Shown: positions 1 through 64,000 of the stretch, in pieces
Layout: each line of letters starts with the position of its first letter
Position numbering within the stretch: the first letter of the stretch is position 1
NCBI RefSeq assembly: GCF_022808595.1
Contig: NZ_JAKUCN010000003.1
Span: 124,001-188,000, forward strand
Length of the DNA stretch: 64,000 bases
From: Microvirga solisilvae
GTDB taxonomy: Bacteria > Pseudomonadota > Alphaproteobacteria > Rhizobiales > Beijerinckiaceae
Direction: 5' to 3'
Position numbers and translations under genes: made by a program
Notes under the pieces: model-generated
What the model saw: only the letters and a program-made list of their open reading frames with translations
What the model was told of the DNA's origin: nothing
Database searches by the model: none

Positions 1-389
1 CGGTCGTGTCCCGGCGGGCGATCCTTCAGGCGGCCGATCTCCGCATAGCCCTGCTTCTCGTAGAAGCCGATTGCCTGGAAGGTCGACGTCGTCAGCTGCG
101 AACCGATCGCGCCATGAGAACGGGCTGCATCCTCGGCGAGATCCAGCAGGCGCGAGCCGTAGCCTTGACCGCGCAGGGCTTCATCCACCCAGAAGTGATC
201 AATCTGAAGCCAGCAGAGAACGATGTTCCCTCGAATGCCGCCGCGGACGCGGTTGCTGGCATCGCGTATCATGAGGGTCAGAGGAACACGCGGCAAGTTG
301 CCGGTCTGCTCGATCATGTGAGCCCGCAACCCGGCTGTGATGTCGTCCGCTCCCGGAGGATCGGCTTCCTTAAGTATATCGATTCGCAT
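1..389 (-). CDS. GNAT-family N-acetyltransferase (partial, C-terminus off the window)
   Basis: Reads leftward from an ATG at 389 and stays open to the window edge, giving about 129 residues. It has an acetyl-CoA pyrophosphate-binding loop RGQGYG (residues 73-78) after a strand ending HFWVDEAL, and the late GNAT motif AIGFYEKQGY (about 106-115). These place it in the GNAT superfamily, which transfers an acetyl group from acetyl-CoA to an amine. The substrate cannot be told. A ribosome-binding site AAGGAA lies 4-5 bases upstream of the ATG. The C-terminus is outside the window. The rightward reading frame over the same bases is a shadow. Family call is firm; specific function unknown. Confidence 0.85.
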   Translation of the reverse strand, partial: MRIDILKEADPPGADDITAGLRAHMIEQTGNLPRVPLTLMIRDASNRVRGGIRGNIVLCWLQIDHFWVDEALRGQGYGSRLLDLAEDAARSHGAIGSQLTTSTFQAIGFYEKQGYAEIGRLKDRPPGHD

Positions 390-560
390 GGTATTCCTTG
401 GTTCGAAGGAGCGCATGACAGACTTCTGCCGCCCGCTCCTGATCGCACCCTCTGCCTGGAGAATTGCTTATAGTTTAAATCGCTAAGGCTATCTCGATAG
501 CATTCTCAACGCTCTATGCGCTGGGCGAGATCTCACAACGGCTTGCACGGACGGGGTATC

Positions 561-941
561 TCAACCTTGGGCCTTTCGCCTCAACTTGCGAAGCTGACGG
601 ATTAAGAAGCTGAGCGCTAAGAGAAGGGAGGCAAACCACAATACGGTGAAGCCGATGCCGAGAATCTTCTTTGGTGCTGCCACCATCATTGAGATCAGGA
701 TCGGGCTTTCAAAAGTCCAGTAGAGAGCCCAAGACAGGAGTCCGCCGATGATCCTATCATTCCATGTCCCATTGCACATCACGTGGAAAATCAGATCGGA
801 CGCGAAGAAGCACCCATCAGGACCTGGATATTGATTGCTTTCCGGAGCGAAGATCAGCATCAGTCCTATCGCCGTGAGAGCGAAGGCCCACCAAGTCGCC
901 GAGAGTATCTCCAGCCAACGTATTGCTATTTTGATTAACAT
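561..941 (-). CDS. Small membrane protein of unknown function
   Basis: A 126-residue protein with about three hydrophobic stretches: residues ~13-31 (TWWAFALTAIGLMLIF), a weaker central one around 60-85, and ~93-113 (GIGFTVLWFASLLLALSFL). It ends in a basic tail (RQLRKLRRKAQG), which under the positive-inside rule suggests a cytoplasmic C-terminus. No domain is recognised. The ATG at 941 has no strong ribosome-binding site. Base composition is somewhat AT-richer than the flanking genes. It is leftward like its neighbours but separated by about 60 bases from the next gene, so it may have its own promoter. A real but lineage-restricted gene seems likely. Confidence 0.6.
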   Translation of the reverse strand: MLIKIAIRWLEILSATWWAFALTAIGLMLIFAPESNQYPGPDGCFFASDLIFHVMCNGTWNDRIIGGLLSWALYWTFESPILISMMVAAPKKILGIGFTVLWFASLLLALSFLIRQLRKLRRKAQG

Positions 942-1000
942 GCGAAACTGAGTAGCATGCTTCGTGGCCGGCTTAAACTGATCAGCCCACTATTCTATGC

Positions 1001-1264
1001 CTACTGCCCCGACCCTGCCGACGACCGTTGCCTGGCGCGCAATCTTACATAGCCGATGATCGTCAGGATCAGCCAGGCCGTCTGGGTGATGAAGGAGGGC
1101 AGGTTGAAGTCGTAGATCAGGGAATAGAGGATCAGGAGAGCGCCCGTTCCGTTGAGCAGGGCATAGCGTCCGTCCTCGACCTTCAGGATGCCGAGCTGCA
1201 GCAGGCCATAGGCCGAGAGATAGGCTGCGACTCCGAACAGTCCGACGATATCGGCGATGCTCAT
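1001..1264 (-). CDS. Small membrane protein, CBU_0592-like family
   Basis: About 87 residues from the ATG at 1264 (MSIADIVGLFG). It has three hydrophobic segments: a first with the motif GVAAYLSAYGLLQLG, then LLNGTGALLILYSLI, then FITQTAWLILTIIGYVRL. The pattern of Y-L-x-x-Y-x-L followed by N-G-x-G-A matches a small family of bacterial inner-membrane proteins known by the Coxiella name CBU_0592; function is unknown. An in-frame upstream ATG at 1291 would overlap the end of the heparinase-like gene, so the internal ATG, 13 bases after that gene's stop, is preferred. Probably cotranscribed with the heparinase-like gene. Confidence 0.65.
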   Translation of the reverse strand: MSIADIVGLFGVAAYLSAYGLLQLGILKVEDGRYALLNGTGALLILYSLIYDFNLPSFITQTAWLILTIIGYVRLRARQRSSAGSGQ

Positions 1265-1277
1265 GATGCTTGAAGCC

Positions 1278-3080
1278 TCACAGCAGGTCACCCGTCGTGC
1301 CCGCAGGCTGGCTTGGGTTGAAATTGCGGGCGAGGCGCTCGAAGCGCCAGCGGACGGAAGGGGTCTCGCTGGGACGAAGGCTTAGCACGATCTGTTCCGT
1401 GCGGCGCATGCCATCGGAGGCGGCGAGGAACACGCTGTCCTCCACCTGCGCTTCGACGGGAATGGCCGTGAACTGCCAGGCTTCCTGGTTCGGCAGAACC
1501 AACATCACCACGCGCCCGCCTTGAGCGCGGCTCGCTTTGACGCCGGGAGCGAGATGGAAGCGGATGACAGCCTCCGCCGAGGCCGTCGCGGTGCCTTCAC
1601 CCCAGAAGACATCCTCGCCCTCCAGGCTGTTGCCTTTCGGCGTAAGCAGCAGCCGCCGCTCATGCGTCAGGCCGAAGCGACGGCGATAGCCGTCATGGCT
1701 TGCGGTGAGAACCTGCGCGTGCTCCCGCTCGCTTCTCTCCGCCGTGACCTTTTCAGGGCCTGAAAGCACGACGGGGCCGATGCGGCGAAGAAGCCAGCGG
1801 GCGATCCGGCGATTGAACCAGCCGCCCCTGTCGCCCACCATCTGGCAGGACGAGATATCGTTGACGGAGGCTGTCGAATGGGCCGCCGTGGAGCGCGAGG
1901 CCTGGATGATCGTGTCATTGGCAATGCGCGGCGTGCCGCAATTGACCACGATGCGCTGCGAGGCCGACGAGAACTCGAAGGAAAGGCTGCCTGCGCCCGC
2001 TTCCGTCGAGAGCGGTGTCGATGGCGGCGCGCCCACATCCACCACGAGCAGCGTGCGTCCGGCTTCCAGCCGCTCGTAACCCGTATAGGGCGCATGCTGG
2101 ATCGGCTGGCTGCGCATGTCGTCATAGGTCAGCAGCGTGGCGAGATGGTCCGCTGCCGTCACGCCCATGCCGTTGAAATGCGAAAGCGTGCCGTCGCCGT
2201 GGCGGAACATGCGCACCATGGGCAGCATGCGATCGATGGCGTTGAGCAGCGCTTCCGGCGTATCGACCTCGCGGCTCGCGAACATCTGGCGCAAGGGCAG
2301 AAGATCGAAGAGCAGATCGACGATGACGCGTGGATTGCGGCTTGCATGTCCGCCATCGGCGAGAACCTGGCGCTCCAGCTCACGGGTGAGCAGACGGCTC
2401 GCGCGGCGCAGATGGCGGTCGAGACCTTCGCAGCACAGGCCCGCATAGCACAGTGCAATCGCCGCCATCAGCTGCTGCTGCGGCAGCGCGCCGGAGCGGA
2501 TATGACGCTCCAGCTCGCGCACATGTTGGCCGATGAGGCGTAGGAAGCGCTGATAGAAGGCATGATCCGCGCCCTCCAGGATCAGCGGCGACTGGCTGAT
2601 GAAGGACATCAGCCGCCTTGCGATCACCTGCGTGTCGCAGGCGGTGCATTTGTCGCCGAGTTTCGAGGAGACGAACTCGTCCACCAGCGAGCGGGCATTG
2701 GCTTGGGCAAGTGCGGTGCCGGCGGCGCGCAGATGGCGCAGCCAGCCGAAACCGTAGAGCGCTTCGGCCCAGGCGCGGCTCGGCGGCGCGAATGCGAAAG
2801 GCGAGCGGCCGCTCGTGGTGATGGCGCGGCCTGCGAAGGCGAAGAATCCGGAATAGATGTCGGTGGCGATGGTGGGATCGGCGGTGCGCAGATCCTGCGG
2901 CGCGAAGAGCAGGCGCGTGGGCATGGGCGCTCGCGAGAACAGCTTGGACAATCCCCAGACCGTTCCGCCACGCATGGCGCGGCCTGCCTCGGAAAAGGCA
3001 AGCTTGTACAAACGCCAGCGATCCGGCCCGAAATCCACCCGTGGCGCTCCCTTTGGGTTCATTCTCGTCCGCGCCAGCAT
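1278..3080 (-). CDS. Heparinase II/III family protein
   Basis: About 600 residues from the ATG at 3080 (MLARTRMNPKG), with AGGAA about 10 bases upstream. The N-terminal part is an alpha-helical toroid typical of heparinase II/III-like lyases (for example YSGFFAFAGRAITTSG, then ALYGFGWLRHLRAA), with a central segment RMLPMVRMFRHGDGTLSHFNGMG. The C-terminal ~200 residues are beta-rich (GAGSLSFEFSSASQRIVVNCG, then HDGYRRRFGLTHERRLLL), as in the beta-sandwich domain of the family. Family members cleave acidic polysaccharides by elimination, but the alphaproteobacterial branch is uncharacterised; a role in envelope or exopolysaccharide turnover is inference. No clear signal peptide. It follows rsmB on the same strand with an imperfect hairpin between them. 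Confidence 0.85.
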   Translation of the reverse strand: MLARTRMNPKGAPRVDFGPDRWRLYKLAFSEAGRAMRGGTVWGLSKLFSRAPMPTRLLFAPQDLRTADPTIATDIYSGFFAFAGRAITTSGRSPFAFAPPSRAWAEALYGFGWLRHLRAAGTALAQANARSLVDEFVSSKLGDKCTACDTQVIARRLMSFISQSPLILEGADHAFYQRFLRLIGQHVRELERHIRSGALPQQQLMAAIALCYAGLCCEGLDRHLRRASRLLTRELERQVLADGGHASRNPRVIVDLLFDLLPLRQMFASREVDTPEALLNAIDRMLPMVRMFRHGDGTLSHFNGMGVTAADHLATLLTYDDMRSQPIQHAPYTGYERLEAGRTLLVVDVGAPPSTPLSTEAGAGSLSFEFSSASQRIVVNCGTPRIANDTIIQASRSTAAHSTASVNDISSCQMVGDRGGWFNRRIARWLLRRIGPVVLSGPEKVTAERSEREHAQVLTASHDGYRRRFGLTHERRLLLTPKGNSLEGEDVFWGEGTATASAEAVIRFHLAPGVKASRAQGGRVVMLVLPNQEAWQFTAIPVEAQVEDSVFLAASDGMRRTEQIVLSLRPSETPSVRWRFERLARNFNPSQPAGTTGDLL

Positions 3081-3152
3081 AGAGGGCAGTTCCTGCTGAC
3101 AGGTTAACAACGCGTAAGCAGGCCGTGTTGTGATCGGTATCAACAGAAACAG

Positions 3153-3200
3153 AGCCTCATCCCGAGAACGCGTGCCATGCAGGCGTCTCAGGACGAGGCT
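3153..3200 (-). terminator. Imperfect hairpin after rsmB, possible terminator or repeat
   Basis: Arms 3153-3167 and 3186-3200 (AGCCTCATCCCGAGA / TCTCAGGACGAGGCT) pair with a few mismatches around an 18-base loop. It sits between the rsmB stop and the heparinase-like start, followed on the minus strand by a short T-rich run. The CCTCATCC-CTGAGG arm style also appears in the larger palindrome at 56923-57032, so it may be a worn copy of a dispersed element. Confidence 0.4.
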
Positions 3201-3218
3201 TAAGCCGATGTGTTTGTA

Positions 3219-4541
3219 TTACGAAGCCTTCACGAAGCGCGCGATGAAGAAGCCGTCGATGCCGCTGCGCTCGTGCTCGGGCGAGACAAGATGGCAGGGC
3301 AGGGTGCGCACGTCGCCGTCGGGCGTCACGCACTCATGAAGGCCGCCAATCTCGTCGGCCGTGATCGGCTGGCGTGCGAATTCGGGATGACGGACAAGAA
3401 ATTCAGCAGCCTGCCGTTCGCCTTCCTCGGCTTCCAGCGAGCAGGTGCAATAGACGAGGCGGCCGCCGGGCTTGAGCAAGTGCGCCGCCTTGTCGAGCAG
3501 GCGCGTCTGCAATCCTGAGAGCTTGCGAATATCCTCTTCGCTCTTGGTCCAGGCGACGTCGGGATGACGGCGGATGGTGCCGGTGGCGGAGCAGGGCGCA
3601 TCGAGCAGGATCGCATCGAAAGGCGCCTCGTCGAGCTTTTCCGCATCGATGGCGCGGGTTTCTGCCTTGAGGTCCAGGCGGGCGAGATTCTCTTCCAGCC
3701 GCTTCAGGCGCTTAGGCGAGCGGTCCACCGCCAGCACTTCGGCGCCGGCGGCTGCGAGCTGAGCCGTCTTGCCGCCGGGCGCGGCGCAGAGATCGGCAAT
3801 GCGCTCACCGGGTTTGGCGTTGAGCAGGCGGGCGGGAAGGGCTGCAGCGGCATCCTGCACCCACCATGTACCTTCATCGAAGCCCGGCAGGTCGCGGATC
3901 GCGGTGCGCTCCACAAGACGGATGCTGCCCGTCGGCAGAAGAACGCCGCCGAGCCGTTCGGCCCAGGAGGCAGGATCGTTCTTCACGGAGATGTCGACGG
4001 AGGCCATGGAGCGATGGGCTGCCGCGATCTTCGCCGCGAGTTCTTCGCCATATTGCGTCACCCAACGCTCTTCGAGCCAGGTGGGCGTGTCGAGCCAGGA
4101 TTCTTCGGCGCTTTCCTGCTGGCTGAGGATCATGTCGCGCTCGCGCGCCACGCGCCGCAGGACCGCGTTGATGAAGCCGCCTGCGTGATGGAGCTTCGGA
4201 TCTTCCTGCGCGAGCCTGACCGCGCTGTCCACGGCGGCATGGTCGGGAATGTCGAGGAAGAGGATCTGCGCCGCGCCGGTGGCGAGAAGATGCAGCAGGC
4301 GCTCATCCTTCGGGTCGCGGTTGAGGCGCTCGTTGAGCGCGCGTCCCAGGGTGCCGAGGCGGCGGAAGGTGACGATGGCGATGGCGCGCGCCAGGGCTTC
4401 GTCGCGCGAGGAGAGGTCCTCCTTGGGCGAGAGCTCGTCCAGCACGTCGTCGAGCGGCACGCGCCGCTTCATGGTTTCCGTCACCGCCATCCAGGCGAGG
4501 CGTCGGGGGCCGAGGCCCACCTGATCGTCCGATTGATTCAA
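3219..4541 (-). CDS. rsmB: 16S rRNA (cytosine(967)-C(5))-methyltransferase RsmB
   Basis: Methylates C967 of 16S rRNA using S-adenosylmethionine. The N-terminal ~150 residues resemble the NusB-like RNA-binding domain (FRRLGTLGRALNERL, then LLATGAAQILFLDIPDHAAVD). The C-terminal methyltransferase has CAAPGGKTAQLA (SAM loop), DAPCSATGTIRRHPD (motif IV cysteine) and the catalytic YCTCSLEAEEGE (motif VI). The usual N-terminal region GLGPRRLAWMAV lies upstream of the first convenient ATG (4490), so a TTG at 4541 (or GTG at 4520) is the likely start; TTG begins 6 bases after the htpX stop. About 440 residues, normal for the family. Function is certain; the start is not. Confidence 0.93.
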   Translation of the reverse strand: MNQSDDQVGLGPRRLAWMAVTETMKRRVPLDDVLDELSPKEDLSSRDEALARAIAIVTFRRLGTLGRALNERLNRDPKDERLLHLLATGAAQILFLDIPDHAAVDSAVRLAQEDPKLHHAGGFINAVLRRVARERDMILSQQESAEESWLDTPTWLEERWVTQYGEELAAKIAAAHRSMASVDISVKNDPASWAERLGGVLLPTGSIRLVERTAIRDLPGFDEGTWWVQDAAAALPARLLNAKPGERIADLCAAPGGKTAQLAAAGAEVLAVDRSPKRLKRLEENLARLDLKAETRAIDAEKLDEAPFDAILLDAPCSATGTIRRHPDVAWTKSEEDIRKLSGLQTRLLDKAAHLLKPGGRLVYCTCSLEAEEGERQAAEFLVRHPEFARQPITADEIGGLHECVTPDGDVRTLPCHLVSPEHERSGIDGFFIARFVKAS

Positions 4542-4546
4542 AATAC

Positions 4547-5467
4547 TTAACCCCAGGGTCCACGGCGGGGCGGCTGGCCCCAAGGACTGGTTGAACTCTG
4601 CGCGAAGAAGCCGGGTTGCGCGGTCGTTCCCATCTCTTGCGCCAAAGCGTTGAGCGCCGCAATCCTGTTTTCCGTCGCCGGGTGGGTCGAGAACAGGTTG
4701 TCCATGCCGTGGCCGGAGAGCGGATTGATGATGAAGAGCGGCGCGGTGGCCGGGTGACGCTCCGCATCCATGTTGGGCACATGCGCCACGCCGCCCGCGA
4801 TTTTCGCCAGCGCCGAGGCGAGCGAGAGCGGCTGGCCGCAGATCTCGGCGCCCATCTTGTCGGCGTCGTATTCCCGCGAGCGGCTGATCGCCATCTGGAT
4901 GATCATGGCCGCCATGGGGGCGATGAGGGCTGTGGCGATCATCACGATGGGATTGGGCCGGTCGTTGCCGCGCCCGCCGAACAGGAAGCCGAACTGGGCC
5001 AGCGTCGCGATGGCGCCCGCAATCGTGGCGCTCACCGTCATGATCAGCGTGTCGCGGTTCTTGATATGGGCAAGCTCGTGCGCCATCACGCCCGCGACTT
5101 CGTCGTGGGTGAGCATGTCGAGCAGGCCGGTGGTGGCGGCAACGGCCGCGTTTTCCGGGTTGCGCCCGGTGGCGAAGGCGTTGGGCTGCGGGTTCTCGAT
5201 GATGTAGACCCGCGGCATCGGGAGGTTCGCGTTGCGGGCGAGGTCCCGCACCATATGGACAAGGTCCGGCGCGGTGTTCTCATCCACCTCGATGGCGTGG
5301 TGGGCTGCCAGCGCCAGCCGGTCGGAATTCCAATAAGCGAAGAGGTTGGTGGCAAGGCCAAGGCCTAGGGCGATCATCATGCCGGTCGCGCCGCCCAGCA
5401 TGTAGCCGACAACGCCGAACAGGGCCATCAGGGCCGCCAGCAGCATTCCGGTCTTGACGGTATTCAT
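4547..5467 (-). CDS. htpX: Membrane zinc metalloprotease HtpX
   Basis: 306 residues from the ATG at 5467, preceded by GGTGGAG about 5 bases upstream. HtpX is an inner-membrane M48 protease that degrades misfolded membrane proteins under stress. Two N-terminal transmembrane segments ([17 protein letters not shown] and [18 protein letters not shown]) precede the zinc site HELAH, with two further hydrophobic stretches and the third-ligand region [12 protein letters not shown]. The C-terminal [15 protein letters not shown] is typical of the family. Length matches. It is followed 6 bases later by rsmB; the htpX-rsmB-heparinase order recurs in related alphaproteobacteria from memory. The long in-frame extension upstream of 5467 has no domain and is rejected. 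Confidence 0.95.
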
Positions 5468-5596
5468 CGGGGTCTCCACCTCGAGCAGGATATTATCCGT
5501 TAGACCTTTCATGTGGGAATGGTCCAGCTCCCGACCAAGGGTTTGGGCCAAGAGGTCCCATTCCCATGAGGGCCAAGGACCTGATAAAGGCCTCCT

Positions 5597-5833
5597 ATGA
5601 GCACCGACGACACCCCTGAAAACACCTCCGGCTCCACCCTGGAAGGGGCCGTGCCCGGCAAGATCCTCTCGCCTGCCGCCCAACGCGCTCTTGAGGAGGC
5701 GGCCCAAAGGCGACAGCAGATCGATGCCCATGCGGCTGAGATCGCCAAGGAGAAGGAGCATCAGGGCCGGGGAGGCCTGGAGCCCGTGCGCTACGACGAT
5801 TGGGAGGTGAAAGGCCTCGCCAGCGACTTCTAA
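5597..5833 (+). CDS. DUF1674 protein, succinate dehydrogenase assembly factor 4-like
   Basis: 78 residues. The C-terminal signature [22 protein letters not shown] is the hallmark of DUF1674, the family that includes eukaryotic SDHAF4, which binds the flavinated SdhA subunit and helps complex II assembly. The N-terminal half is Ala/Glu-rich and probably helical ([17 protein letters not shown]). Divergent from htpX with about 130 bases between the starts, which must hold both promoters. The role in bacterial succinate dehydrogenase assembly is inferred from the family; no sdh genes are in this window. Confidence 0.9.
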
Positions 5834-5860
5834 GGGCCTCTGTTGAGAGAAAAAGCCGTC

Positions 5861-5882
5861 GGGGACGATGTTTCCCGTCCCC
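5861..5882 (+). terminator. Short hairpin after the DUF1674 gene
   Basis: GGGGACG (5861-5867) pairs with CGTCCCC (5876-5882) around an 8-base loop and is followed by TTT. It is 28 bases past the DUF1674 stop and could end that transcript before the cyclopropane synthase gene. The stem is short and the T run is weak. Confidence 0.35.
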
Positions 5883-5969
5883 TTTGCGGATGAATTGCAA
5901 AAATGCATTCCCCTTTTGAATCCGATCCCCTAGTGTCACGTCGCAACACAAAACACTAAGGATCGCGGG

Positions 5970-7277
5970 GTGATGAACGGGGCTGAGCGGCTCAAGCTTT
6001 TCCGGGAGCTTCTGGAGGAGGCGCACAAGGCGCTCGATCTGCAGTTCGGTTTCGAGCTGTGGGATGGGTCCACCGTTCCCGCCGACCTGCCGTCCTATGC
6101 CATGCGCCTTGCGATCCGGCACGAGAACGTCATCGCAAGCCTGATCCGCCGCCCGAACCTCGACACGGCGCTCAACGCCTATGTATCGGGTCTGCTGGAC
6201 CTCAAGAACGGCACCATCTTCGATCTTGCCGCCCAGCGCCCGCAGAAGGCCGGACGGCGGCTTCGGCGGATCAGCAAGCTCAAAGCGCTGAAGGCTGCCT
6301 ATCACTTCTGGCGCGCACCCGCCGACATGCCGCGCCCGCTCGCCCGCGTCGAGGAGAACCCGAAGGCGCGCGAAGGAAAGCCCCAGACCAACAAGAAGAA
6401 CGTCGCCTACCATTACGACGTCTCGAACGAGTTCTACGGCCTCTTCCTCGATCCGGAGATGGTCTATACCTGCGCCTACTTCCAACCGGACTGGCACGAC
6501 GATCTCGCCCGCGCGCAATTCGACAAGCTCGACATGATCTGCCGCAAGCTGCGGCTCAAACCCAATGATCGCTTCCTCGATATCGGCTGCGGCTGGGGCG
6601 CGCTGATCTGCCATGCGGCGCAGCATTACGGCGTGAAGGCCACAGGCGTGACGCTGGCCGAGGAGCAGGCGAAGCTCGCCCGCGAGAAGGTGGCGCGCCT
6701 GGGATTGCAGGACCGCGTCGAGATTCTCGTGAAGGATTTCACGCAGATGGATGGTGAGTTCGACAAGATCTCCTCGATCGGCATGTTCGAGCATGTGGGC
6801 ATCAGAAATCACCCCACCTATTTCCGCTCGGTGCATCGCCTGCTTCGTCCGCGCGGCCTCTATCTCCATCACACCATCGCGCGGCGCGCCAAGAAGAGCG
6901 AGCGCGCCTTCCGCAAGCTCAAGCCCGAATACAAGGCGCTCACGCGCTACATCTTCCCCGGCGGCGAGCTCGACCATCTCGGCATGTCGATCGCCAATCT
7001 CGAACGCTTCGGCTTCGAGGTGCATGACGTGGAGGGCTGGCGCGAGCACTATCAGCGCACCACGCGCCTGTGGTGGGAGAATCTGAGTGCGAAGCGCAAA
7101 GAGGCCGAAGCCATGGTGGGCAAAGAGAAGACCCGTATGTGGCTCCTCTATCTCGCCGGCTGCTCGCTCGCCTTCGAGCGCGCGGCGGTGGGCGTGAACC
7201 AGACGCTTGTCTCCAAGCGCACGCGCGGGCCGGCAGGATTGCCGCCATCGAGGGCGGATCTTTACCCTAAGGCGTGA
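5970..7277 (+). CDS. cfa: Cyclopropane-fatty-acyl-phospholipid synthase family methyltransferase
   Basis: 435 residues, SAM-dependent. It converts cis double bonds of membrane phospholipid acyl chains to cyclopropane rings, a stationary-phase and acid/osmotic stress change. Features: N-terminal lipid-binding region (~1-135), then YHYDVSNEFYGLFLD, TCAYF, the SAM motif LDIGCGWGALICHAA and SIGMFEHVG (about residues 265-275), and the C-terminal FPGGELDHL and GWREHYQRTTRLWWENL. All match CFA synthases. The GTG at 5970 has AAGGA 7 bases upstream; ATG at 5973 is the alternative. It ends 11 bases inside the convergent L,D-transpeptidase gene. Confidence 0.93.
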   Translation: MMNGAERLKLFRELLEEAHKALDLQFGFELWDGSTVPADLPSYAMRLAIRHENVIASLIRRPNLDTALNAYVSGLLDLKNGTIFDLAAQRPQKAGRRLRRISKLKALKAAYHFWRAPADMPRPLARVEENPKAREGKPQTNKKNVAYHYDVSNEFYGLFLDPEMVYTCAYFQPDWHDDLARAQFDKLDMICRKLRLKPNDRFLDIGCGWGALICHAAQHYGVKATGVTLAEEQAKLAREKVARLGLQDRVEILVKDFTQMDGEFDKISSIGMFEHVGIRNHPTYFRSVHRLLRPRGLYLHHTIARRAKKSERAFRKLKPEYKALTRYIFPGGELDHLGMSIANLERFGFEVHDVEGWREHYQRTTRLWWENLSAKRKEAEAMVGKEKTRMWLLYLAGCSLAFERAAVGVNQTLVSKRTRGPAGLPPSRADLYPKA

Positions 7278-7764
7278 CCACCACCCGCGTTCCCACGCTC
7301 ACCTGATCGTAGAGATCGACGATGTCCTCGTTGAGCATGCGGATGCAGCCGTAGGATGCATAGGTGCCGATGGAGCCGGGGCGATTGGTGCCGTGAATGG
7401 CGTATTCGTCGAGGTCGAGGGTGAGCGCTCGCGCGCCCATGGGATTGTTGGGCGACCCACCGGGAATGACATCGGGCAGGCGGGGGTTGTCGCGCTTCAC
7501 TTCCATTGGCGGCGACCAAGCGGGCCGCACGTATTTCCCGTCGATCCGCGCCTCTCCGAACCATTGCTTGCCCGGCTTGCCGACCGCTACGCGATAGCGC
7601 AGGGCCGTGCCGTCGCCGCGCACGTAATAGAGTCTTCGCTCTGCTGTCTTGATCACGATGGTGCCCGGCGACACGCGCGCCTCGAACGGCACCACCTCAC
7701 GGGCGGATGCGCCCGAGGTGGCAAGGATGAGGATGCCCAAGGCGGCGGCGACCCGGACGATCAT
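7267..7764 (-). CDS. L,D-transpeptidase (YkuD domain), exported
   Basis: 165 residues with an N-terminal signal peptide (MIVRVAAALGILILATSGASA). The YkuD catalytic region reads HGTNRPGSIGTYASYGCIRM (about residues 129-148), with the nucleophilic cysteine in YGCIRM. YkuD enzymes make 3-3 crosslinks in peptidoglycan or attach outer-membrane proteins to it. The usual SHGC is SYGC here, a variant seen in other rhizobial homologues from memory, so activity is still expected. The earlier motif NPMGARALTLD is also typical. Its 3' end overlaps the convergent cfa gene by 11 bases. Confidence 0.92.
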   Translation of the reverse strand: MIVRVAAALGILILATSGASAREVVPFEARVSPGTIVIKTAERRLYYVRGDGTALRYRVAVGKPGKQWFGEARIDGKYVRPAWSPPMEVKRDNPRLPDVIPGGSPNNPMGARALTLDLDEYAIHGTNRPGSIGTYASYGCIRMLNEDIVDLYDQVSVGTRVVVTP

Positions 7765-7840
7765 GTGAAAACCCTCCTGCTTGAAGTGCGTGAGGGTGAG
7801 ACGTCGAAGGAACGGCGACGGTTCCGAGAGCCCTAGAAAG

Positions 7841-7941
7841 CGTCATCCCGGACGGCGTGAGCCGATCCGGGATCGCTGTCAGGATAAGGCGCCATACTGG
7901 TCATGTGATCCCGGGTTCCGCGTTGCGGCCCCGGGATGACG
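7841..7941. repeat. Palindromic intergenic repeat, family A (CCGGGATGAC ends)
   Basis: Outer arms CGTCATCCCGG (7841-7851) and CCGGGATGACG (7931-7941) are a perfect 11-base inverted repeat about 100 bases apart, with further internal GATCCGGGATC/GATCCCGGGTTC symmetry. The same left half occurs at about 10905-10955 and the same right half at 11319-11352, so it is a repeat family. It lies between the L,D-transpeptidase start and the acs stop. Confidence 0.8.
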
Positions 7942-7947
7942 TGTTTG

Positions 7948-9906
7948 TCACGCCGCCTGCGTGCGCTTGTTCTGGCGGTTGGTGATCAGGTCGTCGACCA
8001 CAGTGGGATCGGCGAGCGTCGAGGTGTCGCCCAGAGAGCCGAACTCGTCCTCGGCAATCTTGCGCAGGATGCGGCGCATGATCTTGCCGGAGCGGGTCTT
8101 GGGCAGGCCCGGTGCGAATTGGATGAGATCCGGCGAGGCGATGGGGCCGATTTCCTTGCGAACCCAGGCCACCAGCTCCTTGCGAAGCTCTTCCGTCGGC
8201 TGCTCGCCCGCCATCAGGGTCACATAGGCGTAGATGCCCTGGCCTTTGATGTCGTGCGGATAACCGACGACGGCGGCCTCCGACACTTTCGGATGCGCCA
8301 CCAGCGCCGACTCGACTTCAGCCGTGCCCATGCGGTGGCCGGAGACGTTGATCACGTCGTCCACGCGGCCGGTGATCCAGTAATAGCCGTCCGCGTCGCG
8401 GCGGCAGCCGTCGCCGGTGAAATACTTGCCGGGATAGGTGGAGAAGTAGGTCTGAACGAAACGCTCGTGGTCGCCATAGACCGTGCGCATCTGGCCCGGC
8501 CAGGAATCGGCGATCACGAGATTGCCCTCGCAGGCGCCTTCCAGAACCTTGCCTTCCGCATCCACGATCTCAGGCTTCACGCCGAAGAAGGGACGCGTGG
8601 CTGAGCCGGGCTTGAGCTTGGTCGCGCCGGGCAGCGGCGTGATGAGGATGCCGCCGGTTTCCGTCTGCCACCAGGTATCGACGATGGGGCAGCGGCTGTC
8701 GCCGACCACGCGGTGATACCATTCCCAGGCTTCCGGATTGATCGGCTCACCCACGGAGCCGAGCAGGCGAAGCGACTTGCGCGAGGTCTTCTTCACCGGC
8801 TCTTCTCCCGCCTGCATGAGCGAGCGGATCGCGGTCGGTGCGGTGTAGAAGGTGTTCACACTGTGCTTGTCGATCACATCCCAGAAACGGGAGATCGACG
8901 GGTAGGTGGGCACGCCCTCGAACATGAGCGTCGTCGCGCCATTGCTGAGCGGTCCGTAGAGAATGTAGGAATGGCCCGTCACCCAGCCCACGTCGGCGGT
9001 GCACCAATAGATGTCGCCGTCGTGATAATCGAAGACGTATTCATGCGTCATCGCCGCATAGACGAGATAACCGCCGGTGGTGTGCAGCACGCCTTTCGGC
9101 GTTCCCGTCGAGCCGGAGGTGTAGAGAATGAACAGCGGATCCTCCGCATTCATCTCCTCATAGGGGCACTCGTCGGAGACCTGTGCTGCCGCTTCGTCGT
9201 AATACACGTCACGGCCCGGCACCATGTTCACCGCGCCGCCGGTGCGGCGCACGACAAGCACATGGTCCACCACGCCCGCGCCCACGCGCTCGATGGCGGC
9301 ATCGACATTGACCTTCAGCGGGACTTTACGTCCGCCGCGCAGGCCCTCGTCGGCGGTGATGATGAAGGCGGATTTGGCATCCTGAATGCGGCTTGCGAGC
9401 GAATCCGGAGAGAAGCCGCCGAACACCACGGAGTGGATCGCGCCGAGGCGCGCGCAGGCCAGCATCGCATAGGCCGCTTCCGGGATCATGGGCATGTAGA
9501 TCGTGACGCGGTCGCCCTTCGAGACGCCGCGATTGCGCATGATGTTGGCCATGCGGTTCGCCTGCGCGTAGAGCTCGCGATAGGTGATCTTCTTCGATTC
9601 CGACGGATCGTCACCTTCCCAGATGATGGCGACCTGGTCGCCGCGGGTGTGCAAATGCCGGTCGACGCAATTATAGGCGACGTTGGTGATGCCGTCCTCG
9701 AACCAGCGGATCGAGACGTCGCCAGGGCCGTAATTGGTGTTCTTGATCCGGGTCGGCGCCTTGAACCAATGGATGCGCTTGGCTTCCTCGGCCCAGAACG
9801 TCTCAGGGTCCTTCACCGAGGCCTCGTATTTCGCGCGATAGCCCGCATCGTCCAGATAGGCACGATGGGTCCATTCGGACGGCACGTCGTAGATCTTCTC
9901 TTCCAT
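7948..9906 (-). CDS. acs: Acetate-CoA ligase (acetyl-CoA synthetase)
   Basis: 652 residues, the normal length. It activates acetate with ATP and CoA through acetyl-adenylate. Visible motifs: ATP-binding [29 protein letters not shown], the acetate pocket region around [11 protein letters not shown], the hinge [19 protein letters not shown], and the C-terminal lysine motif RSGKIMRR whose lysine is acetylated in known Acs enzymes. Cytosolic. With isocitrate lyase at 49.9 kb and an ScfR-type regulator at 35.4 kb it fits growth on acetate or C2-yielding substrates. The gene stands alone and leftward. Confidence 0.97.
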
Positions 9907-10103
9907 GACGCTTCTCCCAGACAGGTTGTTATGGGGTAATTAGGTCTAGGTTTACGGAAAGAGAGAGGGGTCCCGCAAGCCGGGCGGGATCGGACTTTGG
10001 TCGTTCATACTTTTGGCGCTGGCTGCCGAATGCTCTGGACCGATAGAAACGAAACTTTATTGCGATGATACTCGCAATGCTTTCAGCACAGTTTGAGTGA
10101 AGC

Positions 10104-10577
10104 ATGGAACGGAGTGCCAAACCCGCCTTTTGCCTCAAGGCAGCTTCTCAAGAAGACTTCGACCGTCTCTTTCACCTGCGGATCGCCGCGATGCGCGACA
10201 GCCTGGAGCGGATCGGGCGCTTCGATGAGGGTCGAGCCTTCGAGCGGTTCAAGGCATCCTTTCAGCCGGAGCATACGCAGCTCATTCTGGTGGATGGCGC
10301 TCTTGCGGGCTGCGTTGCCATGAAGCCCGTCGAGACCGGCCTTCTGCTCGAGCATTTTTATCTCTATCCGGCATTTCAGAGCCGTGGATTAGGAGCCGCT
10401 GTGCTTGCCCGGCTCTTGGCCGAAGCTGATGCGGCCCATCAACCGGTGCGGCTCAGCGTTCTCCAGAAAAGCGATGCCGAACGCTTTTACAAACGCTTCG
10501 GTTTCATCGAGACGTCTCAGGATGAATGGGATGTGTATCTGGAACGCCCATTGCGCTCTCTTTGTGTCAAAACCTGA
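10104..10577 (+). CDS. GNAT-family N-acetyltransferase
   Basis: 157 residues. Core motifs are HFYLYPAFQSRGLGAAVLARL (acetyl-CoA loop SRGLGAA, about residues 94-100) and the late VLQKSDAERFYKRFGFIETSQDEWDVYL. The N-terminal part (ASQEDFDRLFHLRIAAMRDSLERIG) is typical of the ElaA/YjaB-like branch of small acetyltransferases. The substrate is unknown. The ATG at 10104 is divergent from acs with about 200 bases between. No operon partner follows; a long non-coding block begins right after its stop. Confidence 0.88.
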   Translation: MERSAKPAFCLKAASQEDFDRLFHLRIAAMRDSLERIGRFDEGRAFERFKASFQPEHTQLILVDGALAGCVAMKPVETGLLLEHFYLYPAFQSRGLGAAVLARLLAEADAAHQPVRLSVLQKSDAERFYKRFGFIETSQDEWDVYLERPLRSLCVKT

Positions 10578-10904
10578 ATTGTCAAAGAGCGGGCATGGGA
10601 GAGCGGCCTCGCGAGCTGTGTGCTCCGAGGGTATGGGGTGAGGGAGGCGCGAGAGGCCGTCCGGTTCGCTTGTGATTGTGAGAAGAACCTGACGGCCCCT
10701 CGCGCACGGTTCTTTTAGGCGGACACCGCGTCTTGCAACGATGGGCCTCCCGGCCCGGCTTGCGAGACCGACCCGGGACCGTTCCCGGCTCCATCGATCA
10801 CGACGCCTCGCGAGCGCGCCCCTCATCGAGCCAGGACATCCCCCATATAGCCCAGCTTAGGACCATTGTCAAGAACAAAAGCGGAACATCGCTCACAGGC
10901 TGTC
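10578..10904. other. Non-coding GC-rich stretch with several hairpins
   Basis: No believable gene in either strand; the open frames here are Arg/Pro-rich shadows. It holds GCGGCCTCGCG (about 10602) against GCGCGAGAGGCC (about 10649) as a long-range inverted repeat, a terminator-like stem AAGAACC...GGTTCTT followed by TTAGG (10682-10710), and short GC palindromes (GGGCC-TCC-CGGCCC near 10745; CCCGGGACCGTTCCCGG near 10771). It could contain a small RNA ending at the 10700 stem, or be worn repeat DNA. No known RNA family signature (SRP, RNase P, tmRNA) was found. Confidence 0.5.
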
Positions 10905-11352
10905 CTCCCGGACGAAGCGCAACGCAGATCCGGGATCGCAAGCCGGATAAGGCGCGTGTTCCCTCCCCCTTGCGGGGAGGGGCAGGGGTGGGGGTCGGAC
11001 GACCGGGTGAGCGATTGAACTAGCGGGGCTCTGACCACCTCTCCCCTGATCTCGGATGTTTCCGAGATCAGTTCCTGCATGCGCAAGTCGGGAACACCCG
11101 ACTTGCGGTGGGGAGAGGTCGAGCGCAGCGAGGGTGAGGGGGGTGAGACCTTTCCGGAAAGCGCTGTAACCCCTCACCCCGACCCTCTCCCTCAGGGAGA
11201 GGGAGCAGATGGTAGTGGCCTTCATGTTCACTGAAGTTCGCGTCGCACTTTGACTTTGCGACCCCCACCCCTACCCCTCCCCTCAAGGGGGAGGGAACAG
11301 GCGCCAATCTCGTCCGACGATCCCGGGTTCTGCTGCGCAGCCCCGGGATGAC
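10905..11352. repeat. Nested inverted-repeat block interrupting a family A palindrome
   Basis: Symmetric shells can be read inwards. Outer: left half of the family A palindrome (10905-10955) and right half (11319-11352). Next: 10958-10997 and 11259-11298 are near-perfect inverted copies (GTTCCCTCCCCC...GGGGGTCG / CGACCCCC...GGGGGAGGGAAC). Inside: CCACCTCTCCCC (about 11036) faces GGGGAGAGGT (about 11111), enclosing two perfect hairpins, GATCTCGGA-TGTT-TCCGAGATC (11050-11071) and GCAAGTCGGG-AACA-CCCGACTTGC (11082-11105). A further stem CCCTCTCCCT-CA-GGGAGAGGG lies near 11186. No coding capacity. Looks like successive insertion of palindromic elements into one another. Confidence 0.8.
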
Positions 11353-11360
11353 GCCATTCG

Positions 11361-11774
11361 TCAAACTCCGCCCATCTTGCAGATGATGGCCCATTCCTCG
11401 TCCGTCACCGGCTGCACCGAGAGGCGCGAGTTATTGACGAGGATCATCTTCTCGAGGCCGGGCTGCTTCTTGATCTCGTCGAGCGTCACCGGGCGCTTGA
11501 AGGGTTTGACGGCCTTCACGTCCACCATGCCGAATTTGCCGCTCTCGTCCGTGTGGTCGGGGTAGTATTCCTTGATCACTTCCACGATGCCGACGACGGC
11601 CTTGCCTTCGTTGGAATGATAGAAGAAGCCCTGTTCGCCCTTTTTCATCGCCATCAGGTTCTGCTTGGCAACGTGGTTGCGCACACCGTTCCAATGGGTT
11701 CCCTTTGCGCCTTGCGCAACCTGCTGGTCCCAGGACCACACGGAGGGTTCTGACTTGTAGAGCCACTTGGCCAT
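11361..11774 (-). CDS. EVE domain-containing protein
   Basis: 137 residues covering one complete EVE domain: WLYKSEPSVWSWDQ at the start, THWNGVRNHVAKQNL, KGEQGFFYHSNEGKAVVGIVEV, and LEKMILVNNSRLSVQPV near the end. EVE domains belong to the PUA-like fold and bind modified bases in DNA or RNA; the bacterial single-domain proteins (thymocyte nuclear protein 1-like) have no settled function. In many alphaproteobacteria it lies next to gpsA and tsaD as here, from memory. ATG at 11774. Expected to be cytoplasmic. Confidence 0.92.
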   Translation of the reverse strand: MAKWLYKSEPSVWSWDQQVAQGAKGTHWNGVRNHVAKQNLMAMKKGEQGFFYHSNEGKAVVGIVEVIKEYYPDHTDESGKFGMVDVKAVKPFKRPVTLDEIKKQPGLEKMILVNNSRLSVQPVTDEEWAIICKMGGV

Positions 11775-11797
11775 TCTTCGTTACTCTTTTGTTGGAC

Positions 11798-11840
11798 GCA
11801 AAATCTTCGAAAAACCGGCGACCACTTTTTCGGATTTTGC
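11798..11840. repeat. Palindromic intergenic repeat, family B
   Basis: GCAAAATC (11798-11805) and GATTTTGC (11833-11840) are perfect inverted ends around a centre reading TTCGAAAAACCGGCGACCACTTTTTCG, itself partly symmetric. This centre resembles the AAACCGG...CCACTTTT palindromes spread through rhizobial genomes. It fills the gap between the EVE gene start and the gpsA stop and may act as a transcript-end hairpin. Confidence 0.7.
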
Positions 11841-11841
11841 T

Positions 11842-12834
11842 TTAGTGCTCGGATTTGATGGGGCGATTCATCAGCGCATCGACCGCCTCGTCGACAGTCC
11901 ACGCACCGGAAAGGATCCGCTCGACGGCTTGTGCAATCGGCATGTCGACATGCTTGGCCTTTGCCAGAGCAACGAGAGCGCTTGCCGTCGTCGCACCTTC
12001 CACCAGCTTGCCGCCGGAGGCTGCCTGCACATTCGCCCCTTGGCCGAGATGCAGGCCGAAGGAGAAGTTGCGTGACTGCGCGGAGGAGCAGGTGAGCACC
12101 AGATCGCCGAGGCCGGAGAGACCCATCAGCGTCTGGGCCTCGCCGCCATAGGCGCGTGCGAAGCGCAAAAGCTCTGCGAAGCCGCGCGCAATGAGAGCGG
12201 CCTTCGCGCTTTCGCCGAGACCGCGTCCCACAACCGCGCCGCAGGCGATGGCGAGCACGTTCTTCGCGGCGCCGCCGATCTCGACGCCGCGTACATCGCT
12301 GCTGTGATAGACGCGCAAGGTCGGGCCGGACAAGGCGTTTGCGAGATCTTCGGCAAGATCGGTATCGCGGCAGGCGAGCGTCACGGCGGTGGGCAATCCA
12401 CGAACTACATCATGCGCGAAGCTCGGGCCTGACAACACGGCAACCTTTGCGCCAGGACGAACCTCCTGCACTACATCGCAGAGAAACGCGCCGGTCTCTC
12501 GCTCGATGCCTTTCGCGCAGAGCACGAGGGGCGTCTCATTCGGCAGAACGGCGGACAGGGCTCCCGCCATCTCGCGCGTCGTCTGTGCGGGCGTGACGAG
12601 CAGGACGGCGCAGCACGAGGCGAGATTGTTCAGGTCGGCGGTGGGCGCGATGCGGTCGAGCAGACGCGCGCCCGGCAGAAAGCGCTCATTGGTGCGGGTA
12701 GCGGCAAGTTCGTCCGCCTGCTCGGGCGAGCGCATCCAGAGGATCACGTCGTTGCCGGCGATGGCGGCGGCATTGGCAAGCGCCGTTCCCCAGGCGCCCG
12801 CTCCGACGATCCCGATCGGACCCGTTGCCGTCAT
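11842..12834 (-). CDS. gpsA: NAD(P)-dependent glycerol-3-phosphate dehydrogenase
   Basis: 330 residues from the ATG at 12834. Reduces dihydroxyacetone phosphate to sn-glycerol 3-phosphate for phospholipid synthesis. N-terminal Rossmann motif GAGAWGTALA (about residues 8-17), the substrate region LCAKGIERETG, the catalytic lysine segment IGGAAKNVLAIACG and the C-terminal TLMGLSGLGDLVLTC plus LVEGATTASALVALA all match the family. The start overlaps the tsaD stop by one base (TGATG), so the two are translationally coupled. A longer in-frame upstream extension is out-of-frame tsaD sequence and is rejected. Confidence 0.96.
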   Translation of the reverse strand: MTATGPIGIVGAGAWGTALANAAAIAGNDVILWMRSPEQADELAATRTNERFLPGARLLDRIAPTADLNNLASCCAVLLVTPAQTTREMAGALSAVLPNETPLVLCAKGIERETGAFLCDVVQEVRPGAKVAVLSGPSFAHDVVRGLPTAVTLACRDTDLAEDLANALSGPTLRVYHSSDVRGVEIGGAAKNVLAIACGAVVGRGLGESAKAALIARGFAELLRFARAYGGEAQTLMGLSGLGDLVLTCSSAQSRNFSFGLHLGQGANVQAASGGKLVEGATTASALVALAKAKHVDMPIAQAVERILSGAWTVDEAVDALMNRPIKSEH

Positions 12835-13889
12835 CAGGCCTTCACCCCAACCGCCTGACCGCTGGTATCGAGGGGCCAGCGGGCGCGGGCGGGCGCATTG
12901 ATGTCGTCGATGAGGCCGAGACGCAGGCGCTCGAGACCCGCCCAGGCGATCATGGCCGCGTTGTCTCCGCACAAGGCCAGGGGAGGGGCGACGAGCTTGA
13001 GGCCGGTTTCCACTGCAAGGCGCTGAAGCGCGAGGCGCATGGTCTGGTTCGCGGCGACGCCGCCCGCCACCACGAGGGCCTTGGGCGCGCCCGCGATCTC
13101 GCGGAACTGGCGTAAGCCCACGCGGGTGCGGTCTACCACCACGTCGACGATAGCGGCCTGGAAGCTCGCGCAGAGATCGGAGACATCGGTCTGCGTGAGC
13201 GGGGCGATCTTCTCCGCCTCGATCCGCACAGCGGTCTTGAGGCCGGAGAGCGAGAAATTGGGCTCAGGTCTACCCTGCATGGGGCGGGGCAGGGCGAAGC
13301 GCTCAGGGTTCCCCTTCGCGGCCTCGCGCTCCACGTGCGGCCCACCGGGATAGCCGAGGCCCAGCATCTTCGCGACCTTGTCGAAGGCTTCTCCGATGGC
13401 GTCGTCGATGGTGGTGCCGATGCGCACGTAATCGCCCACACCCTTTACCGCCACGAGCTGCGTATGGCCGCCGGAGGCCAGCAGCAGGAGATAGGGAAAG
13501 CCGATGCCGTCGGTCAGGCGCGCGGTGAGCGCATGGGCTTCGAGATGGTTCACGGCCATCAGGGGCTTGCGTGTGACGAGCGCCATGGCCTTCGCCGTGG
13601 TCAGGCCCACCAGCACGCCACCGATGAGGCCGGGGCCTGCGGCGACAGCGATGCCGTCGATGTCTTTTACGGTGCAATGGGCGTTCTTCAGGGCGCGGAC
13701 GATCAGGCGGTCGAGCACTTCCACATGGGCGCGGGCCGCGATCTCCGGCACCACGCCGCCATAGGCCGCGTGCTCGGCGATCTGGCTCAGCACCTCGCTG
13801 GAGAGGATCTCACCCTTGCCGTCGAAGCCGACGCCCACCACGGCGGCCGCGGTTTCGTCGCAGGTGGTTTCGATGCCGAGAATGCGCAT
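12834..13889 (-). CDS. tsaD: tRNA N6-adenosine threonylcarbamoyltransferase TsaD
   Basis: 351 residues. Transfers the threonylcarbamoyl group to A37 of tRNAs reading ANN codons, with TsaB and TsaE. Motifs: N-terminal [14 protein letters not shown], metal-binding HLEAH (about residues 111-115), [12 protein letters not shown], the [23 protein letters not shown] segment and [13 protein letters not shown]. Length is typical. Coupled to gpsA downstream, and divergent from hemC with about 215 bases between the two starts. A standard housekeeping arrangement in this order. Confidence 0.97.
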
Positions 13890-13994
13890 GGTCTGGGGCT
13901 ACCGTCGCTACGTGATCTTTCGGGCTTTCGGCCCGGCTGTCCTCCCCCTATAGTCCGCCCCGCCGCACAAGATCAAACGCGGATGTTGTACAGA

Positions 13995-14037
13995 GCATTT
14001 TTCGGCGAAGTGGATCCGGTTCGCTGCTAAAAAATGC
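13995..14037. repeat. Palindromic repeat in the tsaD/hemC intergenic region
   Basis: Outer ends GCATTTTT (13995-14002) and AAAAATGC (14030-14037) with inner GCGAA/TTCGC arms around GTGGATCCGG. The AGCATTTTCGGCGAAGTGGA...CCGGTTCGC type is a familiar dispersed palindrome of Hyphomicrobiales intergenic DNA (recognised from memory). It sits 68 bases upstream of the hemC start, within the divergent promoter region. Confidence 0.65.
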
Positions 14038-14104
14038 GGCAAATTAAAGAAAAGGGATGATTCCACGTAAGTGGGAGCAGCTCTTACAGGAGTATCGAGC
14101 GGGA

Positions 14105-15031
14105 ATGGCCACTTCACCGACCCTGGTCATCGGCACGCGCGGCAGCCCCCTGGCGCTGGCGCAGGCTCATGAGACGCAAGACAGGCTGGTCGCGGCCCAT
14201 GGCTGGACCGTGGAGCATCTGCCCCTGTCGATCATCAAGACCACGGGCGACGCCATTCAGGACCGGCCCCTCTCCGAGGCCGGCGGCAAGGGGCTCTTCA
14301 CCAAGGAGCTCGACATCGCGCTGCTGGAGGGCTCCATCGATCTTGCCGTCCATTCCGCCAAGGACCTGCCGACCACTCTGCCGGAAGGCATCGTGATCGC
14401 GGGCTTCCTGCCGCGCGAGGATGTGCGCGACGCCTTCATCAGCCATCGCTACAAAAGCCTTGCCGATCTGCCGCAAGGCGCGGTCGTGGGCTCCGCGTCG
14501 CTGCGCCGTCAGGCTCAGATCAAGCGCCTGCGTCCTGACCTCAAGGTCACGCTGCTGCGCGGCAACGTCCAGACGCGCCTTGCGAAGCTCGAACGCGGCG
14601 AGGTGGATGCGACGCTGCTCGCCATGGCAGGGCTGCGCCGTCTCGGTCTCACCGATCATGTCACCACTACGCTCGACACGGATGATTTTCTCCCCGCCGT
14701 GGGGCAGGGCGCCATCGCCATCGCCATCCGCGCGGAGGACGAGCGCGTGCGTGATGCCTTGCGGCCGATTCTCGATGCCCAGACCGGCCACGCGCTTGCG
14801 GCTGAGCGCGCCTTCCTCACCATTCTCGACGGCTCCTGCCGCACGCCGATTGCGGGCCATGCGCGCATGGTGGGCGATGAGCTGGAAATCCGCGGCCTCG
14901 TGCTGCGCCCCGACGGATCGGAATGTCTTGAAGCCGTCCGGCGCGGCTCGCCGGATGATGCGGTGGCGCTCGGACGCGAAGCGGGCACCGAGCTTCGTAC
15001 CCGCATGCCGGCCGGTTTTCTCGAGGTCTGA
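14105..15031 (+). CDS. hemC: Porphobilinogen deaminase (hydroxymethylbilane synthase)
   Basis: 308 residues from the ATG at 14105. Polymerises four porphobilinogen molecules into hydroxymethylbilane for heme, and in some relatives bacteriochlorophyll and cobalamin. Motifs: IGTRGSPLALAQA near the start, KTTGDAIQDRPLSEAGGKGLFTKELD split over the active site, AVHSAKDLPT, GSASLRRQAQI, and the cofactor cysteine in LDGSCRTPIAGHA. An in-frame ATG at 14057 would add 16 residues not expected in the family. The stop overlaps the hemD start by one base. Confidence 0.96.
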   Translation: MATSPTLVIGTRGSPLALAQAHETQDRLVAAHGWTVEHLPLSIIKTTGDAIQDRPLSEAGGKGLFTKELDIALLEGSIDLAVHSAKDLPTTLPEGIVIAGFLPREDVRDAFISHRYKSLADLPQGAVVGSASLRRQAQIKRLRPDLKVTLLRGNVQTRLAKLERGEVDATLLAMAGLRRLGLTDHVTTTLDTDDFLPAVGQGAIAIAIRAEDERVRDALRPILDAQTGHALAAERAFLTILDGSCRTPIAGHARMVGDELEIRGLVLRPDGSECLEAVRRGSPDDAVALGREAGTELRTRMPAGFLEV

Positions 15032-15720
15032 TGCGGGTCCTCGTCACACGCGCGAGAGAGGATGCCGAGCGCACGGCGAGGAAGCTCGCGGCGCTCGGGC
15101 ACGAGCCTTTGATCGCGCCCGTTCTCGAGATCGTGCCGACCAGCGATCCGGTGCCTGATGATTTTTATGATGCCGTCATCGTCACCAGCGCCCATGCGGT
15201 GAAAGCTCTGGCCACGCATGTCGAGAAGAGCATTCCCGTCTTCGCCGTGGGCGATCGCACGGCGGATTCGGTGCGTGCGGCAGGGTTCCTATCCGTCACG
15301 GCGGCGGAAGGCGATGCCGTTTCCTTGTCGGCGCTGATTCGAAAACGCCTCAGGCCGCCCTGCACCCTGCTCCATGTCACCGGGCGTCATCACAAGGAGG
15401 AACCTGCCGCTTCGCTGAGCGCGGAAGGCTTCGACATGGTGACCTGGGAAGTCTACGAGGCCAGAGCCACGGAGAGCCTGCCCGAGGTGGCCGTGGAGGC
15501 CCTCCGCACTGGCCAAATCGGGGCTGCGCTCCATTATTCTCGAAGGAGCGCGGAGCTCTTCGTCCGGCTGGCAGGCCATCATGCGGCGATCCTCGCGTTC
15601 CCGCATCTGTGCCTGTCGGCGGATGTGGCGGCTCCTCTTGCTGCCATGGGTGCTCCCATCCGCGCAGCCGACCAGCCGAGCGAGGATGCGCTGCTCAGGA
15701 TGCTGTCAGGCCTTTCGTGA
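15031..15720 (+). CDS. hemD: Uroporphyrinogen-III synthase
   Basis: 229 residues. Closes hydroxymethylbilane with inversion of ring D. HemD sequences are poorly conserved, but the N-terminal MRVLVTRAREDAERTARKLAALGHEPLIAPVLEI, the central FAVGDRTADSVRAAGF and HVTGRHHKE, and the C-terminal HYSRRSAELFVRLA and CLSADVAAPLAAMG follow the family. Position immediately after hemC with a TGATG overlap is strong support. Followed by a 180-base gap and the mitofilin-like gene. Confidence 0.93.
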   Translation: MRVLVTRAREDAERTARKLAALGHEPLIAPVLEIVPTSDPVPDDFYDAVIVTSAHAVKALATHVEKSIPVFAVGDRTADSVRAAGFLSVTAAEGDAVSLSALIRKRLRPPCTLLHVTGRHHKEEPAASLSAEGFDMVTWEVYEARATESLPEVAVEALRTGQIGAALHYSRRSAELFVRLAGHHAAILAFPHLCLSADVAAPLAAMGAPIRAADQPSEDALLRMLSGLS

Positions 15721-15903
15721 CTTCGTCATCGCTTCGTTTACGATGTCGATTTAGGGATCTTTGCTTAAGAAGAAGGATCATGATCCGATGCATATCCCTC
15801 TTTTCACGGCCTGCCTCGCCAAGGGAACCGAAACGCTGCGCTCAAGCTTGCCTCATTTGCATTCCAATCTGACCATTCACGATTGCCCCATCACGAGTGA
15901 CCT

Positions 15904-17253
15904 GTGACTGATTCATCCAATCCCAAAGCTCCCAACAATTCTCGCAAGAAGAACTCCCGCGAGCCGGCCACCATCGATCTGAAGGCGACCGTGATCGACG
16001 AGGGAGCCCAGCAGGACAAAGCCTGGGACGACGTGAAGCCTGAGGAAACCATCGTTCCCGAGGCGGAGAATCGCGTGGATGAAACGATCGGTGCATCAGA
16101 AGCGACGCCCGGTCCGGAGGTGAATGCCGAAACCGTCGAATCGAGCGCCGCCGCCGATGAGCTGCCGCCGCAGGACGACGAGCCACGTTTCACGCCGCCT
16201 TCGGCTTCCGAGCGTCGCACATCGCCGGTTGCTCTTGCAGGCGCCGGCCTTCTCGGTGGCCTGGTCGGCGCCGGTCTCGTCTATGCCCTGCAGCTCTCGC
16301 AGGAGACGCCGTCCGTCCAGAACGATCCACGCGTCGCCCAGCTGGAGCAGCGGGTGAATGCGCTGGGCCAGTCGAGGCCCCAGGCTCCAGACCTGTCCTC
16401 CATCGAGGGGCGCTTGCGAGCGCTCGAATCCGCGCGTGGCCCGCTCGATCAGCGGCTGCAGGAGATTCAGAATACGGCAAACGGCGCCGCCTCGCGCGCC
16501 GAGGAGGCGTTGAACCGTCCTTTGCCTCAGCCGCAGGCTCCGCAGAACGAGGCGGCGCTTGGCGATCTTTCGAATCGTCTCTCCGCTCTTGAGAACGAGG
16601 TGCGAACGAACGCGCAGAATGCTGCCAGCGCCGCGAACGTAGTGCAGGGGCTCGACCGCCGGATCGGCGAGCAGGATCAACGCCTCGCATCCCTGTCTCA
16701 ACAGGTGACACAGAATACGAAGAACGCAGAAACAGCAGGCCAGACCGGCACCCGCGTCGTGCTCACCGAGCGCTTGAACGATGCGCTGCGCAGCGGTGCG
16801 CCTTATGCGGATGTGCTGAAGGCTCTGCGGAAGAATGGAGCCGAGCCTGAGCGGCTCAAAGCCCTGGAGCCCTTCGCTGAGAAGGGCGCGCCCACCGCGT
16901 CCGCCATGCTGGCGAGCTTCGAGCCTCTCGAAGCGCAGATCCTGCGGGATCAGCGCACGGCCTCGGGGGAATGGTCGGACCGGATGCTGCGCATGCTCGA
17001 CAAGGTGGTGACCGTGCGGCCCGTGAACGAACCGGGGGATACGGGCGTTCCCGCAACACTGGGGCGGATCCGTCAGGCGCTGTCCTGGGGCGACATGGGG
17101 GCCGTGGCCGCCGCTTGGTCCTCCTTGCCCGAGCCGGCGCAGCAGATCTCGGAGGCTTGGGGCCGTCAGGCTGTGGCGCTGGCAGGCGCACATCAGGCGT
17201 CCCAGGTGCTTGCCAATGATGCTCTCTCCGCCCTCAACCGTTCGACGCAATAA
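15904..17253 (+). CDS. Mitofilin-like (COG4223) inner-membrane protein
   Basis: 449 residues, GTG start at 15904. The N-terminal ~100 residues are acidic, Pro/Glu-rich and probably disordered. One transmembrane segment follows (VALAGAGLLGGLVGAGLVYAL, about 104-124). A long Gln/Ala-rich coiled coil (about 140-280, with repeats such as LEQRVNALGQ and LSNRLSALENEV) leads to a C-terminal helical domain. This layout matches the bacterial proteins related to mitochondrial Mic60/mitofilin, found between hemD and hemY in alphaproteobacteria and implicated in intracytoplasmic membrane shape. The exact function here is unknown. Probably cotranscribed with hemY 15 bases downstream. Confidence 0.85.
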   Translation: MTDSSNPKAPNNSRKKNSREPATIDLKATVIDEGAQQDKAWDDVKPEETIVPEAENRVDETIGASEATPGPEVNAETVESSAAADELPPQDDEPRFTPPSASERRTSPVALAGAGLLGGLVGAGLVYALQLSQETPSVQNDPRVAQLEQRVNALGQSRPQAPDLSSIEGRLRALESARGPLDQRLQEIQNTANGAASRAEEALNRPLPQPQAPQNEAALGDLSNRLSALENEVRTNAQNAASAANVVQGLDRRIGEQDQRLASLSQQVTQNTKNAETAGQTGTRVVLTERLNDALRSGAPYADVLKALRKNGAEPERLKALEPFAEKGAPTASAMLASFEPLEAQILRDQRTASGEWSDRMLRMLDKVVTVRPVNEPGDTGVPATLGRIRQALSWGDMGAVAAAWSSLPEPAQQISEAWGRQAVALAGAHQASQVLANDALSALNRSTQ

Positions 17254-17268
17254 AAGGAAAAGCCCAGA

Positions 17269-18849
17269 ATGTGGCGCGCACTCGTTTTCATCGGTCTTCT
17301 CTGCGTCGCAGCCTTCGGCGCGGTGTGGCTGGCGGACAGGCCGGGTACGGTTCTCATCACCTTCGGCGGCTATGAGGTGCAGACCTCCGTTGCAGTGGCC
17401 GCCGTCGCCCTAGCGGGCTTGGGCTTGGCGCTGGCGCTTCTCTGGTCGCTGGTGAGCGGAATCCTGACCCTGCCCTCGCGCCTGACCTTCGCGTCGCGGG
17501 CGCGCCGCCGTTCCAGGGGATACCAAGCCGTCTCGCGCGGCATGGTGGCCGTGGGCGCGGGCGATACCATTGCCGCCCGGCGCTATGCCAACGAAGCCGA
17601 GCGCCTGCTCGGCCGCGAACCCCTGACGCTCCTCCTCAAGGCCCAGGCCGCTCAGGTCTCCGGTAACCGGGATGCGGCCGAGGCCGCCTTCAAGCTCATG
17701 ATGGACGAGGACGAGACGCGGGTGCTCGGTCTGCGCGGTCTTTTCGTGGAAGCCCGCCGCCGGGGCGATACGGATGCCGCCCAGGAATACGCCTCCGAGG
17801 CCGTGCGCCTTGCCCCCGCCGCCGCCTGGGCGAGCGATGCGGTGCTGGAGGCGCGCTGCGCCGACCGCGATTGGCGCGGAGCGCTGGATGCCATCGAGCG
17901 CCGCACATCTCTCGGCCTTCTCGACAAGGTGACGGCCAAGCGCCATCGCGCCGTGCTCCTGACCGCCGATGCTCTGGATAGGGCCGAGAACGATCCGGAG
18001 GGCGCGCTGCGCAGCGCTCAGGATGCGGTGAAGCTCGCCCCCGATCTCGTGCCTGCCGCGGCTTTGGCCGGAAGGCTCCTGTCGCGCCGGGGCGATCTGC
18101 GCCGTGCCGCGAAGGTCGTGGAAACCGCCTGGCGCAGCCAGCCGCACCCGGATCTGGCGGAGGTCTATCTCAACCTGCGTCCCGGCGATTCGGGCCTCGA
18201 CCGCCTCAAGCGCGCCGAGACCCTGTTCAAGCTCTCGAACGGCGCCGCCGAGGGACGCCTGGCCGTGGCGCGCTCAGCTCTCGAGGCGCGCGAGTTCGAC
18301 CGGGTCCGCGATGCGCTCGAGCCACTCGTCGTGGAAAGGCCGAGCATGCGTGTGTGCCTGATCATGTCCGATCTCGAACAGGCGGAGCACGGCTCTACGG
18401 GCAAGGGCCGCGAATGGCTCGCCCGCGCCACCCGCGCGCCGCGCGATCCAGCCTGGATCGCGGACGGCGTGGTCTCCGATCAGTGGGCACCGATCTCGCC
18501 GGTCACAGGCCGTCTCGATGCCTTCGTCTGGCAGGCACCGCCGGATGTGTTGATCGCGCCCGAAATCACCATGCACGACGATGTGACGGCTGATCTCGAT
18601 GACGAGCCCAGGGCCTTGCCTGTGGCCGTGCAAGAGCCGGAGCCTGCCCCTGCCGCTTCACTAGCGCCCGAGCCCGCACCTACCGAGCCCGCCGCGGCCG
18701 TCGAAGCGGTTTGGCCCGAGCCTGCGCAGGGTCAGGAAGAGGTGACGCTGCCTAAGCCCGAGCCGGTGGTCTTTCCGGCGACGCCGCCCGACGTGCCCAA
18801 GCCCGAGGAGCCAGCGTCCGCGCGCCGCAGCGCTTTTTCCATCTGGTAG
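17269..18849 (+). CDS. hemY: HemY-like TPR membrane protein
   Basis: 526 residues. Two N-terminal transmembrane segments (ALVFIGLLCVAAFGAVWLA and VAVAAVALAGLGLALALLWSL) enclose FGGYEVQTS, the signature of the HemY_N domain. Several TPR-type helical repeats follow (about residues 95-390; for example RYANEAERLLGREPLTLLLKAQAAQVSGNRD). The last ~120 residues are a Pro/Glu/Ala-rich, probably disordered tail. Despite the name, this gammaproteobacterial-type HemY is not protoporphyrinogen oxidase; its part in heme synthesis is unclear. AAGGAAAAGC precedes the ATG. Final gene of the hemC-hemD-COG4223-hemY run. Confidence 0.9.
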   Translation: MWRALVFIGLLCVAAFGAVWLADRPGTVLITFGGYEVQTSVAVAAVALAGLGLALALLWSLVSGILTLPSRLTFASRARRRSRGYQAVSRGMVAVGAGDTIAARRYANEAERLLGREPLTLLLKAQAAQVSGNRDAAEAAFKLMMDEDETRVLGLRGLFVEARRRGDTDAAQEYASEAVRLAPAAAWASDAVLEARCADRDWRGALDAIERRTSLGLLDKVTAKRHRAVLLTADALDRAENDPEGALRSAQDAVKLAPDLVPAAALAGRLLSRRGDLRRAAKVVETAWRSQPHPDLAEVYLNLRPGDSGLDRLKRAETLFKLSNGAAEGRLAVARSALEAREFDRVRDALEPLVVERPSMRVCLIMSDLEQAEHGSTGKGREWLARATRAPRDPAWIADGVVSDQWAPISPVTGRLDAFVWQAPPDVLIAPEITMHDDVTADLDDEPRALPVAVQEPEPAPAASLAPEPAPTEPAAAVEAVWPEPAQGQEEVTLPKPEPVVFPATPPDVPKPEEPASARRSAFSIW

Positions 18850-18931
18850 GCGAAATTCAGCGTAGTCCCGCCCTTGCCAAGCGGTAGGGGAGAGGGTATG
18901 AGGACGCCCTCTTCGATCGCATGATCGGTAC

Positions 18932-19007
18932 GCCGCAATAGCTCAGCTGGTAGAGCACCTCATTCGTAATGAGGGGGTCGGGGGTTCGAATCCCTCTTGC
19001 GGCACCA
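18932..19007 (+). tRNA. tRNA-Thr (anticodon CGT)
   Basis: 76-base cloverleaf including encoded CCA: acceptor GCCGCAA/TTGCGGC, D arm AGCTCAGCTGGTAGAGCA, anticodon loop TTCGTAA with CGT, T arm GGGGGTTCGAATCCCTC, discriminator A. First of three adjacent tRNA genes. Confidence 0.97.
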
Positions 19008-19072
19008 TTCCCAATCGATGTAGCAAGGCGGCCTTCGGGCAGCGTTGCTGTTTCGGATGGGAGGCATGGAAG

Positions 19073-19148
<76 letters not shown>

Positions 19149-19175
19149 TCCATCCGATGCGAAGAAACGGAGCGT

Positions 19176-19250
19176 GCGGGTGTAGCTCAGGGGTAGAGCA
19201 CAACCTTGCCAAGGTTGGGGTCGAGGGTTCGAATCCCTTCGCCCGCTCCA
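19176..19250 (+). tRNA. tRNA-Gly (anticodon GCC)
   Basis: 75 bases with encoded CCA: acceptor GCGGGTG/CGCCCGC, D arm AGCTCAGGGGTAGAGCA, anticodon stem CAACC/GGTTG around TTGCCAA with GCC, T arm GAGGGTTCGAATCCCTT, discriminator T. Last of the cluster; the AT-rich polysaccharide segment begins 350 bases further on. Confidence 0.97.
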
Positions 19251-19604
19251 TTTCCAAAATGCCGCCTGATGATGGAGCATCCATCCAGGCCGGATGGATG
19301 CTGAAAGCGCAATTTAGTAGGTGGCGTGTCCGGCGTATGCGCTTGGAGGCCCGTTGGCCAGGTCTGTCGCTGCGCTGCTCCATTTTTTAGAAATGTCGAT
19401 AATGCTGCAGTGGACTCCCGAGAAGGATCCGCATTCAGCCATCCCCCAGACCAAGGCAAAGTCACGGACAGCACCGGCCCGGCAGATTTGCTTGAAGTCA
19501 CAGGGTGAATGGCATCAATCTACCCCAACACAATTATAGAACGTTGAATTGACCTCGGGCGAATTCAGCCCTAGCAAAGAAAATCTGACCGATGAGGCTC
19601 GCTA
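19251..19604. other. Gene-free stretch between tRNA-Gly and the polysaccharide genes
   Basis: No supportable gene. A perfect hairpin GCATCCATCC-AGGCC-GGATGGATGC (19277-19301) lies 26 bases past the tRNA and may end the tRNA transcript, although no T run follows. A T-rich run occurs at 19382-19387. Composition falls toward AT-rich after about 19500 (ACACAATTATAGAACG), where the promoter of the epimerase gene probably lies. No repeat of the tRNA 3' end was seen here or at the far side of the segment. Confidence 0.6.
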
Positions 19605-20595
19605 ATGATCAATGATAAGAAAATTCTGATAACCGGAGGAGCAGGTTTCATCGGTACGACGCTCCTGTCGCGGCTATGCGACAATAACCGGATCGTCGTT
19701 TATGACAATTTCACCCGCGATACATTGAGCAAGACCCCTTATTACAACCATCCTAATGTCGAAACGATCAAAGGTGACGTTCTCGACTTAGAAGCGTTGA
19801 AGCGGGCTATGAAGGGCGTGGATATCGTTGTTCACGCTGCCGCAATTGCCGGCATAGATGCGACGGTTCGTAATCCCGTCACGACAATGCGCGTGAATAT
19901 GATTGGCACCGCCAATGTGCTCGAAGCAGCACTTGAAGGCGGAAATGTCAGCCGGGTGATCGACTTCTCGACATCAGAGGTTTTCGGGAGCTTCGCTTTC
20001 AGGGTCGACGAGAGCAACAATACGGTCACGGGAGCCGTTGGCGAGGCGCGGTGGACCTATGCTGCAAGCAAGCTGGCGGGTGAGCATCTCGCTCATGCCT
20101 ATTTCAAGCAGTACGGGCTTCCCACGGTCACGGTCCGTCCCTTCAACGTGTATGGGCCGGGACAGATGGGTGAAGGTGCTCTGTCGATCTTCGTGCGTAA
20201 GGCCCTGAAGAATGAAGACCTGCTGATATTCGGCGATGGCAGCCAGATACGTGCTTGGTGCTTCGTGGATGATATGGTCGAAGCGATCATGATCTGCCTT
20301 ACTCATCCAAATGCCGTCGGAGAAAGCTTCAACAATTGGCAACTCGCGTGCGGTCACGACCATTCACGGGTTGGCCGAAACGGTGAAGCGTGTGGTGGGA
20401 AGCCAATCTCGGATCATCTACCGTGATGCTCTCTCCGCTGATATCGAGATCCGCATACCCAGCGTGCAGAAGGCGCAGGATAAGATCGGGTTCACAGCAT
20501 CAGTCGACCTGGATGAAGGTGTGCGCAGGACCGCTGAGTGGATATCGAAGAACGAAGGCTCGCTGCCGGCCTTAAGCGACATCTTCCGCTCCTGA
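19605..20595 (+). pseudogene. NAD-dependent nucleotide-sugar epimerase/dehydratase, frameshifted
   Basis: Extended SDR enzyme: Rossmann motif [14 protein letters not shown] at the N-terminus, catalytic [15 protein letters not shown] (YxxxK), and [11 protein letters not shown]. It would act on a sugar nucleotide for surface polysaccharide synthesis. The frame is good to about 20331, where an extra A in AACAATTGG (20331-20339) shifts it; the first frame stops at 20426 after about 31 nonsense residues. The next frame continues as [20 protein letters not shown] and runs to 20595. Removing one base gives a normal ~330-residue protein. Either a recent inactivating mutation or a sequencing error; the downstream part shows no further decay. 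Confidence 0.85.
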
Positions 20596-20609
20596 CCGGA
20601 CCTATTGAG

Positions 20610-21743
20610 ATGATCCCTCTATCGCGGCCCAATATCCCTGACGAGGCACATCAGCGGGTGTCTGATGTCCTTCGATCCGGGATGCTGGTCCACGGAAAGA
20701 ACGGCGCAGACTTTGAACAAGCCCTGTCGGCATATCTCGGCTGCCAAGATGTGGTCGTCGTCTCATCTGGGACTGCAGCCCTCCATCTGGCGCTCTTGGC
20801 GCTGGATGTAGGAAAGGGTGATGCAGTTCTCGTTCCGGATTTCACATTTCCTGCAACCGCCAATGCAGTATTGATGACGGGAGCTGAACCTGTTCTCGTC
20901 GATGTCGAACCGGTTCACTTCAACATTTCACCCGAGGCGTTGGAGAAAGCAATTCGAAGCTACAAAGGTGATGCAAAGCTCAAGGCGATCATGCCGGTGC
21001 ATGAGTTCGGTTCGCCGGCAAACCTGGCGGCTTTACGAGATTTGGCAGCTCGCTATGACCTTCACATTATTGAAGATGCTGCTTGTGCTTTGGGTGCTTC
21101 GAATGAGGGTGCTCTTATCGGCGGCCCGTCGACATTGCTGTCATGCTTTTCATTCCATCCACGAAAGACCTTGACCACCGGTGAGGGCGGTGCGGTGAGT
21201 ACCAACGACGCTCAGCTCGCATCCAGATTGCGTCGGCTGCGCAATCACGGAATGGAACGAGGCCCAGACGGTTTTACCTTTGTTGAGGCGTCTACGAATT
21301 ATCGCCTTACCGATTTCCAGTCCGCTCTTGGACTTTCTCAGCTTTCGTCCCTCGATCAATGGATCGAAACGCGCCGCAAAATTGCTGAACGGTACATTGG
21401 AAGATTAAAGCCGCTCTCTGAAGAGCTGGGTGTGCAGTTGCCAGCACAGGCACCGGGCCATAGCTGGCAGACATTCATGCTGGTTCTTCCTGACAGGTTC
21501 GAGCGTGATGCCGTTGTGAAGGCAATGCGGAGCGAAGGCGTGGAAGTCAATCTTGGAGCGCAATGTCTAAGCGCGATCGGCCTTTACGGAGAGGCTACCC
21601 TGCTCGGCAACGTCTCCGTGGCTAGACGACTTTATCATCAGGGCCTCGCCATTCCGATGTTCGAAAACTTAAGAGCAGACGAGATCGAAACGGTGTGCGC
21701 TACTCTGGAAACGGTTTTGAGAAATGCCGCAGCGCGTGGTTGA
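20610..21743 (+). CDS. DegT/DnrJ/EryC1/StrS-family sugar aminotransferase
   Basis: 377 residues from the ATG at 20610, 14 bases after the epimerase stop. PLP enzyme that aminates a keto-sugar nucleotide. Motifs: [73 protein letters not shown], and the PLP lysine in [16 protein letters not shown], then [13 protein letters not shown] and [16 protein letters not shown]. The family makes amino sugars for O-antigen, exopolysaccharide or glycoconjugates. The composition is about 45-52% GC in hand-counted lines, clearly below the flanking chromosome. Works with the neighbouring epimerase and glycosyltransferase. Confidence 0.92.
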
Positions 21744-21912
21744 ACGACTTCTACGCTTTGCTTGGTTGCGCGCTTTCAAGAAGAAGCGGGAGCTTTACAA
21801 TCGTGCGGTTCCATATGGCGATTATATCGTAGATCGCTGGGAAAAGGCTCGCTTGCTGGGCTTCAAGGACGGCAGTTCGATCTATGACAGCAGCAATTCG
21901 TGGTCTTCATAA
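21724..21912 (+). pseudogene. Truncated hexapeptide-repeat acyltransferase (N-terminal remnant)
   Basis: 62 codons overlapping the aminotransferase end by 20 bases. The segment [29 protein letters not shown] matches, from memory, the N-terminal lead of left-handed beta-helix (LbH) acyltransferases of rhizobial polysaccharide loci, where IYDSS is normally followed by the hexapeptide repeats. Here the sequence breaks after IYDSS to NSWSS and a stop, and the glycosyltransferase starts 17 bases later. No hexapeptide repeats occur in any frame nearby. The rest of the gene was probably deleted. It could be translated as a short peptide but would lack a catalytic domain. Confidence 0.65.
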
Positions 21913-21928
21913 GTTCTAGTTAATATAG

Positions 21929-23308
21929 ATGTCAAAGAAATCAAAAAACTTCCGTGTCTTCATTGGGTTCTCCAACACCGCAAGTTATTTCAGTTCTCTG
22001 GCAGAGGGCTTCGATAAGCTGGGGCATCGGGTCGAGTATATCGACCTTGAACATGATCATCCTTACCTGCGAAAGTTCCAATCCCAGAAACCATCATTGC
22101 CAGTGCGATGGTTTGAGCGCGCGCATCGTAAGCATAAGCTGAGCCCTTCGTTCTGGACGAGGCAGCTTCTTGCCTGCTCAAAGTTTCTTTGCTTCGTGTT
22201 CAGTCTTTTGCGCTGCGATGTCTACATATTTTCGATCGGTGAAACCTTCTACGGATTGAACGATCTCCTCATTCTTAGAGCCCTGCGCAAGAAGACAATT
22301 TTCACCTTCTTGGGAAGCGCTTCCCGCCCCATTTTCATCAATGGCGTCTATACGAATACCGGGAAGGAATTGTCGCTTAATAAAGCCGTGCAGCATAGTC
22401 ACGACAAGCGTCTTCAGCTCGAAAAGATTGCAAGGCATTGTACCGCTATCGTTGAGAATCCGCCGGCCGGGCAAATGCAGTCCCGGCCATTTTACAACCA
22501 CTCAATCATCGGCTTTCCCGTTTCATTGTCACAACGCGCCGCTGGAACGGAAGCACAGAAGGAGCTCGATCCGTTAGATCAGCCTAGACCTGTCCGTATC
22601 ATCCATGCGCCTTCAAACAGATCCGTGAAGGGATCGGATTTCATTGAGCAGATCATTGCCGAACTGAAAGCCGAAGGCTTTTCAATCGATTTCTCCTCGA
22701 TGACAAAAATGAGTAACAGCGAGGTTCTGCAGGCGCTTTCCGAGTGCGACTTTGTCATAGACCAGGCGTACTCGGATGGTCCCTTGGCCGGCCTTGCGAC
22801 TGAAGCTGCAACTCTCGGTAAGCCAGCTGTGGTTGGTGGTTATGCGCAGGAAGAAACTCTCCGGTTCCTCGGCGATACAGACCTTCCGATGTCGCTCTAT
22901 GTAAAGCCGGAGCATATGAAGGATCGGGTAAGAGATCTTCTCTTGTCGCCAGCACTCAGACAGGATCTTGGTCGTGAGGTGAAAAACTATGTCACTCGAG
23001 AATGGGCTCCCGAGGTAGTCGCGGAACGTTACGTGCGAATTGCCCGAGGCACAGCGCCACAGGCTTGGCTGGTCGATCCCCGACAACTCAATTACTGGCT
23101 GGGATGCGGGGCACCAAAAACCCTGACAATTGATTATTTGAGGAAGCTTGTCCGGAAACGTTCAAAGCGAGTCCTCGGTGTCTTGCAGAGCAAGCAGCTT
23201 CGCGCTCAAATACTTGAAGTCGTGCGGGCTAGGGATGAAGTGCCTGCATCGACCTCTTCAGGCGAACCCTTGGGTATGGAAAAAAATCCCCAGAAATTGC
23301 CTGAATAA
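21929..23308 (+). CDS. GT4-like glycosyltransferase
   Basis: 459 residues. The N-terminal domain opens FRVFIGFSNTASYFSSLAEGFDKLGHRVEYIDLEHD, a Rossmann-like start with the sugar-acceptor side. The C-terminal domain has IIHAPSNRSVKGSDFIEQIIAEL, VLQALSECDFVIDQAYSDGPLAGLATEAATLGKPAVVGGYA (donor-side E of GT-B enzymes, about residues 280-310) and a final helix LREVKNYV-like region. This is a GT-B fold transferase adding a sugar to a lipid- or glycan-linked acceptor. Donor and linkage unknown. AT-rich, atypical codon use, last gene of the segment. Confidence 0.8.
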   Translation: MSKKSKNFRVFIGFSNTASYFSSLAEGFDKLGHRVEYIDLEHDHPYLRKFQSQKPSLPVRWFERAHRKHKLSPSFWTRQLLACSKFLCFVFSLLRCDVYIFSIGETFYGLNDLLILRALRKKTIFTFLGSASRPIFINGVYTNTGKELSLNKAVQHSHDKRLQLEKIARHCTAIVENPPAGQMQSRPFYNHSIIGFPVSLSQRAAGTEAQKELDPLDQPRPVRIIHAPSNRSVKGSDFIEQIIAELKAEGFSIDFSSMTKMSNSEVLQALSECDFVIDQAYSDGPLAGLATEAATLGKPAVVGGYAQEETLRFLGDTDLPMSLYVKPEHMKDRVRDLLLSPALRQDLGREVKNYVTREWAPEVVAERYVRIARGTAPQAWLVDPRQLNYWLGCGAPKTLTIDYLRKLVRKRSKRVLGVLQSKQLRAQILEVVRARDEVPASTSSGEPLGMEKNPQKLPE

Positions 23309-23829
23309 CGTGAACTTAATCACAATCTAACTCGTGTCGATATACTCCCAGTGCGAAGCTCTGGCGGAGTTAGGTGGTTACTATGAGTGAGCCTTTTACT
23401 CGCTCGGAACCGTGCCTTCAAGCAAACGGGCCCTTGCGAGGAGGTGCAGGGCCCGTCGTGACCTCAAGGGTCATGCATCATTGATGCTCATCCGGATCAA
23501 CCGGTTTATTTCGTAGGCGATTGTGGAGCTGGAAAATCCTTCCCACGCTCAAACCTGCAGAGGGGAGGATGCTTTCAGCCCAGGCGGATTTACGATCTCA
23601 GCCTCCATCCTTCCAAAGCCGGGGCGGGTGCGCGGCCAGTTATGCTTGCGGTCGGCGGCTGTAAGGAACCCGCATGACGCCATGATGCCGATCCGCTGCT
23701 CGTGACAGGTATGCCTCGAATGGAAGAAAAGACCTGTCATTGTCTAAAAGCCGACAGAGGATCCTGGTTTCAGCGTAGCGGAAAAGAAAAAGCCCGGCAC
23801 TGCCGGGCTTTAGGAGAAGCTTGAGATTA
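23309..23829. other. Gene-free stretch between the glycosyltransferase and the chemoreceptor
   Basis: No convincing gene. It contains an inverted repeat ACGGGCCCT (about 23428-23436) against AGGGCCCGT (about 23450-23458), a strong GC hairpin without a T run, the chemoreceptor terminator at its right end (23782-23811), and otherwise mixed-composition DNA that returns from AT-rich to GC-rich. Short open frames at 23523-23740 on both strands have no recognisable family. Confidence 0.55.
23782..23811 (-). terminator. Rho-independent terminator of the chemoreceptor gene
   Basis: On the minus strand, AAAGCCCGG-CAGTG-CCGGGCTTT (23789-23811) is followed by TTTTCTTTT. A clean 9-base GC-rich stem plus T tract 19 bases after the chemoreceptor stop. 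Confidence 0.9.
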
Positions 23830-25542
23830 TCAGGCCGCTTTGACGCCGGAGAGGAAGGTCGAGACTTCCAGGGTCAACTCGTTGGAGTGGCGGGACAGCT
23901 CCTGGGCCGCGCCCAGAACCTGGCTCGCGGCCGCGCCGGTTTCACCTGCGCCTTGCTGCACATCGCTGATGCTTCCCGTGACGGCCTCGGTGCCGCGGGC
24001 GGCCTCCTGCACGTTGCGGGCAATCTCGGCAGTCGCCGCGCCCTGTTCCTCCATTGCCGCCGCAATCGAGGTCGAGATCTGCGACATCTCGGTGATGGTG
24101 CGCGCAATCTCCTGGATTGCCGACACCGTCTCCTGCGTCGCCTGCTGCACCGAGGAAATCTGTGCGGAAATTTCCTCCGTGGCCTTGGCTGTCTGCGAGG
24201 CAAGCTCCTTCACTTCGGTAGCGACCACGGCAAAGCCCTTGCCGGCTTCGCCCGCACGCGCCGCTTCGATGGTGGCGTTGAGCGCAAGGAGGTTGGTCTG
24301 GCCGGCGATAGTGTTGATGAGCTGCACCACGTCGCCGATGCGCTCGGCGGATGTGGCGAGCGCCTGCACGGTTTGGTTGGTACGCTGGGTGCCCTGCACG
24401 GCACGCTCGGCAACCTGTGAGGATTGGCCGACCTGAGAAGCGATCTCGCGGATCGAGATCGACAGCTCTTCCGTGGCGGCTGCCACCGTCTGCACATTAG
24501 CCGAAGTCTGCTGTGCCGCCGAGGAAACGGTCATCGATTGCTGCGTCGTTTGGTTGGCGACCGAGGTCATCGACTGCGCGGTGCTTTCCATTTGCGTCGC
24601 AGACGAGGTAAGTCCCTGCGTAAGAGAGGACACCTTTGTCTCGAAGCGTTTGGTGAGCTCGTCGAGCATCTGAGCGCGGCGCATCTTGGCTTGCGTTTCC
24701 GCTTCCTGTGCTTCCGCCAGATGACGTGCCTCGATGGCATTGTCCTTGAACACCTGAACGGCCTTTGCCATCACACCGATCTCGTCCCGGCGGGATGCCC
24801 CTTCGACCGTCGCTGTCAGATCGCCATTGGCGAGGCTGCGCATGCTGACGACGAGTTTCTGGATCGGCCCGGAGATGCTGCGGCCGAGGCCGAAAGCAAT
24901 CGCGATCAGAACGATGGCGGAAATGCCGACGAAAGCGAGAAACATGTTGCGGTAGGTGGCATTGATGACAGCAAGATCGTCGATATACATGCCTGCCGCC
25001 ACGACCCATTCCCATTGCGGGATGGCGATCGCGTAGACCGTTTTCGGCGATGGCACGGTTTCATTCAACTTCGGCCAATAGAAGCTCACGAAGTCGCCGC
25101 CTCTTCTGCCTGCCGCTACCTGCTCGCGGGTCACGTAGGTTCCGTTGACATCCTTCATGTCCGAGAGGTTCTTGCCCTCCGTGTCCTTGTTGGGATGCAC
25201 GACAACGAGATTGCTGTAGTCAAGCACCACGAAATAATCGTTTCCGTTATAGCGCATCGCGCGAAGGGCATCGGCGGAACGCTTTTTTGCCTCTTCGACC
25301 GAGATGTCACCCTTCTTGGCGCTCTCCTGGTAGCCGGCAATGAGCGTGGTGGCTGTCTGGGCGAGGCTCTTGAGCTCCAGCTGCTTCCGCTCGAGCAGGA
25401 TATTGGAGATCGTAAGCGATCCGAAAATAGAGAGCGCGACCAACGCCAGAATGCCGACGGTCATACCGGCATAGAACCGGCCCGCCACTCCGGTAAACGC
25501 CCGGGTCCACTTCAAACGATTGCCAATATTGTCCTGAGACAT
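23830..25542 (-). CDS. Methyl-accepting chemotaxis protein with single Cache sensor
   Basis: 570 residues from the ATG at 25542 (alternatives at 25554 and 25566). N-terminal transmembrane segment ([20 protein letters not shown]), periplasmic single-Cache domain with [24 protein letters not shown] and [14 protein letters not shown], second transmembrane segment ([21 protein letters not shown]), HAMP (about 210-265), and signalling domain with the tip [39 protein letters not shown] broken across the conserved hairpin. Cache_2 receptors often sense small carboxylates or amines; ligand unknown. No C-terminal CheR-binding pentapeptide. No other chemotaxis genes nearby, so it is an orphan receptor. 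Strong terminator follows. Confidence 0.95.
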
Positions 25543-25644
25543 CTCGATCCTCATCCTTGCCACCAATCATTCATGGCGGCCTGCCGAAACACATTCGGCT
25601 GAGAAATATGGGATGAGGCTTGTCTGAAGATGTCGTCCGGAGCC

Positions 25645-26532
25645 TTAAAGAACCACGATTCCGGCGTGCTTTGCCTTGTTGTCGGGCTCCACGTGGATCG
25701 TGATGAGCGCATCCTCGATCTCGTCCTTGAGCGCGCGCTCGATGCGGTCGCAGATATCGTGTGCGTTCGTCACGCTCATGGCACCGGGCACCACGAGGTG
25801 AAAATCGATGAAGGTCATCTTGCCTGCATGACGCGTGCGTAGGTCATGCGCCTCGATGGCGCCTTCTGCATTGCTCGAGATGATCTCACGCACCTTGGAA
25901 AGGGTGGCTTCCGGCAGGGCTTCGTCCATGAGACCGCCGATGCTTTCCTTGATCAGGCCCCAGCCCGACCAGAGGATGTTCACGGCGACAAAAGCCGCGA
26001 GCACAGGGTCAAGCCACGCCCAGCCCGTAATCGGGACGAAGACCAGGCCGACGAGAACACCGATAGAGGTAACCACGTCGGTCATGAGATGGCGCCCATC
26101 GGCGGTGAGCGCGGGCGAGCGCATGCGGCGGCCCTGGCGGATCAGAACCCATGACCATAAGCCGTTGATGGCCGTGGCTATCGCGTTGGCGGCAAGTCCG
26201 ATTCCCGGCGCGTCGAGCATCTTGGGCGAGAAGAATCCGAAATAGGCCTCGCGCAGGATCATCAGCGCCGCGACGATAATCAGCACACCTTCGAGAACGG
26301 CGGAGAAATATTCCACCTTGTGGTGGCCGTAAGGATGGTTGGCATCCGCCGGCGCGGCGCTGACGCGAATGGCCATGAGGGCCGCAACCGCCGTCACCAC
26401 ATTGATGATGCTCTCGAGCGCATCCGAATAGAGCGCGATGCTCCCCGTGAGATAATAGGCGGCATATTTGAGCGCGAAGACGAGCGCTCCAACGAATATG
26501 CTGCCCATGGCAAGCTTTTGAATGCGGCTCAT
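25645..26532 (-). CDS. Cation diffusion facilitator (CDF) metal efflux protein
   Basis: 295 residues from the ATG at 26532. Proton-driven efflux of divalent metals (Zn, Co, Fe, Cd or Mn). Six transmembrane segments are apparent; metal-site residues lie in YSDALESIIN (TM2) and DGRHLMTDV (TM5). Between them is HPYGHHKVEYFSAVLEG. The C-terminal cytoplasmic dimer domain has HDLRTRHAGKMTFIDFHLVVPGAMSVTNAHDICDRIE, as in FieF-type transporters. The TM2/TM5 D-x3-D / H-x3-D pattern is often linked to zinc, but the substrate is not certain. The in-frame upstream extension overlapping the cyclase gene is rejected. Confidence 0.93.
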   Translation of the reverse strand: MSRIQKLAMGSIFVGALVFALKYAAYYLTGSIALYSDALESIINVVTAVAALMAIRVSAAPADANHPYGHHKVEYFSAVLEGVLIIVAALMILREAYFGFFSPKMLDAPGIGLAANAIATAINGLWSWVLIRQGRRMRSPALTADGRHLMTDVVTSIGVLVGLVFVPITGWAWLDPVLAAFVAVNILWSGWGLIKESIGGLMDEALPEATLSKVREIISSNAEGAIEAHDLRTRHAGKMTFIDFHLVVPGAMSVTNAHDICDRIERALKDEIEDALITIHVEPDNKAKHAGIVVL

Positions 26533-26644
26533 GGCTTGAATCGGATAACGGGGCGACGGGTGACGTGAGCCGCCCTTATAATGACTGGCAGATCGAGTGC
26601 AAGTCCTTCTGGTTACTTGCAATTCGCTCGCAAGAGCGGCCCAT

Positions 26645-28621
26645 TCAATCCCGCATCGCGCTGATCTTGTACAGGAGTGTACGGTAGTAATCGGCAAGAG
26701 AAGGCGCGAGGGATTGGCATCGCACCACATGGGTGAGAGCGATGTCCCGTCGCCCCTCGCGCATCGCCTCGATCGCCCGAGCATGCGTCTCGGCAAGCTC
26801 CGCGATAGCCGGATCATGCCGTTGCGAAGCCGGCGCCACGACGGTGAAGATGGCGGATTCCGTCGCGCGTCCGCGCACCGCGATGCGATCCAATTCGATC
26901 AGCACGTAATCATCGCGCACGGCCTCCGCCGTATCCGGGCCGAGGATGAGCGAGACCTTGTATTCCTTCGACAGGCTCTCCAGGCGCGAGGCGAGATTCA
27001 CCGTATCGCCGAGTACGGAATAATCGTAGCGCCAGCGCGAGCCCACATTGCCCACGACGCAGTCGCCCGTGTTGATGCCGATGCCAACCGCGAAGACGGG
27101 CGCGTCCTCGCCTTCCTCACGGCGCAGGGTTTCGTTCAGCGCGCTCACCGCCTCCATCATGTGCAGGGCCGCGCTCACCGCGCGCTGCGGATGATCCGGG
27201 CGCGGCAGCGGCGCGTTCCAGAAGGCCATCACGCAGTCGCCCATGTATTTGTCGATGGTGCCGCCTTCCTTGAGCACGGCTTCCGAGAGCGGATCGAGCA
27301 GGCGGTTGATGAGCGAGGTCAGCCGCTCCGGCTGGTCTTTCAATCTTTCCGACAGGGAGGTGAAGCCGCGCACGTCGCAGAAGAGAATCGAGAGATTGCG
27401 TCGTTCGCCGCCGAGTTTCAGCGAGCTCGGATCGCGCGCGAGTTCGGCGACGAGATCTGGCGACAGATAGCGCGAGAAAGCCTCCGAGACCGCATGGCGC
27501 AACTGGCGTTCGCGGGCATAATCGAGACCGAAACGGGTGCCGAAGACGGCAAGCGCCGCTGCAGCAGGCAGGACGGGCGGCATCCACACGCGCTCGAAAC
27601 GCAGAACGACCCACGCGCCCGCGACGAGAAGGATGACCACGAAGAGCGCGGCAAACCCGGTGCGCCATGTGACACCGCGAATGGACAGGGCGGCTGCGAG
27701 AAAGGCCCCGCCGAAGAGCAAGGCCAGAACAGCGATGCGCGGCAGCGGGATGACGAACAGGCCGAGACGCAGATTGTCGATGATGGTGGCCTGGACTTCC
27801 ACGCCGGCGGTCAGGTCGCCTGTCGTCAGGGTGTAGGCGGTTGCGAATGTATCGGGCGCGCCGGCATCGGCGGAAGTCGCGGCCTTCAGGCTCAAGCCCA
27901 CCAGCACGATCTTGTCCTTGAAGCGTCCAGGCTGGAGGAATTCCTCCGGATCGAGCGCCTGATAATAGGACACGGTGGGATAGGTGCGTGTCGGGCCGAA
28001 GTGCTGGATGAGTGCCCCTTCCGGCGGCGGCTGCACGGGATGTCCGGCAAGGCGCAGAACCTCCGCCGCGAAGCTGTCGGCCTGGGTAGGCATCTGGCGC
28101 AGGTAAATATCGCCATCGGGTGCAACCGATGCAACGCCGGGGACTGCGCCTGCATCGAGGAACGGGTCGATGGGATTGACGCGCGTGACCTGAACGCCGT
28201 GTTCGAGTTTGGTCAGCACATCGTCGGCTGCCAGAACCACGTCGGGGCCGAGTGCGGCCGCGAGCCGCTTGTCGTCTTCCTCCGTCGAAGGCTCGGAGAA
28301 GATCACGTCGAAGACGATCACCTTCGCGCCCGCTGCACGCAGATGCTCGGCAAGCTGCGCATGCAAGGTGCGTGGCCAGGGCCAGCGTTGCCCGATCTGG
28401 GAAAAGGACGGCTCGTCGATGGCCACCACCTCGACACCGTAAGGATCAGGCTTCGGCGGCGAGATGATCGAGAGAATGTCGAACACCTTCGCCTCGATGA
28501 GCTTGAAAGGCTCGAAGAAAACGAGCGGCGTCAGCAGGGCCGCGATGAGCCCCGCCATGACGAAGTGCCGCCAGAGCGGCTCTCCGATCCGCGATGTCGG
28601 GGCGTTGCCGCGACCGTCCAC
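26645..28621 (-). CDS. Adenylate/guanylate cyclase with CHASE2 sensor domain
   Basis: 658 residues. N-terminal transmembrane anchor (VMAGLIAALLTPLVFF), an extracytoplasmic CHASE2 domain (about 38-300; VEVVAIDEPSFSQIGQRWPWPR and GRFKDKIVLVGLSL are typical), three closely spaced transmembrane segments (about 300-385), then a class III cyclase domain (about 420-620). Catalytic features: metal aspartates in LFCDVRGFTSLS and DKYMGDCVMAFW, and YSVLGDTVNLASRLE. It should make cAMP (or cGMP) in response to a periplasmic cue. It starts 2 bases after the stop of the FecR-TPR-barrel gene, so the two are almost surely one operon and probably one signalling path. Confidence 0.93.
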   Translation of the reverse strand: MDGRGNAPTSRIGEPLWRHFVMAGLIAALLTPLVFFEPFKLIEAKVFDILSIISPPKPDPYGVEVVAIDEPSFSQIGQRWPWPRTLHAQLAEHLRAAGAKVIVFDVIFSEPSTEEDDKRLAAALGPDVVLAADDVLTKLEHGVQVTRVNPIDPFLDAGAVPGVASVAPDGDIYLRQMPTQADSFAAEVLRLAGHPVQPPPEGALIQHFGPTRTYPTVSYYQALDPEEFLQPGRFKDKIVLVGLSLKAATSADAGAPDTFATAYTLTTGDLTAGVEVQATIIDNLRLGLFVIPLPRIAVLALLFGGAFLAAALSIRGVTWRTGFAALFVVILLVAGAWVVLRFERVWMPPVLPAAAALAVFGTRFGLDYARERQLRHAVSEAFSRYLSPDLVAELARDPSSLKLGGERRNLSILFCDVRGFTSLSERLKDQPERLTSLINRLLDPLSEAVLKEGGTIDKYMGDCVMAFWNAPLPRPDHPQRAVSAALHMMEAVSALNETLRREEGEDAPVFAVGIGINTGDCVVGNVGSRWRYDYSVLGDTVNLASRLESLSKEYKVSLILGPDTAEAVRDDYVLIELDRIAVRGRATESAIFTVVAPASQRHDPAIAELAETHARAIEAMREGRRDIALTHVVRCQSLAPSLADYYRTLLYKISAMRD

Positions 28622-28623
28622 TC

Positions 28624-31600
28624 TTAGAACCGCGCCTTCAGGGTTGCGGCGAAGGTGCGTCCCGATCCAGGAACGTCCGGGGCGACCTCGTATTGCTCAT
28701 CGAACATGTTGAGGACGCTCAGGCCCACAAGCAACCTGCGATCCGGCGTTTCCCAGGTGAGCGCAGCATCCGCCGTCCAGTAATCGTCGAGCTCGCGTCC
28801 GGCGAGATTGCCGGTGAGATCACCCACGAAGGTGGCTGCCACTGTCAACTTGAGACGCGAAGGGTGAACGAAAGTCACGCCGGTCCGCGCGAAATTGCCT
28901 GCGATCAGCGGCACGTCCCTGCCGTCCGCCAATCCGGCAGTGACTTCAGCCGATTGTGTGCCGACAGTGCCGAAGACGCCGAAGCCATGGGTCAGCCAGA
29001 GATTGGCCGTTGCGGCAAAACGCTCGATGCGCGCCTTGTCGATGGGGATCGTGCCGAACGTGTTCGGCACGCCGATATCGAGGTTCTCCGCTTCCTGCCG
29101 CTGATATTCGAGCGCGGTGAACAGATAGGGCGACCATTCCGCATCCCAACGCAGGGCCAATGTGTCGACCTCGCCGCCGAGTGCCAGCGGCAGATTGTTG
29201 GGAACGAGACCCACGGTGGTCACAGGCGAGAGCGTAAAGGCCAACGGCATCAGGCCGTCGCTGCGATAGGCGGCCCGCAGCCAGTGGCCCTCGAACGGCG
29301 AGAAGCCGATGCCGACACGTGGTGAGACGGCATCGGTGTCGCCTGAATCCGTGTCCAGTGCGGTACGCTGGATGCCGGCTTGCGCTTCGAACCAATCGGA
29401 CGGGCGCCAGTAGAGATCGGCATAGAGGCGGTTCGCGCTGAAATCGATGTCGGATTCCTCAGCGATGGGAGCGCTCGTTTGCTGGCCCGTTATGTCGAAG
29501 GTGTAGAGCCTGCCCGTCGTCCTGCTGAATGTGTTCCCGCGTTGCGCCTCGAAACCGTAACGCAGAGTGAAATCGCCGAAGCCGATGGTGTGCGCCAGAG
29601 CCGCCATGGCGCCTTCTGTGCGAATGCGCTTTCTCTGATTTCCCAAGAGAAGGCTGGTTGGAGTGAGAAGGCCGAAGGTTGAAGATTGAAGGTCGAGACC
29701 GCGCTGGCCGAAAACCGCTGCCGTCAGCACGTTTCTGTCGCTGAAGCTGTGGCTCCAGCCCGCGCCGCCGAGAACGGTGGTGGTGTCCTGCGTACCCGTG
29801 AACGCAGTCGTCGGCGTGTCGATGGTTGCGAGGCCCGGCTCGCTCTCCGAGGCTGCGCCGAACAGCACGAAGCGATCCGAGGCAGAAGGGGCCGCGCCGA
29901 TGAAGAACGCGCCCCTGGTTTCGTCCTCGCGGTCGATGGAAGCGCCGCGGCCTGCTCGGGCTCGGCCTGCCGTCAGCGAGAAGGAAGTCGGCAACGGCTC
30001 GTTGGAATAGCCCTGAACAGTGCCTTCCGCTAGCCAACCCACATGGCCGTTGCGCGACAGTACGCCGCCGCCAATTTCGGCATCGAGGAAGGGGCGGCGG
30101 ATCAGGTCGAGACGCCCGATGCGGCCTGAGACGGCGAGGGGATCGAAGAACAGGCCTTGGAGCGTGAGGTTGAGCGTCGTCAGATCCGCATCGACACCGG
30201 TTTCGATGGTGGAGACATCGGGCCGCGCGGTGAACAGGTTGGGACGCTCGACGACTGCCTGGTCGAAATAGCTCGCTGCATTGAACGGGTCGAACGTGCG
30301 GTCGCCATAAAAGCGCGACCACTCATTCAAGTTCAGGAAGCGATAGGCTTGCGCCGGATAGGAGCCGCCATCCTTGTTGACTGCAAGTCCTGCGAAATCG
30401 CCGCCACGGTCACGGTAACGCCGCAGAGTTTCACGTGCGGCGAGCACGGCCTGATCGGCCTGGTACTGATCGATAGCGATGGCCGTGCGGACGCTCGATA
30501 CGACGGGATCGTTGGGATCGAGACGGTCGGCATTGTCGAGGGCCTGATCGGCCAGGTCCTCATCGCCATTCTGGTAATAGGCGATGGCGGCCATCAGCAG
30601 GCCCTGAGACAAGGCCGGATTGGCGGCGGAACCAGCAAGAATGGCCTCGATGGCCTTCACGGCTTCGCCCTTCTGCAGCAAGTAACGGCCACGCGCAATG
30701 TAGGCCACGTGGAAGCCGGGATCGAGCGCGAGCGCCTTGTCGATCAGAGCGCCAGCCTCTTCGACGCGGCTCTGGTCGAGAAGAATAATGGCGAGATTGG
30801 CGTAGGAGACCGGACTGCCGGGATCTTCAGCAATCGCGCGCCGCAGCGCTTCCTCTGCTGCGAGAGGCCGGTCGCGGTCGGATTCGAACAGGCCGAGGCT
30901 GTTCCAGATATTCGAGTTGCCCGGCGCGATAGCGGCAGCTTTCCGCAAGGATTCGACGGCGGCATTCACCTCGCCGTCGATGTCGCCGCGAATATTGCTG
31001 TCGGCAGAGATCACTTCCGGATCGTCAGGATCGATGGCTTTCGCACGGGCGATCGATGCGCGCATCTCCTCGCGCCGGTTGAGAGCGTAGGAGACCTGCG
31101 CCGACATCACGGCGATGCGTGCATCGTTTGGGAAGCGTTTCTCTGCGGCCTTGAGAACGTCAGCGGCGGCTTTCAGATCCTGCCGGAAAGCGACCACATA
31201 GGCATGGGCCAAAGCGGCGAGAGGATCGTTGGAGGAGAATTTCGGTTCCGCATAAACGCGCTTGGGATCGGCGAGCGATTGCGCGATGTAGCGTCCGTAA
31301 GAAGCGATCACGCGCCGCTTGGCATCGACGCCGCGCTCGGCTTTGCCGAAGAGGGCGGCAGCCTCGGACCAGCGGTGCTCCGATCCGAGCAGGGTTGCCT
31401 CCACAAGATCGGCCCGCGCGCGCTGCGTGGCGCTCAAACCCTTGGCGCGTGCTTCCGCCAGAGCCTGCGCTGCAACGTTGCGACCATCGAGAACGAGCGC
31501 TGTCTCGGCAAGGCTCAGCCAGTCCTCGGTGCTGCGCCGCTCGGGCGCAATGCTTGCGACTCTTACACGCTCGGCCCGCAGGGCAGGGCCCGTCAGCGGC

Positions 31601-32247
31601 GAGACCGGCATCGACGAGAAGGTATCGCGCAGGCTCATGTAGAAGAGCATCTGCTCGCGATCCTCGGAATTCGTGAGCACGAATTTCGTCGGCGCCTGAC
31701 CGATGGATGCAACAGCGCCTTCGCCCTGGCGCACCGTCACGGAGCCCTGCGGGTTGCGTAGTTCCACCACGCCTTCGAGCACGACAAGAGAGGTTCGGCC
31801 TCCTTCGACGGACAGCGACCAATCGGTGCCGCGAATGGCGGCTACGGCCGCCGGCGTCTTCACATCGACACCGGTTCCTCCACGGGCAGCGCGGGCCCAG
31901 ATGTTGCCGGCATCGAGATTGAGGTTCGTGGTGCCGCTGCCGCCGCCTGCGACGCCGTTCACGGTGAGCGTGGAATTGCGGCCGACGCGGATCTGGGTCT
32001 GGTCGGCAAAGAGGATCGCCAAATTGCCGATAGCGTTGGTGCGCAGCACGTCGCCGCCGATCACGTCCTGCCTGATTTCAGCCGCGCGCCAGAGATCCTC
32101 GCGGACGAAGCGCATTTCCTCGCCGCCCTTGGCGGCCACGATCGAGCCCACGGCCGGAATCTGTCGGGGGACGGGTGACTGGGCATGAGCCTCGCTGAGA
32201 CAAAGCGCGAGGGTGCTTGCCGCCGCAAGAAGTTGGAGAGAACGCAT
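28624..32247 (-). CDS. FecR-domain / TPR / outer-membrane beta-barrel fusion protein
   Basis: 1207 residues. Signal peptide MRSLQLLAAASTLALCLSEAHA; FecR-like domain about 35-170 (DVLRTNAIGNLAILFADQTQIRVGRNSTLTV, KTPAAVAAIRGTDWSL, VLEGVVEL); helical TPR array about 235-640 (VISADSNIRGDIDGEVNAAVESLRKAAAIAPGNSNIWNSLGL and several successors); then about 500 residues of alternating beta-strand character (SFSLTAGRARAGRG, LRYGFEAQRGN) ending in a strand with C-terminal phenylalanine (ATLKARF), as outer-membrane barrels do. The barrel end resembles TonB-dependent receptors, but no plug domain is seen. Likely in the outer membrane with FecR and TPR parts in the periplasm. Cotranscribed with the CHASE2 cyclase. 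Confidence 0.85.
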   Translation of the reverse strand: MRSLQLLAAASTLALCLSEAHAQSPVPRQIPAVGSIVAAKGGEEMRFVREDLWRAAEIRQDVIGGDVLRTNAIGNLAILFADQTQIRVGRNSTLTVNGVAGGGSGTTNLNLDAGNIWARAARGGTGVDVKTPAAVAAIRGTDWSLSVEGGRTSLVVLEGVVELRNPQGSVTVRQGEGAVASIGQAPTKFVLTNSEDREQMLFYMSLRDTFSSMPVSPLTGPALRAERVRVASIAPERRSTEDWLSLAETALVLDGRNVAAQALAEARAKGLSATQRARADLVEATLLGSEHRWSEAAALFGKAERGVDAKRRVIASYGRYIAQSLADPKRVYAEPKFSSNDPLAALAHAYVVAFRQDLKAAADVLKAAEKRFPNDARIAVMSAQVSYALNRREEMRASIARAKAIDPDDPEVISADSNIRGDIDGEVNAAVESLRKAAAIAPGNSNIWNSLGLFESDRDRPLAAEEALRRAIAEDPGSPVSYANLAIILLDQSRVEEAGALIDKALALDPGFHVAYIARGRYLLQKGEAVKAIEAILAGSAANPALSQGLLMAAIAYYQNGDEDLADQALDNADRLDPNDPVVSSVRTAIAIDQYQADQAVLAARETLRRYRDRGGDFAGLAVNKDGGSYPAQAYRFLNLNEWSRFYGDRTFDPFNAASYFDQAVVERPNLFTARPDVSTIETGVDADLTTLNLTLQGLFFDPLAVSGRIGRLDLIRRPFLDAEIGGGVLSRNGHVGWLAEGTVQGYSNEPLPTSFSLTAGRARAGRGASIDREDETRGAFFIGAAPSASDRFVLFGAASESEPGLATIDTPTTAFTGTQDTTTVLGGAGWSHSFSDRNVLTAAVFGQRGLDLQSSTFGLLTPTSLLLGNQRKRIRTEGAMAALAHTIGFGDFTLRYGFEAQRGNTFSRTTGRLYTFDITGQQTSAPIAEESDIDFSANRLYADLYWRPSDWFEAQAGIQRTALDTDSGDTDAVSPRVGIGFSPFEGHWLRAAYRSDGLMPLAFTLSPVTTVGLVPNNLPLALGGEVDTLALRWDAEWSPYLFTALEYQRQEAENLDIGVPNTFGTIPIDKARIERFAATANLWLTHGFGVFGTVGTQSAEVTAGLADGRDVPLIAGNFARTGVTFVHPSRLKLTVAATFVGDLTGNLAGRELDDYWTADAALTWETPDRRLLVGLSVLNMFDEQYEVAPDVPGSGRTFAATLKARF

Positions 32248-32415
32248 GGCTACCGCAACAGACGTGATAACGTTACTTGACCCTGGGGAATCCGAGCTTA
32301 GCAGGAATGTTGCAGGATCAAAGCTGAATCAGTCGGGAGCAGCTGTGCTCTGGAGCACATGCCTCTTCCGTTGCGTAAACTCGGAGAGAATGCAGCCTTT
32401 GAAGAGGGTGACCGG

Positions 32416-32808
32416 TCAGGAGGAGCTGGTGCTCCGGGCCATGATCAGCTTCTGCTTCAGGTCGTGCTGGGCGAAAGGCTTCTGCAGGACGGGGCGGTCG
32501 CGGAAGGAATCGCGGATGCCGGCGCTGCCGTAGCCTGTCGAGAAAACAAAGGGAATGGAGCGCTGGGCCAGGGCTTCGGCCACCGGATAGATCGGCTCGC
32601 CGGCGACATTCACGTCGAGGATGGCGAGATCCACCTGCTCCTTGGAAACCGCGTCGAGCGCTGCGGAAAGGCGCGCGGCCGGGCCGATCACCTCGCAGCC
32701 GAAATCGAGCAGCATGTCTTCCAACAGCAGCGAGATTGCAGCCTCGTCTTCCACCACAAGGATGCGCAGGCCGTTCAAATCACCGTCGCTGGTCATGCCG
32801 TCAGTCAC
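32416..32808 (-). CDS. Stand-alone receiver-domain response regulator
   Basis: 130 residues, one receiver domain and nothing else: ILVVEDEAAISLLLEDML, phosphoacceptor aspartate in DLAILDVNVAGE, switch residues in FSTGYG and the lysine in VLQKPF. Lone receivers of this type in alphaproteobacteria usually take phosphate from HWE or HisKA_2 kinases and act by protein contacts. It precedes the FecR-TPR-barrel gene by 168 bases on the same strand and may or may not share a transcript. ATG at 32808; a second ATG at 32796 is possible. The kinase is not adjacent; two HWE/HisKA_2-type kinases lie at 44.5-47.7 kb. Confidence 0.92.
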   Translation of the reverse strand: MTDGMTSDGDLNGLRILVVEDEAAISLLLEDMLLDFGCEVIGPAARLSAALDAVSKEQVDLAILDVNVAGEPIYPVAEALAQRSIPFVFSTGYGSAGIRDSFRDRPVLQKPFAQHDLKQKLIMARSTSSS

Positions 32809-33022
32809 CGTTGCTCTTTCTCTTATAGAGAGACTCAGCCGCTTTCGTTGCTCTCTGACTAACTTATGTTAATCGACGCGCCCCGAAAACGACGTTGAGA
32901 ATCAAAGTTCTATCATTCTTGCACCAAGGTGCAAAAGCCGATGGAAACCTTGCCAATCTCCCCGCCTTATAGCCTAGTTGATCTTAGAGCAGGCAATGCC
33001 AATTGCATAGGTCCCGAAGAGC

Positions 33023-34006
33023 TTGACTTTATTAGGTAAAGCGATGGGGAAATTCCGGTTATTCAAGGTTTTCATGCGACTCTTCGCCTTATGTCTCATT
33101 GGTATCATGTCTTGCGCGCCGCTCGCGGCTCAGGATGGACCACGGGTGGTGGTGGCTTCCAAGGCCGACACGGAAGGGGCGCTGCTTGGGAGCATGATTG
33201 CCCTGGTGCTGGAGCGGCAAGGCATTCCCGTCGACCGCAAGCTGCATTTCGGGCCGACTCAAAGGGTCCGCGAGGCCATTCTGGCAGGCGAAATCCATAT
33301 CTATCCCGAATACACGGGAAACGGGGCGTTCTTCCACAATATGCCCGACGATCCGGCATGGAAGACGCCGGAAACCGCCTTCCAAACCGTCAGGCGATTG
33401 GATCACGAACGGCACAAGCTCGTGTGGCTCCCCCGGGCCCCGGCCAACAACACCTGGCTGATCGCCGTTAGGGGCGATGTGGCGCGGCGTCGGAATCTGA
33501 TCACCATGGCGGATTTCGCGGAAGCGGTGAAACGCTCGGCCGATCTCAAGCTCGCCGCCTCCGCGGAATTCGTGGAGAGCCCTGCGGCTCTTCCGTCATT
33601 CGAACGGATCTATAACTTCCATTTCCCCCGCGACCGCATCGTCATTCAACCGGGGGGCGACACCATGAAGACCATGCGCGCCGCCGTGCGCAATATCGAA
33701 GGCGTAAACGCAGCGATGGTCTACGGGACGGACGGGGCCATCGCCACATTCGATCTCGTGGTGATGAAGGACATGAAGGGCGCGCAGATCGTCTATGAGC
33801 CCGCGCCCGTCATCCGCGCGGAGATTCTGCAGCGCTACCCCAAGATCACCCAAGCGCTTGCTCCGGTTTTTGCCTCCCTCACGACGGCAAAACTCCAATC
33901 CCTCAACGCGGAGATCGTCGTCGAGGAGAAAACCCCGCAAGACGTGGCCCGGCGCTATCTCGACACGTTGGGTAAAGCAGCGCCGGGTCCAAGAACCTCG
34001 CCTTGA
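33023..34006 (+). CDS. Orphan osmoprotectant-type ABC substrate-binding protein (OsmF/YehZ-like)
   Basis: 327 residues. Signal peptide about 1-36 (FMRLFALCLIGIMSCAPLAA). Mature part has VVVASKADTEGALLGSMIALVLERQG, EIHIYPEYTGNGAFF, APANNTWLIAVR, LKLAASAEFVESPAALPSFERIY, MVYGTDGAIATFDLVVMKD: the OpuAC/QAT-type fold that binds betaine or choline-like quaternary amines. It is a clear paralogue of the binding protein at 37431, sharing DTEG, IYPEYTGN, APANNTW, LAASAEFV, ALPSF and AAMVYGTDG blocks. No permease or ATPase genes flank it; it may deliver to the importer at 37.4-41.3 kb. The start could also be an internal ATG. Confidence 0.9.
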   Translation: MTLLGKAMGKFRLFKVFMRLFALCLIGIMSCAPLAAQDGPRVVVASKADTEGALLGSMIALVLERQGIPVDRKLHFGPTQRVREAILAGEIHIYPEYTGNGAFFHNMPDDPAWKTPETAFQTVRRLDHERHKLVWLPRAPANNTWLIAVRGDVARRRNLITMADFAEAVKRSADLKLAASAEFVESPAALPSFERIYNFHFPRDRIVIQPGGDTMKTMRAAVRNIEGVNAAMVYGTDGAIATFDLVVMKDMKGAQIVYEPAPVIRAEILQRYPKITQALAPVFASLTTAKLQSLNAEIVVEEKTPQDVARRYLDTLGKAAPGPRTSP

Positions 34007-34143
34007 GATGGGCCCGGCTTGAAGGGTCTTGCGAAAGGCGTCCTTTCTCCTGAATAATCGAGCCATGTTCAGTCGAAGGGTTCCGGCGTCTCTCCGTGCT
34101 TGTCCGCAACGGGTCTGGGATGACGCTGCAAGAAAGTGCAGTC

Positions 34144-34872
34144 ATGCCTAGGCGGAAGGCCAAAGCGCCGGTTCTCATCGTCCTGCATCAGGAGCATTCG
34201 ACGCCCGGCCGGGTCGGGCGTCTGCTCGCGGAACGCGGACACCGGCTCGACATACGCCGTCCCCGTTTCGGCGATCCTCTGCCCGAGACCCTGAGCGAGC
34301 ATGCCGGCGCCGTGATCTTCGGCGGTCCGATGAGCGCCAACGATCCCGACGATTTCATCAAGACGGAGATCGACTGGATCGGCGTGCCCCTGAAGGAGAA
34401 CAAGCCCTTCCTCGGATTATGCCTGGGCGCTCAGATGCTCGCGAAGCATATGGGAGCAGGTGTCTGGCAGCATCCGGAAGGCCGCGCCGAGATCGGCTAT
34501 TATCCCCTGGTCCCGACGGAAGCCGGTATGCGCCTGAGCGAGGCCTGGGACATGCCTTGGCCCAGCCATGTCTATCATTGGCATCGCGAAGGATTCGATT
34601 GCCCGTCCGGAGCGGAAACGCTTGCCATGGGCGACGATTTTCCGACCCAAGCGATTCAGGTCGGCGTCAAGGCCTTCGGCCTGCAGTTTCACCCCGAAGT
34701 CACCCACGCCATGATGTGCCGCTGGACCGTGGTGGCAGAAGAACGTCTCTCCATGCCGGGCGCCCAGGACCGCATCCGCCAGATCGACGGGCGCTTTCAG
34801 TACGATCCGCATGTGTCGCTCTGGATCAACCGTTTTCTCGATCACTGGCTCGATGAGAGAGCGAACGCCTGA
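34144..34872 (+). CDS. Class I glutamine amidotransferase-like protein
   Basis: About 242 residues from the ATG at 34144 (an in-frame GTG at 34096 would add 16). The triad-type motifs are present: GGPMSANDPDDF, nucleophile cysteine in LGLCLGAQML (about residue 87), and the histidine/glutamate of GLQFHPEVTHAM. Resembles the stand-alone GATase1 proteins annotated as GMP synthase-like, which hydrolyse glutamine or gamma-glutamyl amides; no synthetase partner adjoins, so a gamma-glutamyl hydrolase role is possible. The stop overlaps the next gene's start by one base (TGATG). Confidence 0.88.
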   Translation: MPRRKAKAPVLIVLHQEHSTPGRVGRLLAERGHRLDIRRPRFGDPLPETLSEHAGAVIFGGPMSANDPDDFIKTEIDWIGVPLKENKPFLGLCLGAQMLAKHMGAGVWQHPEGRAEIGYYPLVPTEAGMRLSEAWDMPWPSHVYHWHREGFDCPSGAETLAMGDDFPTQAIQVGVKAFGLQFHPEVTHAMMCRWTVVAEERLSMPGAQDRIRQIDGRFQYDPHVSLWINRFLDHWLDERANA

Positions 34873-35387
34873 TGACCGATCCTGTTCTCACGACGGAGCG
34901 CTTGCGGCTTTATCCCTGGGAGGAAGACGATTTCCCCTTGCTCGCCGAATTGCACGGCGACCCTGAAGTGCAGCACTTCCTCGAAGCCGGAGAACCAATT
35001 TGGGATGAGGCGATTCTTCGAGATAAGCTCGCCAGGTTTCGCGCCGATTATGCTGCCTATGGCTGGTCGAAGTTCAAGATCTTCGACATGCAGGGACGGT
35101 TCGTTGGCCGGGCCGGCTTCGGTCTTCATGGTGACACTGACGAACTCGAACTCGGCTACAGCCTTAAGCGCGATTTCTGGGGGCAGGGCTATGCCACGGA
35201 AGTGGCCGGCGCCCTGCTTCAATGGATCTACCGGACGACATCCCGCGATCACGTGATCGGGTTTGCAGTCGCCGATCACAAGGCTTCACGCCGCGTGCTC
35301 GAGAAAGTCGGCATGAAGCTCACGGATGCGCGCGATCTCAACGGCATCCCCAACGCCTTCTACCGGCACGACCGGCCTCGATCCTGA
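34872..35387 (+). CDS. RimJ/RimL-type GNAT N-acetyltransferase
   Basis: 171 residues. N-terminal TERLRLYPWEEDDFPLLAELHGDPEV is the standard opening of RimL-like acetyltransferases; acetyl-CoA site DELELGYSLKRDFWGQGYATEVAGALLQW (GQGYATE loop, about residues 105-111); C-terminal NHKASRRVLEKVGMK-type motif as VADHKASRRVLEKVGMKL. The family acetylates N-termini of ribosomal proteins or small amines, or antibiotics. Substrate unknown. Coupled to the amidotransferase gene upstream; ends exactly where the convergent ScfR-type gene ends (35387/35388). Confidence 0.9.
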   Translation: MTDPVLTTERLRLYPWEEDDFPLLAELHGDPEVQHFLEAGEPIWDEAILRDKLARFRADYAAYGWSKFKIFDMQGRFVGRAGFGLHGDTDELELGYSLKRDFWGQGYATEVAGALLQWIYRTTSRDHVIGFAVADHKASRRVLEKVGMKLTDARDLNGIPNAFYRHDRPRS

Positions 35388-36821
35388 TCAGGTCGCATCG
35401 AATTCGAACGGCGAGACGCCGCGCTTCATCTCGTCCACGATCAGGGCATGCATCATGGGCGGTGCGGCGCGCTGCGGGCAGGCGACGCGCTCGCACAGGC
35501 GGCAATTGATGCCGATGGGCGTGGCGTCCGCAGCGGCGAGATCGAGACCGCGCGCATAGACGAGACGATGCGCGTATTTCAGTTCGCAGCCGAGGCCCAC
35601 CACGAATTGCGGATCCGGCATGCCCCAGGGATTGAACGCGCGCTTCACCGCGCGCGCCATGGAGAACCAGCGCGAGCTGTCGGGCAATTCGACGATCTGC
35701 GTCACCACCTGTCCGGGCATCTTGAAGGTCGAATGCAGGTTCCAGAGCGGGCAAGTGCCGCCGAATTGCGAAAACGGAAAACGGCCTGATGAAAAGCGCT
35801 TCGACACGTTGCCTGCCGCATCCACACGCACGAGGAAGAACGGGATGCCGCGTGCGCCGGGCCGGGCCAGGGTGGTGAGGCGGTGCGCCACCTGCTCGAA
35901 GCTCGCGCCGAAGCGCGCGCCGAGCACTTCCACATCATAGCCGAGGGCTTCGGCCGCCGCGTGGAACTTGCCGTAGGGCATCATCAGCGCGCCGGCGAAA
36001 TAATTGCCGAAAGACACGCGCAGCAATCGCCGCGCGGGCCCGTCCGTCGGCTCGAGTTTGAGGGCAAGCGCATCGATGGTCGCGCGCATCTCGGCGAAGG
36101 CAAGCTGATAGGCGGCCTGGAAGGTCCGGCCGGACGGATCGACCAGTTCCGAGATGAGGAGTTGGCGGCGGTGGTGATCGTAGCGCCGCAAATTATCCGA
36201 CATCACGTCGATGGGCATGACGCGCACGCGGATGCCATGCTTGGAGCGCAGCCGCTCCGCAATCGCGAAGAAAGGCTCGTGACCCGTGACGGCGAGATCC
36301 GAGGCAAGCGTCTCGGCGGCCTCGTCGAGTTCCGGAAAATGGTTCTTCGCCTCGTGGATCAGTTCGCGCACCCGGTCCACCGGATTGACCTGCGGCGCAT
36401 CCTCCGCGCGGTCGCGGTCATTCAGATTCGGCGTCATCGCCTCGCGCGCGCCGCGCATGGCCTGATAGGCGCGGTAAAGGCGGTTGACCGCATCCACGAG
36501 GGACGGCGCGTGCTCGATGGTTTCGCGCAGCTCGATGCGGGAGACAGGTGCGCTGCGAAAGAGCGGATCGGCGAAGATTTCCTCCAGCTCCGACGCGGTG
36601 CGCTCGTGGTCGTCATTGGCGAATTCGCGCGGGTCGAGGGAATAGGCATGGGCGAGACGGATCAGCACCTGGGCCGTGATCGGGCGCTGGTTGCGCTCCA
36701 TCAGGTTCAGGTAGCTGGGCGAGAGCCCGAGTTCCTCGGCCATACGAGCTTGGCTCAGGTTCAGGTCCCGGCGCAGGCGCTTGAGGCGGGGGCCGACGAA
36801 GAGTTTTCTGCTCTCATCCAT
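35388..36821 (-). CDS. ScfR/RamB-type HTH-XRE transcriptional regulator
   Basis: 477 residues. N-terminal XRE helix-turn-helix (about 10-65: LKRLRRDLNLSQARMAEELGLSPSYLNLMERNQRPI), a middle region including an IrrE/ImmA-like peptidase remnant (TFQAAYQLAFAEMRATIDAL, then RRLLRVSFGNYFAGALMMPYGKFHAAAEALGYDVE), and the C-terminal DUF2083-type domain with clustered cysteines (INCRLCERVACPQRAAPP). The usual HExxH is absent in the middle region. Actinobacterial RamB and alphaproteobacterial relatives control acetate, propionate and glyoxylate genes, sensing acyl-CoA. A perfect palindrome sits right against the start codon (36823-36840), suggesting self-repression. Confidence 0.92.
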   Translation of the reverse strand: MDESRKLFVGPRLKRLRRDLNLSQARMAEELGLSPSYLNLMERNQRPITAQVLIRLAHAYSLDPREFANDDHERTASELEEIFADPLFRSAPVSRIELRETIEHAPSLVDAVNRLYRAYQAMRGAREAMTPNLNDRDRAEDAPQVNPVDRVRELIHEAKNHFPELDEAAETLASDLAVTGHEPFFAIAERLRSKHGIRVRVMPIDVMSDNLRRYDHHRRQLLISELVDPSGRTFQAAYQLAFAEMRATIDALALKLEPTDGPARRLLRVSFGNYFAGALMMPYGKFHAAAEALGYDVEVLGARFGASFEQVAHRLTTLARPGARGIPFFLVRVDAAGNVSKRFSSGRFPFSQFGGTCPLWNLHSTFKMPGQVVTQIVELPDSSRWFSMARAVKRAFNPWGMPDPQFVVGLGCELKYAHRLVYARGLDLAAADATPIGINCRLCERVACPQRAAPPMMHALIVDEMKRGVSPFEFDAT

Positions 36822-36822
36822 T

Positions 36823-36840
36823 TTGTAAATCTTTTTACAA
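36823..36840. promoter_or_regulatory. Palindromic operator abutting the ScfR-type gene start
   Basis: TTGTAAA-TCTT-TTTACAA, a perfect 7-base inverted repeat with a 4-base spacer, 1 base upstream of the ATG at 36821, where the ribosome-binding site should be. A further half site TTTACAA lies at 36867-36873. A similar TGTAA...TTACA site occurs upstream of isocitrate lyase (49560-49576). Likely bound by the regulator itself; not tested. Confidence 0.6.
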
Positions 36841-37041
36841 GTTTACTCGCTAGTTCGTGTCGGCAATTTACAAGGCCACTTTTCTTTTGAAATCAGCCAT
36901 TGAAACAAAGGCTTCTTCTGGAATTATACCCTTCAGATGCTCTGCCGATCTTATGAGTTTGTGGGTTTGGAAGAGCTTTTGTCAACGGATGTAAAATCAG
37001 CAAAAAGGGGCATAGCCCCTGGATCGGCAAGGAGAACGGCC

Positions 37042-37251
37042 ATGCAACAATCGCGATTCTGGGTGGTGGGCGGCGAGTACACGTCTTGCGAGTGCGAAAC
37101 CATCGTGAAGGGAACCGAGCGGGTGGTCGGCCCCTTCGAGAGCCGTACGGAAGCCGAGCGTACCTGGCGCACGCTGTCCGAGGATCACCGCCCGCAGGCC
37201 CAGGTGCGCTTCACCATCGCGCAGGAGCCCCCGGCGGTTCTGACGGCCTGA
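37042..37251 (+). CDS. DUF4170 domain-containing protein
   Basis: 69 residues from the ATG at 37042, preceded by AAGGAG 8 bases upstream. Sequence FWVVGGEYTSCECETIVKGTERVVGPFESRTEAERTW is the DUF4170 signature, a short beta-rich alphaproteobacterial family of unknown function. A longer in-frame start at 36937 runs through promoter DNA and is rejected. It is divergent from the ScfR-type gene; the 220 bases between hold both promoters and the operator. Confidence 0.88.
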   Translation: MQQSRFWVVGGEYTSCECETIVKGTERVVGPFESRTEAERTWRTLSEDHRPQAQVRFTIAQEPPAVLTA

Positions 37252-37430
37252 ACCGAATTTTTCCGAATTCATCATCGTCCATCGCCGGAATGCCCCGGCG
37301 GTGGGCGATTGCGTTTCAGCACGAAGTTTTTATGCGGGTGAACAGGACTCAGAGGCGCAGCCCTCTGCCTAAATCCGTGTCGTGACCTAGAATGAGTCTG
37401 TCTCTCGTTCGATCACGCTGAGGAACAAGC

Positions 37431-38345
37431 ATGAAGCCCGCTTTGAAAACCGTTGTCGTTGCCCTGGGCCTGGGTCTGGCGGCCCTGAGCCCCGCTAAAG
37501 CCGATGTGGTGGTTTCCTCGAAGATCGACACGGAAGGATCGGTCCTGGGGAACATGATTCTCCTGACCCTGGAGGCCAACGGCATCAAAACGCAGGACCG
37601 CATCCAGCTCGGCGCGACCCCGGTGGTGCGCAAGGCGATCACGGCGGGCGAGATCGACATCTATCCCGAATATACCGGTAATGCCGGCTTCTTCTTCAAC
37701 AAGGCGGACGATGCGGTCTGGAAGGACGCGGCCAAGGGTTTCGAGACCGCCAAGAAGCTGGATTACGACGCCAACAAGATCGTCTGGCTCGATCCGGCTC
37801 CCGCCAACAACACCTGGGCCATCGCGCTGCGTCGCGACGTGACCGAGGCCAACAAGCTCAAGACCCTGTCCGATTTCGGCAAATGGGTGTCCGGCGGCGG
37901 GCAGGTTAAACTCGCGGCTTCCGCCGAATTCGTGAATTCGGATGCGGCTCTTCCCTCCTTCCAGAAAGTCTACGGCTTCACCATGAAGCCCGAACAGCTC
38001 ATCGTGCTGTCCGGTGGCGATACGGCGGCCACCATCAAGGCGGCGGCCGAGCAGACCAGCGGTGCGAATGCCGCGATGGTCTACGGCACCGATGGCGGCA
38101 TCGCGCCTTCGGGTCTCGTAGTGCTGGAGGATGACAAGGGCGTGCAGCCGGTTTATGCGCCCGCGCCGATCATTCGCGAATCCGTGTTGAAGGAAAATCC
38201 GAAGATCGCCGAGGTCCTGAAGCCCGTCTTCGCCTCGCTCGATCTCACAACTCTTCAGAAGCTGAATGCACGTGTGCAGGTGGGCGGTGAGGCTGCAAAG
38301 GCGGTTGCGAGCGACTATCTGAAGTCCAAAGGGTTTCTTAAATAA
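37431..38345 (+). CDS. osmF: Osmoprotectant ABC transporter, substrate-binding protein (OsmF/YehZ type)
   Basis: 304 residues with signal peptide (LKTVVVALGLGLAALSPAKA). Periplasmic binding fold of the OpuAC/QAT family: VVSSKIDTEGSVLGNMILLTLEANG, EIDIYPEYTGNAGFFFN, APANNTWAIALRRDV, VKLAASAEFVNSDAALPSFQKVYG, AAMVYGTDGGIAPSGLVVLEDD. Binds a quaternary amine such as glycine betaine or choline; the ligand is inferred. Size and order match E. coli OsmF(YehZ)-YehY-YehX-YehW. First gene of a long rightward run that ends at 47.7 kb. RBS GAGGAAC precedes the ATG. Confidence 0.93.
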   Translation: MKPALKTVVVALGLGLAALSPAKADVVVSSKIDTEGSVLGNMILLTLEANGIKTQDRIQLGATPVVRKAITAGEIDIYPEYTGNAGFFFNKADDAVWKDAAKGFETAKKLDYDANKIVWLDPAPANNTWAIALRRDVTEANKLKTLSDFGKWVSGGGQVKLAASAEFVNSDAALPSFQKVYGFTMKPEQLIVLSGGDTAATIKAAAEQTSGANAAMVYGTDGGIAPSGLVVLEDDKGVQPVYAPAPIIRESVLKENPKIAEVLKPVFASLDLTTLQKLNARVQVGGEAAKAVASDYLKSKGFLK

Positions 38346-38401
38346 GGCGTAAGGCTTCTCTCGCGAAACAGGCGGCGGGACGGCCAAGACAAAGGTTCAA
38401 C

Positions 38402-39604
38402 GTGAGTTCCGCAAAATCAAGGACGAGTGTGCTGGGCGTGGTTCCTCCACGCCCCATGCTTTCTCTCGACCGGCTCGGCACCGTGATCGCCATTCTCATC
38501 GGCGTCGCGCTCTTTGCCGCTCCTTTCGCTACCTATCGCGCAACCCGCATCGCGTCAGGACAGTCGCGCCTGCTGATCGAGGCGCTGCCTTTCACCATGA
38601 GTGCCGTCGTCGCGATCGTGGCGCTGGCCGTTGCGGCGGGGGCCGCAATCGTGCGCGATCCGTTGGGGCGTTTGGGCTCCGCCGTGATCGGCCTTGCCGT
38701 ACTTTTACCTTCCCTCGGCTTGTCCGCCGGGTATCTCACGCCTGCGGACAACACTTTCGCGCGCGTCTCGCCGTCTACGGGCTTCTGGCTTCTGACGGCG
38801 GCCTTCTCGATTCTCGCCATCGATGCGCTGGCGCGCATGAGACTCGGCCCTTATGGAAGGCTCGCCGCCCTGGCTGTCGGCATCAGCGCCGTGGCCTTGC
38901 TGTTGTTTTCGGGGATCTGGAACGAGCTCTCGATTCTTAAAGAATATCACACGCGCGCCGACACGTTCTGGCGTGAGGCGAGACAGCATCTCGTGTTGGC
39001 CTTCGGCTCCATGGCGGTAGCGTGCCTTTTGGGAATTCCCATCGGTATTGCCGGCCATCGATTCAGAACGTTGCGCATCGCGATGCTGCAAGGTTTGGGG
39101 ATCGTGCAGACGATTCCGAGCATTGCCCTGTTCGGCCTGCTCATGGCGCCGCTCGGAGCCCTTGCCGCCAGCGTGCCGCTTGCTGCGGCTCTCGGCATCA
39201 AGGGCATCGGCGCTGCTCCAGCGTTCATCGCTCTCGTTCTTTATGCGCTGCTTCCCATCGTGGCGAATACGATTGCCGGACTGAGCCAGGTGCCTGCTTC
39301 CGTCGTGGATGCCGCGCGCGGAATGGGCCTCTCGGAGCGCCAGCGTCTCCTGGAAGTCGAGATGCCTCTGGCATTGCCGGTGATCCTTGCGGGCATCCGG
39401 ATCGTATCAGTACAAAATCTCGGCCTTGCGACGGTGGCGGCGCTCATCGGAGGAGGGGGATTGGGCACTTTCGTCTTCCAGGGCATCGGCCAGACAGCCA
39501 TCGACCTTGTGCTGCTCGGCGCCCTTCCCACCGTCGGTCTTTCATTCGTGGCCTCCATCGTTCTCGATGCGCTGGTCGACATCGCCAAGGGAGCGCTCGC
39601 ATGA
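38402..39604 (+). CDS. yehY: Osmoprotectant ABC transporter, large permease (YehY type)
   Basis: 400 residues, GTG start at 38402. Additional N-terminal transmembrane segments (for example VIAILIGVALFAAPFATY and VIGLAVLLPSLGLSAGYL) precede the conserved permease core: HLVLAFGSMAVACLLGIPIGI, TIPSIALFGLLMAPLG, and the cytoplasmic EAA-type loop GLSQVPASVVDAARGMGLSERQRL-EVEMPLALP. The ~400-residue length fits YehY (about 385) rather than short OpuC permeases. Its stop overlaps the ATPase start (ATGA). Forms the membrane channel with the YehW-type permease at 40536. Confidence 0.92.
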   Translation: MSSAKSRTSVLGVVPPRPMLSLDRLGTVIAILIGVALFAAPFATYRATRIASGQSRLLIEALPFTMSAVVAIVALAVAAGAAIVRDPLGRLGSAVIGLAVLLPSLGLSAGYLTPADNTFARVSPSTGFWLLTAAFSILAIDALARMRLGPYGRLAALAVGISAVALLLFSGIWNELSILKEYHTRADTFWREARQHLVLAFGSMAVACLLGIPIGIAGHRFRTLRIAMLQGLGIVQTIPSIALFGLLMAPLGALAASVPLAAALGIKGIGAAPAFIALVLYALLPIVANTIAGLSQVPASVVDAARGMGLSERQRLLEVEMPLALPVILAGIRIVSVQNLGLATVAALIGGGGLGTFVFQGIGQTAIDLVLLGALPTVGLSFVASIVLDALVDIAKGALA

Positions 39605-40539
39605 TCGAGATCGAACATCTCACCAAGCGCTACGGCACCAACACCGTGGTGGAAGACGTATCTTTCGAGGTTGAGGAAGGCACGCTTACCGTCGTCGTCG
39701 GCACGTCGGGCGCGGGCAAGTCGACCCTGCTCCGCATGATCAATCGTCTCGTCGAGCCCACATCGGGCCGGGTACTCATCGACGGCGAGGATACGCGCAG
39801 GATCCCGGAGGATACCCTCAGGCACCGCATCGGTTATGTGATCCAGGGTTATGGCCTGTTCCCCCATCGCAACGTGGCCGACAACATCGCCACGGTGCCG
39901 CGCCTGCTCGGATGGGACCGTAAGCGCATCGCGCAGCGCGTCGAGGAATTGCTCGATCTCTTCCAGCTCGACCCGGCGGAGTTCGCGCGAAAATTTCCGC
40001 ATGAATTGTCCGGCGGCCAGCAGCAGCGCGTGGGTGTGGCGCGCGCGCTGGCAGCGCGGCCTGCGCTTCTTTTGATGGATGAGCCGTTCGGCGCTCTCGA
40101 TGCCGTGATCCGCGCAAAAGCCCAGGACGATCTTCTCGCCATCCAAAGACGCCTGGGCACGACCATCATGCTCGTCACCCACGACATGAACGAGGCCTTT
40201 CATCTCGGCGACCGCATCGCCGTCATGGATCAGGCGCGTCTTCTGCAATATGCCTCGCCCGCCGAATTACTGATGCATCCGGCGGATGATTTCGTGGAGC
40301 GCCTCGTGGGAACGGCGGAGCGCCCCTTCCGTCTCCTCTCGCTTGCGAAGGTGCAGGAGGCCGTCGAGCCGGGCGCTGCCGAAGGCGAGCCGATTGCCGT
40401 GTCGGACAGTCTCCACGATGCGCTCTCGCGCCTCATGTGGACCGGTCACAGGGCGCTGCCTGTGGCGGATGCCAAGGGTGCGATCATCGGCAGGGTCAGT
40501 GTGGACGGCATTCTGGAGCATGGGCGGTCACTCCCATGA
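39601..40539 (+). CDS. yehX: Osmoprotectant ABC transporter, ATP-binding protein (YehX type)
   Basis: 312 residues from the ATG at 39601. Walker A GTSGAGKST (about residues 36-44), Q loop GYVIQGYGLFPH, signature LSGGQQQRV, Walker B LLLMDEPFGALD, switch histidine in MLVTHDM. A C-terminal extension (about 250-312) with SDSLHDALSRLMWTGHRALPVADAKGAIIGRVSVDGIL looks like one CBS motif, the module that gates related OpuA transporters by ionic strength. Overlaps the upstream and downstream permeases by 4 bases each. Confidence 0.94.
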   Translation: MIEIEHLTKRYGTNTVVEDVSFEVEEGTLTVVVGTSGAGKSTLLRMINRLVEPTSGRVLIDGEDTRRIPEDTLRHRIGYVIQGYGLFPHRNVADNIATVPRLLGWDRKRIAQRVEELLDLFQLDPAEFARKFPHELSGGQQQRVGVARALAARPALLLMDEPFGALDAVIRAKAQDDLLAIQRRLGTTIMLVTHDMNEAFHLGDRIAVMDQARLLQYASPAELLMHPADDFVERLVGTAERPFRLLSLAKVQEAVEPGAAEGEPIAVSDSLHDALSRLMWTGHRALPVADAKGAIIGRVSVDGILEHGRSLP

Positions 40540-41288
40540 AGCTCTCCTCGCTCATCCGGTTGACGGCTCTGATCCTGCTCGTGGCCTTCATCGTCATGCC
40601 GCATGCTTTCGCGTTCGTGTTCGAGCCCCTGACCGTCAATCGCGCGCCTGCCATCTATAACCAGGGCAGTCTTCTGACCCTGACCCTGCAGCACCTGCGA
40701 ACAGTGGTTCTCGCGACACTTGCCAGCACGGTCATCGCGGTCGCGCTCGGCATCTTCGTCACGCGCCCGTCAGGGACAGAGTTCCTGCCGCTCTCACGCA
40801 GCCTCGTGAATATCGGGCAGACCTTCCCACCCATCGCGGTGCTCGCCATCGCCGTGCCTCTCGTGGGTTTCGGCGAGAAGCCCACCTTCATCGCGTTGTT
40901 TCTCTATGGCCTTTTGCCGATTTTCGAAAATACCCTCACAGGCCTGACGCAGGTTTCGCCGCAAACGCTGGAAGCGGCACGCGGCATGGGGATGAACGAT
41001 CGCCAGCGCCTGTTCCAGGTGGAATTGCCTTTGGCCTTTCCTTTGATTCTCGCCGGCATTCGCCTGTCGGTCATCATCAGCCTCGGCACCGCCACCATCG
41101 GATCGACGGTGGCGGCAAAAGGGCTCGGCGAGGTGATCATCGCAGGATTGCAGTCGAACAACATCGCTTTCGTTCTGCAGGGCGGGTTGGTGGTTGCATT
41201 GCTGGCGGTTCTGATCCACGACGGGCTGGGCTTGATCGAACGGCTCGCGGCGCGAAAGCTCGGCCGATCTCTGGATGAGGTGTCATGA
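40536..41288 (+). CDS. yehW: Osmoprotectant ABC transporter, small permease (YehW type)
   Basis: 250 residues from the ATG at 40536. N-terminal hydrophobic segment (LTALILLVAFIVMPHAFAFVF), then the permease core with TVVLATLASTVIAVALGIFV, the loop GLTQVSPQTLEAARGMGMNDRQRLFQVELPLAFP (EAA motif) and GTATIGSTVAAKGLGEVII. Length fits YehW (about 243). ATGA overlaps at both ends, the second with heme oxygenase, which ties this transporter translationally to the photoreceptor genes. Confidence 0.93.
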   Translation: MKLSSLIRLTALILLVAFIVMPHAFAFVFEPLTVNRAPAIYNQGSLLTLTLQHLRTVVLATLASTVIAVALGIFVTRPSGTEFLPLSRSLVNIGQTFPPIAVLAIAVPLVGFGEKPTFIALFLYGLLPIFENTLTGLTQVSPQTLEAARGMGMNDRQRLFQVELPLAFPLILAGIRLSVIISLGTATIGSTVAAKGLGEVIIAGLQSNNIAFVLQGGLVVALLAVLIHDGLGLIERLAARKLGRSLDEVS

Positions 41289-41851
41289 CGCTGCTCGAGC
41301 GGTTGAAAACGGAAACCCGGCCCGCCCACGATCGCATCGAGACCGCAATGGATCTCGAACGCCGCATCGCCGCCCGCGACGGCTACAAGGATTTGCTGAT
41401 CCGCTTCTACGGCTTCCACAGCGCCTGGGAAAAAGCGGCCGGAGCCATCGCGCCTGACAAGACGTTCTTCGAGAGCCGGTGCAAGACGAAACTCCTGGTG
41501 AAAGATCTTGTGACTCTGGGCCTGTCGGAAGAAGAGATCATTCGATTGCCGCAATGCGACCCTCTCATGCCCTTGCCGTCGCCCTCCGCGGTGCTCGGCA
41601 GCATGTATGTGGTCGAGGGAGCCACCTTGGGCGGCGCGATCATCGCGCGCGAAGTGGAGCGGAAGCTGGGCTTCGATGAACAGACGGGCTGTGCCTATTT
41701 CAAAAGCTACGGGCGTGAGACGGCTATGATGTGGAAGCAGTTCGGCGCAAGGCTTCTGGAGGTGTCGTCTCCCGATACCGATGACGAAATCGTGAGCACG
41801 GCACAGAAAACCTTCGACGTGATGCACGATTGGCTATGTGAGATTCCATGA
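41285..41851 (+). CDS. bphO: Biliverdin-producing heme oxygenase
   Basis: 188 residues. Cleaves heme to biliverdin IXalpha, CO and iron; biliverdin is the chromophore of the bacteriophytochrome encoded next. Proximal heme histidine in RLKTETRPAHDRIE (H15), distal helix region in PSAVLGSMYVVEGATLGGAII (glycine-rich, about 105-120) and a helical C-terminus. Resembles BphO/HmuO heme oxygenases. Starts inside the yehW stop (ATGA) and overlaps bphP by 4 bases (ATGA). Confidence 0.94.
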   Translation: MTLLERLKTETRPAHDRIETAMDLERRIAARDGYKDLLIRFYGFHSAWEKAAGAIAPDKTFFESRCKTKLLVKDLVTLGLSEEEIIRLPQCDPLMPLPSPSAVLGSMYVVEGATLGGAIIAREVERKLGFDEQTGCAYFKSYGRETAMMWKQFGARLLEVSSPDTDDEIVSTAQKTFDVMHDWLCEIP

Positions 41852-44088
41852 GCAGCCAAGAACCGCAAGAAATCGACCTCACTGCCTGCGAGCGGGAGCC
41901 CATCCACATCCCCGGCAGCATCCAGCCCCATGGCGTGCTGTTCGCTCTGTCGCGCACGGACATGACGGTGACCCATGCGACTGCGAACATTGCTTCCGTT
42001 TTCGGAATCGATCCGCCCTCGCTGCTTGGAAAGCCCTTTCATGAGGCATTGCCGAACATCGCCGCCGTTCTTGCGGAAGATGTGACCGAGCCGATGCCCT
42101 CCGGTACGGCCCGCTTCATCCGGACGGTTCTTCTGAAGACGGCGAACGGAGAAATCGCTTTCGATGCGGTGGTCTCCCATTCCGACGGCCATGTGGTTCT
42201 CGAACTCGAAATGGTGCCGGAAGACACGATCTCCAGCATCGACGCGCTCTATCCGACTCTCCGACGCTTCGTGGAAGAGCTGCATGGCGCTTCCACCGTG
42301 GATCGGCTCTGCCAATTGGCGGCCGCGGATATCCGCCGCATGACCGGGTTCGACCGGGTGCTCATCTACCGCTTCGACGAGCAGTGGAACGGAACCGTGA
42401 TTGCGGAGGACCGGAACGACGCGCTGCCGTCCTATCTCGATTTGCGCTTCCCGGCATCCGACATTCCGGCCCAGGCGCGCGAGCTTTACCGCCGCAACCG
42501 CCTGCGCATCATCCCGGATGCGGCCTACATTCCGGTGCCGATCCAGTCGCATGATCCCGCACCGCTCGACTTAAGCGACTCGGTTCTGCGCAGCGTGTCG
42601 CCGGTCCATCTCGAATACATGCGCAACATGGGAACGCCCGCTTCCATGTCGATCTCGATCCTGCGGGACGGCGCGCTTTGGGGGCTCATTTCCTGCCATA
42701 ACAGCGTGCCGAAGCGCGTCTCGCTGCCGGTGCGCAGTGCCTGCGACTTCCTCACCCAGATCTTCTCGCTTCAGCTTGAAGCGCGGGAAAATACGACGCT
42801 GGCGGAAAATCGCGTTCGTCTGCGCGCCGTTCAGGCCCGTCTTCTCGCCTACATGGCGGGCGAGAATTTCTTTATCGACGGTCTCGTGAACAATCCTGAC
42901 GATCTTATGCGGCTCGCGGGAGCCCAAGGCGTCGCCATCGTCACGGAGGATCATTGCTGGTGCCTGGGCGAAACGCCCGGCGAACGGCAGGTCAAGGCGC
43001 TCTATGCCTGGCTCTCCGAGCATCATCCGGAAGATGTGTTCGTCACCGACCGGCTCGCCGAGACCTTTCCGCAGGCGCAAGCCTATGTGGACAAGGCCAG
43101 CGGGCTCCTCTCCATCTCCATTTCCAAGATGCGGTCGAGCTACATACTCTGGTTCCGCCCCGAGATCGTGCAGACCGTGAAATGGGGTGGCAATCCCGAA
43201 AAACCCGTTCGGGAGGAGGCCGGCGCCACGCGGCTTCATCCGCGGTTGTCATTCGAGATCTGGAAGGAGACGGTAAGTGGCCGCTCGCTGGCGTGGGACA
43301 GAAGCGAGATCGAGGCGGTCAAGGAATTGCGCAACGCCGTCGTCGGCATCGTTCTGCGCCGGGCGGAGGAGCTGGCGGCTCTCGCCGATGAGCTGCGCCG
43401 CTCGAACAAGGAGCTGGAAGCTTTCTCTTATTCCGTCTCGCACGACCTGCGGGCACCCTTCCGGCATATCGTGGGTTATTCGGAACTCCTGAAGAAGCAG
43501 GAATGGTCCGATCTGTCCGAGCGTGGCAAACGGTACATCGATACCATCATCGAATCGGCCTATACGGCGGGAACTCTCGTCGACAACTTGCTCCGCTTTT
43601 CCCAGATGGGACGGACGGCTCTCAAGCCCCGAGCCGTCGATACGGCTGAGCTTGTCGAGGGAGTTCGCCGGAATCTGATTATGCATGTGGGCGACCAGAA
43701 GATCGAATGGAGCATTGGGAACCTGCCGCCCATCGTTGCCGATCCAGTGCTGATTCGGCTTGTTTTTGAGAATCTTTTGGATAATGCCGTCAAATATTCC
43801 CGAACTCGGGATACATCTCATATCGAAGTGGGTTCTTATCGGGATAACGGGGATGTCGTGTTTTTCGTGCGCGACAACGGTGTCGGCTTCGATATGAAAT
43901 ACGTCGACAAGCTGTTCGGCGTTTTCCAGCGCCTGCACAGGATCGAGGATTTCGAGGGAACCGGAATCGGTCTGGCCAATGTTCGCCGCATTGTCGAGAG
44001 ACACGGAGGGCGCAGTTGGGCCGAAGGCCAGCCGAATAAGGGGGCAACCTTCTATATTGCCCTGCCTGAGAGTGAAGGAGCGGCGTGA
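41848..44088 (+). CDS. bphP: Bacteriophytochrome photoreceptor histidine kinase
   Basis: 746 residues. PAS-GAF-PHY sensor followed by HisKA and HATPase. The biliverdin-binding cysteine is C14 (LTACEREPIHIPGSIQPHG). GAF has PASDIP (about 202-207) and HLEYMRNMG; PHY has WFRPE and the tongue motif PRLSF (about 463-467). The kinase H-box is SYSVSHDLRAPFRHIVGYSELL, then NLLDNAVKYS, DNGVGFD and GTGIGLANVRRI. All key residues for a red/far-red reversible, ATP-dependent kinase are present. Unlike the two kinases downstream it is a conventional HisKA type. RR follows with no gap (TGA then ATG). Confidence 0.97.
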   Translation: MSSQEPQEIDLTACEREPIHIPGSIQPHGVLFALSRTDMTVTHATANIASVFGIDPPSLLGKPFHEALPNIAAVLAEDVTEPMPSGTARFIRTVLLKTANGEIAFDAVVSHSDGHVVLELEMVPEDTISSIDALYPTLRRFVEELHGASTVDRLCQLAAADIRRMTGFDRVLIYRFDEQWNGTVIAEDRNDALPSYLDLRFPASDIPAQARELYRRNRLRIIPDAAYIPVPIQSHDPAPLDLSDSVLRSVSPVHLEYMRNMGTPASMSISILRDGALWGLISCHNSVPKRVSLPVRSACDFLTQIFSLQLEARENTTLAENRVRLRAVQARLLAYMAGENFFIDGLVNNPDDLMRLAGAQGVAIVTEDHCWCLGETPGERQVKALYAWLSEHHPEDVFVTDRLAETFPQAQAYVDKASGLLSISISKMRSSYILWFRPEIVQTVKWGGNPEKPVREEAGATRLHPRLSFEIWKETVSGRSLAWDRSEIEAVKELRNAVVGIVLRRAEELAALADELRRSNKELEAFSYSVSHDLRAPFRHIVGYSELLKKQEWSDLSERGKRYIDTIIESAYTAGTLVDNLLRFSQMGRTALKPRAVDTAELVEGVRRNLIMHVGDQKIEWSIGNLPPIVADPVLIRLVFENLLDNAVKYSRTRDTSHIEVGSYRDNGDVVFFVRDNGVGFDMKYVDKLFGVFQRLHRIEDFEGTGIGLANVRRIVERHGGRSWAEGQPNKGATFYIALPESEGAA

Positions 44089-44538
44089 ATGCCGGATTTG
44101 AAGCCGATCCTGTTGGTTGAGGACAACCCCAAGGATCTTGAACTGACCCTGGCCGCCTTGGAGCAGAGCCAGTTGGCCAATGAAGTCGTCGTGGTGCGCG
44201 ACGGCGAGGAGGCGCTCGATTTCCTCCATCGACGTGGGGCTCATGAAAGCCGCAACACGAGCGATCCCGCCGTGGTTCTGCTCGACCTGAAGCTGCCCAA
44301 GATCGACGGTCTCGAGGTGCTGGAAAAGGTGAAGGCCAATCCGGATCTGAGACAGACTCCTGTGGTGATGCTCACCTCCTCGCGAGAGGAAAGCGACCTG
44401 ATCCGCAGCTATGAGCTCGGCGTGAATGCCTTCGTGGTGAAGCCGGTGGGCTTCCGTGAATTCTTCGATGCGATCCAGGATCTCGGCGTATTCTGGGCTA
44501 TCCTCAACGAGCCGCCGCCGCGGCGGGCCGACAGCTAG
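44089..44538 (+). CDS. CheY-like response regulator of the phytochrome
   Basis: 149 residues, single receiver: LLVEDNPKDLELTLAALEQ, phosphoacceptor D66 in VLLDLKLPKIDG, MLTSSREESDL and lysine in FVVKPVGFREFFD. Matches the Rcp1/BRR class of small regulators encoded next to phytochromes. No output domain, so it must act through partners. Starts directly after the bphP stop and is followed 8 bases later by the hybrid regulator-kinase. Confidence 0.95.
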   Translation: MPDLKPILLVEDNPKDLELTLAALEQSQLANEVVVVRDGEEALDFLHRRGAHESRNTSDPAVVLLDLKLPKIDGLEVLEKVKANPDLRQTPVVMLTSSREESDLIRSYELGVNAFVVKPVGFREFFDAIQDLGVFWAILNEPPPRRADS

Positions 44539-44546
44539 GTGCAATC

Positions 44547-45596
44547 ATGGACAGGGCGCCCGCTCTCCAGTCCAGCCGAACGCTCCGCATCCTCCTTCTG
44601 GAGGACAGCGCGCTCGATGCCGAGCTGGTGACGGAGACCCTGTCGGCGGCAGGATTGCGGGCCGATATAGAGCGGGTCGACCTGGAGCAGGACTTTTCCC
44701 AAGCACTGGGCAGCGGCACGTGGGACCTCGTGCTCGCCGATTACCTCCTTCCAGGCTTCGATGGCTTGAATGCTTTGAAGCTGGTGCGCGAGCGCCGCCC
44801 GGAATTACCCTTCGTCTTTGTGTCCGGAGCGCTCGGCGAGGAGGTCGCCGTCGAAGCGCTTAAGCGCGGCGCGACGGATTACGTGATCAAGGACAAGCTG
44901 AATCGGCTGCCCGCGACGGTGCTGCGCGCCTTGGCCGAGGCCGGCGAGCGCACCGAGAAGCGCCAAGCCCAGGATGCGCTGCAGAAACTCCTCGACGAGC
45001 GGACAGCGCTTCTGCATGAACTCGATCATCGGGTGAAAAATAATCTGCAGCTTCTTCTCTCTCTCACTGGTATCGAAATCCGCCATGCGGAAGACGAGGC
45101 GACCACACGCGTGCTGGAGCGCATGCGCGAGCGCCTCCAGGCTCTCGGCGCGGCGCATCGCGATCTTTATGACGGAAACGGCTCATCCCGGTTCGACGTG
45201 AGCCGCTTTGCCCGCGAACTTTGCGAAGAGTTGGCGGCCGCGCGGCCCGACATGGCAATCATGCCCGAATTCGATGTCGAGGACATCGAGGTCGAGGCGG
45301 CCAAGGCGGCGCCCATGGCGCTGCTGTTCAATGAGCTTATCGTCAATACCCTGACCCATGCCTACAAGGAGCGTCACGGCAAGCTGAAGCTCGGCATGCG
45401 CGTGCGCGACAACCAGCTGCTCTTCCAGATTTCCGACGATGCCTTCAGCCCGCAAGAGAAACGTGCGGCGCAGGAAGGCGCCTCAGGAACGATTCTGAAA
45501 GGTTTGGCGCGACAGCTCGATGCGAGTGTCGAGTGGCCGAGCGATGCACCTGAGGTTCTGGTGCGTGTCCTCATGCCGGTTCATGAAGTCGGCTGA
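44547..45596 (+). CDS. Receiver domain fused to HisKA_2-type histidine kinase
   Basis: 349 residues. N-terminal receiver (about 13-135) with phosphoacceptor D65 in LVLADYLLPGFDG and lysine in YVIKDKLNRLP. A kinase with the H-box LLHELDHRVKNNLQLLLSL (HisKA_2 / HWE-related) and ATP-binding N-box LFNELIVNTLTHAY follows; the C-terminal ATPase domain is short and the G boxes are weak. No transmembrane segment, so soluble. Likely a relay partner taking phosphate from bphP or the last kinase. One base separates it from the next gene (TGACATG). Confidence 0.9.
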   Translation: MDRAPALQSSRTLRILLLEDSALDAELVTETLSAAGLRADIERVDLEQDFSQALGSGTWDLVLADYLLPGFDGLNALKLVRERRPELPFVFVSGALGEEVAVEALKRGATDYVIKDKLNRLPATVLRALAEAGERTEKRQAQDALQKLLDERTALLHELDHRVKNNLQLLLSLTGIEIRHAEDEATTRVLERMRERLQALGAAHRDLYDGNGSSRFDVSRFARELCEELAAARPDMAIMPEFDVEDIEVEAAKAAPMALLFNELIVNTLTHAYKERHGKLKLGMRVRDNQLLFQISDDAFSPQEKRAAQEGASGTILKGLARQLDASVEWPSDAPEVLVRVLMPVHEVG

Positions 45597-45597
45597 C

Positions 45598-47730
45598 ATG
45601 AGCGGACAGGATCATCTCTCACCTAAAAAACCGATTCTGCCGATCGGCTCTCGCACATCCTTGCGTCAGGTGCTGTGGGGCCTGGTATTCGCATTGACCC
45701 TGCCCGCTGTTTTGATCGCGGCAATCGGCTTCTATTCTGGCTATCGTGCCGAGCGGGAGGGGATGGATCAACGTCTTCAGGAAACCACGCGCGCGCTCAG
45801 CCTCTCTCTCGACCGCGAGATCGAGAAGAGCGAGATGGCTTTACATGTCCTCGCATTATCTCCTTACATCGCCAGCAGCGATTTCGGCGCTTTCCACCAA
45901 CAGGCACGAGAGGTGGGGCTTGCCAGCCCCTCCTGGGTTGCCCTGATCGAGCCGGACGGCAAAATCCGCCTCAACACGCGCGTGCCTTATGGCGAACCCT
46001 TGTCCGACAGCACACGCCGCACCGCTCTGGCGAAGGTGCTGGAAACGCGCAAGGCCCAATTGTCGGATCTTTACATCGGGCCGGCGACGGGTCAGACGTT
46101 GATCACCCTGGACGTACCCGTCATCATCGGTGAGAAAGTCGCCTATATTCTCTCGGCCGCCATTGGCACCGAAGTCTTCCAGCGCCTCATTGCAGACCAG
46201 CGCATCGCCGCGGATTGGAACGCGGCCGTGCTCGACCGCAGCGGCCGCATCGTCGCGCGCTCCCGCTCTCCCGAGCGGTATGTAGGCCAGCTTGCAAGTC
46301 CTGTCGTGCGGGATGCGATCAGCACTTCCACGGAAGGCAATATGCAGAGCGTGACGCTCGACAATGTCCCCGTACGCACCTACTTCAGCAAATCGTCGGC
46401 CTATGGCTGGACCTTTGTGCTGAGCGTGCCTGACACGGAGATTTTTGCCTCGCTTCAACGCTCTCTGTTCTGGCTCGTGATCATGGTCGGCTGCATCCTG
46501 ATCGGCGTTGCGCTTGCCGCCATTCTCTCACGCCTCGTCGCCCGCCCTGTCGATCAGCTCGTGGCCGCGGCCCATGCGCTTGGCGCGGGACAGTCGGTGA
46601 CAGGCGCAACAACGCGTGTGCTGGAGTTCGACACGATCCAGAAGGCTGTTGCAGAGGCAGCTTCCGACATCCGCAAGCAGGCACAGGAGCGGGAAGTGGT
46701 GCTTGCCGGCATCGCCGAAAGCGAGGCGCGCTTGCGTCTGGCTTTGAGCGCGGGTGATCTCGGCTCCTGGGAATACACGCCGTCGAAGGGCGAGTTCATC
46801 ACCTCGGTCATGTGCCGCGCCAATTTCGGCCGCAGGCCGGACGAACCGTTTTCTTACGAAGACCTGCTTGCCGCCATTCACCCGGACGATCGCCAGCGAC
46901 AGGCTGAGGCCGTCGCCCGAGCCATCGAGAACCGATCCACGCTTCATGTGGAATATCGCGCGATTTGGCCCGACCACAGCGAGCATTGGATCCGCATCAG
47001 CGGTCGCGTGCGTGGAGGCAAGGACGGTTCTCTCTCGTTGGTCGGTGTTTCTCAAGATATTACGGCGCGACGTTTGGCGGATGAACGCCAGGGGCTTTTG
47101 CTGCACGAGCTCAATCACCGTGTGAAGAACACTCTGGCCACCGTGCAATCGGTCGCCGCCATGACGCGCCGCTCCGCCCAGGATGGGGATCTCCTCGCGT
47201 GGGATGCTTTCCTCGGAAGGTTGCAGGGTCTCTCGAAGACGCACGATCTTCTCACTGCCACCCAATGGCAGGGCGCATTGCTCGAAGATGTGCTCAAGAA
47301 CGAGCTCGAACCCTATCAGGATGCCATGCGCCAGCGCATCCGTCTGCGTGGTCCCCAGATCAACCTGCAGCCGAGCGCGGTTCTGGCCTTGGGTCTTGCC
47401 ATTCACGAACTGGCCACCAATGCCTCGAAATACGGAAGCCTCACGGTGCCGGAAGGCAAGGTCAATATAATGTGGGCAGTCACACCTTCTCTCAACCCGC
47501 CCATTCTGATCGTGGAATGGGTCGAGAGCGGCGGTCCGAGTGTTTCGCCACCCAAGCGCCAGGGCTTCGGCACGAAACTCATTCAGCGTGGTCTCGCACA
47601 GCAGCTCGGCGGTGAGATCAAGCTCGCTTTCGAGCCTGAAGGCATTCGCTGCGTCATCACCTTCCCGATCAAGAACGTGATGGTGGATGGCGAGGTGGAG
47701 GAAGAGGACAAGAGGCGGGCTGCATCCTGA
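45598..47730 (+). CDS. HWE-family sensor histidine kinase, membrane bound
   Basis: 710 residues from the ATG at 45598. First transmembrane segment (LWGLVFALTLPAVLIAAIGFYSG, about 25-47), double-Cache-like periplasmic sensor (about 50-295; WVALIEPDGKIRLNTR), second transmembrane segment (LFWLVIMVGCILIGVALAAIL), HAMP, a PAS domain (about 385-500; ESEARLRLALSAGDLGSWEY), then the HWE kinase with LLLHELNHRVKNTLATVQSV, IHELATNASKYGSL and the W-x-E of IVEWVESGG. Senses an external or envelope signal. Last gene of the run; followed by 86 bases and the amidase gene. Confidence 0.92.
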   Translation: MSGQDHLSPKKPILPIGSRTSLRQVLWGLVFALTLPAVLIAAIGFYSGYRAEREGMDQRLQETTRALSLSLDREIEKSEMALHVLALSPYIASSDFGAFHQQAREVGLASPSWVALIEPDGKIRLNTRVPYGEPLSDSTRRTALAKVLETRKAQLSDLYIGPATGQTLITLDVPVIIGEKVAYILSAAIGTEVFQRLIADQRIAADWNAAVLDRSGRIVARSRSPERYVGQLASPVVRDAISTSTEGNMQSVTLDNVPVRTYFSKSSAYGWTFVLSVPDTEIFASLQRSLFWLVIMVGCILIGVALAAILSRLVARPVDQLVAAAHALGAGQSVTGATTRVLEFDTIQKAVAEAASDIRKQAQEREVVLAGIAESEARLRLALSAGDLGSWEYTPSKGEFITSVMCRANFGRRPDEPFSYEDLLAAIHPDDRQRQAEAVARAIENRSTLHVEYRAIWPDHSEHWIRISGRVRGGKDGSLSLVGVSQDITARRLADERQGLLLHELNHRVKNTLATVQSVAAMTRRSAQDGDLLAWDAFLGRLQGLSKTHDLLTATQWQGALLEDVLKNELEPYQDAMRQRIRLRGPQINLQPSAVLALGLAIHELATNASKYGSLTVPEGKVNIMWAVTPSLNPPILIVEWVESGGPSVSPPKRQGFGTKLIQRGLAQQLGGEIKLAFEPEGIRCVITFPIKNVMVDGEVEEEDKRRAAS

Positions 47731-47816
47731 AACCCCCATCCCGCGGGATCAGGGCCTTGACACGGCATTCCGGCATCTGATGGTAACAAGGTGTTTTATT
47801 TCATCCGGATGCTTCC

Positions 47817-49109
47817 ATGATGGCAGTGCGAGACAAACTCGAAATGATCCTGGCGCGGCTGGCTGCGCGGGAGGATGACGAGCGGGTTTTCACGAAGCTC
47901 TATCCCGCAGCGGCGCGGGCCGCCGCCGATGCCGCCGACGCGCGTCAGCGCGCAGGCGTGTCGTTGGGGCCGCTCGACGGGTCGCTCGTCTCCATCAAAG
48001 ACCTGTTCGACGTGGCCGGCGAACCGACGACGGCTGGCTCCTTCGTGCTGCGTGATGCGCCTCCCGCCGAGCGGGATGCCGCCATCGTGCGCCGTTTGCG
48101 ACAAGCCGGAGCCGTGATCATCGGCAAAACCGGCATGGTGGAGTTCGCTTTCTCGGGGCTCGGTCTCAACCCGCATTACGGTACACCCGGCAATGCGATT
48201 GATCCATTGCGCATTCCAGGAGGTTCTTCCTCCGGCGCGGGTGTCTCGGTGGCGGAGGGTACGTCCGAGATTTCCATCGGCAGCGATACGGGAGGATCAG
48301 TGCGCATTCCCGCCGCGCTCAACGGCGTCGTGGGCTTTAAACCGACCGCGCGGCGCGTGCCGCTGGAAGGTGCCTTTCCTCTATCGCCGAGCCTCGATTC
48401 CATCGGCCCTCTCGCGCGTTCCGTGCAGGATTGCGCCGCCGCCGATGCAATCATGGCGGGCGAGGAGCCTTACTCGCTCGAACCTTGCCCGTTGTCGGGA
48501 TTGCGGATCGGTATTCCGCGCGGGCGCCTCTTTACGCGCACCGAGGCAATGGTGGAGGAGGCCTTCGAGCGCGCCTTGAGCCTCCTTTCTCAGGCGGGCG
48601 CGACCATCGTCGATCACTCCATCGACGATCTTCTGCTCACCATGCGGGAGACCACCGCGGCGGCCTCCATCGCTTCCATCGAAGCGGCGGAGGTTCATGC
48701 GGATTGGCTCGAGAGCCGTGCGGGGGAGATCGATCCGCGTGTTCATTACTGGCTTGCCCGCAGCAGCGCCGTTCCGGCTCATGTTTACCTGCGCATGATG
48801 CGTCATCGTCGCGCTCTCGCGAACGCCATGGATCAGCGTCTCGCCGCCCTCGACGTGGTGGCACTGCCGGCGACAGCGATCACCGCGCCGCTAATGGCGC
48901 CGCTCGAAGCCGACGAGGATCTCTACAACGAGACGGACGCGCTGATCCTGCGCAACACGCAGGTGGCGAACCAGTTCGATCTCACATCCCTGTCGCTGCC
49001 CTTGCCCGGCTGCGAGCGCCCTGTCGGTTTCATGCTGATGGCGCGGCATGGCATGGATCGCCGCCTTCTCAGCATCGCGGCAAGCATGGAGCAGGAATTC
49101 CTGCGCTGA
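47817..49109 (+). CDS. Amidase-signature family amidase
   Basis: 430 residues. The Ser-cisSer-Lys triad of amidase-signature enzymes can be read: lysine K61 in LVSIKDLFDVAGEP, cis-serine in the GGSSSGAG segment (about 136-142), nucleophile S161 in GSDTGGSVRIPAALNGVVG. Hydrolyses an amide of unknown identity; no GatB or GatC gene is nearby, and the region ending in PVGFMLMARHGMDRRLL is unlike the GatA tRNA amidotransferase. Start ATG at 47817 follows CCGGATGCTTCC; the second ATG at 47820 is also possible. Stands alone between the kinase run and the DUF454 gene. Confidence 0.92.
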   Translation: MMAVRDKLEMILARLAAREDDERVFTKLYPAAARAAADAADARQRAGVSLGPLDGSLVSIKDLFDVAGEPTTAGSFVLRDAPPAERDAAIVRRLRQAGAVIIGKTGMVEFAFSGLGLNPHYGTPGNAIDPLRIPGGSSSGAGVSVAEGTSEISIGSDTGGSVRIPAALNGVVGFKPTARRVPLEGAFPLSPSLDSIGPLARSVQDCAAADAIMAGEEPYSLEPCPLSGLRIGIPRGRLFTRTEAMVEEAFERALSLLSQAGATIVDHSIDDLLLTMRETTAAASIASIEAAEVHADWLESRAGEIDPRVHYWLARSSAVPAHVYLRMMRHRRALANAMDQRLAALDVVALPATAITAPLMAPLEADEDLYNETDALILRNTQVANQFDLTSLSLPLPGCERPVGFMLMARHGMDRRLLSIAASMEQEFLR

Positions 49110-49170
49110 CCAGCGGCACGATCCAGGAGAAGGAACGTTCTTCTTCTCTGGATAGGGAACGGAATCGAAA

Positions 49171-49533
49171 GTGATGCGGAGGCTTTATCTTTCCCTCGGC
49201 TATGCAAGCCTTGCGCTCGGCATTTTGGGAATTGTGCTGCCGGTTCTGCCGACAACACCCTTCGTCATCCTGGCCGCCTGGTGCTTCACCCGTTCGAACC
49301 CGGCCCTTGCCGCGTGGCTCTACGATCACCCCCGTTTCGGAACGCTGCTGACCACATGGCGCGACCAGCGCGCTATTTCTCCCCGCACCAAGGTCTACGC
49401 GCTTCTGGTCATGGCGGCGTCCTATGCCGTCGCGGTCTGGCTGTCCTCAAGCCCTTATCTGCCGCTCATTCTGGCTGTGGTCATGGGCAGTGTCGGCCTT
49501 TACATCGCCACCCGCCCGACACCTCGGCCGTAA
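49171..49533 (+). CDS. DUF454 (YbaN-like) membrane protein
   Basis: 120 residues, GTG at 49171 (ATG at 49174 possible). Signature LGYASLALGILGIVLPVLPTTPFVILAAWCFTRSNP, followed by WLYDHPRFG and two further hydrophobic stretches (VYALLVMAASYAVAVWLS, YLPLILAVVMGSVGLYIA). The family is widespread and its role is unknown. About three to four transmembrane segments with a basic C-terminus. Sits 61 bases after the amidase stop. Confidence 0.9.
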   Translation: MMRRLYLSLGYASLALGILGIVLPVLPTTPFVILAAWCFTRSNPALAAWLYDHPRFGTLLTTWRDQRAISPRTKVYALLVMAASYAVAVWLSSSPYLPLILAVVMGSVGLYIATRPTPRP

Positions 49534-49871
49534 GGTCGATGCGATCTTGGACGGCGATTCTGTAAGGACTTTACAGTTTGGGAGATCGAGGTTGCTGGCC
49601 CTTATGATTCCAGTTTGAGGGATCTGCTTTTCCTAGTCTAAACCATAGACTTAAGATGTATCTCCTTTTCGCTTTCAGGCATCAAGAAGCGCGGAGACGC
49701 AGAATTTCCAATGAAATCAAAGGCAAGGCAGATTGCAGAATCTGTCAATAATTTACAGCTTAACACAGCACAGCTTGTAAGGCTTCACACCTGAACCTTA
49801 ACTCGCCTTACCTGCCCTGAACGGGCCCGCTACTTCCTCGTTCAACCTGTTCAAAAACGAGGAATACGAAC
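49534..49871. other. Promoter region of isocitrate lyase
   Basis: 338 bases without a gene. It is AT-richer than the coding flanks and contains the site CTGTAAGGACTTTACAG (49560-49576), an inverted repeat GTCTA-AACCA-TAGAC (49636-49650), and a second pair of half sites TTTACAG (about 49752) and TTGTAAG (about 49775). These share the TGTAA/TTACA element with the ScfR-type operator at 36823. Promoter elements are likely here but no -35/-10 can be named with confidence. Confidence 0.65.
49560..49576. promoter_or_regulatory. TGTAA-N5-TTACA site upstream of aceA
   Basis: CTGTAAGGACTTTACAG, 6-base arms with a 5-base spacer, about 295 bases upstream of the aceA GTG. Resembles the ScfR-type gene's own operator (6-base spacer between TGTAA and TTACA there). 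Candidate regulator-binding site; one base of spacing differs. Confidence 0.45.
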
Positions 49872-51464
49872 GTGGCTTATCAAGATCAGATCACACAGGC
49901 TCAGCGCATCATCGAAACTGCCAAGACCTGGGACGGCATCAATGCCGAGTCCGTGGCGCGCATGCGTTTGCAGAACCGCTTCCAGAGTGGCCTCGACATC
50001 GCGCGCTACACCGCGAAGATCATGCGCGAGGACATGGCGGCCTATGATGCGGATCCTGCCAAGTACACGCAGTCGCTCGGTTGCTGGCACGGCTTCATCG
50101 GCCAGCAGAAGATGATCTCGATCAAGAAACATTTCGGCTCCACCAAGCGCCGTTATCTCTATCTCTCCGGTTGGATGGTGGCCGCGCTTCGCTCCGAATT
50201 CGGTCCGTTGCCCGACCAGTCCATGCACGAGAAGACCAGTGTTCCTGCACTGATCGAGGAACTCTACACCTTCCTGCGCCAGGCGGATGCCCGGGAACTC
50301 GGCATGCTGTTCCGCGATCTTGATGCCACCCGCCAAGACGGCAATCAGGTCAAGGAAAAGGAAATCCTCAACGCCATCGACAATTACCAGACGCACATCG
50401 TTCCGATCATCGCGGATATCGATGCGGGATTCGGCAATGCGGAGGCCACCTACCTGCTCGCCAAGAAGATGATCGAGGCGGGTGCCTGCTGCATCCAGAT
50501 CGAGAACCAGGTGTCGGACGAGAAGCAGTGCGGCCATCAGGACGGCAAGGTCACCGTTCCGCACGAGGACTTCCTCGCCAAGATCCGCGCCGTGCGCTAC
50601 GCCTTCCTCGAGCTCGGCGTCGATGATGGCCTCATCGTGGCGCGCACCGACTCTCTGGGCGCGGGCCTCACCAAGCAGATCGCCATCAGCCGCGAGCCCG
50701 GCGATATCGGCGATCTCTACAACAGCTTCCTCGATTGCGAGGAAATCACGCCCGAGAATTGCGTCAACGGCGATGTGGTGCTCAACCGCAACGGCAAACT
50801 CCTGCGTCCGAAGCGTCTCGCGAGCAACCTGTTCCAGTTCCGTCCCGGCACAGGCGCGGACCGCTGCGTGCTCGACTGCATCACGGCGCTTCAGAACGGC
50901 GCCGATCTTCTCTGGATCGAAACCGAAAAGCCGCATATCGAGCAGATCGCCGGCATGGTCGACCGCGTCCGCGAGGTCTTCCCGAACGCGAAGCTCGTCT
51001 ACAACAACTCGCCGTCCTTCAATTGGACCCTCAACTTCCGCCAGCAGGTCTATGATGCATGGGAGAAAGCAGGAAAGGACGTGTCCTCATATGATCGCGC
51101 GAAACTCATGAGCGTGGACTACGACAGCACGGATCTCGCGCAGGAAGCCGACGAGCGCATCCGCACCTTCCAGGCGGACGGCGCCAAGCGCGCGGGCATC
51201 TTCCACCACCTCATCACCCTGCCGACCTATCACACGGCGGCTCTCTCCACGGACAACCTCGCCAAGGAGTATTTCGGCGAGCAGGGCATGCTGGGCTATG
51301 TCCGCAACGTGCAGCGCCAGGAAATCCGCCAGGGCATCGCCTGCGTGAAGCACCAGAACATGGCCGGATCCGACATCGGCGACGACCACAAGGAATACTT
51401 CTCGGGCGAAGCCGCGCTCAAGGCCGGCGGTGCGCACAACACGATGAATCAGTTCGCGGCTTGA
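49872..51464 (+). CDS. aceA: Isocitrate lyase (long form)
   Basis: 530 residues, GTG start at 49872. Cleaves isocitrate to succinate and glyoxylate, first step of the glyoxylate shunt. The long (~530) class is indicated by length and by the catalytic-loop variant KQCGHQDGKVTVPHEDF (cysteine about residue 219) rather than the KKCGH of short forms. Other motifs: LSGWMVAA, GMLFRDLDATRQDGNQ, IADIDAGFGNAEATYLLAKKMIEAGACCIQIENQ, VARTDSLGAGLT, and LVYNNSPSFNWT. No malate synthase in this window. A promoter region with regulator-like sites precedes it and a double hairpin terminator follows. Confidence 0.97.
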   Translation: MAYQDQITQAQRIIETAKTWDGINAESVARMRLQNRFQSGLDIARYTAKIMREDMAAYDADPAKYTQSLGCWHGFIGQQKMISIKKHFGSTKRRYLYLSGWMVAALRSEFGPLPDQSMHEKTSVPALIEELYTFLRQADARELGMLFRDLDATRQDGNQVKEKEILNAIDNYQTHIVPIIADIDAGFGNAEATYLLAKKMIEAGACCIQIENQVSDEKQCGHQDGKVTVPHEDFLAKIRAVRYAFLELGVDDGLIVARTDSLGAGLTKQIAISREPGDIGDLYNSFLDCEEITPENCVNGDVVLNRNGKLLRPKRLASNLFQFRPGTGADRCVLDCITALQNGADLLWIETEKPHIEQIAGMVDRVREVFPNAKLVYNNSPSFNWTLNFRQQVYDAWEKAGKDVSSYDRAKLMSVDYDSTDLAQEADERIRTFQADGAKRAGIFHHLITLPTYHTAALSTDNLAKEYFGEQGMLGYVRNVQRQEIRQGIACVKHQNMAGSDIGDDHKEYFSGEAALKAGGAHNTMNQFAA

Positions 51465-51471
51465 TAAACGC

Positions 51472-51542
51472 AAGGGCAAGACATTCCTGTCTTGCCCTTC
51501 GATCAAAGAAAAGGCGGGTCGCAGCATTGCGACCCGCCTTTT
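51472..51542. terminator. Double hairpin terminator between aceA and the BKACE gene
   Basis: Two perfect hairpins. First: AAGGGCAAGACA / TGTCTTGCCCTT (51472-51483 / 51488-51499), loop TTCC. Second: AAAAGGCGGGTCGCA / TGCGACCCGCCTTTT (51509-51523 / 51528-51542), 15-base stem, loop GCAT. The second ends in TTTT on the plus strand and, read leftward, AAAA/TTTT too, so it can stop transcription from aceA (rightward) and from the BKACE gene (leftward). Confidence 0.92.
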
Positions 51543-51583
51543 CACTTTGCTGAATGTGTCTCAAGCACTCTCCAGGGTGCAAC

Positions 51584-52507
51584 CTAGTGGCGGGCGGCGC
51601 CTTTCAGCGCGAGCATCTGGCGCACTTCCGCAGGGCTTGCGACCCGCTGGCCGAGTTCCTCGACGATGCGGCGGATCTTGCTCACCTGCTCCGCATTGCT
51701 CGTGGCGAGCTTGCCGCGCTCGATCATGAGATTGTCCTCGAGACCCACCCGCACGTTGCCGCCCAGGATCACGCCCATGGTGCCGAGCGGAAATTGCTGG
51801 CGGCCGGCGGCGAGCACGGAGAACTGGTAGTCATCTCCGAGCAGGCGATCGGCTGTCGCCTTCATGTGCATGAGCTGCTCGGGCGCAGGATCGATTCCGC
51901 CGAGCACCCCAAGGACGAACTGGAGGAAGATGGGGCCCTTGAGCAGGCCGCGCTTGCGGTAGAAGGCCACCGTCTGGATGTGGCCCACATCGTAGCATTC
52001 AAGCTCGAAGCGCACGCCGCGACCTTCGCCGAGATCGGACAGGATCGTCTCGATATCCTTGAAGGTATTCTGGAAGATGATGCCGCGCGTCGCCTCCAGG
52101 AAACCGGGCTCCCAATCGTGGCTCCAGTTGTCGTAACGCTCGGCCATGGGAAAGAGGCCGAAATTCATCGAGCCCATATTGAGCGAGCACATTTCCGGTT
52201 CGAGACGGCGCGCTGGCGCGAGACGCTCGTCGATGCTCATGCGCGAGCTGCCGCCCGTGGAGATGTTGAGCACCGCGTCCGTCTCCTTGGAGATCGTGGA
52301 CAGGATCTCCTCAAACAGATCCGGATCCGCGCTCGGCATGCCCGTCTTCGGATCGCGCGCATGGAGATGGATGATCGCGGCACCCGCCTTGGCCGCATCG
52401 ATCGCCTGACGGGCGATATCCTGCGGCGTGACCGGCAGATGCGGGCTCATGGTCGGAGTATGGATGGAACCCGTGATGGCGCAGGTGATGATGATAGGCT
52501 TGCTCAT
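51584..52507 (-). CDS. Beta-keto acid cleavage enzyme (BKACE, DUF849)
   Basis: 307 residues. BKACEs condense a beta-keto acid with acetyl-CoA, giving acetoacetate and a new acyl-CoA; known members act on 3-keto-5-aminohexanoate or dehydrocarnitine. Zinc-site motif AAIIHLHARDPKTG (HxH, about residues 47-49), NISTGGSSRMSIDERL, then MCSLNMGSMNFG, IFQNTFKDIE, FELECYDVGHI, and NVRVGLEDNL. All are standard. Substrate unknown. Its start overlaps the stop of the class III aminotransferase by 4 bases, so the enzymes likely work in one pathway. Terminated by the hairpin at 51509-51542. Confidence 0.93.
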   Translation of the reverse strand: MSKPIIITCAITGSIHTPTMSPHLPVTPQDIARQAIDAAKAGAAIIHLHARDPKTGMPSADPDLFEEILSTISKETDAVLNISTGGSSRMSIDERLAPARRLEPEMCSLNMGSMNFGLFPMAERYDNWSHDWEPGFLEATRGIIFQNTFKDIETILSDLGEGRGVRFELECYDVGHIQTVAFYRKRGLLKGPIFLQFVLGVLGGIDPAPEQLMHMKATADRLLGDDYQFSVLAAGRQQFPLGTMGVILGGNVRVGLEDNLMIERGKLATSNAEQVSKIRRIVEELGQRVASPAEVRQMLALKGAARH

Positions 52508-53844
52508 GCGGCTGCTCCGTAGGCGAGGCCGGTTTCCTTCGCGAAGGTATCGAGGCTGTCCACGAGGACGCCCATGATCTCGTCGATCTGCTCGTCGGTG
52601 ACGATGAGCGGCGGGCAGACGAGGAAGTGATCGCCCAGGCGTCCGCCGCGCGTGCGCCGCGAATAAATGATCAGGCCCTTGTCGTAGGCGATGTCCACGA
52701 GCCTGTTATGAGCATTGAGCTCGACCGGTAGAGGCTCCATGGTATCGGTATTCGCCACGAGTTCGAAGGCAAGCAGCAGGCCCTTGCCGCGCACATCACC
52801 GACAAAAGAGTAACGCTGCATGAGCGCTTGGAGACGCGCCTTCAGCTTGTCGCCCTGCACGCGCGCCGCATCCACGAGCCCGAGACGATCGATCTCGCCG
52901 AGCACGGCGAGGCCCGCCGCGCAGGCCAGCGGATTGCCCGCATAGGTGAAGCCGTGGATGAAGCCGCCATTGTCGATGACCGCATCTGCGATGCGCCGAT
53001 CCGCGACCATCGCGCCGAGCGGCACATAGCCCGCGCCGAAGCCCTTGGAGAAGGCGATGAGGTCCGGCCGCATTTTCCAATGGTCGCAGGCGAGATATTG
53101 CCCCGTGCGCCCGGCACCGCTCATCACCTCGTCGGCGATCAGGAGAATACCGAACTCGTCGCAGATCCGGCGAATCTCCGCGTAATAGCTGTCAGGCGCC
53201 ACCAGCGCGCCGGTCGAAGCACCGCCGACCGGCTCCATGATGAAGGCCAGCACCGTCTCGGGACCCTGGCGGAGAATTTCGTCGCGCAGATAGCGGGCGT
53301 ATTTCAGGCCGCGATCACGATCGCTCAGCTCATCCCGGTCGAGATAGCAGGTCGGTGCCGGGATCTTGGGCATCTCGTGCATCATCGGCGCGAAGGGCGC
53401 GCTCATGAGCGACATGCCGGTGACGCTGAGCGCCCCGAGGCTCGACCCGTGATAGGAGGGAAAGCGCGAGATGACCTTGAAGCGCGAGGACTCGCCTTTC
53501 GCCACCGCATATTGCCGGGCGAGCTTCAGGCAGCTCTCCACCGCTTCGGACCCGCCGGAGACGAAGAAGATCCGGTCGAGGCCCGGCGGCATACGGTCTG
53601 CGATCTGGCGGGCGAATTCCTCGGCGGGCTCGTTTTCGAAATGCAGGCGGTAGCCGAAGGTGGATTTCTCCATCTGGCGGCGCATGGCCTCGAGAACCAC
53701 CGGGTTGGAATGGCCGATATTCGAGACCATCGCGCCGCTCGACCCGTCGAGATAGCGCTTGCCCGAGACGTCCCACATGTAGACGCCCTCGGCGCGGTCC
53801 AGGAGCGGGCGACGCAGCCGCGTCTGATAAAACAGGTTCGACAT
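52504..53844 (-). CDS. Class III PLP-dependent aminotransferase
   Basis: 446 residues. Moves an amino group from an omega- or beta-amino compound to a keto acid. N-terminal GVYMWDVSGKRYLDGSSGAMVSNIGHS, cofactor-side FFVSGGSEAVESCLKLARQY, aspartate in LLIADEVMSGAGRTG, PLP lysine in IAFSKGFGAGYVPLGAMV, and NPLACAAGLAVL. All catalytic elements present. It could make the beta-keto acid that BKACE cleaves. First gene of the leftward pair; divergent from the LysR gene, sharing a 150-base promoter region with a candidate LysR box. Confidence 0.93.
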   Translation of the reverse strand: MSNLFYQTRLRRPLLDRAEGVYMWDVSGKRYLDGSSGAMVSNIGHSNPVVLEAMRRQMEKSTFGYRLHFENEPAEEFARQIADRMPPGLDRIFFVSGGSEAVESCLKLARQYAVAKGESSRFKVISRFPSYHGSSLGALSVTGMSLMSAPFAPMMHEMPKIPAPTCYLDRDELSDRDRGLKYARYLRDEILRQGPETVLAFIMEPVGGASTGALVAPDSYYAEIRRICDEFGILLIADEVMSGAGRTGQYLACDHWKMRPDLIAFSKGFGAGYVPLGAMVADRRIADAVIDNGGFIHGFTYAGNPLACAAGLAVLGEIDRLGLVDAARVQGDKLKARLQALMQRYSFVGDVRGKGLLLAFELVANTDTMEPLPVELNAHNRLVDIAYDKGLIIYSRRTRGGRLGDHFLVCPPLIVTDEQIDEIMGVLVDSLDTFAKETGLAYGAAA

Positions 53845-53923
53845 GGTTCTGGTCCTATCCTTCCCGCTATGCGCGTGTTGGAAATAAGAAACATCGCTCG
53901 ACAGGAATGATCAAATAAATAGG

Positions 53924-53942
53924 ATGAACCTTCCTCATTCAT
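53924..53942. promoter_or_regulatory. Candidate LysR box between the aminotransferase and LysR genes
   Basis: ATGAACCTTCCTCATTCAT has perfect 5-base arms (ATGAA/TTCAT) and the T-N11-A form expected of LysR-type binding sites. An overlapping small palindrome TTCATGAA follows at 53938-53945. It is 80 bases upstream of the aminotransferase ATG and about 54 bases upstream of the LysR start, the usual divergent layout. Confidence 0.55.
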
Positions 53943-53995
53943 GAAAGGAATGGCCCAAAGTGACGTCGGGACGGGGGCAAAGGTTCGTATGGACC

Positions 53996-54925
53996 ATGGA
54001 CTGGAACCTGCTGCGGACCTTCATGGTCATCGTGCAGGAGAAGGGCATTACGGCGGCGGCCGAGAAGCTGCGCCTCAAGCAGCCGACGATCAGCAACGCC
54101 TTGCGTCGTCTGGAAGGGCATTTCGGCTGCCGGCTGATCGAGCGGCGTCCGGGGATCTTCGAGGTCACGCTTCCCGGCCAGCGCCTCTATGCGGAATGCG
54201 TGTCGCTGTTCGATACCGTGTCGAACCTTCATGCCCTGGTGCACGACCAGTCGGACGAGGTGACGGGCCGGGTCGAAATGGCCTTCGCAAGCCATGTGGT
54301 CTGCCCGTTCCTGGACGAGGCGGTGGCGGAGTTCCACCGGGACAATCCCCGCGTCACCTTCGCGACGACGGTGCTCTCCAGCCAGGAGGTGATTACGGCG
54401 GTGGCCCGGAAGGATGTCGCGCTCGGGGTCTGCCTGATGCACGAGCGCAATCCCAAACTGGAATTCCAGCCGCTCTACCGGGAGAGCTTCGGCTATTTTT
54501 GCGGACGCCAGCATCGCCTGTTCGGCAAGAGCGGGCTCGACCTGAAGGATTTGCGGGCCGAGCCCTATGTCTCATTCAAGACCGACCAGATGGCCGATGC
54601 CCTGTGGCCCATCGCCATGCTGCGGCAGCAGGAGGAGTTCGCCGGCCCGGTCATCGGCACCTCATCGCATCTGGAAGAGGTCAAAAGGCTCATCATCGCA
54701 GGCCTTGGCTTCGGGCCTCTCCCGATCCACGTGGTCGAGGACGATGTGCGAAAGGGGCTTCTGTGGCGGCTGCCGCCTTATGACAATCCGCCCGAGATCA
54801 CGGTCTATCTGGTCCATGATCCGGCAGCCCGGCACAGCAGGGCCGAGGCTCTCCTGCTGGAGCGTCTTCTGGCGCGGATCGATGCGACGCCGCTGGAGCA
54901 GCGCACCTATCCGGTCGCAGCTTAA
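53996..54925 (+). CDS. LysR-family transcriptional regulator
   Basis: 309 residues from the ATG at 53996. Winged HTH at the N-terminus (MDWNLLRTFMVIVQEKGITAAAEKLRLKQPTISNALRRLEGHFG) and the two-lobed effector domain (about 95-300, for example VEMAFASHVVCPFLDEAVAEFHRDNPRV and GLGFGPLPIHVVEDDV). It likely controls the divergent aminotransferase-BKACE pair and perhaps the thioesterase-deacylase pair that converges on it. Upstream in-frame codons to 53960 carry no family sequence, so the internal start is preferred. Confidence 0.93.
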   Translation: MDWNLLRTFMVIVQEKGITAAAEKLRLKQPTISNALRRLEGHFGCRLIERRPGIFEVTLPGQRLYAECVSLFDTVSNLHALVHDQSDEVTGRVEMAFASHVVCPFLDEAVAEFHRDNPRVTFATTVLSSQEVITAVARKDVALGVCLMHERNPKLEFQPLYRESFGYFCGRQHRLFGKSGLDLKDLRAEPYVSFKTDQMADALWPIAMLRQQEEFAGPVIGTSSHLEEVKRLIIAGLGFGPLPIHVVEDDVRKGLLWRLPPYDNPPEITVYLVHDPAARHSRAEALLLERLLARIDATPLEQRTYPVAA

Positions 54926-54928
54926 CTC

Positions 54929-55405
54929 TCACGCACGCTTCAGCCCGACCCTGCGGCTTGCCTGTTCAGGCCAGCCCAAGGCATCGGAGGCGAGCTTCCA
55001 GGCTTCCAGTTTCCCGAGGATGGTTTCGGGCAGTGGCGCGGAGCGGCGCAGATCGAGATTCACGTGCATGGTCACGACTTCCAGGCTCGCCGCCACGAAG
55101 TCTTCGTCGGCACTTTTGATCTGGTGGAAGAGATGGAGGCGCTTCGCGTCGTAATCGAGAAGGCGCGTCTCGATCACGAAGGGTGCGCGGGCGGGAAGCT
55201 CGCGATGGAATACCGTGTGCAATTCGAGTGCGAAGGTCGAGCAGCGCTCCCGCGCGCGGTAATCCGGATCGATCCCGATATGATGGAGCCATGCGACGGA
55301 TGCGATATCGAAGGCCGCTACATAGGCGGCGTTCGTCATGTGGCCGTTGAAGTCGATCCATTCGTCGCGAACATTCTCGCGAACCGAAATCCAGGGCGCT
55401 TCCAT
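54929..55405 (-). CDS. Hotdog-fold acyl-CoA thioesterase
   Basis: 158 residues from the ATG at 55405. The hotdog signature is WIDFNGHMTNAAYVAAFDIASVAWLHHIG, with the catalytic-type D-x-N-GHM-x-N, followed by TFALELHTVFHRELPARAPFVIETRLLDYDAKRLHLFHQI. Resembles 4-hydroxybenzoyl-CoA-type and betainyl-CoA-type thioesterases. In carnitine breakdown a thioesterase of this fold acts after a BKACE, so hydrolysis of the CoA ester made by the nearby BKACE is a natural guess. One-base overlap with the stop of the M20 gene upstream. Ends 3 bases from the convergent LysR stop. Confidence 0.88.
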   Translation of the reverse strand: MEAPWISVRENVRDEWIDFNGHMTNAAYVAAFDIASVAWLHHIGIDPDYRARERCSTFALELHTVFHRELPARAPFVIETRLLDYDAKRLHLFHQIKSADEDFVAASLEVVTMHVNLDLRRSAPLPETILGKLEAWKLASDALGWPEQASRRVGLKRA

Positions 55406-56694
55406 CAGGCTCGCTCCAGGCCGCACCATTCCGACGTGAAGAGCGCCAGAACCTCGCCGACTTCAAGAATACTGTCGAGCGACACCCATTCGTCGATGCC
55501 GTGATAGCTGCCGCCTTTCGGGCCGTAGCAGGTGGCGGGCGTTTGTCCGTAAAGCTGGAAGAAACGCACGTCGGTCGTGGCCGTGGAGGCGAGCATCATT
55601 GGCTCCGCGTGCGTGACGTTCCGATGGGCCTGCGCGAGCACGCTCATGAAGGGTGCATTGCGGTTGACGACGCATCCTTCCGCCTGGAAGCCGCGATAGG
55701 AAATTTCGATGCCTGCATGTGCCAAAGCCGGATGGCGTGCCCGCGTGGTTGCGATGCGTTCCTCCACCGCTGCCCTGACGTCTGCGAGTGGCGTGCCGGG
55801 ATAGAAACCTACCCGCACCAGCATGGTGGCGGAGCAGGGCACGGTGGAGCCCCAATCGCCACCCTCGATGCGTCCGAGATTGAAGTTGAGCGGATGGGGA
55901 TAGGTCGTGAATTCCGGATGGCGCAGCTCGGGCCTGTTCCATTCGGCCTCCATCGCCTGCAGGCCCTGGAAGAGCATGTGGCAGGCCAAGATCGCGTTCG
56001 ATCCCACGGAGGCCTCTAGCACATGGGCGGGCTTGCCGATGACGCGGATCGTCACCCACATCACGCCGACCTGCGAGGTCATGATGGTCTGGTTGAAGGG
56101 CTCGGGAATGATGGCGGCATCCGCCTTGTCGCCGCGCGCCACGCAGGCGAGCGCGCCGTTGCCGGTGCATTCCTCTTCGATCACCGATTGGAAGGAGACA
56201 GGCGCAGCGGGCGCAAAGCCCAGATCCCGAAGCGCCTCGAAGGCCAGGCAATAGGCGAGAAGGCCGGATTTCATGTCGCCCGCGCCGCGTCCGTAGAGAC
56301 GCCCATCCCGCTCAGCGAGTTCGAAGGCGGGGGTCGTCCAGAGTTCGGCCTCGCCCGGAGGCACCACGTCGATATGGCCGTTGAAGATCAGCGAACGCCC
56401 GGCCTGTCTGCCCTTTGGCTTATGCCGAGCGACCACGTTCGGGCGGTTGGTGTAATCGGAGATCACCGGTGGCGAGAAACCAGGCAAGTCGCGGATGGCG
56501 TCCACATCCACGTCGAAGGTTTCGACCGCAAGACCCATGCCCTCGAAGATCTCCGCCATGATCTCCTGCCCCGGCAGCTCGCGGCCGAGGGTGGTATCGG
56601 CGCGAACGAGCCGGCGAAGGCGCTCGACGACCTCGCTGCGTCTGGCCGCGATGGCCTTGCGCAGATCATTTCGGAAGGCTTGGTCCTGGTGCAT
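55405..56694 (-). CDS. M20-family deacylase (ArgE/DapE type)
   Basis: 429 residues. Zinc-dependent amidohydrolase that removes acyl groups from N-acyl amines. Metal motifs: IFNGHIDVVPPGEAE, GRGAGDMKSGL, and the glutamate pair in QSVIEEECTGNG; later TIRVIGKPAHVLEASVG and the C-terminal YGPKGGSYHGIDEWV (H ligand). Close to annotated N-acetylornithine or succinyl-diaminopimelate deacylases, but its context with an aminotransferase, a BKACE and a thioesterase suggests a catabolic substrate. One-base overlap couples it to the thioesterase. Confidence 0.92.
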   Translation of the reverse strand: MHQDQAFRNDLRKAIAARRSEVVERLRRLVRADTTLGRELPGQEIMAEIFEGMGLAVETFDVDVDAIRDLPGFSPPVISDYTNRPNVVARHKPKGRQAGRSLIFNGHIDVVPPGEAELWTTPAFELAERDGRLYGRGAGDMKSGLLAYCLAFEALRDLGFAPAAPVSFQSVIEEECTGNGALACVARGDKADAAIIPEPFNQTIMTSQVGVMWVTIRVIGKPAHVLEASVGSNAILACHMLFQGLQAMEAEWNRPELRHPEFTTYPHPLNFNLGRIEGGDWGSTVPCSATMLVRVGFYPGTPLADVRAAVEERIATTRARHPALAHAGIEISYRGFQAEGCVVNRNAPFMSVLAQAHRNVTHAEPMMLASTATTDVRFFQLYGQTPATCYGPKGGSYHGIDEWVSLDSILEVGEVLALFTSEWCGLERA

Positions 56695-57091
56695 GGGATC
56701 CTCAGGGAGGAAGAAGAGGAGGGAAGAGCACAGCCGGGCCTTGAGGTCCCGTCAAATAGAAACGACCAATGGATTGCATTCGCCTGTGCTATGAAGGGGC
56801 TTTGTGGCCATTCAGCATAACAATCGAAGCTATTTTAAATATCTATTTGCGAAATGCCCTTAGCGCGCTTCTCTTAGAGCGTCTGGGGAAAGTGTAGGGT
56901 CTATCCCTCATAGCAAAAATGCAGCCTCACCCTGAGGAGGACCGCTAGGTCCGTCTCGAAGGGCGAGGCGTCTCCAGCGCCCACTGGCTCCTCCTTCGAG
57001 ACGCCGCTTTGCGGCTCCTCAGGATGAGGGCTGTGAATTTTGTGAGGCGCTCTGAGAGTCTGGAAACACAACAAGTGACTGCAGGGGGATT
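56695..57091. other. Divergent promoter region with palindromic repeat
   Basis: 397 bases without a gene between the deacylase (leftward) and the dimethylformamidase-like gene (rightward). The left third is AT-rich (56810-56860, TTAAATATCTATTTGCG) and probably holds promoters; the right part is the palindrome at 56923-57032. The last 50 bases before 57092 contain GCAGGGGGATT, the ribosome-binding site. Confidence 0.7.
56923..57032. repeat. Palindromic repeat, CCTCA-CCTGAGG family
   Basis: Outer arms AGCCTCACCCTGAGGAGG (56923-56940) and CTCCTCAGGATGAGGGCT (57015-57032); inner arms GTCTCGAAGG (56953-56962) and CCTTCGAGAC (56993-57002). A 110-base fold-back of the CCTGAGG...CTTCGAGACG kind seen widely between genes of this order (from memory). 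Confidence 0.75.
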
Positions 57092-58738
57092 ATGGAAATC
57101 ATGACGGACAAGAGCTTTCCCGATTTCGGCCTGACCCCCGAGGAGCGCCGCCGCGCCGTGTTCGGCCATTATTACGAACAGCCCGGCATGGACGGAGCCC
57201 GGGGCGAGATCTGGTGCTATACCGACCGCTATTCCTATCGCGCCGGAGAGACTGTCAGGCTCTTTGTCAGCTCCACGGCTGAGCGCTACCGGCTTAAGAT
57301 CGTGCGCGACGGCGGTCGCGAGACGTTGGTTTCAACCGTCGAGGGTTTGAGCGCCCGCTGGCAGGATACGCCGGATCAATGCTCCGTCACCGGCTGCGGC
57401 TGGATGGATTCGCACGCCTTCCGCATCCCGACCGAGTGGCCCTCGGGCGCCTATCGCATCACCCTGACGGCGGAGGGCCGCGACGGAAGGCTCATCACCT
57501 GTCATCATCTCTTCATCCTGCGTCCCGATGCAGGAGCAAAGCGCGGACGCGTCCTGCAGGTGGCGGCGACCGGCACCTGGACCGCCTACAACACCTGGGG
57601 CGGTTCCAACTCCTACCAGGGCATCACCGGCCCGCAGCGGAACCAGTACGCGCCCGTGGTCAGCATCGAGCGGCCGTTCTGCCGCGGCTTCGTGGTGCTG
57701 CCGCCGGATGCTCCGCGCGTGCCCTTGGATGTTCCGATCCCACCCGCCATGACGCCGCGCTATCCGCATATGGAATGGGCCTATGCGCGTGGCTACAGCA
57801 AGAAATACACGTCCTCCGGCTGGGCGAGCTACGACAGCCATTTCTTCCGCTGGGCGGAGCGCGCCGGTTACCAGGTCGATCTCGCGAGCCAGCACGAACT
57901 GCATTTCACGCCGGAGATCCTCGACGGCTATGACTGCATCGTCTGCGTGGGCCACGACGAATACTGGACCTGGGAGATGCGCGACGCGGTCGAGGCCTAT
58001 GTGCGCAAGGGCGGCAATGTCGCGCGCTTTGCCGGCAACTTCATGTGGCAGACGCGGCTCGAGGACGAAGGCCGCCGTCAGGTCTGCTACAAGTATCGTG
58101 TCGAGGAGGACCCGATCCTCCAAAGTGGCGATCCAAGGCGACTGAGCACGTCTTGGGAAGATCCGCGCGTCGGCCGTCCGGGCTCCGAGACCTTCGGGCT
58201 TCTCGCGACGCGCGGGCTCTATGTCGGCTGGGGCGGCTGCGCGCCGCGCGGCGTTCGCGGCTTCCCAATCTATCGGCCCGAGCATTGGGCCTTCGCCGGA
58301 ACGGGCATCTATTACGGCGATCTGCTCGGAGCGGATTCGCATGTCTTCGGATACGAGGTCGATGGCCTCGACTACGTGATCGAGAACGGCCTGCCGCGTC
58401 CCGCTGATGACAGCGGTGCGCCGGAGGGCCTCCAGATCCTCGGGCTCGGTATGTCGTCCCTCAAGGAAGAGAGCGCCGATATTCCGGCGGATGACCAGTT
58501 CCTCTCCGACGAGGATGCGCTTTTCGTCGCCCGCACTCTCGTGGGCAACGACGGTCCCGAGGCGGTCGAGAAGATCAAGCGCGGTGCCGGCATGATCGTC
58601 AATTTCTCCATGGGCCGGGGTGAGGTATTCCACGCGGGCAGCTGCGAATGGGTCGCGGGCCTGCTGCGGCAGGACCCCATGGTCGAACGCGTGACTGCCA
58701 ATGTTCTCGATCATTATCTGGGTGGACACAAAGCATGA
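57092..58738 (+). CDS. N,N-dimethylformamidase large-subunit-like protein
   Basis: 548 residues, ATG at 57092 with AGGGGG 5 bases upstream. An N-terminal beta-sandwich region (about 30-150; YSYRAGETVRLFVSS, SGAYRITLTAEGRD) is followed by a large domain with TWTAYNTWGGSNSYQG, SYDSHFFRWAERAGY, VCVGHDEYWTWEMRDAVEAYVRKGGNVARFAGNF and a C-terminal NFSMGRGEVFHAGSCEW. These are typical of the DMFase beta (large) subunit family, iron-dependent amidases. Characterised DMFase is ~760 residues and needs a small subunit; this one is shorter and no small-subunit gene is visible. Substrate unknown. The stop overlaps the next GNAT gene (ATGA). Confidence 0.85.
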   Translation: MEIMTDKSFPDFGLTPEERRRAVFGHYYEQPGMDGARGEIWCYTDRYSYRAGETVRLFVSSTAERYRLKIVRDGGRETLVSTVEGLSARWQDTPDQCSVTGCGWMDSHAFRIPTEWPSGAYRITLTAEGRDGRLITCHHLFILRPDAGAKRGRVLQVAATGTWTAYNTWGGSNSYQGITGPQRNQYAPVVSIERPFCRGFVVLPPDAPRVPLDVPIPPAMTPRYPHMEWAYARGYSKKYTSSGWASYDSHFFRWAERAGYQVDLASQHELHFTPEILDGYDCIVCVGHDEYWTWEMRDAVEAYVRKGGNVARFAGNFMWQTRLEDEGRRQVCYKYRVEEDPILQSGDPRRLSTSWEDPRVGRPGSETFGLLATRGLYVGWGGCAPRGVRGFPIYRPEHWAFAGTGIYYGDLLGADSHVFGYEVDGLDYVIENGLPRPADDSGAPEGLQILGLGMSSLKEESADIPADDQFLSDEDALFVARTLVGNDGPEAVEKIKRGAGMIVNFSMGRGEVFHAGSCEWVAGLLRQDPMVERVTANVLDHYLGGHKA

Positions 58739-59199
58739 GTGCCATGATCCGCAACGCCAATCCGGACGATCTCGGCACGGTCGCGTTCATGCTGCAGCAA
58801 CTGGGGCATCACGTGGGTTACAAGCCGAAGGTGACCGCTGAAGACCTTATGGCTTTCGGCCCGCATGGGCGAGGCGACTTCACGATCCTGGTGGCGGAAG
58901 TCGAGGGCAACATTCTCGGCATCCTGCTCTATTCCATCGTGTTCTCGGCTTGGCGCGGACGCCCGGGGATTTACGTGTCGGATATCTTCGTCGCCGACGC
59001 CGCGCGCGGCCTCGGCCTTGGCACGCAGCTTATGCGCGCCGCCATCGCCGGCGAGCTACCGCGCGGCGCCGCCTATCTCAAGCTCGAGGTCGACCGCAAG
59101 AACGAGACGGGCCTCGGCTTCTACGAAAAGCGCGGCTTCCGACGCAGCGATTCCGACCACACGATGGTTATGGAAGAAGCGATGATGCGGCAGCTGTGA
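58735..59199 (+). CDS. GNAT-family N-acetyltransferase, diamine-acetyltransferase-like
   Basis: 154 residues from the ATG at 58735. Opening IRNANPDDLGTVAFMLQQLGHHVGYKPKVTAEDL, central YVSDIFVADAARGLGLGTQLMRAAIAG (acetyl-CoA loop ARGLGLGTQL) and LEVDRKNETGLGFYEKRGF at the end. The VSDIFV-N-x-x-x-R-x-x-G order resembles spermidine/diamine acetyltransferases. It overlaps the dimethylformamidase-like gene by 4 bases (ATGA), so the pair is coupled and may act on related amines; that is inference. Confidence 0.88.
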   Translation: MSAMIRNANPDDLGTVAFMLQQLGHHVGYKPKVTAEDLMAFGPHGRGDFTILVAEVEGNILGILLYSIVFSAWRGRPGIYVSDIFVADAARGLGLGTQLMRAAIAGELPRGAAYLKLEVDRKNETGLGFYEKRGFRRSDSDHTMVMEEAMMRQL

Positions 59200-59294
59200 A
59201 TGCGGGGGTTCGGCATACGAGCCGATCACCTCACCCTAAGCCAGCGCATCACGCAAGGGATGCCGCCGTCGCCGTTAAACCGCAGAAAACGCCG

Positions 59295-60404
59295 CTATTG
59301 TGATGCCGGCTCGTCCTGATGATGCCGGCTATTTGTGGGGTTTTGCTGCAACCATTCCACCAGAAGCACATAGCTGACGGCGAGAAGCACGGGGCCGACG
59401 AATAAGCCGAGAAGCCCATCGACGATCACGCCGCCGATGACGCCCAGCAGAATGACCGGCATGGGCACGTCCAGTCCTCTGCCGAGCATCAATGGTCTCA
59501 AAAGATTGTCGCTCAGTCCGACAACGATGTTCCAGACGAGAAAGATGATGGCCACCTGCGTCGCCTCGGTCGCGAAGACATAGATGACGACGGGAAGCAC
59601 CAGCAAAAGCAAGGGGATCTGCATGATTCCCAGCAAGAGCGCGATGAGCGTCAGAGGACCGGCAGCCTGAAGCCCGATGACGAAGAAGCCGACACCTAAG
59701 AGCATCGCCTGGATGAGTGCCACGCCAACCACTCCGAGTCCGACACCGCGAATCGTGGCCGCGGTCAACGCCACCAACTGAACTGCGCGCGTCGTGCTTC
59801 CGGTGACACGGACCAGCAAACGGCGGGCGAACTCGGCAGCCCCCTTGCCATAGGCGATGAGCACGGCGGCAATCGCGAATGAAAGAACGAATGACAGCTC
59901 TCCAAGGGCCAAGCCGCCGGCGAACGACCCCAGCCAGGTCAGGGGGCCGCTCAGGAGATGGCCGTATTTGGTGAGAGCCGCTGGCAGGTTGGTGGCGACA
60001 AGAGCCCAGATCTCCGTCAGCTTTTTGCCGATCAGCGGGGCGCTATCGAGCCATAGCGGCGGCGGCGGCATGATTAACTCGCGGCTCTGCAAGCTCGAGA
60101 TCAGCGAGTAGAGTGACGTCGCAAGCGATGTCACCACGATGACCATCGGTCCCAACATGACCGCAACGCCGATCACCCCTATCAGCAGCGCCGACCAGCG
60201 CTGCCCAAGATAGGCGGCGAGGCGCAGGTGCAGCGGATACAGCATCACCGCCAGAATCGCAGACCACATCAGAATGAAAGCAAACGGCAGCACGATTCGG
60301 GCGCAGGCATAAACAAGCACAGCCACCAGCCCGATCCGAAGCGTGGTGTCGAACATGGTCGACGATTCGGGTCCGGTGCCAAGGTCGGGCGCATTCTGGT
60401 CCAT
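59295..60404 (-). CDS. AI-2E family transporter (PerM-like)
   Basis: 369 residues from the ATG at 60404, chosen because AAGGGG lies 9 bases upstream; an ATG at 60425 is possible. About eight transmembrane segments: LVAVLVYACARIVLPFAFIL, AVMLYPLHLRL, ALLIGVIGVAVMLGPMVIVV, then GELSFVLSFAIAAVLIAY, GVGLGVVGVALIQAMLLGVGFFVIG and a C-terminal VPMPVILLGVIGGVIVDGLLGLFVGPVLLAVSYVLLV. The family includes TqsA and sodium/proton antiporters; the true substrate of this one cannot be told. Isolated leftward gene. Confidence 0.92.
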   Translation of the reverse strand: MDQNAPDLGTGPESSTMFDTTLRIGLVAVLVYACARIVLPFAFILMWSAILAVMLYPLHLRLAAYLGQRWSALLIGVIGVAVMLGPMVIVVTSLATSLYSLISSLQSRELIMPPPPLWLDSAPLIGKKLTEIWALVATNLPAALTKYGHLLSGPLTWLGSFAGGLALGELSFVLSFAIAAVLIAYGKGAAEFARRLLVRVTGSTTRAVQLVALTAATIRGVGLGVVGVALIQAMLLGVGFFVIGLQAAGPLTLIALLLGIMQIPLLLLVLPVVIYVFATEATQVAIIFLVWNIVVGLSDNLLRPLMLGRGLDVPMPVILLGVIGGVIVDGLLGLFVGPVLLAVSYVLLVEWLQQNPTNSRHHQDEPASQ

Positions 60405-60550
60405 CGATTCGTCCCCTTGCACCATCCCACGCTACGTTCTCGCGCATTCGCGGAAACGCGCGCTTCTGTGTGCAAACAGCCCCCATCCGCCTAGGACTCG
60501 TTTACACATGAGGGGAGGCTCGGCTTCGCTGAATATATCGGGACGACAGC

Positions 60551-60805
60551 TCAGCGTCTGCCCACCCGATTGACCGGACCGCCACGGTTCATCGGTGTTC
60601 CAGGCCGCACTCCAACACCTGGAGCACCGACGCCCGGGGTCACCACGGCGCGCGCGACCGGCCGCGGCCTCAACACAACGCCGGGCCGCACGACACAGCC
60701 GACAGGATAGTTGATGTACTGGCAGTAAACCACGGCACTGGCCTCCTCAGTACTCGCGGCGATGAATCCAGCGATGAGCGCCGACAAGGCGATCAGGAGC
60801 TTCAT
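60551..60805 (-). CDS. Small secreted Pro/Val/Gly-rich protein
   Basis: 84 residues with a signal peptide (MKLLIALSALIAGFIAAS, cleavage about residue 24). The mature part is YCQYINYPVGCVVRPGVVLRPRP followed by repeats of VxPGVGxPGVG and RPGTPMNRGG. Two cysteines nine residues apart in the opening. Homologous short proteins of Hyphomicrobiales begin with the same YCQY-x-YP-x-GC-VVRPGVVLRPR pattern from memory; no function is known. Expected in the periplasm or surface. RBS AGGAGG-like AAGGAGGC lies upstream of the ATG. Confidence 0.75.
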   Translation of the reverse strand: MKLLIALSALIAGFIAASTEEASAVVYCQYINYPVGCVVRPGVVLRPRPVARAVVTPGVGAPGVGVRPGTPMNRGGPVNRVGRR

Positions 60806-61211
<406 letters not shown>

Positions 61212-61388
61212 GGTCGGTTCAAGACCAAGCGGGCCGATTTTTAGGCCTCCCGGCTTGGGTCGTCAATCGGCCAGAGGGGCCGGGAAAGGCCGTCTTTCGG
61301 AGGAGGGCGCCGGCTTTTGTGCCTTGACGGGTTGTTCAGCCCCGCTTGGAAGGTTACATGAGCAACGCCCGATCCTGACAGGTTTCCC

Positions 61389-61679
61389 ATGCGCGCGCTT
61401 CTTGAAGTCATTTTGATTGCCTTGCAGATCTACAGCTACCTCATCATCGCCTCGGCGATCTTGAGCTGGCTCGTCGCCTTCAACGTGGTCAATACCCGCA
61501 GCGAGTTCGTCCGTTCGGTCTGGAAATTCCTGGATGCGGTGACCGAGCCGGCCCTGCGCCCGATCCGCAGCATCATGCCCAATCTCGGCGGCGTCGATAT
61601 CTCGCCCGTGATCCTGATCCTGCTCATCATTTTCATCCAGAAGCTGATCGTCGATTACCTGATGCCGATCGCCTTCTAA
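61389..61679 (+). CDS. yggT: YggT family membrane protein
   Basis: 96 residues. Two transmembrane stretches with the family pattern: ILIALQIYSYLIIASAILSWLV then a loop with EPALRPIRSIMPNLGGVDISPVILILLIIFIQKLIV. YggT proteins are widely conserved; roles in osmotic shock survival and division-site or photosystem assembly are proposed. Neighbours DUF167 and folD follow in a tight run (gaps of 3 bases each), a common alphaproteobacterial arrangement. ATG at 61389. Confidence 0.93.
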   Translation: MRALLEVILIALQIYSYLIIASAILSWLVAFNVVNTRSEFVRSVWKFLDAVTEPALRPIRSIMPNLGGVDISPVILILLIIFIQKLIVDYLMPIAF

Positions 61680-61682
61680 GGG

Positions 61683-62000
61683 ATGCCGGACATGCCCTGG
61701 CGCATCCGCCCTGAAGGCATCGAGGTCCGTGTGCGCGTGACGCCCAAAGGCGGGCGCGATGCCATCGACGGGGTGGAGGCGCTCTCCGATGGCAGGCCGG
61801 TTCTCAAGGTCCGGGTGCGGGCCGCGCCCGAGGACGGGGCCGCCAACGAAGGTGTGAGGCGGCTTCTCGCCAAGGCGCTGGGGCGTCCGGCCTCCGCCGT
61901 GACCCTCGAAGCCGGCGCCACCGCCCGGCTGAAAACCTTTCTGATCGCCGGCGAGGGAGAAGCTCTCGCCAAAGACATCGCCGCTGTGACAGGACGCTAA
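61683..62000 (+). CDS. DUF167 (YggU) family protein
   Basis: 105 residues. Signature IEVRVRVTPKGGRDAIDGVE near the start and LKVRVRAAPEDGAANEGVRRLLAKALGRPASAVTLEAGATARLKTFLIAG. A small cytoplasmic fold of unknown function, almost always next to YggT. Starts 3 bases after the yggT stop and ends 3 bases before folD. Confidence 0.93.
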   Translation: MPDMPWRIRPEGIEVRVRVTPKGGRDAIDGVEALSDGRPVLKVRVRAAPEDGAANEGVRRLLAKALGRPASAVTLEAGATARLKTFLIAGEGEALAKDIAAVTGR

Positions 62001-62003
62001 CCC

Positions 62004-62906
62004 ATGACCGCCACGATCATCGACGGAAAAGCCTATGCGGAGGGCCTTCGCGCCCGCATCGCCCATGCGGTCGGGGATCTGTCGGCGAAAGGCGTGACGC
62101 CGGGGCTCGCCGTGGTGATCGTGGGCGAGGATCCGGCAAGCCAGCTCTATGTGAAGAACAAGGCCAAGCAGACGGTGGAAGTGGGCATGCGCTCCTTCGA
62201 GCATGTGCTGCCCGCCTCAACCTCTGAAGCCGAGCTTTTGGACCTTGTCGCGCAACTCAATGCCGATCCGGCGGTGGACGGCATTCTCGTGCAGCTGCCG
62301 CTGCCCAAGCAGATCGATGCGCAGAAGGTGATCGAGGCCATCGATCCGGCGAAGGACGTGGATGGCTTTCATCCGATCAATGCGGGCAAGCTCATGACCG
62401 GCGTGCCCGGTCTCATTTCCTGCACGCCGCTCGGCTGCCTGCTGCTCATCCAATCCGTGCGCCGGGATCTTGCGGGCCTCAATGCCGTGGTGGTGGGACG
62501 CTCCAACATCGTCGGCAAGCCGATGGCGCAGCTCCTCATCGCGCAGAGCTGCACGGTGACGGTGGCTCATTCCAGGACCCGCGATCTTCCAAAGGTGTGC
62601 CGCGAGGCCGACATCCTCGTTGCTGCCGTCGGGCGGCCCGAGATGGTGAAGGGCGATTGGGTGAAGTCCGGCGCCATCGTGATCGATGTGGGCATCAACC
62701 GCGTGCCGAATCCCACTGCTGGCGAGGGCAAGACCAAAGTTGTCGGCGATGTGGCCTATGCGGAGGCGGCAAATGTGGCATCCGCCATCACGCCGGTTCC
62801 CGGCGGGGTTGGCCCGATGACCATCGCGTGTCTGCTTCGCAACACGCTGGAGGCCGCCTGCCTGCGCCGCGGCCTCCCCATGCCTCAGGTCGATTTCGCG
62901 GCTTAG
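62004..62906 (+). CDS. folD: Bifunctional methylenetetrahydrofolate dehydrogenase / cyclohydrolase
   Basis: 300 residues. Interconverts 5,10-methylene-, methenyl- and 10-formyl-tetrahydrofolate using NADP. Motifs: [17 protein letters not shown] (catalytic lysine K56 region), [35 protein letters not shown], the NADP Rossmann loop [17 protein letters not shown] and [16 protein letters not shown] near the end. Full length. Third gene of the yggT run. Confidence 0.97.
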
Positions 62907-62907
62907 T

Positions 62908-63585
62908 TCAGTTCGCCGCGAAGCAATACAGCAAGCCCGCTCCCCCGGTGCCCTTCAGAGCATCCTGGCTGCATCCGCCCCGCGACGCGTGGGAGGAGTT
63001 CCAGGATTTCGCCGGTGGGGATTCGTCCAGGCCCGTGCGGTCGTGATGCCCGAGCATCGCGGCGCCGTCCGCGCCGCTCTTCGTCCAATTGCCGCAAGTC
63101 ATGTCTTGGTTGCCCGCGAAGGCGGTGCCGTCGGTCTGCGATCCGGTGAGAATGTCGTGCTCGTTCGGCTGGTCGCCCCGGCCCTTCACCATCGTGCCCT
63201 TCTCGGTCAGCGCAGTCTGCTTGTTGAGATTATTGTTGGCGCTGTGCAGGTCCGCCACATCCTTGGCGATTACGGTGCCCTTGGCGTTTTGCCAGGGCCC
63301 GCGGCCGATCCGGTCCTTCGCGTTGATGGCGGTCGCGCCACCCATGGCCTGCGTGGAGAGATAGGCCCGCCATGTCTTGCCACGAATGCCGGCGGCCTCG
63401 GCGAGGGTCTGGCAATGCCGGTCCGCACCTTCCAGGCCTCCGAGATCGGCGCCCTTTCCGGAGCCAACGCTGGTCACGAAAAAACTCGTGTCGGCCGAAG
63501 CCGTCTGCGCCAACGCCGTTCCCGGCAAGGCGAGGGCCAGAAGGCCGATAAAGGCCGAGAGCGATACGCCGTTCGTTCCACGCAT
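62908..63585 (-). CDS. Secreted lectin-like / endostatin-like protein
   Basis: 225 residues from the ATG at 63585 (also ATG at 63597). Signal peptide about 1-26 (LSAFIGLLALALPGTALA). The mature part, with FFVTSVGSGKGADLGGLEGADRHCQTLAEAAG, TWRAYLST, KDRIGRGPWQN, and MTCGNWTKSG, ..GHHDRTGL, .. SWNSSHASRGGCSQDALKGTGGAGLLYCFAAN, has a fold related to C-type lectin/endostatin (NC10) domains. Four cysteines (about residues 58, 172, 208 and 221) could form two disulfides. Homologues occur in many Hyphomicrobiales, function unknown. Convergent with folD, the stops being 1 base apart. Confidence 0.75.
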   Translation of the reverse strand: MRGTNGVSLSAFIGLLALALPGTALAQTASADTSFFVTSVGSGKGADLGGLEGADRHCQTLAEAAGIRGKTWRAYLSTQAMGGATAINAKDRIGRGPWQNAKGTVIAKDVADLHSANNNLNKQTALTEKGTMVKGRGDQPNEHDILTGSQTDGTAFAGNQDMTCGNWTKSGADGAAMLGHHDRTGLDESPPAKSWNSSHASRGGCSQDALKGTGGAGLLYCFAAN

Positions 63586-63683
63586 TGTTTCCTCCAAGAA
63601 TGAGTTTTTAAGGCCCCCTTGTTCAAAGACAGTTTTGAAACAGAGATCATTCCCCGATCACGGCGATGTGATGACATATCTCC

Positions 63684-64000
63684 TCACGAACCTTGCCGCA
63701 GATGCTGCGCCAGCTGGCGCGCTGATGGAGCCAAGTCCTTGAGGGAGCGGATGCAGAGCGTCAGGTCGCGGGCGGCCCAGGGATCCTCCAGGGCGACAGC
63801 GTGGATCGCCATGGTGCGGGCGGCGCGTTGCGCCGTGGTCTCGGGCACGATGCCGACGCCCACGCCCGCCTCCACCATGCGGCAGACCGCATCGAAGCTT
63901 CTGAGCTGAACGCGCAGGCGCAGGGGCCTACCGATGCGGCTCGCCTTGGCCGACAGGAAACGCTGGAGGGCGCTTGCTCGATCAAGACCGACGAAATCGT
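63684..64000 (-). CDS. LysR-family regulator (partial, N-terminus off the window)
   Basis: Leftward, with the stop at 63684; open at the window edge. About 105 residues of the effector-binding domain are visible: FVGLDRASALQRFLSAKASRIG, LRVQLRSFDAVCRMVEAGVGVGIVPETTAQR, then ARDLTLCIRSLKDLAPSARQLAQHL at the end. The VEAGVGVGIVP segment is the usual second-lobe strand of LysR proteins. The DNA-binding domain and start lie beyond position 64000, so target genes cannot be inferred. Confidence 0.88.
   Translation of the reverse strand, partial: DFVGLDRASALQRFLSAKASRIGRPLRLRVQLRSFDAVCRMVEAGVGVGIVPETTAQRAARTMAIHAVALEDPWAARDLTLCIRSLKDLAPSARQLAQHLRQGS

Follow-up and report, generated by a model that had tools for sequence, protein, structure and literature searches.

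We analysed a window of 64,000 nucleotides from the soil bacterium Microvirga solisilvae (contig NZ_JAKUCN010000003.1, positions 124,001 to 188,000), in which two adjacent genes on the reverse strand encode an outer-membrane receptor and an adenylate cyclase. The receptor gene (28624..32247, minus strand) starts with ATG and encodes an NsrA-type outer-membrane receptor of 1207 residues that ends in ...KARF and comprises a signal peptide, a FecR domain, a TPR superhelix and a 22-strand barrel. Its first 22 residues (32182..32247; MRSLQLLAAASTLALCLSEAHAQ) read, from the letters only, as a signal peptide with a putative cleavage site between AHA and Q. The FecR domain with its flanks covers residues 35-200 (31648..32145) and is marked by a Pfam FecR match at residues 66-162 (8.1e-15), by domain identities and by a divergence correlated with that of CHASE2 (see below). 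Residues about 201-640 (30328..31647) form the TPR region, which matches several Pfam TPR families (best 4.1e-15), is helical in the structure model and diverges together with the barrel. The 22-strand outer-membrane barrel itself takes up residues about 720-1207 (28627..30090), up to the C-terminal Phe, as judged from AlphaFold2 and a fold search. An earlier, sequence-only reading had found a signal peptide, FecR, TPR and a barrel ending in phenylalanine within these 1207 residues, and the open reading frame, Pfam and AlphaFold2 all agree with it. It had also placed the start of the cyclase two bases after the receptor, and the gap between stop and start is exactly bases 28623 and 28622.

The second gene (26645..28621, minus strand) has a GTG start codon and encodes a CHASE2 adenylate cyclase of 658 residues, a CyaK homologue, according to its open reading frame, Pfam matches, homology and structure model. 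Pfam places CHASE2 at residues 27-295 (1.3e-39) and Guanylate_cyc at residues 408-588 (1.5e-22). The model, with a mean pLDDT of 85.1, has one helix N-terminal of CHASE2 and three C-terminal of it. This predicted layout fits a periplasmic CHASE2 domain and a cytoplasmic catalytic domain, and it agrees with the orientation that had been proposed from the sequence. The class III catalytic set is complete: D416, K458, D462, D539, N542 and R546 are invariant among 46 homologues. From knowledge of the family, we take D416 and D462 to be the metal aspartates, K458 and D539 the adenine-selecting residues, and N542 and R546 the transition-state residues.

Just upstream of the receptor lies a receiver-domain response regulator (32416..32808, minus strand), recognised by Pfam and by neighbourhood comparison. 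This receiver-only protein is conserved (82-96%) at almost every Microvirga locus and was not found upstream in rhizobial homologues; it is probably a conserved neighbour within Microvirga only, outside the receptor pair. No ECF sigma factor was found beside the receptor, where the flanking genes encode the receiver-domain protein, the CHASE2 cyclase, a cation efflux protein and an OpuAC protein, and the earlier observation that FecR here lacks a sigma-factor partner stands. Elsewhere in the window, two OpuAC-type substrate-binding proteins (33023-34006 and 37431-38345) are encoded about 3.4 kb apart; the latter was assigned by its likeness to the former and adjoins ABC transporter genes. A bacteriophytochrome-type histidine kinase (41848-44088; PAS_2, GAF, PHY and HisKA) is followed by a Cache-PAS HWE histidine kinase (45520-47730).

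The pair has a counterpart in the legume symbiont Sinorhizobium meliloti, where nsrA (smb20775) is directly followed by cyaK on pSymB, as annotated in CP140934.1, which we located by a search of plasmid records. The receptor aligns with the annotated nsrA product over its whole length at 44% identity (1220 alignment columns, no large gaps), and the cyclase aligns with the annotated cyaK product at 50% identity over 592 columns. FecR and TPR domains were also found in S. meliloti NsrA, and gene order, adjacency and domain layout are the same in both organisms. The Microvirga pair is a new member of the NsrA-CyaK kind, and it is real and well conserved. The fusion of a barrel to FecR and TPR, which the sequence-only reading had called unusual, turns out not to be so: S. 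meliloti NsrA is built alike, and the receptor has hundreds of homologues, mostly from Hyphomicrobiales.

NsrA of S. meliloti is associated with the outer membrane, and CyaK depends on this receptor for making cAMP in response to a signal. S. meliloti responds to Medicago nodule signal 1 and purified uL2 only if both proteins are present; uL2 is a ribosomal protein and a candidate for the Medicago nodule signal sensed via NsrA, and the resulting cAMP acts via the regulator Clr (PMC7529298; PMC13001267). The M. solisilvae genome encodes several CRP-like proteins, among which no clear Clr orthologue was identified; for the two tested, Clr was not the best PDB match. The Microvirga pair differs from NsrA-CyaK in four further respects: neither nifH nor nodC exceeds the curated cut-offs in its genome, its chromosomal neighbourhood is fixed, its sensor cassette has been exchanged in several relatives (both described below), and its predicted outer loops are less acidic. 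Specifically, with loop limits that are approximate, the predicted external loops have a net charge of -17 here compared with -31 to -34 in Sinorhizobium, and they are nearly neutral in the receptors of Bosea and Methylocystis. Because the predicted loops are less acidic, uL2, the proposed ligand of NsrA, may not be the ligand of the Microvirga receptor.

A Pfam search gave no family match for the receptor barrel. The AlphaFold2 model of the mature receptor, built on 60 homologues, has a mean pLDDT of 86.1. Its FecR domain is modelled as beta structure with lower confidence, the TPR region is a long superhelix, and the C-terminal part forms 22 strands (model residues 698-1184, protein residues 720-1206). 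Searching with the C-terminal part by Foldseek and VIA-align returned TonB-dependent receptors, including FoxA, FhuA, FecA and BtuB, with E-values of about 1e-17 to 1e-18 and Z of about 23. The C-terminal barrel, a feature on which the sequence-only reading depended, is thus predicted with confidence by both the model and the fold search. Pfam found no Plug domain in the receptor at E up to 1, or in its homologues at E up to 0.001, and the residues preceding the barrel are modelled as helices rather than as a plug. As modelled, the receptor barrel is of the TonB-dependent-receptor type, with 22 strands and without a recognisable plug; this is new here, and a modest surprise. Since its fold is that of TonB-dependent transporters, the barrel might be mainly a transporter or porin, with the cyclase reporting flux or the state of the envelope instead of a bound ligand. 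However, both the missing Plug match and the helices modelled ahead of the barrel speak against transport, and genetics backs a receptor role for the homologue NsrA (PMC7529298); we regard the transporter explanation as quite unlikely. In two receptor matches (genomes G015 and G018), homology is interrupted near residue 967, in a predicted external loop, while the frame stays open; these are likely loop insertions.

The receptor was found in 36 of the 37 Microvirga genomes searched, this genome included, although contig ends, frame changes or insertions interrupt several of the matches. Among 397 genomes drawn evenly from the whole order, only 20 contained a strong match, and no phage relatives were found. 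With the pair in nearly every Microvirga genome, and this one lacking nifH and nodC, a symbiosis-specific role is unlikely; the pair likely has a role outside symbiosis.

The cyclase lies directly downstream of the receptor at 75 of 80 homologous loci. The other five consist of one contig end and four extra receptor copies, each in a genome with a paired receptor as well. Pairing persists across several Hyphomicrobiales families, at receptor identities down to about 42%; in other words, the association of the two genes that had been taken from this one sequence is conserved in relatives. The extra copies without a cyclase would be expected if the two genes were inherited neighbours with no direct functional coupling, but so persistent a pairing, the adjacency of FecR and CHASE2 genes throughout this genome (see below) and the genetics of nsrA and cyaK (PMC7529298) make that explanation very improbable. 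The cyclase-less copies (L048, L063, L064 and L077) come from three Microvirga genomes; in L048 the FecR part has diverged while the TPR-barrel part belongs to class I as defined below. In Microvirga zambiensis, a tandem pair of receptor genes stands ahead of a single cyclase (L039:2100-9645).

The M. solisilvae genome contains three FecR genes and three CHASE2 genes in total, and all three are same-strand neighbours with FecR directly upstream. By a rough estimate, the chance of this is about 1e-9. The genes of the window are 2 nt apart, and the two further pairs lie in other contig regions (L159:1567-6518 and L160:2342-6304). In the second pair, a FecR-cadherin-VWA protein is followed after a gap of 53 nt by a CHASE2 adenylate cyclase; in the third, a small FecR protein is followed after 75 nt by a CHASE2-PAS-GGDEF-EAL protein. 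Neither of these two FecR partners has a TPR match.

FecR-CHASE2 pairs had been said, in the sequence-only reading, to occur in other genomes, and they do in Burkholderia (PMC5192318) and Campylobacterota (PMC9239204); the ligands of CHASE2 domains have been described as unknown (PMC5192318). In the Campylobacterota cluster, too, a CHASE2 adenylate cyclase occurs with TPR and an outer-membrane FecR protein, but FecR and TPR lie on separate polypeptides there and the cluster also contains a phosphodiesterase (PMC9239204), whereas in Microvirga FecR, TPR and barrel form one protein. The Burkholderia operon also pairs a FecR protein with a CHASE2 sensor; in it, LysM takes the place of the TPR and barrel, and a histidine kinase and response regulator provide the output (PMC5192318). 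The FecA-FecR-FecI system shares with the Microvirga pair a TonB-dependent-receptor-type barrel, a FecR domain and a relay across the envelope. It differs in that, in Microvirga, one protein contains both FecR and the barrel, no plug is recognised in it, and its partner is a CHASE2 cyclase instead of an ECF sigma factor.

Within Microvirga, the genes occupy a fixed chromosomal site in the order response regulator, receptor, cyclase and MntE-like transporter. We sorted the receptors by TPR and barrel sequence into class I (n = 23, including the window), class II (n = 5), class III (n = 4) and class IV (n = 1). FecR is 82% identical between classes I and II and 84% within class I, and CHASE2 is 73% identical between these classes and 71% within class I. 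The TPR and barrel, in contrast, are only 47-56% identical between classes I and II, near the level of the outgroups, which include Bosea and Methylocystis. DNA identity can be followed along the site by comparing, for example, L059 (class III) with L057 (class I): it is 81-95% upstream and about 90% over most of FecR, drops near codon 200-210 to 44-71% for the TPR and barrel, and recovers at the cyclase start to 86-96% for most of the cyclase. The simplest reading is that the TPR-barrel segment was replaced in place, by recombination in the conserved flanks. We looked for a donor of the class II sensor in the 397 genomes of the order, where the nearest sequence outside Microvirga reached only 48%. 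Class II sensors are also present as cyclase-less extra copies, which could be a source; FecR identities for L047 and L077 rested on truncated stretches and were disregarded.

We compared the divergence of the separate parts by Mantel tests across 33 Microvirga loci. TPR and barrel are tightly correlated (0.93), and FecR correlates with CHASE2 (0.53, p 0.0002; partial correlation given the barrel 0.56). The barrel does not correlate with CHASE2 (0.01, p 0.43), even though it sits between FecR and the cyclase, and neither does the TPR region (-0.05). Seven changes of barrel class are needed on the CHASE2 tree versus three on the barrel tree. No such decoupling of barrel from CHASE2 was seen in rhizobial homologues. 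With FastTree and AU tests, nearly every cross-tree was rejected, even that of CHASE2 versus CYC; these rejections show widespread recombination and alone are not decisive. The FecR data disagreed less with the barrel tree than with the CHASE2 tree, whereas for the cyclase data the FecR tree was a better fit than either the TPR or the barrel tree. The argument for exchange is carried by the distance-based Mantel tests and the DNA profiles.

Because TPR and barrel were exchanged while FecR stayed with the cyclase, the pattern suggests that it is FecR, not TPR, that matches CHASE2, a result that is new here. Exchange of a sensor whose two neighbours, FecR and the cyclase, stay constant is a modest surprise. 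The co-inheritance of FecR and CHASE2 could also simply come from vertical inheritance of the two flanks of a replaced segment. Protein interactions are a typical task of TPRs, and it might be the TPR that contacts CHASE2, with FecR serving otherwise, for example by binding peptidoglycan or another periplasmic partner; in the CHASE2-FecR operons of Burkholderia, FecR carries an additional LysM domain, which binds peptidoglycan (PMC5192318). Contact through the TPR is nevertheless unlikely, given that CHASE2 divergence in Microvirga follows FecR and not TPR, and that the two remaining CHASE2 genes of the genome have as neighbours FecR proteins without a TPR match.

It is highly probable, in our judgement, that the two genes form a trans-envelope cAMP receptor of the NsrA-CyaK kind, with a FecR-CHASE2 relay and an exchangeable TPR and barrel sensor. 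The 22-strand barrel in the outer membrane would bind an external cue, probably macromolecular or peptide, and in the periplasm the TPR superhelix and FecR domain would signal the barrel's state to CHASE2, the periplasmic domain of the cyclase in the inner membrane. FecR and CHASE2 would act as a conserved relay, as their co-inheritance and their adjacency in all three pairs suggest, and may touch directly. CHASE2 would then regulate the class III catalytic domain, yielding cAMP for CRP-type regulators, and the TPR and barrel together would be the unit that is exchanged. The sequence-only reading had proposed a trans-envelope switch in which the FecR and TPR part contacts CHASE2. Its course from a sensing barrel to cAMP is well supported by homology, owing to the published genetics of NsrA-CyaK, up to the contact step; for that step we infer FecR to be favoured over TPR.

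A broader proposal, to which we give an even chance, is that NsrA-type receptors are modular: the TPR and barrel cassette would be exchanged at a fixed site, perhaps with cyclase-less copies as a reservoir, so that the cAMP pathway is re-aimed at new external cues, and FecR-CHASE2 would be a general plug and socket across bacteria. The exchange pattern predicts that FecR is the plug, that CHASE2 is the socket and that barrels can be swapped. The distribution of the pair suggests that a pathway known from the control of legume infection serves generally to sense the environment and was adapted by symbionts.
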